A program made the position numbers and the translations under genes. The notes under the pieces were generated by a model, which made no database searches, was not told the origin of the DNA, and saw nothing but the letters and a program-made list of their open reading frames with translations. Shown one piece after another: positions 1-64,000 of a DNA stretch of 64,000 bases. Numbering within the stretch: position 1 is the stretch's first letter; each line of letters begins with the position of its first letter. This stretch comes from a bacterium (GTDB lineage Bacteria; 4484-113; JAFGCY01), in the NCBI GenBank assembly GCA_016932385.1, contig JAFGCY010000063.1, positions 37,116-101,115 of the forward strand, written 5' to 3'.

Positions 1-291
1 ATCATGCACGAGTTCGACGAGCTGACCGATAAGCACCGCGGCGTGGAGGAAGTGACGATCGTCACGGCCGTACCGTTGACCGAGGCGCAACGGCAGGCGA
101 TCGTCAACGAGGTGCGCAGGTTCAGCGCTTATGGCGACTTGCGGGTGTCGGCCGAGGTCGACAGCGGCGTGCTGGGCGGAGTCAAGGTCAAGCTGGGTAC
201 CAATATCGTGATCGACGGCACCCTGTCCAGCCGCTTAAACGAAATGCGCGATCGGATGTACCGGTACCGCCACCGCGGGATCGGCGCCTGA
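1..291 (+). CDS. atpH: ATP synthase F1 delta subunit, C-terminal part (truncated by window start)
   Basis: Frame open from base 1; C-terminal motif VDSGVLGGVKVKLGTNIVIDGTLSSRLNEMR typical of AtpH; directly upstream of atpA. Confidence 0.9.
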   Translation: MMHEFDELTDKHRGVEEVTIVTAVPLTEAQRQAIVNEVRRFSAYGDLRVSAEVDSGVLGGVKVKLGTNIVIDGTLSSRLNEMRDRMYRYRHRGIGA

Positions 292-414
292 CGGCCTGCG
301 GGCCGAGATGAGAACCGGTAGCACGTCCGCCGCGGCGGCGAACCGTTGTGGCGGAGTGATAGTACCGGCGATAACCAGCTGAACCACCGTTAGAAAACGG
401 GAGAATGAAAGACT

Positions 415-2082
<1,668 letters not shown>

Positions 2083-2086
2083 CCAA

Positions 2087-2470
2087 ATGACGACACAGCA
2101 TCCGATCACAATGGACCAGGTAGTCGGCACCAAGGTGGTGATCAAGTTGCACCGCCAGGCCTATGAAATGCTGGACTTGCAGGGCATCGAGTCCGAGCGC
2201 TTCGTGGCGCGCGTCGTCGGCGTGGACGGCTTCGGCCTCTGGGTGGAGAACCCCGAGTACACGACGATCCCGGTCTACAATGACGACGGCGAGTACATCC
2301 CGCCGGAGGAGCGCGGGGAAGTGGTGCACCGCGCGGTGTTCCTGCTGCAGTGGCCGTATATCCAGACGATCCTGCAATTCCCGGACCGCCCGGCCTACCG
2401 CGGCGGCGTGGACGAAGCCGAGATCGGCTTCAAGGCCAAGGTCCGGCGCGAGGAGGACCAGGGTGGCTAA
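2087..2470 (+). CDS. Hypothetical protein (about 127 aa) encoded between atpA and atpG
   Basis: ATG 4 bp after the atpA stop; ends overlapping the GTG of atpG; contains GVDGFGLWVENPEYTTIPVYNDDGEYIPPEER. Confidence 0.8.
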   Translation: MTTQHPITMDQVVGTKVVIKLHRQAYEMLDLQGIESERFVARVVGVDGFGLWVENPEYTTIPVYNDDGEYIPPEERGEVVHRAVFLLQWPYIQTILQFPDRPAYRGGVDEAEIGFKAKVRREEDQGG

Positions 2471-3347
2471 GAGCGGCAAAGAGATTCGCCGGCGCATCCG
2501 TTCGGTCAAGAGCACGCAGCAGATCACCAAGGCGATGAAGATGGTCGCCGCCGCGCGCCTGCGCAAGAGCGAAGGCCGCGCCTCGGCCAGCCGGCCGTAT
2601 ACGGATACGTTGCGCGAGGTGATGGGCCGCCTGGGGGCGGTGGCCGCCGAGGTCGACCATCCCTTCCTGGCGCACCTGACCACGGAATTTAACCGCGTGC
2701 TGCTCGTATTCATGACCTCGGACAAGGGGTTGTGCGGCTCCTTCAACACGCACATGATCAGCCGCGCCGGCGCGTTCATCAAGGAGCAGGCGGCGCTGGG
2801 CCGCCAGGTCGGCCTGATCTGCGTTGGCAAAAAGGGCTGGGACTGGGCGCGCAACAGCGGTCACGAGATCGTGGCGCATTTCCCCAGCTTCAATGAAAAA
2901 ACGACATTCGCCGATCTGAAGCCCGTGATGGACTTGTTGTCCGGCCAGTATCTCAACCAGGAAGTCGGCGAGGTCTACTTGCTGTCAGCCCGGTTTATCA
3001 ATATTGTTAAAAACATCCCGACGGTCGTGCGCCTGTTGCCGATCGAAGCCCTGCCCGCCGGTGAAGAAGATGACGGTGAATACCGTCATGAGTACATGCT
3101 GGAACCGAGTCCGGAGGAATTGCTGGCCAGCTTGCTGCCCAGCTACTTCCGGACGTTGCTGTTCCAGGCGGCGATTGAGAATTTCACAAGTGAGAACGGG
3201 GCGCGCATGGTGGCGATGGAGAATGCCACCAAGGCCGCGGGCGAGATGATCGAGGACCTGACGCTGCAATACAACAAGGCGCGTCAGGCGAGTATTACGC
3301 TCGAGCTGCTCGACATTGTCGGCGGCGCGGAGGCCCTGAAGGGATAA
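2463..3347 (+). CDS. atpG: ATP synthase F1 gamma subunit (GTG start)
   Basis: VAKSGKEIRRRIRSVKSTQQITKAMKMVAAARLRK N-terminus, SDKGLCGSFN, C-terminal RQASITLELLDIVGGAEAL; the supplied ORF starts earlier, but GTG at 2463 gives the canonical N-terminus. Confidence 0.95.
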   Translation: MAKSGKEIRRRIRSVKSTQQITKAMKMVAAARLRKSEGRASASRPYTDTLREVMGRLGAVAAEVDHPFLAHLTTEFNRVLLVFMTSDKGLCGSFNTHMISRAGAFIKEQAALGRQVGLICVGKKGWDWARNSGHEIVAHFPSFNEKTTFADLKPVMDLLSGQYLNQEVGEVYLLSARFINIVKNIPTVVRLLPIEALPAGEEDDGEYRHEYMLEPSPEELLASLLPSYFRTLLFQAAIENFTSENGARMVAMENATKAAGEMIEDLTLQYNKARQASITLELLDIVGGAEALKG

Positions 3348-3351
3348 AACT

Positions 3352-4089
3352 ATGCGTAAAGCATTAATAATCATGTTGTTTGCGATCCTGGCGGCGACGC
3401 CGGTGTGGGCGCAGGACGACCCCAACGAGCGTGGTTCCGGCGCGATCTCCATCGACGACCTGGAGGACTCGATCAATGTCTGCACGACGGTCTTCGAAGG
3501 CATTGCCGTGTTCTATATCCTGCCCAAGGGCTGGGAGGGTGCCGAGCAGGGCGTGGACCGTAAATCCGGCGTACTCGACGAAGAACTGAACCGCTATGTC
3601 ATGATGAGCCGCCGGCCGTTGGTCGAGGGTGATGACACGGAGGACTTCGTCTTCGAGTTGAGCATCTACCGCTACGGGATTCCCACCGATTGGGGCGAGG
3701 AAGTCACGCCGGAAGAACGGGCGGAGTTGGAGGAATCGGCCTTCTGGGACTTCATCAATATGCAGATGTCGGAGAGCATCAAGTCCGGCATGGACTGCGT
3801 TTCCCCGGCCGAATCGATCAAGGCCAAGCCCTACGGCGTGGGCACGCGCAAGCCAACATACTTCGTCCCGGTTTTCTACAGGCTGGACGATCAATTGAAT
3901 ATCTACACCTTCACCAGCGTGACGGCGGGCAAGATCTGGACGGTGAAGTTCCTGGTCGAGGCGGACCAGGCCGAGAACTACGAAGCACTGATCGCGCTGA
4001 TCCTGAATAACTCGTTTGCGATGACGGAAGCGCAATTCGCCGAGTATCAGGCCCAGTACGGGAAAGAAGTACCCGAACGAGAGAGATAA
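3352..4089 (+). CDS. Hypothetical secreted/periplasmic protein encoded between atpG and atpD
   Basis: Signal peptide MRKALIIMLFAILAATPVWAQDD; 245 aa; 4 bp after atpG. Confidence 0.85.
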   Translation: MRKALIIMLFAILAATPVWAQDDPNERGSGAISIDDLEDSINVCTTVFEGIAVFYILPKGWEGAEQGVDRKSGVLDEELNRYVMMSRRPLVEGDDTEDFVFELSIYRYGIPTDWGEEVTPEERAELEESAFWDFINMQMSESIKSGMDCVSPAESIKAKPYGVGTRKPTYFVPVFYRLDDQLNIYTFTSVTAGKIWTVKFLVEADQAENYEALIALILNNSFAMTEAQFAEYQAQYGKEVPERER

Positions 4090-5544
<1,455 letters not shown>

Positions 5545-5554
5545 AGGAAGACAG

Positions 5555-5992
5555 ATGCCGACTGCCGAACTGGAACTGAAGGTCGTCACGCCGGATGGCG
5601 AGGTCTGGGCCGGCCAGGCCACGAGCGTGGTCATCCCCGGGCTGGACGGCTACTTCGGCGTCTGGCGCGGCCATGCCCCGCTGGTGGCCGGCATGGACAT
5701 CGGCGCCGTGCTGATCAAGACGCCCGAAGAGCACGTCGTGAAATTCATTGCCGTGACCGGCGGGTTTGTCGAAGTCAACCAGCGTGGAGTGACGGTCCTG
5801 GCCGAGAACGCCGAGATGGCGGAGGATATCGATGTCATTCGCGCCGATAAAGCGCTGGAACGCGCTCGGGAACGCCTGAGCAAGCACTTTTCCGATATCG
5901 ATGTAGAACGAGCCCAAGTCGCCCTGACCAAGGCGTTGAATCGCAAACGAGTTGCCGAACGCGCCAAAGAAAAGCGGACCAGCATCGTCTGA
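5555..5992 (+). CDS. atpC: ATP synthase F1 epsilon subunit
   Basis: ELELKVVTPDGEVW...GYFGVWRGHAPLVAGMDIG; follows atpD. Confidence 0.95.
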   Translation: MPTAELELKVVTPDGEVWAGQATSVVIPGLDGYFGVWRGHAPLVAGMDIGAVLIKTPEEHVVKFIAVTGGFVEVNQRGVTVLAENAEMAEDIDVIRADKALERARERLSKHFSDIDVERAQVALTKALNRKRVAERAKEKRTSIV

Positions 5993-6092
5993 TGAATTGG
6001 CTGCTAAGTTGTCCGATTCTTCCAGTGATTTCCCGCAGTCCGCGCGTTGCCGGTGGCAACAAATGAATTAATTATCAATATTAATTTGTACC

Positions 6093-6190
6093 CAATTCAC
6101 GATTTAATGCTGCTAACTGTGGCTTGCTTTCGGTTATTTCCCATAAATAGAGGAACGTAGCAGGACGGCTGTAAGTCTAATCGTGAATTG
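6093..6190. repeat. 12-bp perfect inverted repeat (CAATTCACGATT/AATCGTGAATTG) enclosing nested CTGCTA/TAGCAG arms, in an AT-rich intergenic region
   Basis: Direct reading: outer arms 6093-6104 and 6179-6190, inner arms 6110-6115 and 6158-6163. Confidence 0.7.
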
Positions 6191-6308
6191 ATATAAATGT
6201 TCTTGACGCCTGATTCAGTCTAATTATTTAATCTATCTTAATTTTAAATAAGTTTCGCAAATCTGGTTATAATTCATTTAGCCAATAACTTGCTATTCTG
6301 GAGTATTT

Positions 6309-7733
6309 ATGGGGATTGTGGACCTATTCAAGGAGCATCGGGTACTGCGTAGTGAGGTGAGACAGTTAGCTGAGCGCTGTAACAGCATAACATCACTGGT
6401 TCGGGGCAAGGAAATTATTGAGCCAATTACCATCGGGGGCGCATTGGAACACACGGCGGTTGAAACGTATCACGCCCATGCCGTTCATGTGGCCTCTTAC
6501 CATCTTGATACCAGCTTGGATACGGCTGCGGATCAAGTCAATACGCTAGTAGCGACCAACGAAGAGATCAGCGCGGCGGTGCAGGATATGAACACCGGAG
6601 CCGAGAAGCTGACGGAACAAACCAGCGAATTGCGTGAGGCGATCGCGACCGGCAATCAAGCGCTGAAACTCTCGGAAGAGGCGAACCAATCGATCTCGCA
6701 TGTGATTAGCTCTATGCAGACCAAAGTGACAGCGCTGGCTTCGCAGATCGAGCAGGTCGTCCAGATTATCGAGTTGATCGATGGAATTGCCTCCCAGACC
6801 AACCTGCTGGCGCTGAATGCCGCCATCGAGGCGGCCCGGGCCGGTGACGCCGGCCGGGGTTTCGCCGTGGTGGCCGAGGAAGTGCGTTCGTTGGCCGAAG
6901 AGACCCGCCAGCAATCCGCGCAAATCTCCAATGTGATCAGGCAGGTGGGTGCCGATTTCAAAGAGGCGGTGGATGTCTCCAGCGGCGCGACCTCGGCGAT
7001 CGATGAAGCGAACAAGGCCAATGCCGATATCCGTCAGATCTACGACGGGCTTTCCTCACTGGGCAATGAGGTCGACGAGCTGATGCAGCACATCATGGCG
7101 CAACTGGAGGAACAACGGGCCGCGATCGAGAGCATGGTCGGTGCATCCCAAAACCTGGCGGGATTCATCGATGAAACGCGCGGCGTGGCCCAGTATCTCA
7201 GCGGTGCCAGCGAGGAGACGACCAAGAACACGATCGAGCTGTGGCGCAGTCTGCAAACGGTGGAGGACTCCACGCGTCAGTTTATCCTGGACCGGATCAT
7301 CGATCACGCGATGTGGATGAAAAAACTCGCGGACGCCCTGAGTTCCGGCAATCACAGCGTGGACCTGGCGGATCACCACCAGTGCAAGCTGGGGCGCTGG
7401 TACTCCAGTCCCGAAGCCAAGGCGCTGGCGGCCCACGGAGGCGAGTTGGGCCGCGTGTTCCACGCCATCGCGGGACCGCACGCCGAGTTGCACACCAAGG
7501 GCCTGGACGCGATCCGGCTGGCCGCCGCCGGCCATCACAAGGAAGCGCAAGCGCTGAAGATGGAGGCGTTGGGTATCAGCCGCGACGTGGTGGACCTGCT
7601 CGTCGAGTTGGCCCGGCACGTCAGTGAAAATGAAACCAGTATTGACCGGGCCTTGGCCGAGATCTGGAATTCCACCAGCGATGACCAGGCCACCGGACCG
7701 CAGGCAAAACAGAAAACCGCCGTCGCAGACTAA
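6309..7733 (+). CDS. Soluble methyl-accepting chemotaxis protein with C-terminal CZB (zinc-binding) domain
   Basis: [42 protein letters not shown] hairpin tip; CKLGRWYSS and surrounding His residues (CZB); no TM segment apparent. Confidence 0.93.
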
Positions 7734-7768
7734 GCACCAGGCTAGGGGTGCCGGCAGGTGATAATAAC

Positions 7769-7804
7769 CCGGCCCGCAGGATGCTTTCCCGCGGGTCGGT
7801 TTTT
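7769..7804 (+). terminator. Rho-independent terminator after the MCP gene
   Basis: CCGGCCCGC/GCGGGTCGG 9-bp stem followed by TTTTT. Confidence 0.8.
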
Positions 7805-7807
7805 AGT

Positions 7808-7836
7808 AAAAAACCCCGGGGACGGGCCCCGGGGCG
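7808..7836 (-). terminator. Rho-independent terminator of a minus-strand transcript
   Basis: On minus strand CCCCGGGG-CCCGT-CCCCGGGG followed by TTTTTT. Confidence 0.75.
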
Positions 7837-8066
7837 TAGTTCCTGCATCCCCTCCGGCCTGGACGCTGGTCCCAGACTGGAGGGACACACATCCATGTTT
7901 GCCGGCCGTGCGATTACACGCCGGGGATGGTATGACCGAAATGCACTGTCCGCGCGTGAGCGCTGAACCTTCGCGCGTTGGGAGCTTGCCGGGGGTCCGG
8001 CGCATCGGCTGATCGAATGCAAATGTGGCTGGTCATACTCTCCTACTCCTCCCTGAGACGGAGACA
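7808..8066 (-). ncRNA. Candidate structured non-coding RNA (about 260 nt), family not recognised
   Basis: Minus strand: TTGCAA-N17-TAGACT promoter-like elements at 8100-8072; helices GUAUGACC/GGUCAUAC, CCCUCC..CUGG/CCAG..GGAGGG, GCCGG-ACCC-CCGGC; strong terminator at 7808; no convincing ORF. Confidence 0.5.
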
Positions 8067-8071
8067 TAATT

Positions 8072-8100
8072 AGTCTACCGGAAATTCGGGCGGTTTGCAA
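8072..8100 (-). promoter_or_regulatory. Sigma70-like promoter for the candidate ncRNA
   Basis: TTGCAA (-35), 17-nt spacer, TAGACT (-10) on the minus strand. Confidence 0.45.
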
Positions 8101-8276
8101 TGCACGCTTTACGGTATGCGGACGGTATAATTAGATGCTTCTGTAGTTGGGCTGATCGAGCCTGCTGCAATCCTTGGCCCAAGGATTGCGGGTTCTTGCT
8201 CATAGGCAGCACCTGTGTGCATCAACGTTCTACAGCTGATGTCCGGGCTGAACCAACCATTCCATGAGGTGAATGC

Positions 8277-10133
8277 ATGACGGCAACCGCCACCAGTGGT
8301 GCCGGAACCATCGGGTCGAGCCCACATTTGTTTCATATCCCAGTGATGGGCACGGGGTTTACGATCGACACCCCGCTGAAGGTGGCGCGGTACGGGATTG
8401 ACTCCGTCGTGTCTCTGCTGGACGATCATCTGATCGAGCAGATACGCGAGTATCACAGCGCCAAAGCCGGTGATGCCTACGAGCCGATCACCACCAGAGC
8501 GGCTGACTATCGCGCGCGCCGAATCAGCGCTTATCTCGACTTGCTGCAGGTCCAGGTTGAGCGCCAGACGGAGGCCCTGCGCAACAGCGATTTCGTCGCG
8601 GGCTCGGAGATCACACGCTACTTCGAACTGCTGCCGGATGGCCCGTTAAGCCAGCTGTACAAGAGTATGCTGGCGGAAGCCGATCCGCGGCTGAAGGCCG
8701 ATCTACAGGCCAGGTTGCGGCGCAAGGTTGTCAGCGGCAGCATTGACGTCAATATCATGACCAAGGCCGACAGCCAGGCCTATCAGAAAGGTGCAATGGT
8801 GCCGCAGGAGCAATCCGTGGCCCACTCCGCGCTGCGCGGATATGCGCTTAGCCACCTCGACAATTCGGCCGTGGTCTTCTCGGCGGGATTGAACCAACGG
8901 TTGTATGCCTACGCGGCGCAGTTCGCGGACTTCTTTCCCGACCAGCACGGTCACCTGAAAAAACGTATCATCATCAAGGTCAGCGACTACCGCTCCGCCT
9001 TGATCCAGGGTAAGTATCTGGCCCGTTTGGGGCTCTGGGTCTCGGAATTTCGCATTGAATCAGGCTTGAACTGCGGTGGACACGCGTTTTCCGGCCGCGG
9101 CTCCCTGATGGGGATTGTCCTGGCCGAGTTTAAAGCCCGGCGCAAGGAACTCAAAGAGCGGTTGCTTCAGGAATGCAACAAGGCGCTGGCCGCGGAGGGA
9201 CGGCCTGTTTTCAACACCGAGCCCGCGTTGCGGATTACGGTGCAGGGCGGGATTTGTACGGCCCGCGAGCAGGATTACCTGCGCAAAGTCTGGGATGTCG
9301 ACAGCGTAGGCTGGGGCACGCCGTTTTTGCTGGTGCCCGAAGCGACCAACGTGGACCGCGACCATCTGCGCAAACTGGTCCAAGCGTCGGAGCGGGATGT
9401 TTTCCTCAGCGACAGCTCCCCCCTGGGCGTGCCGTTTTGGAACCTGCGCCAGTCGGCCAGCGAGCAGGCTCGGCGCCGGCGGAACCAGGCCAACAACCCG
9501 GGCAGCGCGTGCCCTAAAGGCTTTGCCAAACTCAGTACGGAGTTCAGCGACGAGCCCTTGTGCCCGGCCTCGCGAAGCTATCTGCGGTTGAAGCTGGCGC
9601 AACTGGACGAGACACCGATGCCCAACTGGCGCCGCCGGATGCTCAAGGACCAGGCGCTGGCGAAAGCGTGTATCTGCCATGACCTGGCGGGTGGAGCCAG
9701 CTTGCTGTATCAGTTGGATCCGACCGCCACGCCGGCGATCTGCTGCGGGCCTTCGATCGTCAACTTCAATCGGGTGGCAAGCCTGGATGAGATGGTTGGG
9801 CATATCTACGGCCGGCTCTCGATCCTGGGCAACCAGCGCTATGTCAATCACATGTACCGCGAGGTCCAGCTCTACGTGCAGGTTCTGCGCCGCGATGTTA
9901 TCCGCTGCGCCCGCGGCCTGCTGGGTGTCCGGCCGACGCAGTTGGAGTCCGAGCGCCAGAGCCTGATCAGCCAGATCAGGCAGTACCGCGAGTTTTACAC
10001 GGAACTGCTGGATGTTCGGAGGGAGAAATACCTGCATGACCTGGAGCAGGCCATTCGCAGGTTGGAGCGAATTCCACTGGCTTCCGCCTTCCGCCGTTGG
10101 GCTCGCCGGCAGGCCTCGGCTTCGAAAGTCTGA
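8277..10133 (+). CDS. Conserved uncharacterised protein, 618 aa
   Basis: HIPVMGTGFTIDTPLKVARYGIDSVVSLLDD, IIIKVSDYRSALIQGKYLA, GLNCGGHAF, TVQGGIC; from memory resembles a long uncharacterised family seen in Bacteroidota. Confidence 0.8.
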   Translation: MTATATSGAGTIGSSPHLFHIPVMGTGFTIDTPLKVARYGIDSVVSLLDDHLIEQIREYHSAKAGDAYEPITTRAADYRARRISAYLDLLQVQVERQTEALRNSDFVAGSEITRYFELLPDGPLSQLYKSMLAEADPRLKADLQARLRRKVVSGSIDVNIMTKADSQAYQKGAMVPQEQSVAHSALRGYALSHLDNSAVVFSAGLNQRLYAYAAQFADFFPDQHGHLKKRIIIKVSDYRSALIQGKYLARLGLWVSEFRIESGLNCGGHAFSGRGSLMGIVLAEFKARRKELKERLLQECNKALAAEGRPVFNTEPALRITVQGGICTAREQDYLRKVWDVDSVGWGTPFLLVPEATNVDRDHLRKLVQASERDVFLSDSSPLGVPFWNLRQSASEQARRRRNQANNPGSACPKGFAKLSTEFSDEPLCPASRSYLRLKLAQLDETPMPNWRRRMLKDQALAKACICHDLAGGASLLYQLDPTATPAICCGPSIVNFNRVASLDEMVGHIYGRLSILGNQRYVNHMYREVQLYVQVLRRDVIRCARGLLGVRPTQLESERQSLISQIRQYREFYTELLDVRREKYLHDLEQAIRRLERIPLASAFRRWARRQASASKV

Positions 10134-10164
10134 TCACCCGACGCCCGAAATTCAGCTGAAAAAA

Positions 10165-10215
10165 CAAAAGAGAGAAAGCCGGATGTATTTCTACTTCCGG
10201 CTCACTCTCTTTTTT
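10165..10215. terminator. Bidirectional terminator between convergent genes
   Basis: AAAAGAGAG..AGCCGG..CCGGCT..CTCTCTTTTTT hairpin. Confidence 0.75.
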
Positions 10216-10305
10216 GCCAGTTGGATAGCCGTCAGTATCCCCCCTGACGGTAGGGATCCCGGCTCTAGGTGCCAGGGTTCCCGATCTTTCGATCGGAATT
10301 GAACC

Positions 10306-11106
10306 CTAGCACTTACCGCACTTCTTAGTGCACTTCTTCTTGGTGCAGACCGGACGGTCGCACTCCTTACCCACTACGCGGGTGCTACCGATCATCGGGC
10401 AACCGTCGCCGCAGCCTGTATTGTCACAATCCCAGCAGGCCACGCAAAGCGGGAAGTCGTTCTGGCAACAATCACCAGCGCACAGGTAGCCGCTGTACAT
10501 CGTTGTCCAGTTCGCGAAGTCGAGGTCCTTGACCAAGCAGATCAGATCGTTGCCGATCATCCACAGCTTCTCACCGTACATCGCGAGATCAGCGTAGTTA
10601 CGCTCCTCGCCACGGCCGAGCTCGTCCTCGATGTTGCCGAGCACCTTGGTGCCCTCATTGGCCTTGGTCGCGATACGAGACACGATCTTATCCATGTTCG
10701 GATAGAAGTTGTACGTATCCAGCTCGTCGGTGATCGTGTTGATCTGAACGATCGTCGCGTTGATCATATCGACGTGCAGCTGCCAAGCCAACGGATCGAT
10801 GATGTGCTCATTGCTGCGGCCCAGAACCACGATCTCCGCCTCGATGTTCTCGCGTACGCAGCTCTCCTGGAAGATGAGCCACTCGTAGTTGAAACCGTCG
10901 AGTTGCAAGGACAGACCATGGTCCCGGTACTGGCAAGCCAGATCACTAAGGTTGCGGATGTACTTCACCGCGCTGAACTGATCAACGGCGGAACCAGCAC
11001 CACCTGAAATAGCAGGCATGTGGTCACCGGCGAACGCCGGAGCAGCCAGACCGAGAAGCATGGCAACCATCAGGGCCATCATGATTTTGCGCATTTTTCT
11101 AGTCAC
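10306..11106 (-). CDS. Secreted protein with cysteine-rich C-terminus
   Basis: Signal peptide MRKIMMALMVAMLLGLAAPAFAGD; 13 cysteines within the last ~58 residues, ending CTKKKCTKKCGKC. Confidence 0.85.
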   Translation of the reverse strand: MTRKMRKIMMALMVAMLLGLAAPAFAGDHMPAISGGAGSAVDQFSAVKYIRNLSDLACQYRDHGLSLQLDGFNYEWLIFQESCVRENIEAEIVVLGRSNEHIIDPLAWQLHVDMINATIVQINTITDELDTYNFYPNMDKIVSRIATKANEGTKVLGNIEDELGRGEERNYADLAMYGEKLWMIGNDLICLVKDLDFANWTTMYSGYLCAGDCCQNDFPLCVACWDCDNTGCGDGCPMIGSTRVVGKECDRPVCTKKKCTKKCGKC

Positions 11107-11198
11107 CTCCTCGTCGCGCAGAATATGAGTGAGAATTATAGCACGTTCTATTAACTGTCAAGCCCCGAATTACGATAAGAATCAGATAACCAAGGAAT

Positions 11199-12902
11199 TT
11201 AATCTACCAGTAACCCTAATTCCAGCCCCGCGCTCTCACGGGCGAAATCCCAGTACAGGCCGATTTCGTATGTTTTCTGCCTCTTCAACGCGCTGACGCG
11301 CAGCTGGTTGAATTCCTCTTCCGCGATGTCATAAATGCCGCGTACGACATGCCGCCAGTCCCGATGCAACCGGACGCTGGTCATAAAATCGACCTCGCGC
11401 TGGCGGACTTCGTCGAAGCTGAACAGCGCATCGCCCTTGATCCGGTGCCCGCGGTAGATGATGAAATGGTCAAAGCCATCCCGGCTGTAGATCAGCCCGC
11501 CCATCAGCCCCGAAACGTGGTAGTGCTGATTGGCGTCCGCGTAATCCACATAGCGCCCAGTCAGGGCCGAGGTGATGTAGAGGTTGTCGGCGATCGGGAT
11601 CAGCGGCAACTCGGCAATCCCGTCAATGTAAAACCGCGTGTCCTCGTTGCGCTCGGCGGGAATACCCAGATCGGGCTGGCCCGCCGTGAAGGTGCTGATC
11701 TTGCCGTACTCGGAGTTGATCTTCAGATTGCGCAGCCAATCGCTGTTTATATCCAGGTCCTGGCGGAGGATCAGGTTCAGGTCCGAGCGCCGCTCGACCG
11801 TTGTGCGATTGATGTCGAAGTCCGAGCGCGTGCCCGATTCGGCGCCCAGCTCGATACCCGGCAGCGGTTCGGAATAGACGTAAATGTTGGTCAGCAGGCC
11901 GTATTCGTTGGCATAGTCCAGCAGGCAGTTGGCCTTGACGGCATTCAGATCGGCGTGGACGGCCTGTTTCCAGGCGATGCCGACGTCCTTTTCAAACCGG
12001 ATGATCGGGAAATCAAGGCTGATCATCCGCTCGCCACCTTCCAGCGACCGGGTCAGCATCGGCCAGGAGATCAGCTCGATACCGGAGACATGCAAGGAGA
12101 TGTTGCGGAATTTCACCTGGTTGGTGCGCGTCAGCCGCATCTCGTCCGCGTGCAGGAACAGGTCCGGATCGGGGCGTGGATGGTGGCTGAGGGTGACATT
12201 CGTCAGCGAGTATTCACGGCTGTTGGCATCCAGCGACAGCCGGGCCCGTCCGGCCGTCACGCGGATGGTCTCGGGCAAGGGCGCGTAGATGTCGTTGCCG
12301 AAAGCGGCCCGCGGCCCGCGCATGCTCAGCCGCTCCTCGCTGACCAGCAAGGCCAGAGGCAGGTTGACGCTGACGCCGCTGACATCCAATGTGCCCATCA
12401 GCGGGTCGTAGTACAACTCGTCGCATTCCAGCTTGAGATCGTCGTTCTGCAGGCTGAGCGATACGTTGCCGACCAGCTCAGCCTCGCCGGAATTGGTGTC
12501 AAAGGTTAGGCGGTCGGCGCCGGCGACCAGCGTCTGTCCTTCGACCAGCGATGTGATGTACAACGTGCCGCTGTAAGCCGTCACCACGCCTTCTTCGCTG
12601 ACGCTGGTACTGGACGCCTCCAGCCGGTCCGGCAGTCCACCCGTATCGGGCATCGCGCCGGCGTAGAACACCTGCCGGTCGGTTTCGGTGTGATAATTCA
12701 CCGGCTCCGCATCGATGTATTCCTCGGGGAAGAAGTACGAAAGGCGCGTAACCCTCTCGGCGAGGTCGTCTCGGTCCTCCGATTGGGCCTGGCACGGCTG
12801 AATCAAGAGCAGTTGCGCGCAGGCGGCCAGCCAGAGCAGCATGTAAAGCGTACGCTGACGCCGACCGCCAGCAGCCCCGAATTCAACGCCTTCCTTCCTC
12901 AA
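11199..12902 (-). CDS. OstA/LptD-like outer membrane or periplasmic protein, 567 aa
   Basis: Hydrophobic N-terminus; OstA-like region (GADRLTFDTNSGEAELVGNVSLSLQNDDLKLECDELYYDP) and beta-strand-rich C-terminal half. Confidence 0.7.
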   Translation of the reverse strand: MRKEGVEFGAAGGRRQRTLYMLLWLAACAQLLLIQPCQAQSEDRDDLAERVTRLSYFFPEEYIDAEPVNYHTETDRQVFYAGAMPDTGGLPDRLEASSTSVSEEGVVTAYSGTLYITSLVEGQTLVAGADRLTFDTNSGEAELVGNVSLSLQNDDLKLECDELYYDPLMGTLDVSGVSVNLPLALLVSEERLSMRGPRAAFGNDIYAPLPETIRVTAGRARLSLDANSREYSLTNVTLSHHPRPDPDLFLHADEMRLTRTNQVKFRNISLHVSGIELISWPMLTRSLEGGERMISLDFPIIRFEKDVGIAWKQAVHADLNAVKANCLLDYANEYGLLTNIYVYSEPLPGIELGAESGTRSDFDINRTTVERRSDLNLILRQDLDINSDWLRNLKINSEYGKISTFTAGQPDLGIPAERNEDTRFYIDGIAELPLIPIADNLYITSALTGRYVDYADANQHYHVSGLMGGLIYSRDGFDHFIIYRGHRIKGDALFSFDEVRQREVDFMTSVRLHRDWRHVVRGIYDIAEEEFNQLRVSALKRQKTYEIGLYWDFARESAGLELGLLVD

Positions 12903-13011
12903 GACGCCATGATTCTAGCACCTGCTGTGGATAGGTGTTGATACTTCGTGGAAAGATGCCCGTCGGCCAGGGTTAGTCGGGGTTCCCGCGGCGGTTAGTT
13001 GCCTGACGCCG

Positions 13012-13533
13012 CTACGGCAGACTCAGCCGGTAATCATAATCAGCCGTGCCTTCGGCGAGTGCCTGGTTCTGGCTGTCTGCCGGCGCGGTGGACAGGACCT
13101 CCACCGGGAAACTGACGTTCTCCATGCAGAAGGTGCAGCTTTCTCCGCTCATCTCGCAGATGGAGCACTGGAGCTTGAAGGGAACCTTCAGCGTGCCGTC
13201 GTCGGTACCCAGTTTCAGGTAGACCGGGATTTCGATCGTATGGCGCGGCAGGTAAGACTCGATGGTGAAGTCCCAGACCGTTTTCTTGACCGTGAACGGG
13301 GCTTCCTTGAGATACTCCTCGTCGAACTGGACTCGAATCGGCACCAGGTAATTCAGATGCCACTGCGACGGGGCCTTGAGGTTCAGCGCCAGCGTTACGT
13401 TCGCGCCCGGTGCGAAGCTGGGCGGCGGCAGAGTTTCTTCCGTCTCGGACTTGGCGATGTCGGGATCGGCGGCGGCCGTGACCAGAATGACCAGCCAGCC
13501 AGCCAGGCAGATTAACAACGCGCGCTTGAACAT
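13012..13533 (-). CDS. Secreted protein with DsbD N-terminal-like domain
   Basis: Signal peptide MFKRALLICLAGWLVILVTAAA; LNLKAPSQWHLNYLVPIRVQFDEEYL...VPFKLQCSICEMSGESCTFC resembles bacterial DsbD-alpha-like domains. Confidence 0.55.
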   Translation of the reverse strand: MFKRALLICLAGWLVILVTAAADPDIAKSETEETLPPPSFAPGANVTLALNLKAPSQWHLNYLVPIRVQFDEEYLKEAPFTVKKTVWDFTIESYLPRHTIEIPVYLKLGTDDGTLKVPFKLQCSICEMSGESCTFCMENVSFPVEVLSTAPADSQNQALAEGTADYDYRLSLP

Positions 13534-13636
13534 ATTCACCTCAACAATGCAATTGCTGATACCAGCAATCACGCCTAATTATCGCCGCCGGCAGCCGCCG
13601 GCATAAACAGCCGGGGCAAACTTGTATAATCTACTA

Positions 13637-14590
13637 ATGATAAAAGTAGGCGTAATCGGCGCCGGTAATATGGGCCGGCATCACGTCCGGATTTACAGCG
13701 AGATTGAACAATGCGAATTGGTCGGCCTGGCTGATCCCGATGAGAGCCGCGCCGAGCTGGCTGATACCTTTAAAACGCAATATTATGTCGATCACAAAAG
13801 ACTGCTGGAAAAGCAGCCGCAGCTTGTAACGATCGCGGCGCCGACAACCAACCACGTGGAACTGGCGCGCGATGCCCTGGATGCTGGATGCCACCTGTTG
13901 ATCGAGAAGCCGATCAGCGCGGAAGTGCAGCCGGCCCGCGATCTGGTCGAGTATGCCCGGCAAAAGGAGCGGATGATCGCCGTCGGGCACATCGAGCGAT
14001 TCAACCCAGCCATCGTAGCCTTGAAAAGCCTGATCGACATCGGCGAACTCGGTGATGTGCTGACCGTGCACAATCTGCGGGTCAGCCCTTATCACGGGCG
14101 GATTCTGGACACCGGCATTGTTCTGGACATCGGCGTGCACGATGTCGACCTGATCAGCATGCTGATGGGCGGGCGCGGCAGCAGCGTGTTCGCGACCGGC
14201 TTCCAGCGGATCCACAGCCATGAAGATCATGCCGTGATCCAGGTGGCCTTCGCCGACGGCCGGTCGGGCGTGGTGGAGCTGAGCTGGAACGCGCCCTACC
14301 GGATCCGCCACATCCTGGTTTCCGGCGCGCGGCGCTATGCGCTCTGCGACCTGATCGACCAGCGCCTGGTGGTGTACGAGGAAGACGCCGCCGCCAACCG
14401 CCTGATGCCGGTGCCCAAGCCGGTGGCGAAGGGCGAGCCGCTGCGCGCCGAGCTGGAAAGCGTGATCGAGTGTGTGGAAAAGGGCACGCCGCCGGTCTGC
14501 AAACCCGACGACAGCATCTATGCCCTGGAGGCCTGTCTGGCGGCGCTGAAGAGCATGAAATCGGGCCAGGCGGAGAAGGTCGGCGGCTAG
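13637..14590 (+). CDS. Gfo/Idh/MocA family oxidoreductase
   Basis: VGVIGAGNMGRHHVRIYSEI, EKPIS, GHIERFNPAI, DIGVHDVDLI. Confidence 0.92.
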   Translation: MIKVGVIGAGNMGRHHVRIYSEIEQCELVGLADPDESRAELADTFKTQYYVDHKRLLEKQPQLVTIAAPTTNHVELARDALDAGCHLLIEKPISAEVQPARDLVEYARQKERMIAVGHIERFNPAIVALKSLIDIGELGDVLTVHNLRVSPYHGRILDTGIVLDIGVHDVDLISMLMGGRGSSVFATGFQRIHSHEDHAVIQVAFADGRSGVVELSWNAPYRIRHILVSGARRYALCDLIDQRLVVYEEDAAANRLMPVPKPVAKGEPLRAELESVIECVEKGTPPVCKPDDSIYALEACLAALKSMKSGQAEKVGG

Positions 14591-14642
14591 GTCTTCCGCT
14601 TGTTACGGAAGTAGGCCCGTGTCTCGTCGATCTCCTTTTGGA

Positions 14643-15065
14643 TCAGCGCCGGGTCTTCAAGCGGGGCGGGGGCGGTTTGACTTCGCCGGTGTCCGACTTG
14701 TGACGGTAGCGCGGCCAGGCCATAAACGCGCAATAGCCGCCGGTGACGAACGTCATGAAGCGGATCCAGCCGATATTGGCCACGGGCCGGCCCAGCACGT
14801 CATTCAGTTCGCTCAGCCAGAACTGCCCGACGATCAGCAGGACGGCCAGTGTGGCGAAGACCACCATTACGCCGACCGGCTTGGCCCGGTAAACCCAGCC
14901 GGAGCGTGGATTAATGTAGTGCGGATTCTGCTTCTCATAGGCGCGGTTGGTCAGGGAAAACGACTCATAGCCATCAAGACCGAACCCGGCTTTATAGGCT
15001 TCGTCCGCAATGGTTGGAGTCGGCTTTGTCCCTGCTGTTCCGGCGTGTGGTGTGTCGTTCTGCAT
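14643..15065 (-). CDS. Predicted membrane protein
   Basis: Two hydrophobic segments (VGVMVVFATLAVLLIVGQFWL; IRFMTFVTGGYCAFMAW). Confidence 0.65.
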   Translation of the reverse strand: MQNDTPHAGTAGTKPTPTIADEAYKAGFGLDGYESFSLTNRAYEKQNPHYINPRSGWVYRAKPVGVMVVFATLAVLLIVGQFWLSELNDVLGRPVANIGWIRFMTFVTGGYCAFMAWPRYRHKSDTGEVKPPPPRLKTRR

Positions 15066-15281
15066 TCGGTCCCCGTACCGCATTATACCGGCGGAATGGG
15101 CCAGGACAGCGCGCGCGGAATCTAATACAGGTCACAAACGGCCTGAACCGGTGCCCCGGTTTATCCCGTCCACCGGTACCCTCATTTCAGGATAATTTCA
15201 GTTATCATTGCCTGTACGACGGGGCAAGGGATTGAAACCTGTTCCGGTACGGAATGATAAGCTCCGTGATTGGAGGTTGCG

Positions 15282-17369
15282 ATGGGATCGCGAATTAGTT
15301 TACTGATTGTGTTATTCATCCTTGTCATGTCCGCTCTCTGCGCCTGCGGCGGCGGGCAATCCCTGGACCTGAACGCCGATGACGGGGCGGTGCTGGGTAT
15401 TACCCAGCAGGGCGGCGGGTTGCCGACGATTCCGCTGGACCGCGTGGCCAGCGAGGGGAACGGGGATCCCGACGGCGGTGATATGCCCTTACCGGTGACC
15501 AAGGTTGAAGTGCTGGGCAAGGACTACCTGCTGATGAACAACGGCACGGTCAACGGTGACGCGCTGGATCTGGAAGTGCCGACGGGCGATGCGGACCTGG
15601 CCTGGGCGATCTACCGGATCAGCGACCTGGGCGATATCAAACCGCTGTCGCTGACCGTCGAGGTCCTGCCGGGCGAGTGGCAGGACGAGTATTACATCGG
15701 CGTGGCGAACTACTCCAAACTGACTTGGGATTGGTTCGGCCCCTCGACGCTCCTGGAATACGAGATCCAGCTGGCGGAGACCGACGATCGCTACATTACG
15801 AACCTGGGCAACTTATACTTCATCATCGTAGTGGAGCCCGACAATCTGATCAGCCACGTCAAGTCGACGCTGATTTGCGGGCCGTACACCAGCCCGGTGC
15901 CGCCGGGTGCGCCCTACGGCCTGGAGGCCAGCGACGGCCTCTACGAGGAGATGATCGAACTAACCTGGGACGGAGGAACCGCCGCCGCCGGCTTTGAGAT
16001 CTGGCGGACGACGGACGCCTACAACGAGCCCGGCCGGGACGGCGGAAACCCGACCGACCCCGACAACGGCTGGATGTTGATCGGCGAGTCACCGGATCGG
16101 ATCTATCTCGATGGGATGGTGGCACCCGGGGTTGAATACTGGTACAAGGTGCGAGCCTTCAGCAGCGGCGGCGTCAGCGAATTCAGCAACCTGGATTCCG
16201 GTTTCGCCCTGGAGGGCCCGCCACCGCCCGAGCTGACGATCGACGGTTATATCGCCTTTGAAGACGACAACCGCGTGCCCGATGTGGAAGTGCTGCTGAT
16301 GACGCCGTTCGGCGAGCAGTACACCACGACGGACGACGAAGGCTGCTTTGTGTTCGAGGGGCTGATCCCCGGTGATTACGTGGTCGCTCCGTTCCGGGGT
16401 GACCTGCGCTTCTGGCCGGAGTACCGCGTGGTGCTGCTGGATTACGACAGCCCAGTCGGCGAGGTCGGCTTCACCGCTTATACCGACAGCCTGCCGCTCT
16501 ACCGCGGCTGGGGCTTTACCTACGCCTGCGGCTGCCTGGAGTTGGGCGACAATCCCGACGCGGATGGCGGCCCGTTGGGCGGGGTGACCGTGACGCTGGC
16601 CGACAACGAGGGCGCTACCTGGGTCACCGAGAGCAACGAGGCGGGCTTCTGGAGCGCGCCGGAGCTGCCGGCGGGCACCTATTCAGCCACGCCGTCGAAG
16701 GACGGCTATTCCTTCCCCGAGTGTCTCTGGCTGGTCACTGTCGACGGCAGCACGGTTCCCGAGCCGCTGCCGATGTACGGCTACCTCGATTGGCAACCAC
16801 CGGGCTACGACGGCATGATCGTCGGTATCGCCAACCTGCCCGATACATATGATGGCGGGACGGCCTACCTGGTCGGCCTCTCCGAGGTGGTGGAAACACC
16901 CGTGCTCGGCGGCGAGTTCTGCTTCGACAACTTGCCCAACGGCTACTACCTGGTGACGCTGTGGCACCCACAGCTCGATTTCACGCCGGCCTATATCGTG
17001 GTTGAGCTGGAGGGCGAGGCTCCGGTGGCCAGCGTGGAGTTCACCGGCGTAGCGGCGACGGACTTCGCCAAGTTCCACGGATTCCTGTTCTACCAGGACT
17101 GGGAGATCAACTACGCCGGCGTGGGCGGCATCGACGTGTATGCCTACCTGGACAACCTGGACGGTGAGACGACGGTCGCCGTGTCGGACGAGGCCGGCTA
17201 CTTCAACTTCACCGACATGGACAGCGGCGATTACATCGTGATCCCGCAGGACGACTACTGGGCGTTCTATCCCACGTATCAAGAAACCGGCGTCGGCGGC
17301 AGCGCGATTCCCGCGCCGCTGTTCTTCTATGCCGATGATTACACCGACGGCGGGCCGATGGAACGCTGA
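15282..17369 (+). CDS. Large lipoprotein with carboxypeptidase-regulatory-like (CnaB-type) repeats
   Basis: Lipobox LCACGGG; repeated DDEGCFVFEGLIPGDYVVAP / SNEAGFWSAPELPAGTYSATP / SDEAGYFNFTDMDSGDYIVIP. Confidence 0.85.
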   Translation: MGSRISLLIVLFILVMSALCACGGGQSLDLNADDGAVLGITQQGGGLPTIPLDRVASEGNGDPDGGDMPLPVTKVEVLGKDYLLMNNGTVNGDALDLEVPTGDADLAWAIYRISDLGDIKPLSLTVEVLPGEWQDEYYIGVANYSKLTWDWFGPSTLLEYEIQLAETDDRYITNLGNLYFIIVVEPDNLISHVKSTLICGPYTSPVPPGAPYGLEASDGLYEEMIELTWDGGTAAAGFEIWRTTDAYNEPGRDGGNPTDPDNGWMLIGESPDRIYLDGMVAPGVEYWYKVRAFSSGGVSEFSNLDSGFALEGPPPPELTIDGYIAFEDDNRVPDVEVLLMTPFGEQYTTTDDEGCFVFEGLIPGDYVVAPFRGDLRFWPEYRVVLLDYDSPVGEVGFTAYTDSLPLYRGWGFTYACGCLELGDNPDADGGPLGGVTVTLADNEGATWVTESNEAGFWSAPELPAGTYSATPSKDGYSFPECLWLVTVDGSTVPEPLPMYGYLDWQPPGYDGMIVGIANLPDTYDGGTAYLVGLSEVVETPVLGGEFCFDNLPNGYYLVTLWHPQLDFTPAYIVVELEGEAPVASVEFTGVAATDFAKFHGFLFYQDWEINYAGVGGIDVYAYLDNLDGETTVAVSDEAGYFNFTDMDSGDYIVIPQDDYWAFYPTYQETGVGGSAIPAPLFFYADDYTDGGPMER

Positions 17370-17386
17370 GCCCACGACCAAGCAAG

Positions 17387-17420
17387 AAAAAGGGCCGGTC
17401 CAGCGACCGGCCCTTTTTGT
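17387..17420. terminator. Bidirectional Rho-independent terminator
   Basis: AAAAAGGGCCGGTC-CAGC-GACCGGCCCTTTTT. Confidence 0.9.
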
Positions 17421-17436
17421 TTCAGCTTAGATGCCG

Positions 17437-18507
17437 TTAGCCTTCGTCGGCGTCACTCGGCAGATCGCCGGTGATTCCTTCATCGGGATTCTCGCCGGCG
17501 TTGCTCAATTCATCGCCGCCCTCCGCCGCCACGGGCGCCGTGTCGTCGAACGTCAGTTCGGCAAAGGCCAGCTCGCGGTAGGGCTTGAGGTTGTACTCCG
17601 AGATCTTGTAGACGTTGCCGTCCTGGTCCTGGACAAAGTACTGCGAGTTCTCGTCCAGGCCGATCGTCAGCGTCAGCTCGCCTTCCGGGCCGTCGAGGAC
17701 CAGGTTCGGCTCGCGGCCTTCCAGCCCCGTCAATTCGGGATCCGGCTCGTCGACGAAATCGTTGGCCTTCAACTTGCTGATTTTATCGAGCAATTCCGTG
17801 ATTAGGTTCTGGTTGCCGTTGGTGCCTTCGGGCGTTTTCCAGAAGCCTTCCGCGCGCGTGAAGGTCAGCGCCTCGCCCTCGCCGTCCGGCGGCGCGATGG
17901 TGACCGATGCCAGCGTGGCGGGTTCGAACTTCCAGGGCTCCTTGCTGCGGAAATCGCGGAAGGAAAAGCCCACCAGCGACTTGATGTTCTTGGCCGCGCG
18001 GTAGACCTCATCCTGGTTGGCCAGCCGGACGAAGGCGCCGTCGAACGAAGGCGTCGCTTTGCCCACGTACATGTCCACGGCCGGCGTTTCGCCGCCGGCG
18101 AAGACCTTCAGCCGAATCGCCTGCGCGTCGTCGACCTCGAACGTGGCCTGCTTGTCGGCCTTGTTCGTCGCCAACCCGCTGCTCATCAGCCCCGGGACAT
18201 CCTCGATCAACTTGTCGATGCGCTCCATGTTGGCCTTGTAACGCGCATCGCCGCGGACGACGAACCACTGCCCGCCTTCCTTGAGGAGTTGGAAGGGCTC
18301 GTCCGAGATCTGGTCGATCTCGAAGCCCGTCAAGGTGTCCGCCGTGACGGAACAGAGCTTGATCTCCTTGGGCGCGTTTTCATCGGGATGGTCCGCGGCG
18401 GGCTTGAACCAGCCGAACGGGTCGGTGGCGAGGACCGCCACGGCGACGAGTACCAGCATGATTACCAGCGGTAATCCGAGTCGTTTGATACCTTTGTCAG
18501 CCATCAT
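17437..18507 (-). CDS. DUF4340-type protein associated with a Gld-like ABC system
   Basis: N-terminal TM, DQISDEPFQLLKEGGQWFVV...LIEDVPGLMSSGLAT...FRDFRSKEPWKFEPATLASVTI; directly downstream of the GldG-like gene. Confidence 0.8.
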   Translation of the reverse strand: MMADKGIKRLGLPLVIMLVLVAVAVLATDPFGWFKPAADHPDENAPKEIKLCSVTADTLTGFEIDQISDEPFQLLKEGGQWFVVRGDARYKANMERIDKLIEDVPGLMSSGLATNKADKQATFEVDDAQAIRLKVFAGGETPAVDMYVGKATPSFDGAFVRLANQDEVYRAAKNIKSLVGFSFRDFRSKEPWKFEPATLASVTIAPPDGEGEALTFTRAEGFWKTPEGTNGNQNLITELLDKISKLKANDFVDEPDPELTGLEGREPNLVLDGPEGELTLTIGLDENSQYFVQDQDGNVYKISEYNLKPYRELAFAELTFDDTAPVAAEGGDELSNAGENPDEGITGDLPSDADEG

Positions 18508-20196
18508 CTACCCCCGAAAATCCTCGTAATAACGTGCGATTGCCCGACGGCGCTGGCCCTTGAGGAACCACAGCAGGAGCCCCAGGAGCACCAGCAGGAT
18601 CGGGACGCCCAGTACGTTGATCCACCGGTAGAAACTCTTCTGTTTCTCATCCAGGCCCGTCTTCAACGGACGGGCGGTGACCGGCGTGGACCGAATGCCC
18701 ATCAACTCGTCGCCCAGGAGCATCATGTCCATCGTGTTCACGAGGAACAGCAGATTCTGACGGAACTGGTCCACAAAGCCGTCGGAGAGGCCCAGGGCGC
18801 TGGTCATCACGACGATCCGGCCCTGGCCCTCGCTGTTCATGACCTGGCTGCCGGCGTCGAATTGCGGTTTGAGCGAAACAGGTTCGGTTTCCTCGCCAGC
18901 CGCAGCCGGGGGCTCGACCGGATTGGGCGGACCGCCGGGATAAGCCGTGGGCAGGTTGCCCTCGAGCATGGCCACCAAGGTAAACGGACCTTTGGCCGGC
19001 GCGGAGCTTTCCAGGTACGGCCAGTCCTGGTCGGGTTCCAGGTTGAACGGGCTGCTAAGCGTAAACGATTTGTCGGTGGAGGAGGCCAACGGTGAGAACT
19101 TGACCCCTTCAATGTTGGTTCCCTGCAACGGACAGCACCACGGCAGGACCAGGTCTTCGAGTTGGGCGACGGCGCTGACTTCCTGGTTGAATCCGCCCGG
19201 CAGCACCTTCGGCCAGAGGTAATAGTCGCGAATGATCGTGAACAGGCCGCCGGACATCGGCGCCTGGCCACAGGACGGATCGACGACGAGCTGCTTGTTC
19301 AGCTTGACGCCGTACTTTTCCAGCTGCTCCTCGATCGTCGGCAGGCTGGGGAAGGCCTGCTGCATGCTGCCGGACTGCTGCTGCGGCTGCATCATCGGGT
19401 CGATCATGACCAACACCTGGCCACCGTTCATGATGAACTGGTCGATGCTGTACTTCAGGCTGTCGGGCATGCCGAAGGCGCCGGCGATGATCAGGCCATC
19501 CAGGTCCTCGGGCAAGGTGCGATTGGCCTGCGGATCGACCGTAACGATCTCATACATGCCTTGCGCTCCGCCCAGCAGCTGCTTGAGCGTCTCATACTGC
19601 GGTCCCTGCTGCTGCTGGCCCTGCAGGAACGGCCCGATAAACAGGCCGAGCTTGGGCTTTTTCTCCTGCGTCAGCTTGACCAAGCGGCTGGTCAGCGCGT
19701 ATTCCAGGTTGGACGGATCGGCCAGCTCGTCGGTCCGGATTGTCTCCGTGCGGTCCTCGAAACTCAGCACGAGCCCGAAGTAGACCTTTTTCACGGTGAT
19801 CGCGTCCTTTTCCGTGACGTTGATTTCCAGTTCCGGCACGCCCAGTTTCAAGGCGCGGTCCTTCTCGTCCAGGTCGTCACCGGGATCGGTCACCTTCAGC
19901 TTGAAATGACCGCGCCCGAAGGCGACGTATTCATCCAGCTTGTCGCGGACGTCGTCCTTGATCCGCACAAACTGCGGCGGCAGGTCGGAGGACAGGAAGA
20001 ACTCGGCGTTGATCGGATCGTCCATGCCCTGCAAGACCTCCTTGGTCGCGTCGCTGATGGTGAACTGCTTGTTCTCCGTCATGTCGAACCGGTGGAAGAA
20101 CTTGTAGCCCACCAGGCTGACCGCCACCAGGATGATCACCACGATTACGATCTCGGCGATGTTCGTTGATGTATGCCGTAATTTATTATTCATCAC
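18508..20196 (-). CDS. GldG-like ABC transporter auxiliary protein
   Basis: N-terminal TM, KFFHRFDMTENKQFTISDATKEVL, GLIIAGAFGMPDSLKYSIDQFIMNGGQVLVMIDP, C-terminal TM. Confidence 0.87.
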   Translation of the reverse strand: MMNNKLRHTSTNIAEIVIVVIILVAVSLVGYKFFHRFDMTENKQFTISDATKEVLQGMDDPINAEFFLSSDLPPQFVRIKDDVRDKLDEYVAFGRGHFKLKVTDPGDDLDEKDRALKLGVPELEINVTEKDAITVKKVYFGLVLSFEDRTETIRTDELADPSNLEYALTSRLVKLTQEKKPKLGLFIGPFLQGQQQQGPQYETLKQLLGGAQGMYEIVTVDPQANRTLPEDLDGLIIAGAFGMPDSLKYSIDQFIMNGGQVLVMIDPMMQPQQQSGSMQQAFPSLPTIEEQLEKYGVKLNKQLVVDPSCGQAPMSGGLFTIIRDYYLWPKVLPGGFNQEVSAVAQLEDLVLPWCCPLQGTNIEGVKFSPLASSTDKSFTLSSPFNLEPDQDWPYLESSAPAKGPFTLVAMLEGNLPTAYPGGPPNPVEPPAAAGEETEPVSLKPQFDAGSQVMNSEGQGRIVVMTSALGLSDGFVDQFRQNLLFLVNTMDMMLLGDELMGIRSTPVTARPLKTGLDEKQKSFYRWINVLGVPILLVLLGLLLWFLKGQRRRAIARYYEDFRG

Positions 20197-20203
20197 GCAC
20201 CCC

Positions 20204-20935
20204 CTAGCTCCACTTCCGGCTTTCTACGGCGCGCACGGTCAGGTACAGGAAGAAGCAGATGACCGTGATGTAGTAGATCAGGTCGCGCGTGTCGATCACG
20301 CCGCGCATGATACTGAGGTAATGCCGTTGCAGGCCCAGGTATTCCAGCGGCGTGACCATGAAGCTCGGTACGAACATCGTGACCAGCGATTCGCCGATCA
20401 TGATGGCGAAGAAGATGACCGCTACGCCGATGATGAAGGCCACGATTTGGTTGCTGGTGAAACTGCCCGCCCAGCCGCCGATGGCCAGGTAGGCCGATCC
20501 GAGCAAAAACGCGCCCAGATAACTGGTTATCACCATGCCCCAGTCCAGTCCGTTCTCGCTGAGCCCCGCCACCGTCAGCGGCGTGGTCAGCGTCAGCACC
20601 AGGACCACCGCCAGGAAGGCCACCGCCGCCAGGTACTTGCCGATCACGACTTCGCGATCGTGCACGGGCTTGGTCATCAACGACTCGATCGTGCCGCTGC
20701 GCAGTTCCTCCGCCCACTGGCGCATCGTCAGCGCCGGCATCAGCAGCAGGAACGCCCAGGGGATGATCGAGAAGAACATCCGCATGTCGGCGTTGTTGAC
20801 CAGGAAGAAGCCACGGAAGAACAGCCAGTTCATCAGCACCAGGAAGACCGTGATCACGATATAAGCGATCGGTGAGTACCAGTAGCTGCTGAATTCCTTG
20901 CGCCAGATCGCACAGATCTTACTCATCGCGCTCAC
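20204..20935 (-). CDS. ABC-2 type permease (GldF-like)
   Basis: Polytopic; IWRKEFSSYWYSPIAYIVITVFLVLMNWLF, MRQWAEELRSGTIESLMTKPVHDREVVIGKYLA. Confidence 0.9.
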   Translation of the reverse strand: MSAMSKICAIWRKEFSSYWYSPIAYIVITVFLVLMNWLFFRGFFLVNNADMRMFFSIIPWAFLLLMPALTMRQWAEELRSGTIESLMTKPVHDREVVIGKYLAAVAFLAVVLVLTLTTPLTVAGLSENGLDWGMVITSYLGAFLLGSAYLAIGGWAGSFTSNQIVAFIIGVAVIFFAIMIGESLVTMFVPSFMVTPLEYLGLQRHYLSIMRGVIDTRDLIYYITVICFFLYLTVRAVESRKWS

Positions 20936-21902
20936 CTCCCGCGGTGTCTTCCATGATCAGGCCGCTGCTGTGGGAACCGGTCAGCTTGAGGAAGACGTCT
21001 TCCAGGCTGGTCGTGTCGTGGTTTAGCTCCAGCAGCTTGAGGTTGTGGCCGATGGCGTAGTCGAACAGCGCCTCGCGCAGGTCGCTGCCGCGGCTGGCCG
21101 AGACCTTGAACCGCATTTCGCCGTTGGCGCGGAGCTGGTCCACGTTGCTGACTTCCGGCAGTTTGGCCAGGCCGGCGTTGATACCGGCCGGGTCGGCGGA
21201 GCCTTTCAGCGTCAGGGTGAACCGCTCTTCACCGCTGGCCATCTCCAGCAGTTCCTCGCTCGTGCCCTCGCCCACCAGCCGGCCTTCGTTGATGATCAGG
21301 ATCCGGTTGCAGGTGTTCTGTGCTTCGGGCAGGATGTGCGTGCTGAGCAGGATCGCCTTTTCCTTGGCGATCTCCTTGATCAGCGCGCGAATCTCGACGA
21401 TCTGGCCGGGATCGAGGCCGCTGGTCGGCTCGTCGAGGATCAGCACCGGCGGATCGCCCAGCAGCGCCTGCGCCAAGCCGACGCGCTGGCGGAAGCCTTT
21501 ACTGAGCTCGCCGATGTCCTTATGGGCCATCGCTTCGATGCCGCAGATGCCGATCAGCTCGTCGATCCGCGCGCGGCGCTTGGCCGCGGGTACGCCTTGC
21601 AGATCAGCCATGAATCCCAGATAGTCCAACACGCCCATCTCATCGTAGAGCGGCGTGTTCTCCGGCAGATAGCCGATCCGGCTGCGGGCGCCCCGCGGAT
21701 CCTCAAGGATGTCGAAGCCGTCGATGGTCGCCGTGCCGCTGGTCGGTGCGATGTAGCAGGTGAGGACTTTCATCGTCGTGGACTTGCCGGCGCCGTTGGG
21801 CCCCAGAAAGCCGACGATCTCACCACGACCGACTTTAAAGCTGACATTATCGACGGCCAAGGTCGTCCCATAGGACTTGGATACGTCCTTAACCTCTATC
21901 AT
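20919..21902 (-). CDS. ABC transporter ATP-binding protein (GldA-like)
   Basis: GPNGAGKSTTMK, LSKGFRQRVGLAQALLGDPPVLILDEPTSGLDP. Confidence 0.95.
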   Translation of the reverse strand: MIEVKDVSKSYGTTLAVDNVSFKVGRGEIVGFLGPNGAGKSTTMKVLTCYIAPTSGTATIDGFDILEDPRGARSRIGYLPENTPLYDEMGVLDYLGFMADLQGVPAAKRRARIDELIGICGIEAMAHKDIGELSKGFRQRVGLAQALLGDPPVLILDEPTSGLDPGQIVEIRALIKEIAKEKAILLSTHILPEAQNTCNRILIINEGRLVGEGTSEELLEMASGEERFTLTLKGSADPAGINAGLAKLPEVSNVDQLRANGEMRFKVSASRGSDLREALFDYAIGHNLKLLELNHDTTSLEDVFLKLTGSHSSGLIMEDTAGGERDE

Positions 21903-22068
21903 TCCAATCCCCTAAACCGGTATTAAATTTGGTTTAACTACACTGAAGTGTTATACAGACGGGTTAATTTAGCAGATGGTTCGAATGGCTGCAAAGATTT
22001 TCCCCGAAATCGCCCGGCAAATCAGGGAAATGGGCCGTGAAATGCCCGAATTGCACCTTGGCCGGGGC

Positions 22069-22659
22069 TTAGCCGCCGCCGGCGCTGCTGACCCGTTCGA
22101 ACAGCTCCGGCCAGTACTGCCTGACAGTGCTCAGCAACTGGCGTTGCCTCTGCGTTTTGTTTCCGCGGATCTCGACAATCGGTACCTGTATGCGCGCCAA
22201 CATGCCGGTGATTGCCGAATCCAGCGCGCGCTGGTAGTCCGGCGAGGTTTCCCGAAAGCCGTTGTCCTTGAGCGGGAATTGGATCGGCAGATAGAGCATC
22301 ACGCGGTAGCGTGCCAGCGCCGCCAGGGCGGTTGCCTGATGGCGCGCCAGGAAATCAGGTGCGATGTTTTGGTTGACCAACAGGTAGGAGCAGTGATCGA
22401 CCGGAGTGCGGTCGGCGATGGCCAAAGGCGCCTGCACGGCGTTGTCGCGGTCTTCGTAAGCGGCCAGGAAGGCGTCGTAATCGGATTCGCGCATCGCCGC
22501 GTCGATACGCACGCCCCGCTCGGACAGCTTCCGCGCCAGTTCGGGCAGCAGTTCGGCGTTGTGCTGGGTTGTCGCCAGCTTGCGCATCAACCAGTCGGCC
22601 AGGGTCGTCTTGCCCGTGCCGGGCGCACCGCATATCCCCAGAATTCGTGGCTGGCCCAT
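22069..22659 (-). CDS. P-loop AAA_28/NadR-like ATPase
   Basis: ILGICGAPGTGKTTLADWLM P-loop; ADRTPVDHCSYLL. Confidence 0.75.
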   Translation of the reverse strand: MGQPRILGICGAPGTGKTTLADWLMRKLATTQHNAELLPELARKLSERGVRIDAAMRESDYDAFLAAYEDRDNAVQAPLAIADRTPVDHCSYLLVNQNIAPDFLARHQATALAALARYRVMLYLPIQFPLKDNGFRETSPDYQRALDSAITGMLARIQVPIVEIRGNKTQRQRQLLSTVRQYWPELFERVSSAGGG

Positions 22660-22705
22660 GCTGGTTCGCTCCAACGCATTGTAACGCGCAGATGGTCTTA
22701 GGTGT

Positions 22706-22742
22706 AGATAAGCAACAGGGGTGGAGCCACGCTCCACCCCTG
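22706..22742 (-). terminator. Terminator-like hairpin downstream of the WD40 gene
   Basis: CAGGGGTGGAGC/GCTCCACCCCTG stem. Confidence 0.5.
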
Positions 22743-22770
22743 GTTAGAGTCTGTTTAACGCCGGGCTTGA

Positions 22771-23730
22771 CTAGAAATTGGTGTCCCAGACGCGGACCTT
22801 ATAGTCGGCGCCGCCCGTGAACATCATATCCAGATCGTCGGCAATCAGGAAGTCGCGGACCGCCAGCACGTGGGCCTGCATCTCGCCGGCCTTCTCGCCG
22901 TCGTGGTTCCACAACTTGATCTTGCCGTCCTCGCCGCCGCTGACCGCCAGGCTGTCATCCGGCAGGAACGTGATGTAGTTGACGTTGCCGGCATGGGCGC
23001 GCATCTTGCGGACCAGGCTGCCCGTGGAGGCATCCCACACACGGATCTCGCCGCTGGTGCCGCCCGTGTACAGGCAGGCTTCCAGGTTGTTGAGCTGCAG
23101 GCACAGCACCTCGGCGCCGTCATAAGCCTTGATCTCGCTCTCCAACGAGCCCATCAGCGCGTCGTACACCTTGACCATGCCGTCAACGCCGCCGGAGAAC
23201 AGGTAGTCGCCGTTCTGCGTCAGGATCAGATCGTTAACGCCGTTGTAATGGGCATAGGCTTCCCACTCGAGCGTGTAACCGTCCTCGACGTTGTAGCAGC
23301 GGATCCACCCGTCGTCACCGCCGGAATAGATGTAATAACCCTCCGGATGGATGGCCAACGTCTTGGCACCGCCTTCATGCGCGGGCAGCGCGATCAGCAG
23401 CTCAAGTGTCATCGCGTCCCACACCTTGACGAATCCATCGTCACCGGCGGTCGCCATAAAGGTTGTGTCCGGGCTGATCACCAGGTCATTAACCGCAACC
23501 TGGCAGGCGGGTACGGTCTGAACCAGCTCCAGCGTATTGACATCCCACAGCTTGATCCGGCCGTCCTTGCCGCCGGAATACAGCATGGCACCGTCGTCGG
23601 TGAGGTCAATGGCGTTCACCGCGCCGTAATGGGCGTCAACAGTCTGCACCAGGTCGGCGGGCGCCATGGCCGCGCTGGCGAATAAAAACAGTCCAATTAC
23701 CCCGATAACCGCTACGATGATGTTGCGCAT
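22771..23730 (-). CDS. Secreted seven-repeat WD40 beta-propeller protein
   Basis: Signal peptide MRNIIVAVIGVIGLFLFASAAMA; seven repeats ending in GGKDG/AGDDG/GGDDG/GGVDG/GGTSG/GGEDG/GGADY plus WD-like dipeptides. Confidence 0.9.
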   Translation of the reverse strand: MRNIIVAVIGVIGLFLFASAAMAPADLVQTVDAHYGAVNAIDLTDDGAMLYSGGKDGRIKLWDVNTLELVQTVPACQVAVNDLVISPDTTFMATAGDDGFVKVWDAMTLELLIALPAHEGGAKTLAIHPEGYYIYSGGDDGWIRCYNVEDGYTLEWEAYAHYNGVNDLILTQNGDYLFSGGVDGMVKVYDALMGSLESEIKAYDGAEVLCLQLNNLEACLYTGGTSGEIRVWDASTGSLVRKMRAHAGNVNYITFLPDDSLAVSGGEDGKIKLWNHDGEKAGEMQAHVLAVRDFLIADDLDMMFTGGADYKVRVWDTNF

Positions 23731-23967
23731 CGTCGATGACCCTCCAGTTTTTTCAACTGAACGTACACAGCTGCGCCGCCCAGTTTTGAACGATTGCATA
23801 CCTTACCACTTTTCCGGGCTTTTGACCATACAGATACTTCTATTGGGTATGTAAAGCAGGGCTGGTCATTCCCGTTGAACGGCTGGGATTACCAGCCGTC
23901 CCAGCAGAGCGTGCGCTGGCATGTTAGTATATGGCGGCGCCGGTTCAACCGTCGTCAAGGAACTCGT

Positions 23968-24648
23968 ATGAACAGAACTAGCATTGCGTTTATGATCCTG
24001 TTGGCTGTGTCCGTGCTGGCCGTGCCGGCGCGGGCCGAAATTTCTTTACTGGAAAAGGGACAGCTCCGGTACGGTGAAAGCATCCTGGATTTCAATGAGC
24101 AGTTGAACCGCAACGAGGAAGACTTCATCGTGCAGTTCCGGATCGACACGCCTTCCACCAACGAGATCGCCTGTATCTACAACGAAACCGAGTTCTACCA
24201 TGCCCGGTTCTATCGCGGACAGTGCTATTACATCGAGCGCCGGCAGGAGCTGCCCGTCGAGGAAGTGCCGGTGCTGTTCGAGCAGTTCGGCGAGACCTAC
24301 GGCGAGACACCCGAGGTTACGCAGAGCCGCGACCAGCATCTCTGGTACGCGCGCTGGATGCTGAAAAACCGCGAGATCGAATTGACGGCCTACAGCCGGA
24401 CCGACGAGTTGTTCTTCGTCAGTTACACCGAGTTCGATCCCCTGCTGCTGGGTGAAGCTCTGTACGTCCAGGAGCAGGAGGTTCAGGCGGGGGCGGTGAT
24501 CGACCCGATCACCGGCCGGGCCCAGCTGCAGGAGAGCACGGAAGGCCAGGAAGGCCAAGCGGAGGGCGATCAGGACACGGAAGCAGACGATGACGATTCC
24601 GAGGAAGCGGTGCCCGAGGATCCCGTCGAGGAAGACGACTGGTATTAA
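23968..24648 (+). CDS. Secreted hypothetical protein with acidic C-terminal tail
   Basis: Signal peptide MNRTSIAFMILLAVSVLAVPARA; tail EADDDDSEEAVPEDPVEEDDWY. Confidence 0.75.
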   Translation: MNRTSIAFMILLAVSVLAVPARAEISLLEKGQLRYGESILDFNEQLNRNEEDFIVQFRIDTPSTNEIACIYNETEFYHARFYRGQCYYIERRQELPVEEVPVLFEQFGETYGETPEVTQSRDQHLWYARWMLKNREIELTAYSRTDELFFVSYTEFDPLLLGEALYVQEQEVQAGAVIDPITGRAQLQESTEGQEGQAEGDQDTEADDDDSEEAVPEDPVEEDDWY

Positions 24649-24657
24649 GCCCGTGGC

Positions 24658-27600
24658 CTAGATCGTACCGGAGATACCGTATTCGCTGAGGGAACCGCCC
24701 AGCACATCCGTCAGGACATCCGTGCGCAACCGCTCGAAATCGAAGTGGAACTGCGCATCCATCTCCAGTGGGAAGTAGCCGTCGCGGATGACATCGCCGT
24801 TGTCGTCCGTGACTGGGTTGCCATTGGCATCGGTCAGGGCGGGGCGGTGGACGCCATACGGGCTGTAGAGATGGAGATAACCCGGATACTGCGGCAGGGC
24901 ATTCAGGTACAGCTTGACCCAAATCTCGTCGCCGTCGGACAGCGAACCGCGGCGCCACAGGGCTTCCCAGGTGGTGCAGCAGTTGATTTTGCGCAGCCAG
25001 ACGGTCCGGACCGCGTCGCGCAGGAAGTCCTTGCTGAAGGCGGGTTTGACCGTGTTGGGGTAGCTGTAGTACATGGTCATCGCCCCGACCCAGCCGTCAC
25101 CGAGCCGCCGCGAGTAAGTCGCCTGCAGGCTCTGGCCCTTGAATTTATTGATGAAGTCCGTGGTGAACGCGTATGTGGAGCCCAAGGTCCAGTTGCGATA
25201 ACCGTCCGGCGCCAGGTACCGGGAGCGCCACGTGGCCTGGACCCGGCTTTGGTTCCATTCCCACTGGTAGGCGTTGTCCTCGGACGACAGGCGCGGGCCG
25301 ATACTGGTGGCGAACGTCATGCCGAACAGGTCGTTGGGATCCCAGGTGAAGTTGGAGCTGACCGTGGCGAAGCGCCAGGTTTGGAAGTCGTAGCTGTTGC
25401 CCAGCGTCCACTTCCAGGTGTGGTTGTCCCGGTCGTACATGTTGATGTTGTACGTCAGGTTGTTGCGGTAGGCGCGGCGGTCGTTTTCCGCTGTACCGGC
25501 GCGCGCGCCCTGCCAGTAGAACATGTTCCAGGTCATCTTGAAGTCGTACCAGTCGTGGCTGTTGTAAGTCAGCGTGGTTCGGGGATTGAGCTGGTAGAGC
25601 GCATTGCCGTCGCTGTAGAAATACTGGTTGAAACCCAGGTTGTAGGCGACATTGCAGGACCGGCTGTAATTGGTATTGTCGCTGCCGCTGATCTGCAGGG
25701 CGTAACGCTCGTACGGATTCAGGTCGGGATCGCCGCGGCGACCGGAGATCAATCGCTCCGCCGTGATCGTGTAGCTGTTGAAGAACGTGTTGTCGTCGAA
25801 GATGTCATTGGGCAGCTTGACCGACAGGCTCGGCAGCTTGTTGCTGATCTGTGTGTTGGACTCGATGTAGCCGTCGCCGTCGAAGTCGATGTTGCTCTTG
25901 TTGTAAGTCAGGTCGATGTTGTAGCCTTCCATCGACGTGTTGGGGGCACCGCGGTAATTCGCGGTAACGGAATAGCTGCCTTCCTTGTCCACGGGGTTCA
26001 GCGCGGTGGCGCCGTGCTGGACCTCGGACCGGTCGAACCTGAATTCAACGCCCAGTTCCTTGGTGAACTTCTTGCTGTAGTCGTATTTGAAGCGCCGGTT
26101 GGTCTTTCTGGGCGTAGTCACTTCGCCTTCGGCGGTGACGGTGCCGCCGCTGTTGATGTAATCGGTCAGTGAGACATTGGTATTGGTCGTGCCCCGGTTG
26201 TATTTCAGGGCGAAGCTCTTATCCCAAGTGTCCTTGCGCGTGCCCAGGTTCTGCGAGTTGGTGCTGTAATTCGGAGTGAAGACGTAGTCACGGCTGAGCT
26301 TGAACGAACCGGTGATGGCCCGGCTGAGCTTGAGGTCCTGGTTCACCGCGTAGCTGTAATCGGCGCCGGTGTAGTCCGAGTTGCGGTTGATCGGTGTCTG
26401 GCGGAACACGATGCTGTCGCGGATCGGCGCCGGCCAGTCGTCCTTATAATAAACATCGATCAGGCCGACACCCAGGCTGGGGATGAAGTACTCCTGCTTG
26501 ACTCCGACGCCCGCGCCGCGTTCGGTCATGAACTCGGTCTTGATGCCGCCCTCGATCGGATCATTCACGCCCTCAACCCACCGCGAGGAATACGTATAGG
26601 CAAACTTAGCGAACAGGCCGTCGCTCTTGTTCCAGCCGTAGGTTTGCTGGATGTCGCTGCGTTCCTCCGGCTTCTGCAGTTTCTTGGGGATCGGCACCGC
26701 CAGCATTGGGATCCAGGCGACTTTGTCGTCGCGCAGGAACAGGTAGGCGTCGTACATCACGACGCTCTTGCCCTGCCGGTAGTGCATCTTGTCGCACTTG
26801 ATCTCGTAATCGCGGTGCGGGCCGCAGAGCGGCGGGCAGGTCGTGATCAGCGCCTTTTCCATGATCAGGTGATCGAAGGTGCCGTAAGCGCGCTCGGCTT
26901 CGAAATACAGCGGCTCGTACAGGCGCTCGCCGCTGGTGTTGCCCTCGATCCAGAACATTTCGAGCGTCTGCGTGTCGTAGTTCAGATAGGCCTCGTCGCA
27001 ATAGACGATGTTCTTGCCCTGTTGGATGGCGACATAGCCCTTGGCATAGGCCGTGGCGGCGCCGTCGTCGACCTCCACCAGATCGGCCCAGATCGCGATG
27101 TCGCTAAACAGCAACTCGACGTTGCCGCTGAACGTCAGGATCCGGTTGCGGCGGTCGTATTGGAATGAATCGCTGGCCTTGAATGTCATCAGGCCGGAGG
27201 GCAGCGGGATCGTGACGCCCGACTCCGGGCGCTGTTCCATGGCCAGGTCGATCCGCTGCAGGCTTTCCTCGATGCTGCGGGCGGCGCGTTCTTCGGCGTT
27301 CTCGCCGTCCTCGACCGGCGGCAGCGGCCGGCGTTCCAGATAAGCTCGCTCGGGCTGGACAAAGCTGTCGGGCGAAGGCAGCTCCGGCGCGAATTGGATC
27401 GGCGGAATGGCGACGGAAAGCGTCGGCTCTTGGTAGTCCTCCGCGGCACCCGCCAGTTCGGCGGGGGAGGGCAGCTGGAAATCCGGCTCGGGGGGAATGG
27501 CAACTTCGTCTTCCTCGTCCGTCGTGCCCTCGGCCCGGTTGGTGGCCCCCGTGGCGCTGGCCCGGGACTCGGCGGCATTGGCGATCGGGGGGACGCCCCC

Positions 27601-28074
27601 GGGCAGTGCCGGCGTGAACTCGGATGTTTTCTCGGTTCCCGTGGGGGTCGATTCGACGACATTGCCGGCCGATGTCGTATCGGTTGCGGTGGTGTCGACA
27701 ATCACTTCGGTCCCACTGCGGTCCGAGCGTTCGGTCTCGGGTTCCGGGGACGGTGTTTCCGCCACGGTCACGGTGGTGGTAGCGGTCGCATTCGTTCCGG
27801 TCGCATCGGCCGGTTGCTCCGCCACGGTCTCGGCTGCCTCCGTCGCGGTGGCTTCGGCTGTATTTTCCGCGCTGGATTCGGCGGAGTTTACATCGGTCGT
27901 GGTTGGTTCGGGTTCCGGCGGAGGTTCTTTCTCAGCGGTATTCTGGGCCCAGCCGCTCGCCGGCCAGCAAGCGCCGCAAACCAGGACAACCAGCGCTGCC
28001 AGTAATGCCACAAGGCTGAGGGGCCTGCCCCGCTTCAACTTGCTACTCCGCCTTCCTCTTGATTCACGCCACAT
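24658..28074 (-). CDS. LptD-like LPS-assembly outer membrane protein with long Ala/Thr/Glu-rich N-terminal region, 1138 aa
   Basis: OstA_N-like region (FQYDRRNRILTFSGNVELLFSDIAIWADLVEVD) followed by a long beta-strand-rich barrel-like region. Confidence 0.85.
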   Translation of the reverse strand: MWRESRGRRSSKLKRGRPLSLVALLAALVVLVCGACWPASGWAQNTAEKEPPPEPEPTTTDVNSAESSAENTAEATATEAAETVAEQPADATGTNATATTTVTVAETPSPEPETERSDRSGTEVIVDTTATDTTSAGNVVESTPTGTEKTSEFTPALPGGVPPIANAAESRASATGATNRAEGTTDEEDEVAIPPEPDFQLPSPAELAGAAEDYQEPTLSVAIPPIQFAPELPSPDSFVQPERAYLERRPLPPVEDGENAEERAARSIEESLQRIDLAMEQRPESGVTIPLPSGLMTFKASDSFQYDRRNRILTFSGNVELLFSDIAIWADLVEVDDGAATAYAKGYVAIQQGKNIVYCDEAYLNYDTQTLEMFWIEGNTSGERLYEPLYFEAERAYGTFDHLIMEKALITTCPPLCGPHRDYEIKCDKMHYRQGKSVVMYDAYLFLRDDKVAWIPMLAVPIPKKLQKPEERSDIQQTYGWNKSDGLFAKFAYTYSSRWVEGVNDPIEGGIKTEFMTERGAGVGVKQEYFIPSLGVGLIDVYYKDDWPAPIRDSIVFRQTPINRNSDYTGADYSYAVNQDLKLSRAITGSFKLSRDYVFTPNYSTNSQNLGTRKDTWDKSFALKYNRGTTNTNVSLTDYINSGGTVTAEGEVTTPRKTNRRFKYDYSKKFTKELGVEFRFDRSEVQHGATALNPVDKEGSYSVTANYRGAPNTSMEGYNIDLTYNKSNIDFDGDGYIESNTQISNKLPSLSVKLPNDIFDDNTFFNSYTITAERLISGRRGDPDLNPYERYALQISGSDNTNYSRSCNVAYNLGFNQYFYSDGNALYQLNPRTTLTYNSHDWYDFKMTWNMFYWQGARAGTAENDRRAYRNNLTYNINMYDRDNHTWKWTLGNSYDFQTWRFATVSSNFTWDPNDLFGMTFATSIGPRLSSEDNAYQWEWNQSRVQATWRSRYLAPDGYRNWTLGSTYAFTTDFINKFKGQSLQATYSRRLGDGWVGAMTMYYSYPNTVKPAFSKDFLRDAVRTVWLRKINCCTTWEALWRRGSLSDGDEIWVKLYLNALPQYPGYLHLYSPYGVHRPALTDANGNPVTDDNGDVIRDGYFPLEMDAQFHFDFERLRTDVLTDVLGGSLSEYGISGTI

Positions 28075-28246
28075 GCAAGACGTGCTGTGAGCGTAAATGT
28101 TTACACCATGCCGGTGCTAATTAATTATTGCATACGCTGGGTTGTCGTCGTCGGACCGGACCGCCGGCGAACCGGACAGCTCGGCAGGTTTGGCGGCCGC
28201 TTATCACGGTATAAACTAGGCTGATCAGAGCAGTGGAGGGAAAGTC

Positions 28247-29188
28247 GTGCAGTACGAGGAAGTGCTTGCCAAGCAGTGGGATCTGGTGATCATCGGCGCG
28301 GGGCCCGGCGGGATGGGCGCGGCGCTCTACGCCAGCCGCGCCGATCTGGCGACACTGGTGGTCGAGAAGCAGTACGCCGGCGGGCTGATCATGCTGACGC
28401 ACGAGGTGGAGAACTACCCCTGCATCGACAAGGCGAGCGGCATGGACCTGGGGATGAAGCTGGAGCAGCAGTGCCGCAAGTTCGGCACCGAGTTCCTGCT
28501 GAAGGAAGTCAGGCGCGTCGACCGCAGCGGAGCTGGATTCGCCGTGACGCTGGCCGACGGCAAATCGGTCAGCACGGCCACGGTGGTGATCGCCTCGGGC
28601 AGCGCGCCGCGGCGCTTGCCCTGCCCGGGCGAGCAGGAGTTCTACGGCAAGGGGGTCAGTTATTGCGCCACCTGCGACGGGGCATTTTTCCGCGACAAGG
28701 AAGTAGTCGTGGTCGGCGGCGGCGAGAGCGCCTTCCAGGAGGGGCTGTTCCTGACGCAGTTCGCCAGCAAGGTCACGCTGGTGCACCGTCGCGAGGGTTT
28801 CCGCGCCACCGAGCTGGCGATCCGCCGGGCCCGGGCCAACGCGAAGTGGCATGAGAAGCTGAACTACGTCGTCGAGGAGATCTACGGCGACGAGACGATG
28901 CAAGGCGTCAAGCTCAAGCATGCCCAGACCGGCGAGATCGAGGACTTCCCCTGCGACGGCATCTTCGGTTTCATCGGCTACGATCCGGCTAGCGCCTCGG
29001 TCAGCCACCTGGTGGAGACCGACGAGGAGGGCTATGTCGTCGGCGACCTGAACATGCGCACCAGCGTTCACGGTATCTGGGTGGCGGGCGACATTCTCAA
29101 GGGCGCCAAGAAGCAGATGGTGATCAGCGCGGGCAACGGCGCCACCGCCGCGATGGACATCCGCGAGTACCTGGCCGAGCGCGACTGA
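28247..29188 (+). CDS. trxB: Thioredoxin reductase (GTG start)
   Basis: DLVIIGAGPGGMGAALYASR, CATCDGAFF redox motif, VVVGGGESAFQEGLFL, GIWVAGDI. Confidence 0.95.
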   Translation: MQYEEVLAKQWDLVIIGAGPGGMGAALYASRADLATLVVEKQYAGGLIMLTHEVENYPCIDKASGMDLGMKLEQQCRKFGTEFLLKEVRRVDRSGAGFAVTLADGKSVSTATVVIASGSAPRRLPCPGEQEFYGKGVSYCATCDGAFFRDKEVVVVGGGESAFQEGLFLTQFASKVTLVHRREGFRATELAIRRARANAKWHEKLNYVVEEIYGDETMQGVKLKHAQTGEIEDFPCDGIFGFIGYDPASASVSHLVETDEEGYVVGDLNMRTSVHGIWVAGDILKGAKKQMVISAGNGATAAMDIREYLAERD

Positions 29189-29206
29189 GCAATCCGTTTT
29201 TACCTG

Positions 29207-31324
29207 TTACATGTCATTCGTGAAGTACGACATCACGAACGCGTCGTTATTACCGCCGCCCGTGTTTTCCACGCCGCTGCCCAGCACCGTCACGGTACCG
29301 GTGATATCGATGGCGTTAATCGCGTGGTCGACAACCGTGCCGGATGCCGTCTGGACTGCCGCCGGGTAATCAGCAGCGCTCAATGAGCCCGTGTTCCAGA
29401 CTCCGGCGGCCCGGACACCTTCACCCGCAATAGCCACGACGCCCGCGTGGCCGCGCACCATTTGATTCACGGCTTGATCCGCGCCGTTGGTGTAAGTGCG
29501 CTGCCAATTCAGTGCGCCGCTGCTGTTAAGTTGCCAGATATATGGATCACGCTGGTTCCCAACGCCCACTTCCGAGTAGTTGCCCAGGACAAACACGCTG
29601 ACGGGCAGAAACATCGTGCCCGTTGTGAATACATCCATCGCGTATTCGCCTTGATCGCTGCCGATCGTTTTGGCCCACTGGTACACACCGGATGAATCGT
29701 ACTTGACCAGCAGGGCGTCGGCGGGATTCGTGCCGCTCGTACTGCCTACCAAGTAGGCGTTGCCGGTGTAATCCAGCGCCAAGGCATGGACATACTCATT
29801 ATCGTCGGTTGCCTGCCCCACGCAGCTTTCCAGGGTTAGCCCGCCCGTGGGAGTAAATCTCAGCAGCAGCACATCGCCACCACGGGTTGCCGTCCGGATG
29901 CCGCCGCAAAGCAGCAACTGGTTCGCGGCGGTTAGTTTGATGTCCTCGACGTAGCTCGATCCGTCTATTACTGCCCACGTTTTAGCCCATCCGACCTCGC
30001 CGGTCGGATCGAGCTGCATTACCAGTGCTTCGGCGGGCTCCCAGGATTCCTCAGCTTTGCCAGCCAGGAAGATATTGCCTGTACCGTCCACGGCCAGGGC
30101 CCGGGCTTGATCGAAATAGTAAAAGTGATACCGTTTTTGCCAGACGATTTCTCCGGTTGGCGCTAGTTTGATGAGGCCGACATCCTGCTCCAGCGACGAC
30201 CCGCCGAACGGGCCCAGATACCCGGCGACATACGCGTACCCGCTCGAGCCGCTGACCGCATAAGCCCGATCGTCGTTATCACCACCATAGGCCAGCTTCC
30301 ACTGGAGTTCCCCGAATCGGTTGTATTTCACAACCAGCCAGTCGGTTTCATTGAGGCTTGTGTAACCGGCAGTGTACACGTTACCTTGGGAGTCGACCCA
30401 CAGGTCGTCCAGGCATTCATAGACACTTGTGCCCCACGTTCGCGACCAGCCCTGGACCGTGATGGAGCGGACGGCGATGTCTGTATTGCCGTTGTTGTCT
30501 GTGACGCGAAGCGTCAGCATGTTGTCGCTGGGATCCACGTATGTGAAATCGGCGATCGGGTCGGCTTCGGTCAGGTCGTAAACGCCGTCCCCTTCCCAAT
30601 CCCACTCATAACTGACGATCGTACCGGCGTCGCGGTCGAAGGAATCACCGGCGTCGACGTTGACTGGGGTGGCCGCATTGCCGAAGGTTCTGTCCACCGT
30701 AAATGCGGCGACCGGTGCTTCGCCGTCAATATCTACATCCAGAGCGACACGCGCGACGAGCGTGGCATCGTCCCAGAGCACGACCGCCACGTAGGCCAGG
30801 CCGTAGGGGTTGATCATCGTGATCCCGGCCGGTACATCGACCGTGTCGTTGCCGGTGGCGTCGGCGATGTACTGCCAGCGCCAGCTGCTGCCGGTCATGT
30901 CGCCGAAGCCGAGCCAGAACGCGTCCGCCAACGGGCTGGCCAGCTCGACGGTCACGGACAGCGGGGTATCGGCGTCGGCCATGTCGTCGAAGCGGAAAAT
31001 CGCCCAGGCCGGGGTGTCCGCGCCGGCGAACAGCTGCAGGGTGTGGGCGGTGGTGTTCTTCACGGCGGAAGCGTCACAACGAAAGCAGTCGTCGCCCAGG
31101 CATTCACGGGTCTGGACGCCGCTGCCCGCGCGCGGCACACTGGCCCGTGCCTCGTCGGTCAGCCAGGGCATCGGAAACTCCGCCAGGCTGGCCGGTGGTG
31201 AAGTAGCCGGCGTGCCGGTTTGGGGTACAGAGGCCTGTTGGCCGGAGCAGCCGGTGAAGAGTAAAGCAGTCAGGACAAAGCCCAGTAATTGGAGCGGTCT
31301 AACCGCCCGCTTGGCAGCGCACAT
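29207..31324 (-). CDS. Lipoprotein with PKD domain and SBBP-like beta-propeller repeats
   Basis: Lipobox LLFTGCSG; PKD region VNVDAGDSFDRDAGTIVSYEWDWEGDGVYD...FTYVDPSDNMLTLRVTDNNG; repeats ..GNAYLVGSTSGTNPADALLVKYDSSGVYQWAKT.. Confidence 0.87.
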   Translation of the reverse strand: MCAAKRAVRPLQLLGFVLTALLFTGCSGQQASVPQTGTPATSPPASLAEFPMPWLTDEARASVPRAGSGVQTRECLGDDCFRCDASAVKNTTAHTLQLFAGADTPAWAIFRFDDMADADTPLSVTVELASPLADAFWLGFGDMTGSSWRWQYIADATGNDTVDVPAGITMINPYGLAYVAVVLWDDATLVARVALDVDIDGEAPVAAFTVDRTFGNAATPVNVDAGDSFDRDAGTIVSYEWDWEGDGVYDLTEADPIADFTYVDPSDNMLTLRVTDNNGNTDIAVRSITVQGWSRTWGTSVYECLDDLWVDSQGNVYTAGYTSLNETDWLVVKYNRFGELQWKLAYGGDNDDRAYAVSGSSGYAYVAGYLGPFGGSSLEQDVGLIKLAPTGEIVWQKRYHFYYFDQARALAVDGTGNIFLAGKAEESWEPAEALVMQLDPTGEVGWAKTWAVIDGSSYVEDIKLTAANQLLLCGGIRTATRGGDVLLLRFTPTGGLTLESCVGQATDDNEYVHALALDYTGNAYLVGSTSGTNPADALLVKYDSSGVYQWAKTIGSDQGEYAMDVFTTGTMFLPVSVFVLGNYSEVGVGNQRDPYIWQLNSSGALNWQRTYTNGADQAVNQMVRGHAGVVAIAGEGVRAAGVWNTGSLSAADYPAAVQTASGTVVDHAINAIDITGTVTVLGSGVENTGGGNNDAFVMSYFTNDM

Positions 31325-31336
31325 TTAAACCTCCAC

Positions 31337-31504
31337 CTACCCGCTGTTTTTCGGGATCAGTAGCGTGATGATAATGCCGATCGGTCCCAGGAAACAACCC
31401 AGACCGCAACCCCAGCAGCCGTTGCCCTTGGTGTTGCCGACGAAGAAACCGAGGATTGCCATGAGAATCCCGCCGGTGGTCAGGGCGATGGCAAGCTGGT
31501 TCAT
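31337..31504 (-). CDS. Small membrane protein (55 aa)
   Basis: MNQLAIALTTGGILMAILGFFVGNTKGNGCWGCGLGCFLGPIGIIITLLIPKNSG; two hydrophobic stretches around CWGCGLGC. Confidence 0.6.
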   Translation of the reverse strand: MNQLAIALTTGGILMAILGFFVGNTKGNGCWGCGLGCFLGPIGIIITLLIPKNSG

Positions 31505-31660
31505 TTCTCCAAGCTGATGCATATCAGTAGATTATGCCACCGTGATTGGCGCGCGACCGCCAATTCGGCAAAGCCCGCGTGAAATCATGGCAAACGAGCC
31601 GTCCGGGCTGGTATCCTATAAGCAGGATGGAGTACTCACTGGTTACGCCGTGGAGGGAAT

Positions 31661-32173
31661 ATGTTTACTTATCACGAGTTGGACGGTTTCACGCGCCGCT
31701 ACATGCGACTGGAGTTCATGCTTGACAAGGAGCAGGGCGTTTTATACCAGAGCCGGCTGTTGACCGAGGAGGGGCTGGCCGCGTTTCCCGATTTATTATT
31801 GGAAGCCTTGAATACGGGGACGATCGAGAGCTTGGCCGACCGCCTGACCAATTCGTCCTACTGGGGTCCGCGCGCGCGGGAAAACTCGCACCTGGCGCTG
31901 GCCGAGGAACAGTATAACCAGTACTACATGCGCGCGATCCTGCGCAAGCTGATCGAGGAAGGGGAGGAAGAGGCCGAGGTCTACCGCGCCAGTGACGAGG
32001 TGATGGCCGGCCGGCGCGGGGCCCAGCCCGGCGATCGTGTCAAATGCACGGAGGCCCTGGAGGACCTGCGCGACGCCTGCCGCCAGCAGTGGCGGGGTGC
32101 GACGGGCCTGGTCCGCGGCGCCAAGGCGGGAATCAGCCTCAAGCGCATCGGCTCGGTGCGCACATCGGGGTGA
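31661..32173 (+). CDS. Hypothetical protein
   Basis: 170-aa ORF, non-GTG/ATG-certain start, protein-like composition. Confidence 0.6.
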   Translation: MFTYHELDGFTRRYMRLEFMLDKEQGVLYQSRLLTEEGLAAFPDLLLEALNTGTIESLADRLTNSSYWGPRARENSHLALAEEQYNQYYMRAILRKLIEEGEEEAEVYRASDEVMAGRRGAQPGDRVKCTEALEDLRDACRQQWRGATGLVRGAKAGISLKRIGSVRTSG

Positions 32174-32235
32174 GGGTGAAGTAAGGGAAAGGGCGGGTTG
32201 CCCCGCCCTTGGTTGATTGGTGGCCGTTAGTTTGT

Positions 32236-34467
32236 TTACTCCGCGCGAGCCAGTTTCAATGCGTAGTTTGTGTTATCGAAGTAGCTGATGTACGGACGAT
32301 CATTGATTACTGTCATATTGGCGTATCGGCCGACATCTCCCGTTGAATCGACAACGGCTACGTCCCAGTTGCTGGCGCTGGTTGGTGTAGCTGAATCGGC
32401 CCAGGCAAACTTTAAGTCCTTGGCTGTTCCACCGTCGTGGTAAGCAATTGCCGGTCGTCCATACAGGTCAACCATCGACATATATGTCCATGTTGATGCA
32501 GTTGTGTCAACGGAGTGACTTGTCCAATTGCTGCTGGTGCTGGGGGTGGCTGTGTCGGCCGCGGCATAATGCAATGTGTAGCTATCACGATAACAGATCA
32601 CTGGAACGCCGTTTAACACTTGAAGCGATAGCCCCGTATCACTAGCAACTGATGCCACAGTATGAATCTGCCAATCTGTGCTGGTCGTCGGCGCGCTGAC
32701 TGTAGCCCGGGCGTACTTAACGTCGTTGTTGGAGATGTCCAGGTAGGCCACGGCCGGCAGGCTGTTAATCTCAACCAAAGCTGAGTACTGCCCCACGTTG
32801 GCGCTGTTGTCGACAGTGTGGTGTACCCAGTTGCTGGTTGATGTCGGATTAGCTGTATCGGCACAAGCATACTTGAGATTCCCGTCCGAGATGTTGTAGT
32901 AGCTTACTGCCGGATATGTTCCGATTAGCGTTTGAGAATTGTAGTAGCCTTGCTGATTGGCAGAGTCATCGATGAAGTACTCAGTCCAATCGCTATTGCT
33001 ACTGGGGGAAGAGCTGCCGGCAATGAAGTACTTGAGATCACCATCACCGGTGCCGTTGTCGACTGTTGCGGTGACAACCGGCACGCCGTTGTTAATGATC
33101 ATCGAGCTGTCTGAACCGTAAAACAGCCCCGATACTGAGCGAATGATATGAGTATCCCAATCAGCGGTGGCAGATGGCGTTGCCGTATCTGCCTGGGCAA
33201 ACCAGATATTACCGTGCGTGACTTCATAATCCCAATAGCTAATCACAGGCTTACCGTTGAGTTCGGCAATAGATGGACGGATACTGGAACTGCCATTGCT
33301 GTCGACTGTCTGAACAACCCAGGTAAGCGAGGCCGGCACGGAACTTACGTCCACTTCCACGCTCGCTGTATCCCAGGCGCCGGCGGCGTCCCAGACCTTG
33401 ACCGTGGCGTCGAACTCGCCTTCCTCCATGTACATGTGATCGGTCACCGTATCGCCATCGATCAAATCGTATTCACCGTCGCCGTCCCAGTCCCAGTCGT
33501 AGCGCACGATCACGCCGTGGTCCGGATCGCTCGAGCCGCTGGCGTCGAAACTCACATACAACGGCGGCTCGCCCTCGGCCGGGTCCGGATCGGATTCCAG
33601 GTCCGCCGTCGGCCCGACGTTGAACGCGAAGTCCACCTCGTAACCAGTGAAGGCAGGATCGAGATAAGCCGGATCCAACGGCGAGATCGCCGTGTAGTCG
33701 TCACTCTCCGCGACCAGTTCATAATCAGTAGGGCCGGTCACATCGCCGCGCGATGTCTCATGAATCGCGCTTGTCGTGGTCGGATTCGGTACCTGGACAT
33801 GAAATTCATACTTGCCATCGGTTCCAGTCATCCGGCCTTCCAGGTAATCACCCTCGTGCTCGTAGTGAACGACCGCGCCTTCCAGCGGTAGGCCGTCGCA
33901 ACCGCTAACCACGCCGGTCATGATCTTGTCGATGCCGATGATTGGCTCAATCGTCGGATAGCCCGGCAGAATGCGAAAGCGCATCGGCGTTGAAACGGGG
34001 CTGCGTTCGACACCGTCGGGAGCCTGGAAGACCGCGGCGATCCAATAGCGCTCGTCCTTGACGAAGGGGCTGCCCTTGAAGTCGCTGTAGGTGAACAGCA
34101 TGTTCGGATTGACGGTCCAGCTTTCCCACGTCACGTCGATGTCGGCGGGCAGGCTGCCCGGCGCAGTATTGATATAGGTCAGCGCTTCACTCGTGGTCAG
34201 GGGCGAGTCTTCCTCGGGATCGTGCTTGAGGCAGAAGATCACGTGCGCGACGCTATCAGCCGAGTTTTCGTTGTCCACGCGGACGCGCAGGTCGAGCTCG
34301 CCGGCAAAGGAGACGGTCCGATCACCGTCCTGGCGGATCATTTCACCAGAAACCTTTGGTGCAACTAGATCAGCAGGAACGGCAATACCTCCGCCACCTC
34401 CGCAAGCAACCGCCAGGATTGCACTGAGAATCATTAAAACAAAAACACTAAGATGCCGTAACATCAT
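32236..34467 (-). CDS. Lipoprotein with PKD domain and C-terminal seven-repeat propeller-like region
   Basis: Lipobox AVACGGGG; PKD (VSFDASGSSDPDHGVIVRYDWDWDGDGEYD); seven ~50-aa repeats each beginning with W. Confidence 0.88.
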   Translation of the reverse strand: MMLRHLSVFVLMILSAILAVACGGGGGIAVPADLVAPKVSGEMIRQDGDRTVSFAGELDLRVRVDNENSADSVAHVIFCLKHDPEEDSPLTTSEALTYINTAPGSLPADIDVTWESWTVNPNMLFTYSDFKGSPFVKDERYWIAAVFQAPDGVERSPVSTPMRFRILPGYPTIEPIIGIDKIMTGVVSGCDGLPLEGAVVHYEHEGDYLEGRMTGTDGKYEFHVQVPNPTTTSAIHETSRGDVTGPTDYELVAESDDYTAISPLDPAYLDPAFTGYEVDFAFNVGPTADLESDPDPAEGEPPLYVSFDASGSSDPDHGVIVRYDWDWDGDGEYDLIDGDTVTDHMYMEEGEFDATVKVWDAAGAWDTASVEVDVSSVPASLTWVVQTVDSNGSSSIRPSIAELNGKPVISYWDYEVTHGNIWFAQADTATPSATADWDTHIIRSVSGLFYGSDSSMIINNGVPVVTATVDNGTGDGDLKYFIAGSSSPSSNSDWTEYFIDDSANQQGYYNSQTLIGTYPAVSYYNISDGNLKYACADTANPTSTSNWVHHTVDNSANVGQYSALVEINSLPAVAYLDISNNDVKYARATVSAPTTSTDWQIHTVASVASDTGLSLQVLNGVPVICYRDSYTLHYAAADTATPSTSSNWTSHSVDTTASTWTYMSMVDLYGRPAIAYHDGGTAKDLKFAWADSATPTSASNWDVAVVDSTGDVGRYANMTVINDRPYISYFDNTNYALKLARAE

Positions 34468-34741
34468 GTACCTCCAAGATTGAATGGCAAAGCAGTGAAT
34501 GCGGCGGTGATCAACTCCGCCGCAGTCACCGGTCAGGAGGCCGGCCTGATAAATACAACGAAACTCGTGTCATCGATATGAGGTGAACGTATTGAAATAT
34601 ATAAATTTTGGTTAAATACTCAAGTGTTTATGTTTGAGTCAGATTTTCTGATAATAGAAATCCGTCGGGAACCTTGTTACGGCCACTGCATTCTATACTG
34701 GAAGCCGGTCCGCGATGACCGGTGGGAGGTCCGTCAACAAG

Positions 34742-36141
34742 ATGCCAGTGCGGTGTTTGATAGCGTTGCTGTGCGTGGGACTGCTATTCGGGTGCGCCGA
34801 TAACAGCCGGCGTATCAATGAGCTTCAGCAGCAACTCGCCGCACATGAACAGGCGTTGATGCGCCTGCAGCCGGATTACGACAAGTACCGTTTTTGTTGT
34901 GACGAACTGGCCGGCTTGACCTCCCAGGGAAACACACTGGCCGGATTGTGCGGATCAAAGCCGAATTGGCCTGCCGCTATTAAAGCCGCGGATGAACTGG
35001 CTCGTACCGAGCCGGCGGCCGCTGCTTACATGCTGCGCGCCCAGGACACCGAGCTGTGGATCGATCCACCCGCGGGGCTGACCGAGGAGGAGTGCCAACG
35101 GCTGTGGGCGGCGGTGGATAACACGGGATGCTTCCAGTTCAAGCACTTCTTGATCTCGGCGGACGATGACAAATGCGAGCGGCAGTATTCAGCATCCGAG
35201 TACATCAGCAAGCTGACCTCGTTTGCCACCACAGCCAACCGGCAGAAGGCATGCTGGTGGCCGACGTGCGGACCGCAACGCTGCCGGGTCCCGACAATGC
35301 GGGGTTAAGCCCGTTACTAGCTGATGCCCGTGAGTACCCCGGTGGGATTAACGTTTACCACGGCTTGAGCCTGGATTCGCAATCGCGTGACATTACACAC
35401 CTGGAAAGTAACCTGGTTGTGGCGCAAAGGGCGATCGAGAATGTTGAAGCTGCGATCGCGAAACTGCCGGAGGCCCAGGTTCTGGCCGTTGATCTCAGAC
35501 AAGCGCTGGACCATATGGTGGAGGAGAATTTCCTCGTCGACGCCTATGACCTGATCGAGTTGTTGGAAGGGGAACTGCTACCGGCGCTGAACGGGACCGC
35601 GGTCGGCCGGCGCGCTGGTCTGAGCCTGACGGCACCGCCGCTCAATTCCGGTAATAACAGCCATCTGCTGACGCTGCCTGCGCCGGAGTAACTGAAGGGC
35701 TGGCCGCAGGGGCTGGGCGATCGCGAATCCCTGGATTACTACCGGCGGCAGAATACGACCGCGAACGGCCTGGAGCATTTCACCGGTACGGCCTTGCCGT
35801 TCGATACTTACTCGATCCGCCTCGATTTGCCCGGTTGTACTTCTGAGGAACTGGTCGAGGTTGTGGAAACGGTTACCGACATGTCTGTCGGAAGCGCGAT
35901 TATCGAGATCAGTTGCGCGGAGTTCACGCCCTAGAACTGCGAGGGGCTCGCGCCGGTCGTGGCGCCGGCATCCGTCGGCGACCGGCACGATTACGTCGTC
36001 GCCTTCTGCCTGTAAGCGGTGAACCTGAAGGCGACCGGCTGGAAATACGGTCAGATCGCCCGGCGGCCGGGTTACCAGACCGCCGACGAGATCAAACGCG
36101 CCGCCGATTTCCGGGCGCGCAAACAAGCGGCCGTGGACTAG
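34742..36141 (+). pseudogene. Decayed lipoprotein gene: one frameshift near 35250 and three internal in-frame stops
   Basis: Lipoprotein N-terminus MPVRCLIALLCVGLLFGCADN in one frame; continues in another as GMLVADVRTATLPG...; stops TAA 35689, TAG 35932, TAA 36013, with protein-like sequence between them to TAG 36139. Confidence 0.6.
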
Positions 36142-36164
36142 CCGTGATCGCGTAGGCGGGGAAA

Positions 36165-36239
36165 TCGGGCAGGCCAGATTCGAACTGGCGACCCCCTGCT
36201 CCCAAAGCAGGTGCGCTAACCTGACTGCGCTACTGCCCG
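36165..36239 (-). tRNA. tRNA-Pro (anticodon TGG)
   Basis: Minus strand CGGGCAG TAGCGCAGTCAGGTTAGCGCA CCTGC TTTGGGA GCAGG GGGTC GCCAG TTCGAAT CTGGC CTGCCCG A folds as a cloverleaf. Confidence 0.95.
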
Positions 36240-36410
36240 ATAGGCATGGGATTATACCGCGCTCGTTTTTATCGCCACCCGCCCGCAGGCGGGTGTTCGG
36301 CGGCAAAGGATCTCCGACACCTTTAATTTAGCCTGAATTAAATCAAACCGCTGGCTTGTTTCCACCTCGCTCCACGGCTATAATCCCACGCGTCTGATTA
36401 CGCTATCCCC

Positions 36411-37901
36411 TTGAGGTTCAAAGCCTTGTCACACATATTGCAGTTGTTGCTGATCTTGGTGGTGATCCTGTTCGCCGCCAAGTACGCTGGCTACTTCAGC
36501 GTCCGGATCGGCCAGCCGGCGGTCTTCGGCAAGATCGCCCTGGGCCTGCTCTTAGGCCCGACGCTGTTCGACATCGTCAACTGGCACCTGGGCGGCTTCT
36601 ATTTCTTCGGCGGCCTGGATCACGTCGCCCACGAGGCGGTGGCCTCGCTGCCCTTCGCGCAGCAGGTCGCCCATGCCGTGGAGACGGGCCAGGAAACTTC
36701 GGGCCTGATCCTGATGCACACCATCCACGACCTGGCCGAGTTGGGCGTCCTGTTCCTGATGTTCATGGCCGGCCTGGAAACCGATCTCAAGCAGATGATG
36801 AAGGTCGGCAAGGTCGCCCTCTACGCCGCGATCGGCGGCGTGATCGGCCCGATGCTCACGGGTGCCGGCGCCGGCTACCTGTTCTCGGTCTGGGGCTTGA
36901 ACTTCAATGTTTACGAGTGTATTTTCATCGGCACGATTCTCACGGCGACCTCGGTCTCGATCTCGGCGCAGACGCTGATGGAGCTGGGCCGCCTGAAGAG
37001 CAAGGAAGGCACGACGATCCTCGGCGCGGCCGTGATCGACGACGTGATCGGCATTATCGTGCTGAGCGTGGTGATCGCGCTGAAGCCGGCCGGGGGCGCG
37101 CATGGCGCGGAAGGCGCGGCCGCGGCCCATGCCGAGAAGCTCTTAGACTGGATCATGCTGGGCCTGGGCGACATCGGCTGGCTCAGGATCATGCTGTTGG
37201 TCGTGATGATGATCGCGTTCTTCGTGGTCGGCTGGTTCGCGGACAAATGGCTGGTCCGCCCGTTGGTCAACCGCTTTGAGCGCATGCCGGTGACCGAAGG
37301 GCTGCTGGCCGGTGTGCTGCTGGTCGGCTTGCTCTACGCCTGGGCCGCCGAGTGGATCGGCAACGTCGCCGCGATTACCGGTACCTACCTCTGCGGCGTG
37401 CTGCTGGGCCGCACCGACCTGCGCCACCAGATCGAGGAGAAGCTGCACACGCTGACCTATTCGTTCTTCGTGCCGATCTTCTTCGTCAACATTGGCCTGC
37501 ACGCCAACGCGCGCCCGATCTTCGCCCCGCTGGCACATCTCGCCAGCATGGATAAAATCGAGTGGCTTGTGCTGATCTTCACGCTGTTGATCTCATTGAT
37601 CGCCGTGTTTACCAAGGTTTGGGGCTGTCAGATCGGCTCATTGATCGGCGGGTTCAATGCCAAGGAGAGTATGCGCGTCGGCGTCGGGATGATCAGCCGG
37701 GGCGAGGTCGGTATCATCGTGGCCCTGGTCGGGCTGAACGCCGGCATCATCGACAGCGAAGTCTTCTCGATGATGATCCTGATGGTCCTGGTCACGACAC
37801 TGGTCACGCCGATCTGGCTGAAGGTCGTGTTTAGAAAGGACAAGGGCGGCGACGACGCCGGACAGGCTGAGCAACAATCGCCCGCCGAAGCCGAGGCATA
37901 A
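36411..37901 (+). CDS. Cation:proton antiporter (CPA2/Kef type)
   Basis: Polytopic; GKIALGLLLGPTLF, FMAGLETDLKQMMKVG, GAAVIDDVIGIIVLS, VGVGMISRGEVGIIVA. Confidence 0.93.
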   Translation: MRFKALSHILQLLLILVVILFAAKYAGYFSVRIGQPAVFGKIALGLLLGPTLFDIVNWHLGGFYFFGGLDHVAHEAVASLPFAQQVAHAVETGQETSGLILMHTIHDLAELGVLFLMFMAGLETDLKQMMKVGKVALYAAIGGVIGPMLTGAGAGYLFSVWGLNFNVYECIFIGTILTATSVSISAQTLMELGRLKSKEGTTILGAAVIDDVIGIIVLSVVIALKPAGGAHGAEGAAAAHAEKLLDWIMLGLGDIGWLRIMLLVVMMIAFFVVGWFADKWLVRPLVNRFERMPVTEGLLAGVLLVGLLYAWAAEWIGNVAAITGTYLCGVLLGRTDLRHQIEEKLHTLTYSFFVPIFFVNIGLHANARPIFAPLAHLASMDKIEWLVLIFTLLISLIAVFTKVWGCQIGSLIGGFNAKESMRVGVGMISRGEVGIIVALVGLNAGIIDSEVFSMMILMVLVTTLVTPIWLKVVFRKDKGGDDAGQAEQQSPAEAEA

Positions 37902-39260
37902 CTAATCGGCTTTGATCCGGTTGATCGCCCAGCGCGCGGCGGAAGCCACCTGGCTGTGGCGGTCGGCCTGTAGCCGCCGCAGGTCCGCCAGCGCATGTTC
38001 GGCCGCCGGACCCAGCCGCCCCAGCGACAGCGCCGCCTGTTCGCGCACGCCGGCGTGCGGATCACGCAGCGTGAGGATCAAGGCCGGCACGGCCAGCCCG
38101 GGCTTATCGGCATAGCGCCCCAACACCTTGGCGGCTTTGACGCGCACCGTCGGATGGCGGTCGTCCAGGGCCACGGCCAGCGCCGGCAGCGCCGCCGGCC
38201 CGATCGCCCCTAGGGCGCCGGTGGCTGCGACGCGGACCGACCAGTCACGGTGCCGGACCAGCTTGGCCAGGGCCTCGCGGGCGCTCTCCGCCGTGCGGCC
38301 GATTCGCTCCAGCGCATAGCAGGCCGCTTTGCGCACCGCCGAGGACGGATCGCGCAGCGCCACCGTCAGCTGCGGAACCGCCGGCGCCGCGGCGGTGCCG
38401 ATCGCCGCCAGGGCTTCGGCCGCGGTCCGGCGCGTCAACGGGCTGTCGTCAGCCAACAATCTGGTCAGCTGGGGGATCGCAGCCCGGGCGCGCGGGCCCA
38501 GGGCGCGGATCGCCTCGGCGGCGTGCTGGCGGATCGGACTGTCGCGGTGGACCAGCGCTTCGATCAGCTGCTCCAGGGCGCACTCGCCGATCATCGCCAG
38601 CGCGTTGGTGGCCCAGAAACGCACCTTGGTATCCTGGTCCTTGAGCGCGGTAATCAGCACGGGCACGGCCGCCATGGCCGGCTCGCCGAGTCTGCCTAGG
38701 AACCGGGCCGCTTCCTCGCGGACCTCGAAATCGGCGTCGAACAGCGCGATGATCAGCGCCGGCACCGCCTCCACGCCGATCCGGCCCAGGGCGCGCACCA
38801 CCTGCAGGCGCTTGACGTGGTCGTCCGCCACCAGGCCTTCCTCGAGCATCGGGACCGCCGGCGTGGACAGGACGCCCAGCGTACCCAGGGCAATGACGGC
38901 CGCCTGGCGGACGTCCTCGTCGGAGTCGCGCAGGCACCTGGTCAGGGCGTTGACCGTGCGCCCGGTCGGCCGGCCGATGGTGCCCAGCGCCTGGGCCGCC
39001 GTCTCGCGGACCGCCGGGTTTTCGTCCTTGAGCGCGTCGATCAGCAACAGCGAAGTGTGGGTGTTGTAGCGGCCCAGCTTGCTGAGTACCTGCACGCCGT
39101 GCAGCCGCTGCCCGTCCTCCTCGTGGTCCAGGGCGAAGACATAGCGCAGCAGTGAGAAGCGCGCCGGCAGTTGGCCGGTGTCATGCCCGTAGCCGGGCAG
39201 CTTGGTCGGAATGATCCGCCTCAGCAACTGGACCAGGTTTTCGCGCTGATATGACGACAT
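37902..39260 (-). CDS. HEAT-repeat (PBS-lyase-like) protein
   Basis: Repeated ~38-aa units such as DSPIRQHAAEAIRALGPRARAAIPQLTRLLADDSPLTRRTAAEALAAIG. Confidence 0.92.
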   Translation of the reverse strand: MSSYQRENLVQLLRRIIPTKLPGYGHDTGQLPARFSLLRYVFALDHEEDGQRLHGVQVLSKLGRYNTHTSLLLIDALKDENPAVRETAAQALGTIGRPTGRTVNALTRCLRDSDEDVRQAAVIALGTLGVLSTPAVPMLEEGLVADDHVKRLQVVRALGRIGVEAVPALIIALFDADFEVREEAARFLGRLGEPAMAAVPVLITALKDQDTKVRFWATNALAMIGECALEQLIEALVHRDSPIRQHAAEAIRALGPRARAAIPQLTRLLADDSPLTRRTAAEALAAIGTAAAPAVPQLTVALRDPSSAVRKAACYALERIGRTAESAREALAKLVRHRDWSVRVAATGALGAIGPAALPALAVALDDRHPTVRVKAAKVLGRYADKPGLAVPALILTLRDPHAGVREQAALSLGRLGPAAEHALADLRRLQADRHSQVASAARWAINRIKAD

Positions 39261-39340
39261 GACCACTGTCCCGAACCGTCCGCCGCAAATCGGGGTTGCA
39301 GCAAATTATAACCGTGCCGGGCCTTGCGCCGTCGGTGTGA

Positions 39341-40756
39341 TTAGAAGAACGCCAGGATGTCGGTGAAGGTGATCAGCCCGATCAGGCCCAGCAGCATCAC
39401 CATGCCGATGGCGTGCACCAGCGCCTCGCGCTGCTCCGGAACGTGGATGCCGATTCCGTGCAGCGCGACGAACACCAGCCGGCCGCCGTCCAGGGCGGGC
39501 AGCGGCAGCAGGTTCAACAGGCCGATGTTGATGTTGAGCAGCACGACGATCTGCAGCAAGGTGTACCAGCCGCTCTGCGCGCTCTGGCCGATCAGGCTGA
39601 TAATGCCCACGGGGCCGGTGAACGAAGACTTGGCCACCTCCGGCTTCAACAGCATCCGCAGGCCGAAGGCGAAGCTGAGCATCATCGTATGCGCGTCTTT
39701 CAAGCTACGGATGAACGACTGCCCCAGCGGCAAATGCTCAAGCGCCGGCTGGAACTGCACGCCAAACGCCAGCAGCGAAGTATCACCGGGCAGCGTAAAG
39801 GCCAGCTCTTCGCCGTAGCGCTGGACGGTGATCTCCACTGGTTTGCCTTCACCCGCGGCCAGCTTGTTGTTCTGGTCGTCAACCGGATCGAGGTCGGCGT
39901 CCAGCTTGGGCAGGCTGCTGTACAGGGCGATGCCGTTGTCGACCGGGATGCCGTTGATGTGGGTCAACTCGTCGCCGACTCGCAGGCCCAGGTCGTAGCC
40001 GATGGTCTTGGGCTGCACCAGGGAAATCCGGGCCGTGCTCCACTGCAGGTCGGCCATTCCCACGCCCAAGCTGGGCTTGTTGTTGTTGAAGCCTTCGATT
40101 ACCTCGGGTACGGCACTGAAGGTCAAGGTTTCGTAGTCGCGCTGGACCGTGATCGCCAGCGGTTGGCCCTGGTTGGCCTGGACGATCGAGATGAAATCAC
40201 GGGCCGACTCAATCTTGCGGCTGTTGATGTCGCGCACGATATCGTCGTCCTGAAGCCCCGCGCGGTCCGCCGGCGAGTTCGGCACGATCCCGTACAGGGC
40301 GACCACGTTGCGCGGGAAGCCGAGGAAGCCCATCCCCAGCATGATGATCAGCGCCAGGACGAAATTCATCAAAGGACCGGCAACCAGTATCCAGGCTTTC
40401 TGCCAGCCGTTCTTGGACTGCCAGGTCTGGCTGTAGGGGTAGGTGTTGACCGGCGGCAATTCATCCACATGCCGGGCGGTATCAACCTCAGCCTCCGCCG
40501 GCTGCGTATTGGGAGCTCCCGGCGCATCCGCGGCATCGCCTTCCATGCCGGCGATCTGGGCATAGCCGCCGATCGGCAGCATGCTGATGTGATAGCGGGT
40601 GCCTTTCCACTCGACGCTGGCCAGGCTGCGGCCCCAGCCGAGGCTGAACTGCGGCACGGCCACGCCGCAGCTTTTCGCCGCCAACATGTGGCCCAGTTCG
40701 TGCACGAACACGATCGCGCCGAAGACCAGAATGACTGCCAGGATGCTCAGGATCAT
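39341..40756 (-). CDS. RseP-type site-2 zinc metalloprotease with PDZ domains
   Basis: VFVHELGHMLAAK (HExxH), SLGWG, PIGGYAQIAGME, GPLMNFVLAL, C-terminal LLNLLPLPALDGGRL. Confidence 0.93.
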   Translation of the reverse strand: MILSILAVILVFGAIVFVHELGHMLAAKSCGVAVPQFSLGWGRSLASVEWKGTRYHISMLPIGGYAQIAGMEGDAADAPGAPNTQPAEAEVDTARHVDELPPVNTYPYSQTWQSKNGWQKAWILVAGPLMNFVLALIIMLGMGFLGFPRNVVALYGIVPNSPADRAGLQDDDIVRDINSRKIESARDFISIVQANQGQPLAITVQRDYETLTFSAVPEVIEGFNNNKPSLGVGMADLQWSTARISLVQPKTIGYDLGLRVGDELTHINGIPVDNGIALYSSLPKLDADLDPVDDQNNKLAAGEGKPVEITVQRYGEELAFTLPGDTSLLAFGVQFQPALEHLPLGQSFIRSLKDAHTMMLSFAFGLRMLLKPEVAKSSFTGPVGIISLIGQSAQSGWYTLLQIVVLLNINIGLLNLLPLPALDGGRLVFVALHGIGIHVPEQREALVHAIGMVMLLGLIGLITFTDILAFF

Positions 40757-40878
40757 AACTAATAGATGTTACCATCACGGGCCAGGTTCAATCGCACCGG
40801 CCGGCCGTGCGCATGGACAAACCGCTTAGGTAATGCTCGGGAGCTGGGAGCACCGGGCGTCCGCCCTTAGAAGGGGCC

Positions 40879-40986
40879 TCAAGTGTTGCAGCCGCTGTCG
40901 CCGTCACCGCCCTTACTCCAGTTGTGGACGATGTAGACGAAGCCGCCGATGATGGCCACGGTCGCGATGATTGAGATGATATCCAC
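40879..40986 (-). CDS. Putative 35-aa single-TM microprotein (not in the ORF track)
   Basis: GTG-started ORF VDIISIIATVAIIGGFVYIVHNWSKGGDGDSGCNT, TATAAC box just upstream. Confidence 0.4.
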   Translation of the reverse strand: MDIISIIATVAIIGGFVYIVHNWSKGGDGDSGCNT

Positions 40987-41021
40987 GGAACAGTTATACC
41001 ATAGGGGGTATGTGAATTAAC

Positions 41022-42521
41022 TTAGGCCGCCGGTTCATCGGCGAACTCGGCGCGGATGGCGTTGAACTTCTCCGCCGCCGCCAGGAAGGCGTCGAAAGCG
41101 GACGGATCGAAGCGCTGGCCCCGTTCCTCGCGCATCAACTCGATCGCCTGGGCGTGCGTGTAAGCCCGTTTGTACGGCCGGGCGGTGGTCAGCGCGTCGT
41201 AAACGTCGACGACCGAGAAAATCCGGGCCGCCGGCGGAATGTCGTCGCCGGACAGGCATTCCACATAGCCCTGCCCGTTCCAGCGCTCGTGGTGGCTGCG
41301 GGCGATCTGCTCGGCCATGATCAGGAAGCTCGATTCGGCTTTCATCCGCTGGCGCGCGGCGCGGATCGTGTTGGCGCCGACCAGCGTATGGCTCATCATG
41401 ATCGCCATCTCGCCTTCGTCCAGGGTGTCGGGCTTGAGCAGGATCGCGTCCGGAACGGCCACCTTGCCGACATCGTGCAGCAACGAGGCGTCGTAGATAT
41501 CGTTGATAAACTGCGGAGTGATGATCTCCCGCCAGCCGGCCTTGCTGGCCAGTTCCTGGGCCAGGGCCTTGGAGTACTCGCGCACGCGCAGCAGGTGCCC
41601 GCCCGTCTCGCGGTCGCGGGCCTCGGCCAGCTTGGCCAGGGCGAACACCGCGGTACGCTGGGTCAGCCGGACCTGCTCGTCGCGGGCCTGGATGCCATCG
41701 GCCATCTGGTTGATGGCGACCGACAGCGATTTCACTTCATCGGTGGGGCTGATCACGGTTCGCGCGGATAGGTCGCCGGCGGCCAGCCGCCGCGCCACCT
41801 CGATCAGCCGGTCCACGCCGCTTAAGACCTGGCGCTGCAAGGTCACGGCCAGGACGCCGGCCAGCGCCAGCGTCAGCATGAACAGGATGCCGACTTGCCG
41901 CGCCAGATCCCCGATGATTCGCGCGTTGATGTCGGCGGTCTGGACCTCGGTGACGATGTACCAGTTCCACGGCTCATAGCCTTCGACGTAGGCCATCAGC
42001 TCGGGCATGTCGGTAACCGAGTTCAGCCATTGCCAGCGATAGGTGACCAGCCGGCCCGGCCCGTGGTCCGGCGTGTCGATGATCTCCTCGATGAAGCGCC
42101 GGCCCCCGGTGTCCTTCAACTCGCGCAGGTCCTGGCCGGCCAATTCCGGCCGGAATGGATGGGCAACCATCTGGCCCTGGCGGTTGAGGATGTAGAAATA
42201 GCCTTCGCTAAGCTGACCATAGCGCAGGCTGATCAGGGTCAGGCGCGATTGCTCGATCGCCTCGGCACGCGTGAACTCGCCGGCCTCCATCCGCGCGTGG
42301 AACTGCTGGCAGATCGAGACGGCCATCCGCACCTGCTCCGCCAACCCGTCCTGGCGGGCGGCCACCAGCGCGCCATGCTCGGAATAGAGCATCCAGAAAA
42401 ACATCCAACCCAGGAAGACGAATAAGATGAACAACGTGACGGCGATGACGCGGGGCGTGAAGTTGGTCCTTGTCCTGGGCCGCGCCGGCCGTTGCTTCCC
42501 ATTGTTCCGCCTTTTCACCAC
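41022..42521 (-). CDS. HD-GYP-type protein with N-terminal Cache-like sensor and HAMP
   Basis: N-terminal TM, GYFYILNRQGQMVAHPFRPELAGQDL sensor, HAMP-like region, HDVGKVAVPDAILLKP, HHERWNGQGYVECLSGDDIPPAARI. Confidence 0.9.
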   Translation of the reverse strand: MVKRRNNGKQRPARPRTRTNFTPRVIAVTLFILFVFLGWMFFWMLYSEHGALVAARQDGLAEQVRMAVSICQQFHARMEAGEFTRAEAIEQSRLTLISLRYGQLSEGYFYILNRQGQMVAHPFRPELAGQDLRELKDTGGRRFIEEIIDTPDHGPGRLVTYRWQWLNSVTDMPELMAYVEGYEPWNWYIVTEVQTADINARIIGDLARQVGILFMLTLALAGVLAVTLQRQVLSGVDRLIEVARRLAAGDLSARTVISPTDEVKSLSVAINQMADGIQARDEQVRLTQRTAVFALAKLAEARDRETGGHLLRVREYSKALAQELASKAGWREIITPQFINDIYDASLLHDVGKVAVPDAILLKPDTLDEGEMAIMMSHTLVGANTIRAARQRMKAESSFLIMAEQIARSHHERWNGQGYVECLSGDDIPPAARIFSVVDVYDALTTARPYKRAYTHAQAIELMREERGQRFDPSAFDAFLAAAEKFNAIRAEFADEPAA

Positions 42522-42529
42522 AACGAATT

Positions 42530-43090
42530 CTACCTAGCCTCCGCCCCGATTGTCGGTGATTGAACAGGGTTTTCACCTTGCGTATAGGTATCCAGCATTT
42601 TCTCCACCCTGGCCCGGGCGGTTTCAACCACGGCGGCATTGGCGTCTGTCGGCTCGGCGAACACGGTTGCGACCGCGACCAGCAGCTCATCCTCAGCTTC
42701 GATCAGCGCCATCAGCCGATTCAGTTCGCTGGTCGTCAGCTCATTGCCGGGCGGCGTCAGTTCGATGACGGCCTGCAGGGACGTATAGCACGAGCTGTGC
42801 AGCAACCTGTTTTTATCGAGCGCGTTTAACGCCGTATCCGCGCTGATGAAACCGTTGGAGAAATCCGTGGCGATGATGCCGGTCGAGGCATAAATCTGAA
42901 AGCAGCTCAACGCCACGACCTCCAGAAACCCGGATTGATAAGTGCTGGCCAGTTCCACCAGCGCCGCGTATTCCTCCTCCAGCGGCATCAGGGACTCGCT
43001 GGAATCCTGGGCCACGGCGGGTGCCGCCGGCCCAGCCAGCAGCGCACAGACAACGCAACCAAGCGCCAAGGCGCGAAATGTAACCTGCAT
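42530..43090 (-). CDS. Secreted hypothetical protein
   Basis: Signal peptide MQVTFRALALGCVVCALLAGPAAPAVAQ; abuts the HD-GYP gene. Confidence 0.65.
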   Translation of the reverse strand: MQVTFRALALGCVVCALLAGPAAPAVAQDSSESLMPLEEEYAALVELASTYQSGFLEVVALSCFQIYASTGIIATDFSNGFISADTALNALDKNRLLHSSCYTSLQAVIELTPPGNELTTSELNRLMALIEAEDELLVAVATVFAEPTDANAAVVETARARVEKMLDTYTQGENPVQSPTIGAEAR

Positions 43091-43231
43091 AGCCGCCAAT
43101 TTTAGCTCATCGGCAGAATGTTTCAATTGAAACTATTGCCGGCGACCGAAACTCCAAGTTGAAGCGGGATTGAGTGTCAGCACTGCGAGCGATGGGAAAT
43201 TCCTGGCCGCAGGTCATTACAGGAGAGCTAT

Positions 43232-45988
43232 TTGAATCGGCTGTTTATTACCGCGATGAGCTTCATCATCGTTAGTCTGCTCGTCGGATGCGGCGGCGGA
43301 GGCAGTATGCTTGAGTCGACTCCGGGCACCGGGTTCACGCTCCGGGCGATCAGCGCGACGGGCGAAGCGCTCGGAACGGACGCGGCCCAGCTGACGGTCA
43401 CGGAGCAGGGAGCCACCTGCGAGGTGACGGTCAGCGCAACCAGCCCGGAGTTGCTGGCGGTGGAGATCGCCTACGATCCGGGCCTGTGGCATCCGCTGGA
43501 GGTCGAGTGCGGCGGCTACTTCGCGGAGCCGGCGTTATACCTGGCAGTGTTGGACACGCCGGGCGTGGTCACGCTGGGCGGCTGTCCACTCGAGGGCAGC
43601 ACCGCGACGGACACGGTGGTGGGCCGCGTAACCATGGCGGCGGGTCCGGCGGACCACGCGGTTTCGCAGACGGAACTGCCGGTCGGGGACACCTGCGTAC
43701 CGTGGTTGTTTGACTACACGGACAACGGGGACGGTTCGGTGACATTCACCTGGCAGTACCACAACGTGGGCGACTACAACCAGGACGGGTTGGTGTACGT
43801 GACGGACATCACGCCGGTGGGGCAGCACTACGACAAGAACTACACGTCGGCGGACTGGCCGACGGCGCAGTTGGCGGACGGCAATGGGGACAACTACATC
43901 ACGGTGGCGGACCTGACGCCGATCGGGCAGAACTACCAGACGGGGCTGAGCGGGTACAAGGTGGAGCACGCGACGAGCGAGTCCGGCGCGTACGGCGAGA
44001 TCGCGACGGTGATGGTGGCGGACGGGGTGGCGGAGCCGAAGCTGACGTTCAGCAGCCAGCTCAGCAATCCGGTGGACGGGGAATGGTACCGGGTCCGGGC
44101 GTACCACGCGGACGATGCGAGCCAGGGGGCGGCGACGGCCGCGGTGCAGCTGCGCCTGCTGCCGCCGGGGGACAATCCGGTGGCGGTCCCGAGCGCGGAT
44201 GTCGTGAGCGGGGACGCGCCGCTGACGGTGAACCTGAGCGACGGCGGCAGTTATGACAACGACGGGACGATCGTTCAGTGGTTGTGGGACCTGGACAACG
44301 ACTACGTGTATGAGCTTGATGCGACGGCCGAGACTGGATCGGTGACGCATATTTTCAGTGAGCCGGGGATGTACTGCGCGCGGCTGAAGGTGGTGGACAA
44401 CGACGGCCGGAGTGGGAACGATGCGCTGGTTATCAGCGTCGCCGGCGCATCCGAGCCGCCGTTGGCGTATGCGTACGCAACGCCGAACCAGGGCTGGGCG
44501 CCGTTGACGGTGTACGTCAGCCCGTTCGGTTCGACGGACCCGGACGGGACGATTGCGAGCTGGGAGTGGGATCTGGACGGAGATGGATTGTATGAGACGA
44601 ACGCGACGGCGGATGAGGGGTACGCCGAGCATACGTTCACGAGCGCGGGCGATTACGTGGTGCGGCTGAAGATGACGGACGACACGCTGGTCAGTTCGGT
44701 GGCGAGTGTCACCGTGAGCGTGCGCGATCCGGCGGAGAGCACGGTGGACTACTGGTCGGTGTTCGACGACAGCACGGTCCGGCGCGTGGACCTGATCGTC
44801 AGCCAGCAAAACTGGAACACCATGTGGATAGACGTTAATGCCGAAGTGGAGGTCGAGGCCGACGCCGTGGTGTTCGGGACCAGCCTGCCCAGTATCGGCC
44901 TGCGGATGAAGGGTAACAGCTCATTGACCAATCCGAGCCGCAAGAAGCCCTGGAAGATCGATACCAATGCCTTTGACGATACGCAGGATTTCGCCAACCT
45001 GAAGATGTTGATCTTCAATAACGAGTTCAAGGACCCTTCGCTGGCTCGCGAGCACCTGGCCTACGAAATGCTGGCCCAGGCGGGAGCGCACGCCGGCCAT
45101 ACCTGCTTCGTGGAGATCTGGATTACCATCGAGGATGCCGCGGCCGAGTTCTGGGGCGTGTACACGATGGTCGAGCGCGTCGACAAGAAGTATCTGGAAA
45201 ACCGCTTCGCCGACGACGGCGGCAACCTGTACAAGGGCTACATGGGGGCTGACCTGAGCTGGCATGGTTCCGATATCAATGCGTATCCGCTGTACGAAGG
45301 CGAGCCCTGCTACGGCAAGAAGACCAACGAGGAGGAGGCGGACTACGGCGACCTGATCAATCTGCTGGATGTCATCAACAACACAACGGATGAGAACTTC
45401 ACGGCGGAGTTGGAGCAGGTGTTCAACGTCGACAGCTATCTGCGTTACCTGGCCGCCACGCTGACGCACAGCAATCTCGATATCGAGCCGTACATGAGCC
45501 AGAACTTCTACCTGTACCACAATCCGGCGACCGGACGGTTCGAATGGATCGCCTGGGATCTTAACGAGGCCTGGGGCCAGTTCGGCAATCAAGATGCCAA
45601 TTTAAACCATCCCGTCTTCGAACTGGCTGACGGCGTCCAGGGCGTTGGAACTCCGCATGATGTGCTGTTTGAGCGCGTGATGGAGCAGACCGAGTACCGG
45701 CGGGCTTACGCCGCTTATGTCGACCTGTTGCTCCGCCAATATTTTGTGCCGGAGGACATCGGCGCCAAGGCGCTGGCGGTACACGATCTGGTGGAGGACT
45801 ACGTCCGCCAGGGCGACAAGATGTTCGTCGACACGGGAGCGATGTACACGTACGATATGTTCGATCAGGATTGGCAGGCCGATGTAACCAGCGGCCTGCC
45901 CGGTCCGGGCGCGTTTGCCTTCGGGATGCAGAGTTTTACTCAGGCACGGCGGAACTATATCGAGGCGCGCCTGCTGACGGAGCTTTAG
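43232..45988 (+). CDS. Lipoprotein with dockerin-like pair, two PKD domains and C-terminal CotH kinase-like domain (TTG start)
   Basis: Lipobox LLVGCGGG; NVGDYNQDGLVYVTDITPVGQHY...GNGDNYITVADLTPIGQNY; two PKD repeats; LRMKGNSSLTNPSRKKPWKIDTN...FEWIAWDLNEAWG. Confidence 0.88.
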   Translation: MNRLFITAMSFIIVSLLVGCGGGGSMLESTPGTGFTLRAISATGEALGTDAAQLTVTEQGATCEVTVSATSPELLAVEIAYDPGLWHPLEVECGGYFAEPALYLAVLDTPGVVTLGGCPLEGSTATDTVVGRVTMAAGPADHAVSQTELPVGDTCVPWLFDYTDNGDGSVTFTWQYHNVGDYNQDGLVYVTDITPVGQHYDKNYTSADWPTAQLADGNGDNYITVADLTPIGQNYQTGLSGYKVEHATSESGAYGEIATVMVADGVAEPKLTFSSQLSNPVDGEWYRVRAYHADDASQGAATAAVQLRLLPPGDNPVAVPSADVVSGDAPLTVNLSDGGSYDNDGTIVQWLWDLDNDYVYELDATAETGSVTHIFSEPGMYCARLKVVDNDGRSGNDALVISVAGASEPPLAYAYATPNQGWAPLTVYVSPFGSTDPDGTIASWEWDLDGDGLYETNATADEGYAEHTFTSAGDYVVRLKMTDDTLVSSVASVTVSVRDPAESTVDYWSVFDDSTVRRVDLIVSQQNWNTMWIDVNAEVEVEADAVVFGTSLPSIGLRMKGNSSLTNPSRKKPWKIDTNAFDDTQDFANLKMLIFNNEFKDPSLAREHLAYEMLAQAGAHAGHTCFVEIWITIEDAAAEFWGVYTMVERVDKKYLENRFADDGGNLYKGYMGADLSWHGSDINAYPLYEGEPCYGKKTNEEEADYGDLINLLDVINNTTDENFTAELEQVFNVDSYLRYLAATLTHSNLDIEPYMSQNFYLYHNPATGRFEWIAWDLNEAWGQFGNQDANLNHPVFELADGVQGVGTPHDVLFERVMEQTEYRRAYAAYVDLLLRQYFVPEDIGAKALAVHDLVEDYVRQGDKMFVDTGAMYTYDMFDQDWQADVTSGLPGPGAFAFGMQSFTQARRNYIEARLLTEL

Positions 45989-46007
45989 AAGACAGCAAAC
46001 AAAAAGA

Positions 46008-46036
46008 AACCGGCCCGGTTACCCGGGCCGGTGTTT
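46008..46036 (+). terminator. Rho-independent terminator after the CotH lipoprotein gene
   Basis: CCGGCCCGG-TTAC-CCGGGCCGG followed by TGTTT. Confidence 0.7.
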
Positions 46037-46057
46037 AACTGCTTAACTTGTGGTTGA

Positions 46058-46333
46058 TTACCAGCGGCCACCGCCGCCACCGCCGCGCTGCTCACGCGGT
46101 CGGGCTTCATTAACCTTCAACTCGCGACCCGACAACTCAGTACCATTGAGAGCGTTGATCGCGGCCTGGGCCTCGGAGTCATTCGGCATCTCCACGAAGC
46201 CGAATCCCTTCGAATGGCCGGAATACTTGTCCGTAATAATGCGCGCTGCATCCACGGCGCCATGCGCTTCGAACGCGGCACGAAGCTCATCTTCCGTGAG
46301 CTGGTACGAAAGGTTGCCAACATAAATATTCAT
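46058..46333 (-). CDS. RRM-type glycine-tailed RNA-binding protein
   Basis: MNIYVGNLSYQLTEDELRAAF (RNP2), SKGFGFVEM (RNP1), GGGGGGRW tail. Confidence 0.97.
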   Translation of the reverse strand: MNIYVGNLSYQLTEDELRAAFEAHGAVDAARIITDKYSGHSKGFGFVEMPNDSEAQAAINALNGTELSGRELKVNEARPREQRGGGGGGRW

Positions 46334-46598
46334 GCAAATCTCCTAAAAACCAAATGCTAAGCGCCACACAAGCATGCGAATAGGATTGCGGGGGATTAAA
46401 CGCTGGAGCGTCCACACGAAGTACCGACCAGACCGATCATCACCGATGCGTTACCATCATCACATACAATTACGCTTAGGCACCGACCGTTGCCGACCGG
46501 TACTGAGGCGAAGTTTAGCACGCCAGCGCGGATTACACAACCTATGTCAAGTTTTTCCCATTGCATATGCAGTTAAATGCCCGTGCTACACTTCCGGC

Positions 46599-47327
46599 AT
46601 GAGCACAGTCGTCAAGGGCATCGTCCTGGCCGGCGGCACGGGCAGCCGGCTCTATCCGCTGACCAAGGTCACCAACAAGCACCTGCTGCCGGTGGCCAGA
46701 AAGCCGATGATCTTCTACCCGATCGAGAAGCTGATGGGCGCGGGCATCGAGGAGATCCTGATCGTGACCGGCACCGAGCACATGGGCGCGGTCGTATCGC
46801 TGTTGGGCAGCGGCCGCGAGTATGGTTGCCGCTTCACCTACAAGGTGCAAGACGAGGCCGGCGGCATCGCCCAGGCGCTCGGCCTGGCCGAGAACTTCGT
46901 GGGCGGCGATCGGATGTGCGTGATCCTCGGCGACAATGTTTTCGCCGATGAGATCGGTCCGGCGGTCGAGCGCTTCGCCGGCCTGCCCGCGGATAGCGCC
47001 TACGTGTTCCTCAAGCGCGTGCCGGATCCCACCCGTTTCGGGGTGGCCGAGGTGCGAGACGGGCGCATCGTGGGCATTGAGGAAAAGCCGGCCCAGCCGA
47101 AAAGCGACCTGGCGGTGACCGGTATCTACATGTACTGCGCCGAGGTGTTCGACATCGTACGCACGCTCAAGCCCTCGGGGCGCGGCGAGCTGGAGATCAG
47201 CGATGTCAACGACCATTACGCGCGCGCCGGCCAGCTAAACTACAGCGAGTTGAGCGGCTGGTGGACCGATGCCGGCACCTTCGAGTCGCTGGCCCATGCC
47301 GGCGAACTGGCCGCGGAATTGGAATAA
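46599..47327 (+). CDS. Sugar-1-phosphate nucleotidyltransferase (RmlA-like)
   Basis: GIVLAGGTGSRLYPLTKVTNKHLLPVARKPMIFYPIEKLM; GDNVFAD. Confidence 0.93.
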   Translation: MSTVVKGIVLAGGTGSRLYPLTKVTNKHLLPVARKPMIFYPIEKLMGAGIEEILIVTGTEHMGAVVSLLGSGREYGCRFTYKVQDEAGGIAQALGLAENFVGGDRMCVILGDNVFADEIGPAVERFAGLPADSAYVFLKRVPDPTRFGVAEVRDGRIVGIEEKPAQPKSDLAVTGIYMYCAEVFDIVRTLKPSGRGELEISDVNDHYARAGQLNYSELSGWWTDAGTFESLAHAGELAAELE

Positions 47328-47356
47328 AAAATAACGGGCGGCCGGAGCCGCCCGTC
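47326..47356 (-). terminator. Rho-independent terminator downstream of the minus-strand gene
   Basis: ACGGGCGGC/GCCGCCCGT stem followed on minus by TTATTTTTTATT. Confidence 0.75.
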
Positions 47357-47382
47357 GAAGTCATCCAGTTTATTGTTCGAAC

Positions 47383-48663
47383 TTACTCGAACACGCCGGA
47401 CTGGGCCAGGCCACACGCGGCCAGCCCGCCGTAATAGACCATGTACTGGCAAACGGCCTTCTTCATCTCGATATCCACCGTGTAGCCATTGCCGTAGCTC
47501 GTCATCAGCGTGAAGTGGCCGAGCGCATCGGAACCCGGCAGATTGACCAGGTAACCCATGCCTTCCCACGGCAGCTCGATGCCCTCACCCAGTTGCTCGG
47601 CGGCCATCCGGCCCGCCGGCCCGATAAGCTGCTCCTGGAGCGCCTCGACGTTCATGTCGAAGTACATCTGGCATGGCTCGAGATCCAGGCCGCCCTTGGC
47701 CAGCGCCATCTTCATGTTGTCGCGCGTGGCATCGATGTTGCTTGTAACCACGGCCATGTCGTCGGTGAAGATGATGCCGATGGTCTCCTCGCCATTCACG
47801 ACGAAGTACTGCCAATCGTCACCCTCGTACTCGCGCTCCAACAGGCCGATCTCCGCGCCGAAGCCCGTCACCATGTCCATCACGGCCTCGCGGTCGCGGA
47901 CGCCCAGCATCACCGCGGCCTCGATGTCCGCGGGCTCGATGTCGCCCAGCACCAGCTGCTCGAACGGCGGCAGGTTGTACAGCACGATGCCCAGCTCGCC
48001 GGTCAATAGCGCGTTGACCGTTTGCTCGATCGGGAAGGCGTCCAGCAGGGCGAAAACTTCCTCCATGTCGTTTAGGTCCATGTCCGCGTCGACGCCCAGC
48101 TCGGAGGTGAATTCCTTCACGAACTCCGTGCTGCTCTTCATCGACTTGAGCTCGATCATCATCATTTCGGGCACGTTGTTGACGCCGACATAGAGCAGTT
48201 GCGTACCGGGGACGTACTTGGCCGTGGCCAGCTCGCGGTCCTCCAGCGCCATTATCTGCCCGTAATAGCACTCTGGGTCAAGATCGCTGAAGAAGTCCGA
48301 CGCCGTGAAGGTAATGTCCTCGCCGGTGATCTCGTACTCCGTATGGCAGCGATCGATGTTGAATAACCCGAGCGAGTCCAGGTAACCGGCGACACTCACG
48401 ACCTCGGGGAAGCGGCCCAGCATTTCCGGGTTGGTCAGCACTTCGTGCAGCCGTCCCATGAACGGCCCAATCTCCAGGTCCTGCACGTAATACTCTTCCC
48501 AGTACGACGGCAGCTCGGCGCCATCGCGATCCCCGCCGCGGTCCAGCGGGCGGTCGCCGGCCGTGATGCCCAGGTCCGGGCGGCGGCTGTCGGTGTCGGC
48601 CAGTGCCAGTACCGGAATAGCGACCAGCACTAAGGCAATAATTAGAAACGCAAACTTACGCAT
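47383..48663 (-). CDS. Secreted hypothetical protein
   Basis: Signal peptide MRKFAFLIIALVLVAIPVLALADT; 427 aa. Confidence 0.8.
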   Translation of the reverse strand: MRKFAFLIIALVLVAIPVLALADTDSRRPDLGITAGDRPLDRGGDRDGAELPSYWEEYYVQDLEIGPFMGRLHEVLTNPEMLGRFPEVVSVAGYLDSLGLFNIDRCHTEYEITGEDITFTASDFFSDLDPECYYGQIMALEDRELATAKYVPGTQLLYVGVNNVPEMMMIELKSMKSSTEFVKEFTSELGVDADMDLNDMEEVFALLDAFPIEQTVNALLTGELGIVLYNLPPFEQLVLGDIEPADIEAAVMLGVRDREAVMDMVTGFGAEIGLLEREYEGDDWQYFVVNGEETIGIIFTDDMAVVTSNIDATRDNMKMALAKGGLDLEPCQMYFDMNVEALQEQLIGPAGRMAAEQLGEGIELPWEGMGYLVNLPGSDALGHFTLMTSYGNGYTVDIEMKKAVCQYMVYYGGLAACGLAQSGVFE

Positions 48664-48872
48664 ATCAAACCCCTGCATCAAATTATGCACCAGATAATCA
48701 CTGGGTTACGCATTATACCTTAAATATCACAATGCTGTATTTCAGCATTATAAATACTAACTTTAAAATCACGCTATCTCGAATGAAACCTGTGCATGAG
48801 CACAGTTCGGTATTATACCGTTATTCTAGTGATTCATCTTGTTTGCCGATAAAGTAGTGGGACGCCTGTCCG

Positions 48873-50108
48873 ATGGGATTGTTTCACATGCGCGATGAAC
48901 TACTGAAACTGCACGTGGCCGATATGGGCGAGGAGGAGGTCGCGGCGCTCCGCGAGGCGCTGGCCGGCGGCTGGCTGACCCGCGGTCCGCGGACGACGCG
49001 GTTCGAGCAGGAGCTGGGCCGCTATGTCGGCGCCGAGCAGATGCTGGGCACGAACAGCTGCACAGCCGCGTTGCACCTGGGGCTTTCTGTGGCGGGCATC
49101 GGGCCGGGCGACGAGGTGATTGTACCCGCCCAGACCTTCGCCGCCAGCGCCAACGTGGTTGTCCATTGCGGGGCCAGGCCGGTGCTGGCCGATGTCCGGC
49201 CGGACACGCATACGATCGATCCCGGCCACGTGGCTGAGCTGATCACCGAGCGCACGCGGGCGATCATTCCGGTGCACTTCGCCGGCACGCCCGCCGACCT
49301 GGACGAACTGGCCGAGTTGGCCGACAAGCACGGCTTGTTCCTCATGGAGGATTGCGCCCACGCGATCGAGGCGCAATACCGCGGGCGGCCCGTGGGGGTC
49401 GGGGGCTGTCCCGCGACGCGCTTCGCCGCCTACAGCTTCTACACGACGAAGAACCTGATCACCGGCGAGGGCGGCATGCTGGCCTGCCGGACGCCCGAGG
49501 ACCGCCAACGGGCCCAGGTGCTGGGTCTCCACGGCATGAGCGCCGACGCCTGGCAGCGCTACAGCTCTGCGGGTGGCGGTGGCTTCAGGCTTTACGACAT
49601 CATCGCCGCCGGCTACAAGTACAACATGTTCGACCTGCAGGCCGCGCTGGGCCTGGCCCAGCTGGCCAAGCTCGATGCCAACTGGGAGCGCCGCCGCGAG
49701 CGCGTGGCCCAATACAACGAGCTGATTGCCGGCGTGGAAGGCGTCACTCCGCTGGCCTATCCCGCGTACGTCAAGCCGGCGTATCACATTTACCTGGTGC
49801 GGCTGGATCCGGCGCTGCTCAAGGCGGCTCCTGTTGCTACGGACGGCGCGCCGCATGCCAGCCCGGTGCGTGACGGCGTGATCAACGCGCTCAGGCGCCG
49901 GCAGGTGGAGGCGTACGTTCATTACATCTGCCTAAGCGAAACGGAGTTCTACCGCCGGTTGCTGGGAACGGACGACAAGACGACGCCCGTCGCGGCGGAC
50001 CTGGCGCGGCGCAGCATCACCCTGCCGCTGTTCCCGACGATGGCGCCGGCGGACGTGGAGTACGTGGTGGCGATGCTGAAGGAAGCCCTGAGCGAGATCT
50101 GCGGCTAG
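48873..50108 (+). CDS. DegT/DnrJ/EryC1/StrS-family aminotransferase
   Basis: GTNSCTAALHLGLSVAGIGPGDEVIVPAQTFAASAN, EDCAHAIEA, SFYTTKNLITGEGGM (PLP lysine). Confidence 0.94.
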   Translation: MGLFHMRDELLKLHVADMGEEEVAALREALAGGWLTRGPRTTRFEQELGRYVGAEQMLGTNSCTAALHLGLSVAGIGPGDEVIVPAQTFAASANVVVHCGARPVLADVRPDTHTIDPGHVAELITERTRAIIPVHFAGTPADLDELAELADKHGLFLMEDCAHAIEAQYRGRPVGVGGCPATRFAAYSFYTTKNLITGEGGMLACRTPEDRQRAQVLGLHGMSADAWQRYSSAGGGGFRLYDIIAAGYKYNMFDLQAALGLAQLAKLDANWERRRERVAQYNELIAGVEGVTPLAYPAYVKPAYHIYLVRLDPALLKAAPVATDGAPHASPVRDGVINALRRRQVEAYVHYICLSETEFYRRLLGTDDKTTPVAADLARRSITLPLFPTMAPADVEYVVAMLKEALSEICG

Positions 50109-50782
50109 TCCGGGCTGGGCCCGACGGCGCGGGCGTCCACGAGCGGCACGAACGCGACATAGTCCAGGCTCTCGGTGTGCACTTCGCCGTCCGCCGACTT
50201 GCTGATGCGCAGCAGGCGCTGGTCGTAGCGCGCCGTGCCGACCGGAATCACCAGCCGCCCGCCGGGGGCGAGCTGGTCGACCAGTTCCGCCGGCACTTCC
50301 AGGCTGCCGGCGCTGACCAGGATCGCCTCGAACGGCGCGGATTCCGGCCAGCCGCGGTAGCCGTTGCCGTGCCGGACGTGGAGATTGCCGTAGCCGGCCT
50401 GGGCCAGCCGCTCGCGGGACTGGGCGGCCAGCTGGCCATGGCGCTCGATGGTAAACACCTCGGCCACGATCTCGGCGGCCACGGCCGCGGCATAGCCCGA
50501 GCCCGTGCCGATTTCCAAGAGCCGGCTGGCGGGGGTCAGGCAAAGATGCTGCAGCATCAGGGCGACGATATAGGGCTGCGAGATCGTCTGGCCGCAGCCG
50601 ATTGGCAGCGGCCCGTCGTCGTAGGCCCGGCCGTGCTGGCGGCGGCTGATGAAATGCTCACGCGGTACGCGGCGCATCGCCGCGAGTACGCGCTCGTCAG
50701 TGATACCGCGGCCGGCCAACTGGCGGTCCACCATCTGATCGCGCAGCCTGGCAAAATCGATTAGCATCCGTATTTCAAGCAT
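50105..50782 (-). CDS. pcm: Protein-L-isoaspartate O-methyltransferase
   Basis: LLEIGTGSGYAAAVAAEI, IGCGQTISQPYIVALMLQ. Confidence 0.93.
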   Translation of the reverse strand: MLEIRMLIDFARLRDQMVDRQLAGRGITDERVLAAMRRVPREHFISRRQHGRAYDDGPLPIGCGQTISQPYIVALMLQHLCLTPASRLLEIGTGSGYAAAVAAEIVAEVFTIERHGQLAAQSRERLAQAGYGNLHVRHGNGYRGWPESAPFEAILVSAGSLEVPAELVDQLAPGGRLVIPVGTARYDQRLLRISKSADGEVHTESLDYVAFVPLVDARAVGPSPD

Positions 50783-50988
50783 ACCAGCCCGTTGGCCGTG
50801 GAAGCAGTCCGGTGTCCGAAGTCCGCCGGCGGTTGAACAAGCCCCCGTGATTGCGGTGTGCGTGCCGTAGCGGCAGTTTTAAAAAAGCAGCTTTCTAGCC
50901 AAGATCACAACATATAATGCGGGTTTCCATCGTTTGTATGTATGGCGCTGGTGAACGCCAGTCAATGAAACTCTGAAGGGGAGCCAGT

Positions 50989-53463
50989 GTGAAAGTAAGG
51001 GAATTGCTCGTTAGTGCGATCGTAGTAATGCTGTTGGTAGCCAGTTGCGCTGGCACCAGGTCGGCCGGTGTGGTCTGCCAGGGTACTATCGAGCCCACGG
51101 GCAGGGGACAGGTCGGGGCAACGCAGGCGGCATTGCCGGACGCGCTGGCGGAGCTGGAAGGGCTCAGTCCGCCGGAGGATGTCAGCTCCGCGGATTGGAA
51201 CGAACTGACGGCCGCGCTGGCGGCGGAGCTGAAGCGGCTGTACGGCGGGAATGGCCCGGGCCGGCTCGCGGCGGCGGCGCCCCAGGGCACGGTCAACAAG
51301 GTGCGCGACCTGACGATGAGCGCCGAGGGGGACCAATGGCGGCTGGAATGGTCGTATCTCAACGTGGGCGACTACGATCAGAACGGCGAGGTGAATGCAT
51401 CCGACCTGACGCCGCTGGGCGTGAACTTCAAGAAGTCCGGGCCGTTCGACTGGGATTCATCGCTGAGCGTGGTGGACGGCGACGGCAACGGGATGATCAA
51501 CATCTCGGACATCACGCCGATCGGCCAGAACTACAAGGCTTCGCTGAAGAGCTACGCGGTGGAATGGGCGCCGGCGGTGGACGGGCCGTGGACGGCGGCC
51601 GGGCATGAGGTGGCCGTGCCCGCGCCTGATCCGGCCTCGGCGCGGATCAGCTTTTCCGAGTTGGTGGACCTGCCGGCGGAAGCAGAGTACGTGCGCGTGG
51701 TGCCGCGGGACACTGCGGGCAACGCGGGCAGCGAGAGCTATGTAAACGACAGCATGTTGGTGGTGCGAGCGATTGAGGGTCCCGCCACGGTCTACGACAA
51801 CGCCACGGCGACATACAGCGTGGCCGCCTCGGGCGCGACGGGAATCACGTATAGCTGGAGTGCGATTCAATCCACGTCGGGAGTAGTATCTCCAGCGGAT
51901 GCACCGTCCGTTGTCTTCACTCCGGCGGATGTTTCGACCGATACAAACGCCTGGATAGTCGTAACGGTTGAAGCCGATGGCGATCAGAGCGTGCAACTTG
52001 GAAAAGAGATCACGATTGTTGATACGGGTGGGCCGGACGAATACGTGGCGTCTGGGACGGTTACCTTGTCTGGCGGTGACCCACTGGAGGATGTTTCGGT
52101 GGAAATCTCCGATTTAGACGGGGCTTTGGGTTGGGCGTTAACCGATGAAGAAGGCTATTGGGGTTTTGCCCACCTGTCAGATGGAACGTACACCGCGACC
52201 CCTGAATTGGATGGTTACACCTTCGATCCTGCTTCGCGCGAGTTTGAGATCAGCGGCAGCAATGTGTCTGAGCTGGATTTTGCGGCTACCTCTACTCAGA
52301 CAACTGTGACTTGGCGTGATTGGAATTCGGTTAACCACAACCATTTGTGCAATCGCCAGTCCACTCACGTTGGTCCGAAGTACGAGAAGGACATAAAGGT
52401 GTTTAAAGAATTCTCGCAATACAGATACTTCAATGGTTTAGTGTTGGATTCGGAAAACAGCATTTACTTGACCGCAATGGCGGATACTGGCAATATTCTA
52501 GTTAAATTGGATTGCATGGGAAATATTATCTGGGAGCGGGACTACGACCATCAAGGGTTTCCGGCAATTGGTCCTAACGGAATGGTTTATATCTATGGGA
52601 TTGAATACATCGATAACAATGATGTTATCGGCGTTGTTGATCAGTCAGGTGAATTGAAATATGTATCGGATCTTGATAACTTTACAGATACATTGACAAT
52701 TGCACCAGATGGAACCCTTTATAGCTATCGATGGACCGATGATCGTTTTTGGCGTTTTGATTCTGAATGCCAATCTATGTATCAATTGCCTGTCGATGTT
52801 GGTGATGGCAGTAATGAACGACCGGCAACGGTTTCGCTTGATGGTCACGTTTATCTAAACGTTGAAGGAGAGGATGGAAATCCCAGCAGGATGATTTGCT
52901 TTGATAATCAGGGAAACCTAATTTGGGATGCATTGTTTCCTGAAGGCGAAAGCTCTTATATTAACTACTCCTCACCATTGCAGATAAGAAACGACGGCAG
53001 TCTCTATATTGCCAAACGGCGCAATCTCTATGGTATTAACCCAGAGAATGGGGAAGTGTTGTGGAGTGAACAACTAAGGGAAAGCTATACCTTCGATCCA
53101 TGGCCATCGAATGATAATGATGGTTTTGCCGTGACCGCCGCTGGTCGGATAATACTGGTAGAAGGCCACTTGTTCTGCTTTAGCGTAACCAGTGAGTGCG
53201 AGTGGGTTTGGGATATGCCGTTTGGATTAAGCCCAGTGCCACCAACGATCGGTGCGCACGGAACGATCTTCTTGCTTGACAGAGAATACCTGTATTGTTT
53301 ACCAGACAACTTTGATCCAGATGATCCGTTTAACAACGAGCCGAACTACATAATTGAATTACCTGATGATGGCATTTCAGAGTACATCGGGCCTCCGGCG
53401 GTTGGGTCTGATAATCGGCTGTACTTCTATAAAGGTGAAAGGCTGTTTGTTGTTGGCAACTAA
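50989..53463 (+). CDS. Lipoprotein with dockerin-like pair, CnaB-type domain and C-terminal PQQ-like propeller (GTG start)
   Basis: Lipobox LVASCAG; NVGDYDQNGEVNASDLTPLGVNF...DGNGMINISDITPIGQNYKASLKSYAVEWA; propeller-like repeats in the C-terminal half. Confidence 0.85.
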   Translation: MKVRELLVSAIVVMLLVASCAGTRSAGVVCQGTIEPTGRGQVGATQAALPDALAELEGLSPPEDVSSADWNELTAALAAELKRLYGGNGPGRLAAAAPQGTVNKVRDLTMSAEGDQWRLEWSYLNVGDYDQNGEVNASDLTPLGVNFKKSGPFDWDSSLSVVDGDGNGMINISDITPIGQNYKASLKSYAVEWAPAVDGPWTAAGHEVAVPAPDPASARISFSELVDLPAEAEYVRVVPRDTAGNAGSESYVNDSMLVVRAIEGPATVYDNATATYSVAASGATGITYSWSAIQSTSGVVSPADAPSVVFTPADVSTDTNAWIVVTVEADGDQSVQLGKEITIVDTGGPDEYVASGTVTLSGGDPLEDVSVEISDLDGALGWALTDEEGYWGFAHLSDGTYTATPELDGYTFDPASREFEISGSNVSELDFAATSTQTTVTWRDWNSVNHNHLCNRQSTHVGPKYEKDIKVFKEFSQYRYFNGLVLDSENSIYLTAMADTGNILVKLDCMGNIIWERDYDHQGFPAIGPNGMVYIYGIEYIDNNDVIGVVDQSGELKYVSDLDNFTDTLTIAPDGTLYSYRWTDDRFWRFDSECQSMYQLPVDVGDGSNERPATVSLDGHVYLNVEGEDGNPSRMICFDNQGNLIWDALFPEGESSYINYSSPLQIRNDGSLYIAKRRNLYGINPENGEVLWSEQLRESYTFDPWPSNDNDGFAVTAAGRIILVEGHLFCFSVTSECEWVWDMPFGLSPVPPTIGAHGTIFLLDREYLYCLPDNFDPDDPFNNEPNYIIELPDDGISEYIGPPAVGSDNRLYFYKGERLFVVGN

Positions 53464-53616
53464 GCCCGTGACACGGAGGCCGCCGCTACGGGGCTTAAGC
53501 CTACGCTTGTTGGGACGCGGACGAGACAGCGGTGCTACCGAGTATAGGGCTAAGGGGCGCAAGCACGGGGGCTTGCGATACTGGATAAGGTCGCAGTTCC
53601 GCCCCGCGGGACAGCG

Positions 53617-55065
53617 CTACAAAATATAATCCGCGACGTCCTTGTCCTTGGTCAGCTCGGCCAGGCGGCGGGTGACGAACTCCTCGTCGATCACGATCCG
53701 CTTTACGCCCGGTGTGTCCTCGTACGGCGCGTCGAAGCTGACGTCCTCCAACAGCTTCTCCATCACGGTATGCAGCCGGCGCGCGCCGATGTTCTGGCTC
53801 TCCTGATTGGCCTTGGTCGCCGCCGCGGCCATCGCCGCCACCGCGCCGTCGGAAAACTCCAGCGCCACTTTGTCGGTGCTCAATAGCGCCGTGTACTGCT
53901 TGATCAGGCTGTTCTTGGGCTCGGTCAGGATGCGTACAAAGTCCTGCTCGCCGAGGCTGGTGAGTTCGACCCTGAGCGGGAAGCGGCCCTGGAACTCGGG
54001 GATCAGGTCGCTGACCTTGCTGACGTGGAACGCGCCCGCGGCGATGAACAGGATGTGGTGCGTCCGCACCGGGCCGTACTTGGTGATCACCGTCGTGCCT
54101 TCCACCAGCGGCAGGATGTCCCTTTGCACCCCCTCGCGGCTGACGTCCGGCCCGTGGCTCTGCTGCCCCTCGCGGTGAGCGATCTTGTCGATCTCGTCGA
54201 TGAACACGATGCCGGCCAGCTCGACGCGCTCGATCGCCTCGCGCACTACGGCGTCCATGTCCACCGCGCGGTCGGCCTCCTCGGCCATGATGATCCGCTT
54301 GGCCTCGCCGACCTTCATCCGCTTCTTCTTCTTCGGCTTGTCGGTGATCGAGTCGAAGACGTTCTGCAGGTCCATGCCCATCTCTTCCATGCCCTGGCTG
54401 GTGAAGACCTGCATCAGCTTGTTGCCCTGCTCGGGCGCTTCGATCGTGACGTTGTCGTCATCAAGTTCGTCCGTGCGCAGTTGTTGGCGCGTCTTCTCGC
54501 GCAAGCGCTTGGCCTGCTCGAAGCGCTCCTCCTCGTTGGCCATCCGGCGCACCTCGGCCTCCTCCTCCTCGGGATCGGCGGTGCGGCGACGGCGCGGGCG
54601 GCCCGGCAGCGGGTAGATGTAGTCCACCAGCCGGTCGACGACGCGGCCCATCAGCATCTCGCGGATGCCCTCCAGCCGCTCGGTGCGCACCAGGCGCACG
54701 GCGTGCTCGGTCAGGTCGCGCACGATCGAGTCCACGTCACGCCCGACGTAGCCCACTTCGGTGAACTTGGAGGCCTCAACCTTAAGAAGCGGCGCGGAAA
54801 TGATCTTGGCCATCCGCCGCGCGATCTCCGTCTTGCCGACGCCGGTCGGGCCCATCAGGATCAGGTTCTTGGGGATGATCTCGTCTTTGAGTTCGTCGCC
54901 GACCTTCAGTCGTCTCAGACGATTCCTGATCGCGACGGCGATCGCCTTCTTGGCCTCGTGCTGGCCGACGATGTATTCGTCCAGGCGCGCGACGATCTCG
55001 CGGGGCGTCAGGTCCTCGAAGCGCGTGCCGGGCTTTTGCTCTTCCATGCCAGTGGTATCCACCAT
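53617..55065 (-). CDS. hslU: ATP-dependent protease ATPase subunit HslU
   Basis: TPREIVARLDEYIVGQHEAKKAIAVAIRNRLRR, GPTGVGKTEIARRMAKI, EVGYVGRDVDSIVRDL, C-terminal DKDVADYIL. Confidence 0.97.
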   Translation of the reverse strand: MVDTTGMEEQKPGTRFEDLTPREIVARLDEYIVGQHEAKKAIAVAIRNRLRRLKVGDELKDEIIPKNLILMGPTGVGKTEIARRMAKIISAPLLKVEASKFTEVGYVGRDVDSIVRDLTEHAVRLVRTERLEGIREMLMGRVVDRLVDYIYPLPGRPRRRRTADPEEEEAEVRRMANEEERFEQAKRLREKTRQQLRTDELDDDNVTIEAPEQGNKLMQVFTSQGMEEMGMDLQNVFDSITDKPKKKKRMKVGEAKRIIMAEEADRAVDMDAVVREAIERVELAGIVFIDEIDKIAHREGQQSHGPDVSREGVQRDILPLVEGTTVITKYGPVRTHHILFIAAGAFHVSKVSDLIPEFQGRFPLRVELTSLGEQDFVRILTEPKNSLIKQYTALLSTDKVALEFSDGAVAAMAAAATKANQESQNIGARRLHTVMEKLLEDVSFDAPYEDTPGVKRIVIDEEFVTRRLAELTKDKDVADYIL

Positions 55066-55166
55066 GCGCTAAGTTTAACGCGCGGCGGGTACCGGCGGTG
55101 CTGGCGCGAATACGCCCGTTGCAGTATGATTTTTCCGTGGCGATCCTGCCACCTTGAGGTGAGGCT

Positions 55167-56228
55167 ATGATCCGCAACGGGCATTCCATCCTGAAATGGC
55201 TGGTGTTGCCGGCCATCGCCGCCGTGCTCTTGATCCACCCGCCGCAAGCGCCGGCCCGTGATACCGCCGTGGTGCTGCCGGCGCGAAACATCATCCTGAT
55301 CGGCTGGGACGGGGCGCAACGCAACCATGTCAACGAGCTGCTGGCTGCCGGCGAGTTGCCCAACCTGGCCAGCCTCGCCGCGCGCGGGGCATTGGTCGAG
55401 ATCGACATCGACGAAAAGACCGACACCAAAGCCGGCTGGACGCAGATCCTCACCGGCTATTCGGCGGGGGTGACCGGCGTCTATCACAACGGCGACTACC
55501 AGCCGATTCCCTACGGCTATACCGTGTTCGAGCGGCTGAACGCCCACTGCGGCGCGGAGAACATCGCCACGCTGTTCATCGCCGGCAAGGATCATCACGT
55601 CGGCAACTGCGGGCCGGCGTGGTACGAGCTGGACGAGGCCGGGCTGCCGGCCGGCGTCAAGCTGGTCAAGACGGCGCGCACGCTGTTACTCGGCGGGCAC
55701 AAGCGCATCCTCGACCGCACGGAACGGCTTTACCAGCCGGGCGAACCGTATTACTACACCCAGCACGCCTGCGACGTGTTCGTAAACGGCCGCCGGACGA
55801 ACGACGAGGTCGGCGCCCAGGCGCTGGAATTGCTGGAGGAGTATCGCGACCAGCCGTTTTTCTTCTTCGTCCACTTTGCCGACGTCGATCACAAGGGGCA
55901 CAAGTACGGCGAGAACAGCGCGGAGTACTCCGCGGCGATTGTCAGCAGCGACTACTGGCTCGGGCGGATCGAAGACAAGCTGGCGGCGCTGGGCTTGGCG
56001 GAATCGACGCTGATCTACGTGACGGCCGACCACGGCTTCGACGAGGACATGCATACGCACAAGGATGCGCCGTTCGTGTTCCTGGGCACCAACGACCCGG
56101 GGATCAGCAGAAGCGGCATGCGCCGCGACATTACGCCGACGATCCTCGACCGCTTCGGCGTCGACCTGGACGCGATTTATCCGCCGCTGGACGGCCAGTC
56201 GCTGGTGGATTTTCCCGTTGGGGAATGA
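55167..56228 (+). CDS. Secreted alkaline-phosphatase-superfamily phosphodiesterase/sulfatase-like protein
   Basis: NIILIGWDGAQRNHVNELLAAGELPNL, VTADHGFDEDMHTHKDAPFV. Confidence 0.88.
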   Translation: MIRNGHSILKWLVLPAIAAVLLIHPPQAPARDTAVVLPARNIILIGWDGAQRNHVNELLAAGELPNLASLAARGALVEIDIDEKTDTKAGWTQILTGYSAGVTGVYHNGDYQPIPYGYTVFERLNAHCGAENIATLFIAGKDHHVGNCGPAWYELDEAGLPAGVKLVKTARTLLLGGHKRILDRTERLYQPGEPYYYTQHACDVFVNGRRTNDEVGAQALELLEEYRDQPFFFFVHFADVDHKGHKYGENSAEYSAAIVSSDYWLGRIEDKLAALGLAESTLIYVTADHGFDEDMHTHKDAPFVFLGTNDPGISRSGMRRDITPTILDRFGVDLDAIYPPLDGQSLVDFPVGE

Positions 56229-56247
56229 GTACGGCTTTCGTGCAGGT

Positions 56248-57762
56248 TTATTGCTTCACCAGCCAGTAAGTGGTCCGCTTTGGGCTGTCGTGGAGCCAGT
56301 CGGCGTTGTCGTCGCAGACAACGTCCCGCAACAGCACATGCGCCGAATCCAGGGGCACGACTTCCGGACCGTCAAACGACGTGCCTTGAATTCGCCAACG
56401 CTCCTCGCCATCTCGATCAAGCGCGATCAACATGTTATTGCTGTCGACGTAATACAGAGTGCCGGCGTGATCGATCGACGCCGATATCCCGTACACATTA
56501 AGGGTAGTCAGACATGGTCCGCCTATATCCACCCAGCAAGGCCCGCCTTTCCAGGCCAATTCGCCGTCCGAGTTGACGAAATACCGGAAATAGCAGATCC
56601 ATTCCTTGTCGTTTTCCTTGTCGCTCCACCTGTGCTCGGCCAGGATCAGGGCTTGGCCCTGTTCATCGACCAGTGCGGGGACGAGGAGCAGATCCCAGCT
56701 CATCCCTGCAACCGAATAACTTCTCAGCATGTCACCGGAAGCATTCAGCACCTGGATCTGCTGGGTTCTCACCTCCATCGGCCGGCCGTGCGGATCGGTT
56801 ATTACTTCGGTTTCTTCCGGCCCGTTCACCGACAGTACGATGATCCGGTCGGTCCCGAGCATCGCCTGCCACATCACGCCACGCTCCAGCCTGTGCTTGA
56901 ATACCAGCTCGGCATCGTGGTTGATTCCATACAAAACGTTGCTGTAATTATCCAGGACGCCGGTGACGTATTCGGCCTTGGTATCATTGTTGCTTGTCTG
57001 TGCAGCTTCACCCGCATTCGCCTTGGGATCCTTGTCGCAATCGACAAACCGCAGTACACCATCTGGCGAGACCTGCCAGATCGTGTAATCCAGTAATGAC
57101 GGAGTACAACCACCACTGGTGGTCTCGATTAAGCCATAGATGTTATTATCCGGAGTTAGATGTAAATCGCGACAGCTGACATACGTGCCGAACCCATCCC
57201 ATTCGGCACTCACCGGCTTAGGGCCGCAATTTACCTGCCATTCCAGCACTCCCGCCTGGTCAAGGCAATACACGGCGATGGATTCTTCGTTGACGAGCTG
57301 ATCTTGTCTCAACGTGACGATCTGCTCGGGTGAAAGGCCGGCGAAATCAATGTGGGGGTATTGATGCAGATCCGCTTGTACGATCAGCTTACCTTCATGG
57401 CGCGCCAGGATGCTGCCACCTGTCACGGCCGGGAAGGCGTGTAAAAGTTCAGGCTCCAAACCCGGCGCGGTTTGCCAGAGAAATCCGGAGTAGGCCTGAG
57501 GTTCGCGAGCGACATCGTTCCCAGCGCCGATTGTCTGCCGGTATTTCTCGTCAACGGGCTGCGGCTCGTCCGCGATGGTCAGCGCGAAGTAGCAGTCGCT
57601 GCTCTCGACGTAAACAATGTCGCTGACCCAGTGGCCCGTTGGCGCGGTGAATACCTGCTCCAGCTCCGGCTTGGCAAAAGCCATCCCCCGGCCCGGCAGC
57701 CAGCATCCACACATGGATACTGCAATAACCAGGATCCAAGTTGCTTTGTTCCGCATGATCAC
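56248..57762 (-). CDS. Secreted lipoprotein, probable beta-propeller
   Basis: N-terminus MRNKATWILVIAVSMCGCWLPGRG; repeated YCLDQAGVLEWQV / YFRYFVNSDGELAWKG / IALDRDGEERWRI. Confidence 0.75.
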   Translation of the reverse strand: MIMRNKATWILVIAVSMCGCWLPGRGMAFAKPELEQVFTAPTGHWVSDIVYVESSDCYFALTIADEPQPVDEKYRQTIGAGNDVAREPQAYSGFLWQTAPGLEPELLHAFPAVTGGSILARHEGKLIVQADLHQYPHIDFAGLSPEQIVTLRQDQLVNEESIAVYCLDQAGVLEWQVNCGPKPVSAEWDGFGTYVSCRDLHLTPDNNIYGLIETTSGGCTPSLLDYTIWQVSPDGVLRFVDCDKDPKANAGEAAQTSNNDTKAEYVTGVLDNYSNVLYGINHDAELVFKHRLERGVMWQAMLGTDRIIVLSVNGPEETEVITDPHGRPMEVRTQQIQVLNASGDMLRSYSVAGMSWDLLLVPALVDEQGQALILAEHRWSDKENDKEWICYFRYFVNSDGELAWKGGPCWVDIGGPCLTTLNVYGISASIDHAGTLYYVDSNNMLIALDRDGEERWRIQGTSFDGPEVVPLDSAHVLLRDVVCDDNADWLHDSPKRTTYWLVKQ

Positions 57763-57849
57763 ACCCCCGAAACATCATACTCGTATTCATGATTGGTGGC
57801 ACGGGATTTATCTGGTTCGAGTTGTGGCGCCGTCGCCTACAATCCCCCT

Positions 57850-58401
57850 ATGAGCAATTCTGATAACAAGGACTCAATTGAGTCCGGCGGCATGTCCGGC
57901 CGCGCCAAGCTGAACTTCTGGGTGGATGTCGTGACCGGCATCGTCTTCGCGGCGATGGTCGGTTTGGGCATCCTCGGGAAGTGGATCCTGCCGCCGGGCA
58001 GCCGCGGCGGGGCCGGCTTTGTCTGGCTGGGCCAGGGCCGCCACTTCTGGGGCGACATTCACTTCTGGCTGGGCCTCACCCTGCTGGGGCTGATCATCCT
58101 GCACATCTGGTTGCACTGGGGCTGGGTGGTGCGCACCTGGGCGCGGCTCATTGGCCGGCTCGGTTCGCCGCTGACCTGGGCGCTGATCATCCTGATGCTG
58201 GCGCTGATCCTGGCACCGCTGCTCATACCGCGCACGTACAGCCAGGCCTACCGCGAGCAGCACGACCAGCAGGAGGAAGCCAGCAACGCCAATCCTGACG
58301 CTGGCGGCGAGCACACCGGCCCGGGTACGGGCGGTGGCGGCGGGGACGGCCAGGGCCGCGGTAACGGCAGTGGCAACGGCACGGGCGGAATTGCGCCTTA
58401 A
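57850..58401 (+). CDS. DUF4405-like membrane protein with Gly-rich tail
   Basis: LNFWVDVVTGIVFAAMVGLGILGKWILPPGSRGG...GQGRHFWGDIHFWLGLTLLGLIILHIWLHW. Confidence 0.75.
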   Translation: MSNSDNKDSIESGGMSGRAKLNFWVDVVTGIVFAAMVGLGILGKWILPPGSRGGAGFVWLGQGRHFWGDIHFWLGLTLLGLIILHIWLHWGWVVRTWARLIGRLGSPLTWALIILMLALILAPLLIPRTYSQAYREQHDQQEEASNANPDAGGEHTGPGTGGGGGDGQGRGNGSGNGTGGIAP

Positions 58402-58422
58402 CGCATAACTGAGTTAATTGAA

Positions 58423-58752
58423 CTATCCCGCCAGCGTATTGATCGGCGTCAGCCATTCGTGGACCGTGACGGCGTAGGCGCCGCTTTTGACCGCGGGATC
58501 CGCGGCGACGATCGCGCGGACCGCATCCAGGCTGTCGGCGCTGAACAGCGCCAGGCCGAAGTGGTCGGTGTCGCCGGAGCGGTACGGCCCGCCCGCTACC
58601 AGTACGCCGCGCTGGTGGTTCTCTGCCTGATAGGCAACATGTTCCTGTTGGCCCTGTTCGTCGGCGCTCTTGGCCGGATCCCAGTTCGGTCCGGGGAAAT
58701 AGACCACCGCATAGTAGGTCTTGGCATCATGTGCCGGTTCGTGATCGGCCGT
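58423..58752 (-). CDS. YCII-family protein; possible ACG (or ATA) start
   Basis: TYYAVVYFPGPNWDP...HVAYQAENHQRGVLVAGGPYRSGDTDHFGLALFSADSLDAVRAIVAADPAVKSGAYAVTVHEW; AGGAG 7 nt upstream of ACG at 58752. Confidence 0.75.
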   Translation of the reverse strand, partial: TADHEPAHDAKTYYAVVYFPGPNWDPAKSADEQGQQEHVAYQAENHQRGVLVAGGPYRSGDTDHFGLALFSADSLDAVRAIVAADPAVKSGAYAVTVHEWLTPINTLAG

Positions 58753-58870
58753 TATTTATCTCCTGATTATTCACTGGCGGTTTCTCTGCCACCGGCCTAT
58801 CAAAACTTACCAAGCTTACCGCAATCCTAGCGCGGGTACAGCCGGTATAATCACTCGCGCGAGGAGGACC

Positions 58871-61822
58871 ATGGCGGATAAATTAACCGACACCAGTGTG
58901 CCGGACCCACCTAGCGACGAGTTGTTGCACCGCGTCGGCCTGACGCGCGCGGAGTACGAGGACGCCTGCGTCAAGCTGGGGCGCAAGCCCAACCTGGTCG
59001 AGATGGGCATCTTCGGCGCGATGTGGAGTGAGCACTGCTGCTATAAGAGCTCAAAGCGCTATCTGAAGACGCTACCCGTCACCGGCAAGCGCGTGCTGCA
59101 GGGTCCCGGCGAGAACGCCGGCGTGATGGACCTGGGCAACGGCTGGGCGGTGGTGTTCAAGATCGAGAGCCACAACCACCCCAGCGCGGTCGAGCCCTTC
59201 CAGGGGGCGGCGACGGGCGTGGGCGGCATCATCCGCGACATCTTCGCGATGGGCGCGCGGCCGATCGCGCTGTTGGACAGCCTGCGTTTCGGCAACCTGC
59301 GGTATATCCCGCCGGTGGGCGAGCCCGCTGCCGCCGAGGACAACGGCGGCGAAATCGTGGCTGCCGAGGCCGATCAGGAAGCCGTACAGCCCGGCGTGGT
59401 GATTCCCTGGCAGGACAGCCCGGCGCCCTACGTCTGCACCGTAGCCTGGCTGACCAACCTGCGGGCGCAGATCTTCGACCGCGGGCCGGCGGCGCGCAAG
59501 GCGATCGAGGAGATCCGCAAGCTGCACGGTGACATGGCCGAAGTGCTGGCCTATTGCGTGCTGCCCGACCAGATCCAGCTGGCGCTGTGGATCGCGGACG
59601 ACCCGGCCGACGGGGATGAGACCGTCGCGGCGATCGTCAACATGCTCAAGGCCAGCCTGGCCGATCTGGGCGAGGGCCGGGTCAAGCGCGGCCAGCCGGT
59701 CTGGGAGACGGGCTACCGCGCGCACCGCAAATACGACCAGCTGGAACTCAACGAGGCGGTCAACCGCCTGGAGTACGCGCCGGTCCAGCGTTCGCTGGTC
59801 TCGCAAGTCAAGGAATACCCCTATGTCAGCAGCGTCTGGCGCTACGGCGTGGCCTGGCCCGACGCGGACGCCGAGCTGTTCGAACGCCCGCGCGAGGTGC
59901 CGCATTGCCCCGGCGTGACCGAGGAGCAGGCGGCGCGCAACCGCTACCTGCTGGGCGGCGTGGTGGAGGGCATCGCGCACTACGGCAACTGCATCGGCAT
60001 TCCGACCGTGGGCGGCGAGGTGGTCTTCGACCCCAGCTATTCCAGCAACTGCCTGGTCAACGCGATGTGCGTCGGCGTGATGAAGAGCGACGCGCTCCTG
60101 AAGGGCGTCGCCCACGGCCCGGGCAACACGGCGCTGATTGTCGGCGCCAAAACGGGCCGCGACGGGGTGCAGGGCGCGACCTTCGCCAGCGTGGACCTGC
60201 CTGAGGACTACGCCAAGGAGCGGCCGGCCGTCCAGGTCGGCGACCCCTTCATGGAGAAGCTCCTGCTGGAAGCGACGCTGGAGATCATGAAGCTCGACGG
60301 CCTGGTCGGCCTGCAGGACTTCGGCGCCGCGGGCCTGACCTGCAGCTGCGTGGAGATGGCCGCGCGCGCCGGTACGGGCATGAAGCTGAACCTCGACGTG
60401 GTGCCGCAGCGCGCCAAGGACCTGACCGCCTACGAGATGATGCTCTCCGAGTCGCAGGAGCGGATGATGGTGATCGTCGAGAGGGGCAAGGAGCAGCCGT
60501 TCCTCGACGTCTTCCGCAAGTGGGGCCTGACCGCCGTGGAGTGCGGCGAGGTCCTGCCCCAGCAGAACCTGAGCGTCTGGCACAACGGCGGCGAAGTCGC
60601 CAAACTGCCCAATGTGATCCTCGGCGACAAAGCGCCGGATTACGACCGTCCGGTCAAGGAGCCGGAATACTTCGCCAACCGGCGGGCGCTGAACGATGCC
60701 GATATCCACCAGGCGCTGTTGCGCATCCAGGACCAGCCGGCGCCGGTCCTGCCCGGCGAGGAGCTGCCGGAGCCGCTCAGCAAGTTCGAGGAGATGCTGC
60801 GGCGGCTGCTGGTCTCGCCGGCGATCGCCTGCAAGTATCCCGTCTGGCAGCAGTACGACTACATGGTGCGGACCAACACGCTGGCCGGGCCGGGCCTGAC
60901 CGATGCCGCCGTGCTCAGGATCAAGGAGACCGGCCAGGGTCTGGCCGTCGCCACCGACGGCAGCGGGCGCCATGTGCAGCTCGATCCCAAGCTCGGGGCC
61001 GCGCGCGCGGTGCTCGAGGCGGCGCGCAACGTGATCGCCGTCGGCGCGGAGCCGCTCGGGATCACCAACTGCCTGAACTTCGGCAACCCCGAGAAGCCCG
61101 ATCGCATGTGGCAGTTCGCCCAGACAATCGCCGGCATGAACGAAGCGCTGGGGGAACTGGAGTTGCCCGTCACCGGCGGCAACGTCAGCTTCTATAACGA
61201 AAGCGGCGGCCGGCCGATCCTGCCCACGCCGGTGATCGGCATGGTCGGGTTGCTGGCCAAGGCCGAGGAGTATGTGCGCAACCGCATCGAATCGCCCGGC
61301 CTCGAGTTGTACGTCCTGGGCGACTTCAAAGGCCGGCTGGACGGCTCGGCGCTGATCTTCGACCTGGGCCGCACGCGGATGGGCGACCTGGCGTCGCACA
61401 ACTACCGCACCTTCCGCGAGTGCCAGCGCTTCATCCTGGAAGCCACGCGGCAGAACGCCCTGGCCGCCTGCCACGACATCGCCGACGGCGGGCTGCTGAC
61501 GGCGCTGGTCGAGATGTGCGGCAGCGGCGCGAGCATCGATATCGGCAAGATCCTGCCCGAAGGGTATGACAATGATGTGCATAACCAACTGGGCGCGCTG
61601 TTCGGCGAGGAGGGCCACCGCTGGCTGATCGCCGTCGACCAGCAGCACCGCGGCTGGGTGCGCACGGCGGCGTTGCACTACAGCGTGAAGATGGTGCAAT
61701 TGGGCGAGACGATTGACGGCGAGTTGATCGTCAAGTGCAACAATGAGTTGGTCTTCGGCTGCCGGTGGGATCCGCTGGCCAAACTGCGCCAGCAGGGCTT
61801 GGCGGCGGCGCTGAAGGGCTAG
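58871..61822 (+). CDS. purL: Phosphoribosylformylglycinamidine synthase (PurL) with ~215-aa internal Y1-transposase-like insertion
   Basis: MWSEHCCYKSSKRYLKTL, FKIESHNHPSAVEPFQGAATGVGGIIRDIFAMGARPIALLDSLRFG, RNRYLLGGVVEGIAHYGNCIGIPTVGGEV; 983 aa. Confidence 0.96.
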   Translation: MADKLTDTSVPDPPSDELLHRVGLTRAEYEDACVKLGRKPNLVEMGIFGAMWSEHCCYKSSKRYLKTLPVTGKRVLQGPGENAGVMDLGNGWAVVFKIESHNHPSAVEPFQGAATGVGGIIRDIFAMGARPIALLDSLRFGNLRYIPPVGEPAAAEDNGGEIVAAEADQEAVQPGVVIPWQDSPAPYVCTVAWLTNLRAQIFDRGPAARKAIEEIRKLHGDMAEVLAYCVLPDQIQLALWIADDPADGDETVAAIVNMLKASLADLGEGRVKRGQPVWETGYRAHRKYDQLELNEAVNRLEYAPVQRSLVSQVKEYPYVSSVWRYGVAWPDADAELFERPREVPHCPGVTEEQAARNRYLLGGVVEGIAHYGNCIGIPTVGGEVVFDPSYSSNCLVNAMCVGVMKSDALLKGVAHGPGNTALIVGAKTGRDGVQGATFASVDLPEDYAKERPAVQVGDPFMEKLLLEATLEIMKLDGLVGLQDFGAAGLTCSCVEMAARAGTGMKLNLDVVPQRAKDLTAYEMMLSESQERMMVIVERGKEQPFLDVFRKWGLTAVECGEVLPQQNLSVWHNGGEVAKLPNVILGDKAPDYDRPVKEPEYFANRRALNDADIHQALLRIQDQPAPVLPGEELPEPLSKFEEMLRRLLVSPAIACKYPVWQQYDYMVRTNTLAGPGLTDAAVLRIKETGQGLAVATDGSGRHVQLDPKLGAARAVLEAARNVIAVGAEPLGITNCLNFGNPEKPDRMWQFAQTIAGMNEALGELELPVTGGNVSFYNESGGRPILPTPVIGMVGLLAKAEEYVRNRIESPGLELYVLGDFKGRLDGSALIFDLGRTRMGDLASHNYRTFRECQRFILEATRQNALAACHDIADGGLLTALVEMCGSGASIDIGKILPEGYDNDVHNQLGALFGEEGHRWLIAVDQQHRGWVRTAALHYSVKMVQLGETIDGELIVKCNNELVFGCRWDPLAKLRQQGLAAALKG
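59411..59852 (+). other. Degenerate REP-associated/IS200-type (Y1) transposase-like domain within PurL
   Basis: PAPYVCTVAWLTNLRAQIF...EVLAYCVLPDQIQLAL...VNMLKASLADLG...GQPVWETGYRAHRKYDQLELNEAVNRLEYAPVQRSLVSQVKEYPYVSSVWRYG matches the Y1/RAYT pattern. Confidence 0.75.
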
Positions 61823-61846
61823 AACTATGCTGAGCGGGTGTAAGCG

Positions 61847-63346
61847 ATGAGTGAGGCGCGGGAGAAATGCGCGGTGTTCGGGATCTATGCCCCGGCCCGC
61901 GATGTCAGCCGGATCACGTATTACGGCCTGTTCGCGTTGCAGCACCGGGGCCAGGAGTCCAGCGGGATCGCCGTCGCCCACGGCGAGCACATCACCTGCT
62001 ACAAGGATATGGGCCTCGTCAACCAGGTGTTCGACGAAGAGATGCTGCAGCTCTTGAAGGGCACCGCGGCGATCGGCCATAACCGCTACTCCACGACCGG
62101 CGGCAGCTTCAAGTGCAACGCCCAGCCGCTCGTCTTCGACAAGCATTTCATGCGGCGGCGCGCCCTGGCGCTGGCCCACAACGGCAACCTCGTCAACGCG
62201 TTGGAACTGGCGCAGGTCCTCAAGCGCCAGCACGGGATCACCGCCCGGACAACCAGCGACTCCGAGCTGATCGGCCTGCTGCTGCAGGAGGAATACACCC
62301 ACGGCGATTTCGAACAGGCGCTGCTCAAGGTCTGCAACATGTGCCGCGGCGCGTTCAGCATCGTGGCGTTGACCAGCGACGCCGTCTGGGCGGCGCGGGA
62401 TCCCTGGGGGGTTCGGCCGCTGTGCCTCGGCGCGATCAAGAAAGGCCACGTCGTGGCTTCGGAAAGCTGTGCCCTGCCGCTGCTGGGCGCGGAGTACGTC
62501 CGCGAGATCGAGCCCGGCGAAGTCGTGCGGTTGGACGACCAGGGCGTGACCAGCTGGCGCCTCGACAAACCGACTGAGCGCAAGGAATGCATCTTCGAGT
62601 ACTTCTATTTCGCCAGGCCGGATACCTTGCTTCGAGGCAGCGAGATCTACTCCATGCGCTTTCGCATGGGTCGGCAGCTGTTCCGCGAAGCCCCGCTGGA
62701 GGCCGACATCGTCATCGGCGTGCCGGAGAGTGGGCGACCGGCCGCGGAGGGCTTTTCCGCCGAGAGCGGGATTCCCGTCCGCGAGGGCCTGGTCAAGAAC
62801 CGCTACGTAGCGCGCACGTTTATCCAACCGATCCAGTCGATGCGCCAGGAAGGCGTGCGCATGAAATACAGCCCGTTGAACGAGACGGTCAAGGGCCGGC
62901 GGGTGGTGTTGATCGACGACAGCATCGTGCGCGGCAACACGACGCGCGAGATTCCGGAAATGCTGCGCGAAGCCGGCGCGGCCGAGATCCACATGCGCGT
63001 CTCCAGCCCGCCGATCAAGCACCCCTGCTTCTACGGCATCGACTTCGGCACGCGCGAGGAGTTGATCGCCGCGCGCAAGACGATTCCGGAGATCCGCGAA
63101 TACCTGGGCGTGGACAGCCTGCATTACCTGACGATCGACGGCATGGTCGCGGCGACGGGCTTTCCCAAGGACGAGTTCTGCCTGGCCTGCTTCAACGACC
63201 GCTACCCGATCCCCCTGCCGCGCCAGATGGAACTCGGCAAGTTCATCTTCGAGTCCAGCGGGGGCATGGATGAGGAGAATTCGGGTTCGCCTTATGAGCA
63301 ACCGGTTGATCTTCTCGGCGATATCGCGGAAGAGCCTGAGAATTAG
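61847..63346 (+). CDS. purF: Amidophosphoribosyltransferase
   Basis: CAVFGIYAPARDVSRITYYGLFALQHRGQESSGIA; VLIDDSIVRGNTTREI. Confidence 0.97.
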   Translation: MSEAREKCAVFGIYAPARDVSRITYYGLFALQHRGQESSGIAVAHGEHITCYKDMGLVNQVFDEEMLQLLKGTAAIGHNRYSTTGGSFKCNAQPLVFDKHFMRRRALALAHNGNLVNALELAQVLKRQHGITARTTSDSELIGLLLQEEYTHGDFEQALLKVCNMCRGAFSIVALTSDAVWAARDPWGVRPLCLGAIKKGHVVASESCALPLLGAEYVREIEPGEVVRLDDQGVTSWRLDKPTERKECIFEYFYFARPDTLLRGSEIYSMRFRMGRQLFREAPLEADIVIGVPESGRPAAEGFSAESGIPVREGLVKNRYVARTFIQPIQSMRQEGVRMKYSPLNETVKGRRVVLIDDSIVRGNTTREIPEMLREAGAAEIHMRVSSPPIKHPCFYGIDFGTREELIAARKTIPEIREYLGVDSLHYLTIDGMVAATGFPKDEFCLACFNDRYPIPLPRQMELGKFIFESSGGMDEENSGSPYEQPVDLLGDIAEEPEN

Positions 63347-63463
63347 CGACTGCGCTGACAGGTGTTTTTCCGTCAGATACCAATGCTAGTATTATCACTG
63401 CTACTTCAGAGACCGTTCTGATACTGGGTCTGTCGGTTCAGGAATATCACGAGGAGCTAAGTT

Positions 63464-64000
63464 ATGTTGCGATCACTTCGGTTTAACCCGGCTGGGCTTT
63501 TTGTCGTTTTTTTCCTGATAGTTAGCAGTTGCGGGGGGAGCCAGCCGCTTACCACCACACCGGAGATCAATCCCTTGAATACCACCACGCCGGCCGTCGA
63601 AACAAACTGGCCGGCCACGCTGCCCGTCGATGCCCTCCAGCCCTGGGAAGCGCGCGAGACGAGCGGCGTGAATGCCGAGAGCATTTTGGCTGCCGGGATC
63701 GAGTGGTTCGATACCAGCACGCACGGCGTCAGCGACAACCACGACGCCTCGCGGATGACCAGCGGCGACGCGGGCTCCCAGGAGCTAAGCTGGGTGACAT
63801 ACCGCCTGCGCATGTCTGGCGTTGAGCCCGGCGTGGTCTCGCTGGACGTGAATCCGCTGCCGATGAGCGATGGGGAGCAAAGCGAATACTGGGTCGGCCT
63901 GGCCGATTACGCAGCCGGCTGCTGGGAGTGGCATGGGCCGATGAGCGACAACAACGTGCGCTTCGGTACGGCAGACGGCGTCGCGGACGGCGCGGACTAC
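63464..64000 (+). CDS. Lipoprotein, 5' part (truncated by window end)
   Basis: MLRSLRFNPAGLFVVFFLIVSSCGGSQPL lipobox; frame open to window end. Confidence 0.8.
   Translation, partial: MLRSLRFNPAGLFVVFFLIVSSCGGSQPLTTTPEINPLNTTTPAVETNWPATLPVDALQPWEARETSGVNAESILAAGIEWFDTSTHGVSDNHDASRMTSGDAGSQELSWVTYRLRMSGVEPGVVSLDVNPLPMSDGEQSEYWVGLADYAAGCWEWHGPMSDNNVRFGTADGVADGADY

Follow-up and report, generated by a model that had tools for sequence, protein, structure and literature searches.

A short transcription unit on the minus strand, in the gap that separates the MCP gene from the 618-codon gene, is the best-supported statement that can be made for this region. Our tentative reading, the most likely one although held with considerable doubt, is an RNA of about 258 nt that is specific to this lineage and transcribed independently. 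It would extend from near position 8065 to the terminator at 7835..7813 and most likely act as a small regulatory RNA. Its transcription and its regulatory function are predicted. The features on which this reading is based are located as follows in the window, that is the whole 64-kb stretch of DNA that was analysed.

7769..7799, plus strand: convergent terminator of the MCP gene, 36 nt past the MCP stop codon (window survey)
7807..8065, minus strand: predicted transcript of about 258 nt, inferred from promoter candidate and terminator
7813..7835, minus strand: intrinsic terminator hairpin followed by TTTTTT (terminator scan, window survey, pair probability)
7842..7929, minus strand: two hairpins, CCGGC-GUG/CAC-GCCGG and CCCUCC-CUGG/CCAG-GGAGGG (pair probabilities)
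7914..8036, minus strand: 40-codon open reading frame (ORF) MTSHICIRSADAPDPRQAPNARRFSAHARTVHFGHTIPGV behind the Shine-Dalgarno-like (SD) segment GGGAGGAGUAGGAG (ORF reading, SD survey)
7930..8038, minus strand: domain with the closing helix GUAUGACC/GGUCAUAC and, inside it, the hairpins GCCGG/CCGGC and CGCGCG (pair probabilities)
8072..8100, minus strand: sigma-70-like promoter candidate TTGCAA-N17-TAGACT (sequence and matrix score)

The strongest single feature is the terminator, which consists of GCCCCGGGG-CCCGT-CCCCGGGGT and a T tract. The hairpin spans 7835..7813 and the T tract reaches 7807. It has a stability of about -19 kcal/mol and a pair probability of 1.0 in the ensemble and is clearly above chance, which provides the locus with an intrinsic terminator of its own, as looked for in small RNA (sRNA) genes. 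A preliminary description of this DNA had proposed a hairpin-TTTTTT terminator here, convergent to that of the MCP gene, and both terminators were recovered. The terminator, codon and SD surveys covered the 64-kb window and used gene calls from our own codon model (46 ORFs). Nearly all strong hairpin-plus-T sites in intergenic DNA of the window lie 20-104 nt past a gene on the same strand. The exceptions are the terminator at 7835..7813, the MCP terminator when read in reverse, and a plus-strand hairpin at 8165-8191. The nearest gene on the upstream side of the 7835..7813 terminator is 442 nt away and on the opposite strand, and the gene calls of the window contain no minus-strand gene upstream of it, which points to a minus-strand transcript missing from the annotation. 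The stem type CCCCGGGG-N3-8-CCCCGGGG-TTTT is present in one copy in the own genome and in one copy each in the related genomes G002, G003 and G009. In these three genomes it is located close behind an ORF on the same strand; therefore, such hairpins end genes in this lineage, and at 7835..7813 no gene was called. Both observations support the reading as an sRNA gene.

The minus strand carries TTGCAA at 8100..8095, a 17-nt spacer and TAGACT at 8077..8072, the promoter motif that had been described previously. It scores 11.5 bits with a textbook sigma-70 matrix of approximate values and is the top minus-strand site of the gap. An equal or better score was reached in 4.7% of the shuffles, and the density of sites as good as this one is 0.22 per kb per strand. 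It is absent from the list of a stricter consensus scan. We regard it as a plausible but modest promoter candidate, from which the transcript start was placed near 8065. That the top-scoring site of the gap on this strand is suitably placed relative to the terminator supports the sRNA reading, and so does the size of the host gap, which with 543 nt ranks fifth by length among the 25 gaps of the window. A standalone unit of minus-strand transcription, as had been proposed, is thus supported by a terminator with no called gene to serve and by a plausible promoter; the attribute "structured" finds no support beyond the folding prediction itself.

It is rather unlikely that no functional transcript exists at all and that the terminator serves as a guard, which would block stray antisense transcription into the MCP and ATP synthase genes, while promoter and helices would be chance occurrences in GC-rich DNA. 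The modest promoter would fit with this explanation, but the stem type ends genes in the relatives, and a promoter-like site is present at a suitable distance. An antisense RNA to the MCP coding region itself was ruled out, because the transcript ends before this region, the MCP stop codon being located at 7733. The encoded MCP protein contains MCPsignal and CZB domains. Upstream of its gene, a gap of 316 nt (5993-6308) has a G+C content of 0.364, compared to 61% G+C in the window, and holds the strong promoter candidate TTAAAT/TATAAT.

All helices named in the preliminary description were reproduced by folding, with pair probabilities of 0.65-1.0 in the ensemble. In the 5' domain, the closing helix GUAUGACC/GGUCAUAC pairs 8038..8031 with 7937..7930 at a mean pair probability of 1.0, as does GCCGG/CCGGC, followed by the CGCGCG hairpin with 0.8. 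In the 3' hairpins the values are 0.8 for CCGGC/GCCGG, 0.98 for GUG/CAC, 0.65 for CCCUCC/GGAGGG and 0.71 for CUGG/CCAG, and a competing AUCCCC/GGGGAU pairing has a probability of 0.11. Without the terminator, the body folds with z = -1.81. Since z averages -0.44 in 284 window stretches of equal size (standard deviation 1.03, 5th percentile -2.14), this is not beyond the range of arbitrary window segments. With the terminator included, z is -3.45 for 7800-8070 (271 nt) and -2.4 for 7806-8058 (253 nt). Sub-domains reach z values of -2.4 to -3.0, with about -3 for 7926-8040, in limits that were picked after folding. The closing helix is at chance level: 30% of shuffles and 41% of equal windows contain an 8-bp perfect inverted repeat of this kind. 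The most extreme background z values, -4.2 and -4.1, were found at 47250-47467, which takes in a terminator at 47333-47356, and at 23850-24067.

The structured RNA that had been proposed is therefore not borne out, with the body inside the background range and the closing helix at chance level. A large noncoding RNA of a new structured class, with the fold as its function, is the least likely of the readings considered. The dense helices, the pair probability of 1.0 in the 5' domain, the z value of the sub-domain 7926-8040 and the missing Rfam match speak in its favor. However, the z value of the body as a whole is unremarkable and no relatives, and hence no covariation, were found. A review (PMC8250186) moreover states that single-sequence structure prediction is no evidence of functional structure, as random sequences also give plausible complex folds. 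Long helices come easily in GC-rich intergenic DNA, which calls for caution. A body fold and a closing helix near chance level would also fit with a terminator that only guards the neighboring genes.

Besides the terminator, the statistical standout of the locus is a short ORF led by an SD sequence, which is easily overlooked when seeking a fold and had indeed been overlooked previously. The 5' end of the transcript reads ...GGGAGGAGUAGGAGAGU-AUG-ACC..., and the ORF (8036..7914) stops at UAA after 40 codons. It starts 29 nt past the predicted transcript start, behind GGGAGGAG, and its ATG is located within the 5' arm of the closing helix. SD sequence, start codon and ORF, the combination looked for in small-protein genes, are thus all present. 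Both strands of the 64 kb were surveyed for strong SD cores located 4-11 nt before an ATG with at least 30 open codons. Outside called starts, such combinations occur at 12 places, mostly inside genes and only two of them intergenic; the other intergenic one belongs to an ORF running off the window end.

A short messenger encoding a protein of 40 residues, or a dual-function RNA, is accordingly an alternative, which we consider somewhat unlikely; the lineage-specific sRNA is slightly more likely. In such an mRNA, the 29-nt leader with GGGAGGAG would be followed by the ATG, 40 codons, the UAA, a structured 3' UTR and finally the terminator. The closing helix would bury the start codon only once the downstream half is made; translation would thus start during transcription and hold the 5' domain open. 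The mRNA-like placement of SD core, ATG and ORF favors this alternative, as does the rarity of the combination. An analysis covering 14 bacteria estimated the share of annotated sRNAs with a coding ORF at about 10% or more (PMC5521070), so an sRNA, a small mRNA or both are compatible with the layout. The codon usage, however, looks non-coding: the codon log-odds of -12.6 equals the median of open shadow frames, only 1.9% of equal true-gene stretches are as low, and GC3 is 0.675 vs. 0.81. This supports the sRNA reading. SD sequences are also not general in the window, since only 13 of the 46 called genes have such a core. In protein-level searches, no homolog or family of the 40-aa product, and in this respect no conservation as looked for in small proteins, was found. 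The tblastn matches (E 0.0016-1) in several phyla, many with an internal TGA, at first resembled a shared RNA; after alignment and scan they were ruled out as low-complexity Arg/Ala/Pro similarity. Very unlikely as well is an RNA of a new structured or dual-function type, confined to one unsampled genus in a sparsely sampled phylum, whose 40-codon ORF would lie across a domain that closes on itself, making translation and folding mutually exclusive.

For comparison, the phylum is represented by ten genomes and the genus by one, and the own genome is a draft of 113 contigs with 89.9% completeness. In Rfam scans at gathering and permissive thresholds, no family exceeded its cut-off at the locus and only similarity to the terminator stem was seen, in line with the earlier statement that no motifs of tmRNA, RNase P, SRP or 6S RNA could be recognized. 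The models of tmRNA, SRP RNA and RNase P RNA gave no match at the locus. Some similarity was seen to anti-hemB (Burkholderia RNA 7, RF02837), which shares a CCCCGG...CCGGGGUUUUUU terminator at the 3' end; the score of 24.6 bits (cut-off 49.5) stems mainly from the terminator hairpin, and the aligned upstream hairpins do not match. 6S RNA (RF00013) is likewise a standalone RNA gene in a similar size range, but it forms a rod with a central bubble, whereas the fold predicted here is a row of hairpins. A divergent 6S RNA was ruled out: the genome encodes 6S RNA elsewhere, on contig C87 (14120-14278; 51.4 bits, cut-off 46.4), and the locus is therefore not a missing 6S gene.

A search of the own genome returned the self match only. 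BLAST against 60 genomes, including all nine other genomes that represent the phylum here, matched nothing but the terminator stem, in G002 and G003; these matches were rejected as RNA homologs, because the stem there comes after a protein gene. A relaxed search of the phylum gave only short chance matches. Covariance models built from the single sequence for the 5' and the 3' domain recovered the locus itself and otherwise reached at most 18.5 bits, and they detected no copy beside the relatives of the neighboring 618-codon gene. Plasmids, phages, E. coli genomes and one viral-contig pattern gave no match. With no relatives found, there is no sign of selection, and evolution neither supports nor refutes a functional RNA. 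The lack of conservation would also agree with a terminator that has no functional transcript in front of it.

In its organization the locus resembles orphan bacterial sRNA genes, which generically have their own promoter, stem-loops and an intrinsic terminator. It shares with them the intergenic position, the promoter-like site, the size, the intrinsic terminator and the narrow distribution. With dual-function RNAs and sRNAs containing short ORFs, like SgrS and VcdRP (PMC8672173), it shares the short transcript, the SD-led small ORF and the terminator. This likeness is one of layout, and the ORF differs by its non-coding-like codon usage. As an sRNA, the unit would be transcribed on the minus strand from near 8065 up to the intrinsic terminator at 7835..7813. 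The purine-rich and weakly paired 5' segment GGGAGGAGUAGGAG would precede the GC-rich stem-loops and the terminator tail, and it may pair with pyrimidine-rich segments of mRNAs, its presumptive targets.

On the other side of the gap, a 100-nt cloverleaf was predicted on the plus strand (8139-8238), within the 618-codon gene's leader and immediately past a TATAAT (8125-8130). CUGUAG/CUACAG closes three arms, one of which has a 12-bp stem. Its z is -4.26 and its MFE frequency 0.48, in limits chosen after folding. No Rfam match and no relative in the 60 genomes were found for this element. According to the folding model it is better defined than the fold of the 7807..8065 RNA, and its role could be that of a leader element or of an RNA on its own. 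The gene behind it (8277-10133, plus strand) encodes a 618-aa protein with no Pfam or NCBIfam match. It was probably acquired horizontally, because it is absent from the phylum-mates and similar proteins (43-53% identity) are found in Bacteroidetes, a Planctomycetota MAG and a gammaproteobacterial MAG. A structure model of low confidence (pLDDT 67) shows weak resemblance to FMN-dependent TIM-barrel enzymes, for example FabX, PfaD and nitronate monooxygenase. A gene at 10306-11106 (minus strand) encodes a 266-aa protein with a Cys-rich tail and no Pfam match, and it has the best promoter candidate of the window, a perfect TTGACA/TATAAT pair.

Against the sRNA reading count the promoter below the common consensus threshold, the unremarkable fold of the body and the absence of a relative in 60 genomes. 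We regard the locus as an ordinary candidate for a small RNA or small mRNA specific to its lineage, rather than as an established structured RNA of a new kind. Its expression, if confirmed, would add a further lineage-specific short transcript to a phylum for which ten genomes were compared.
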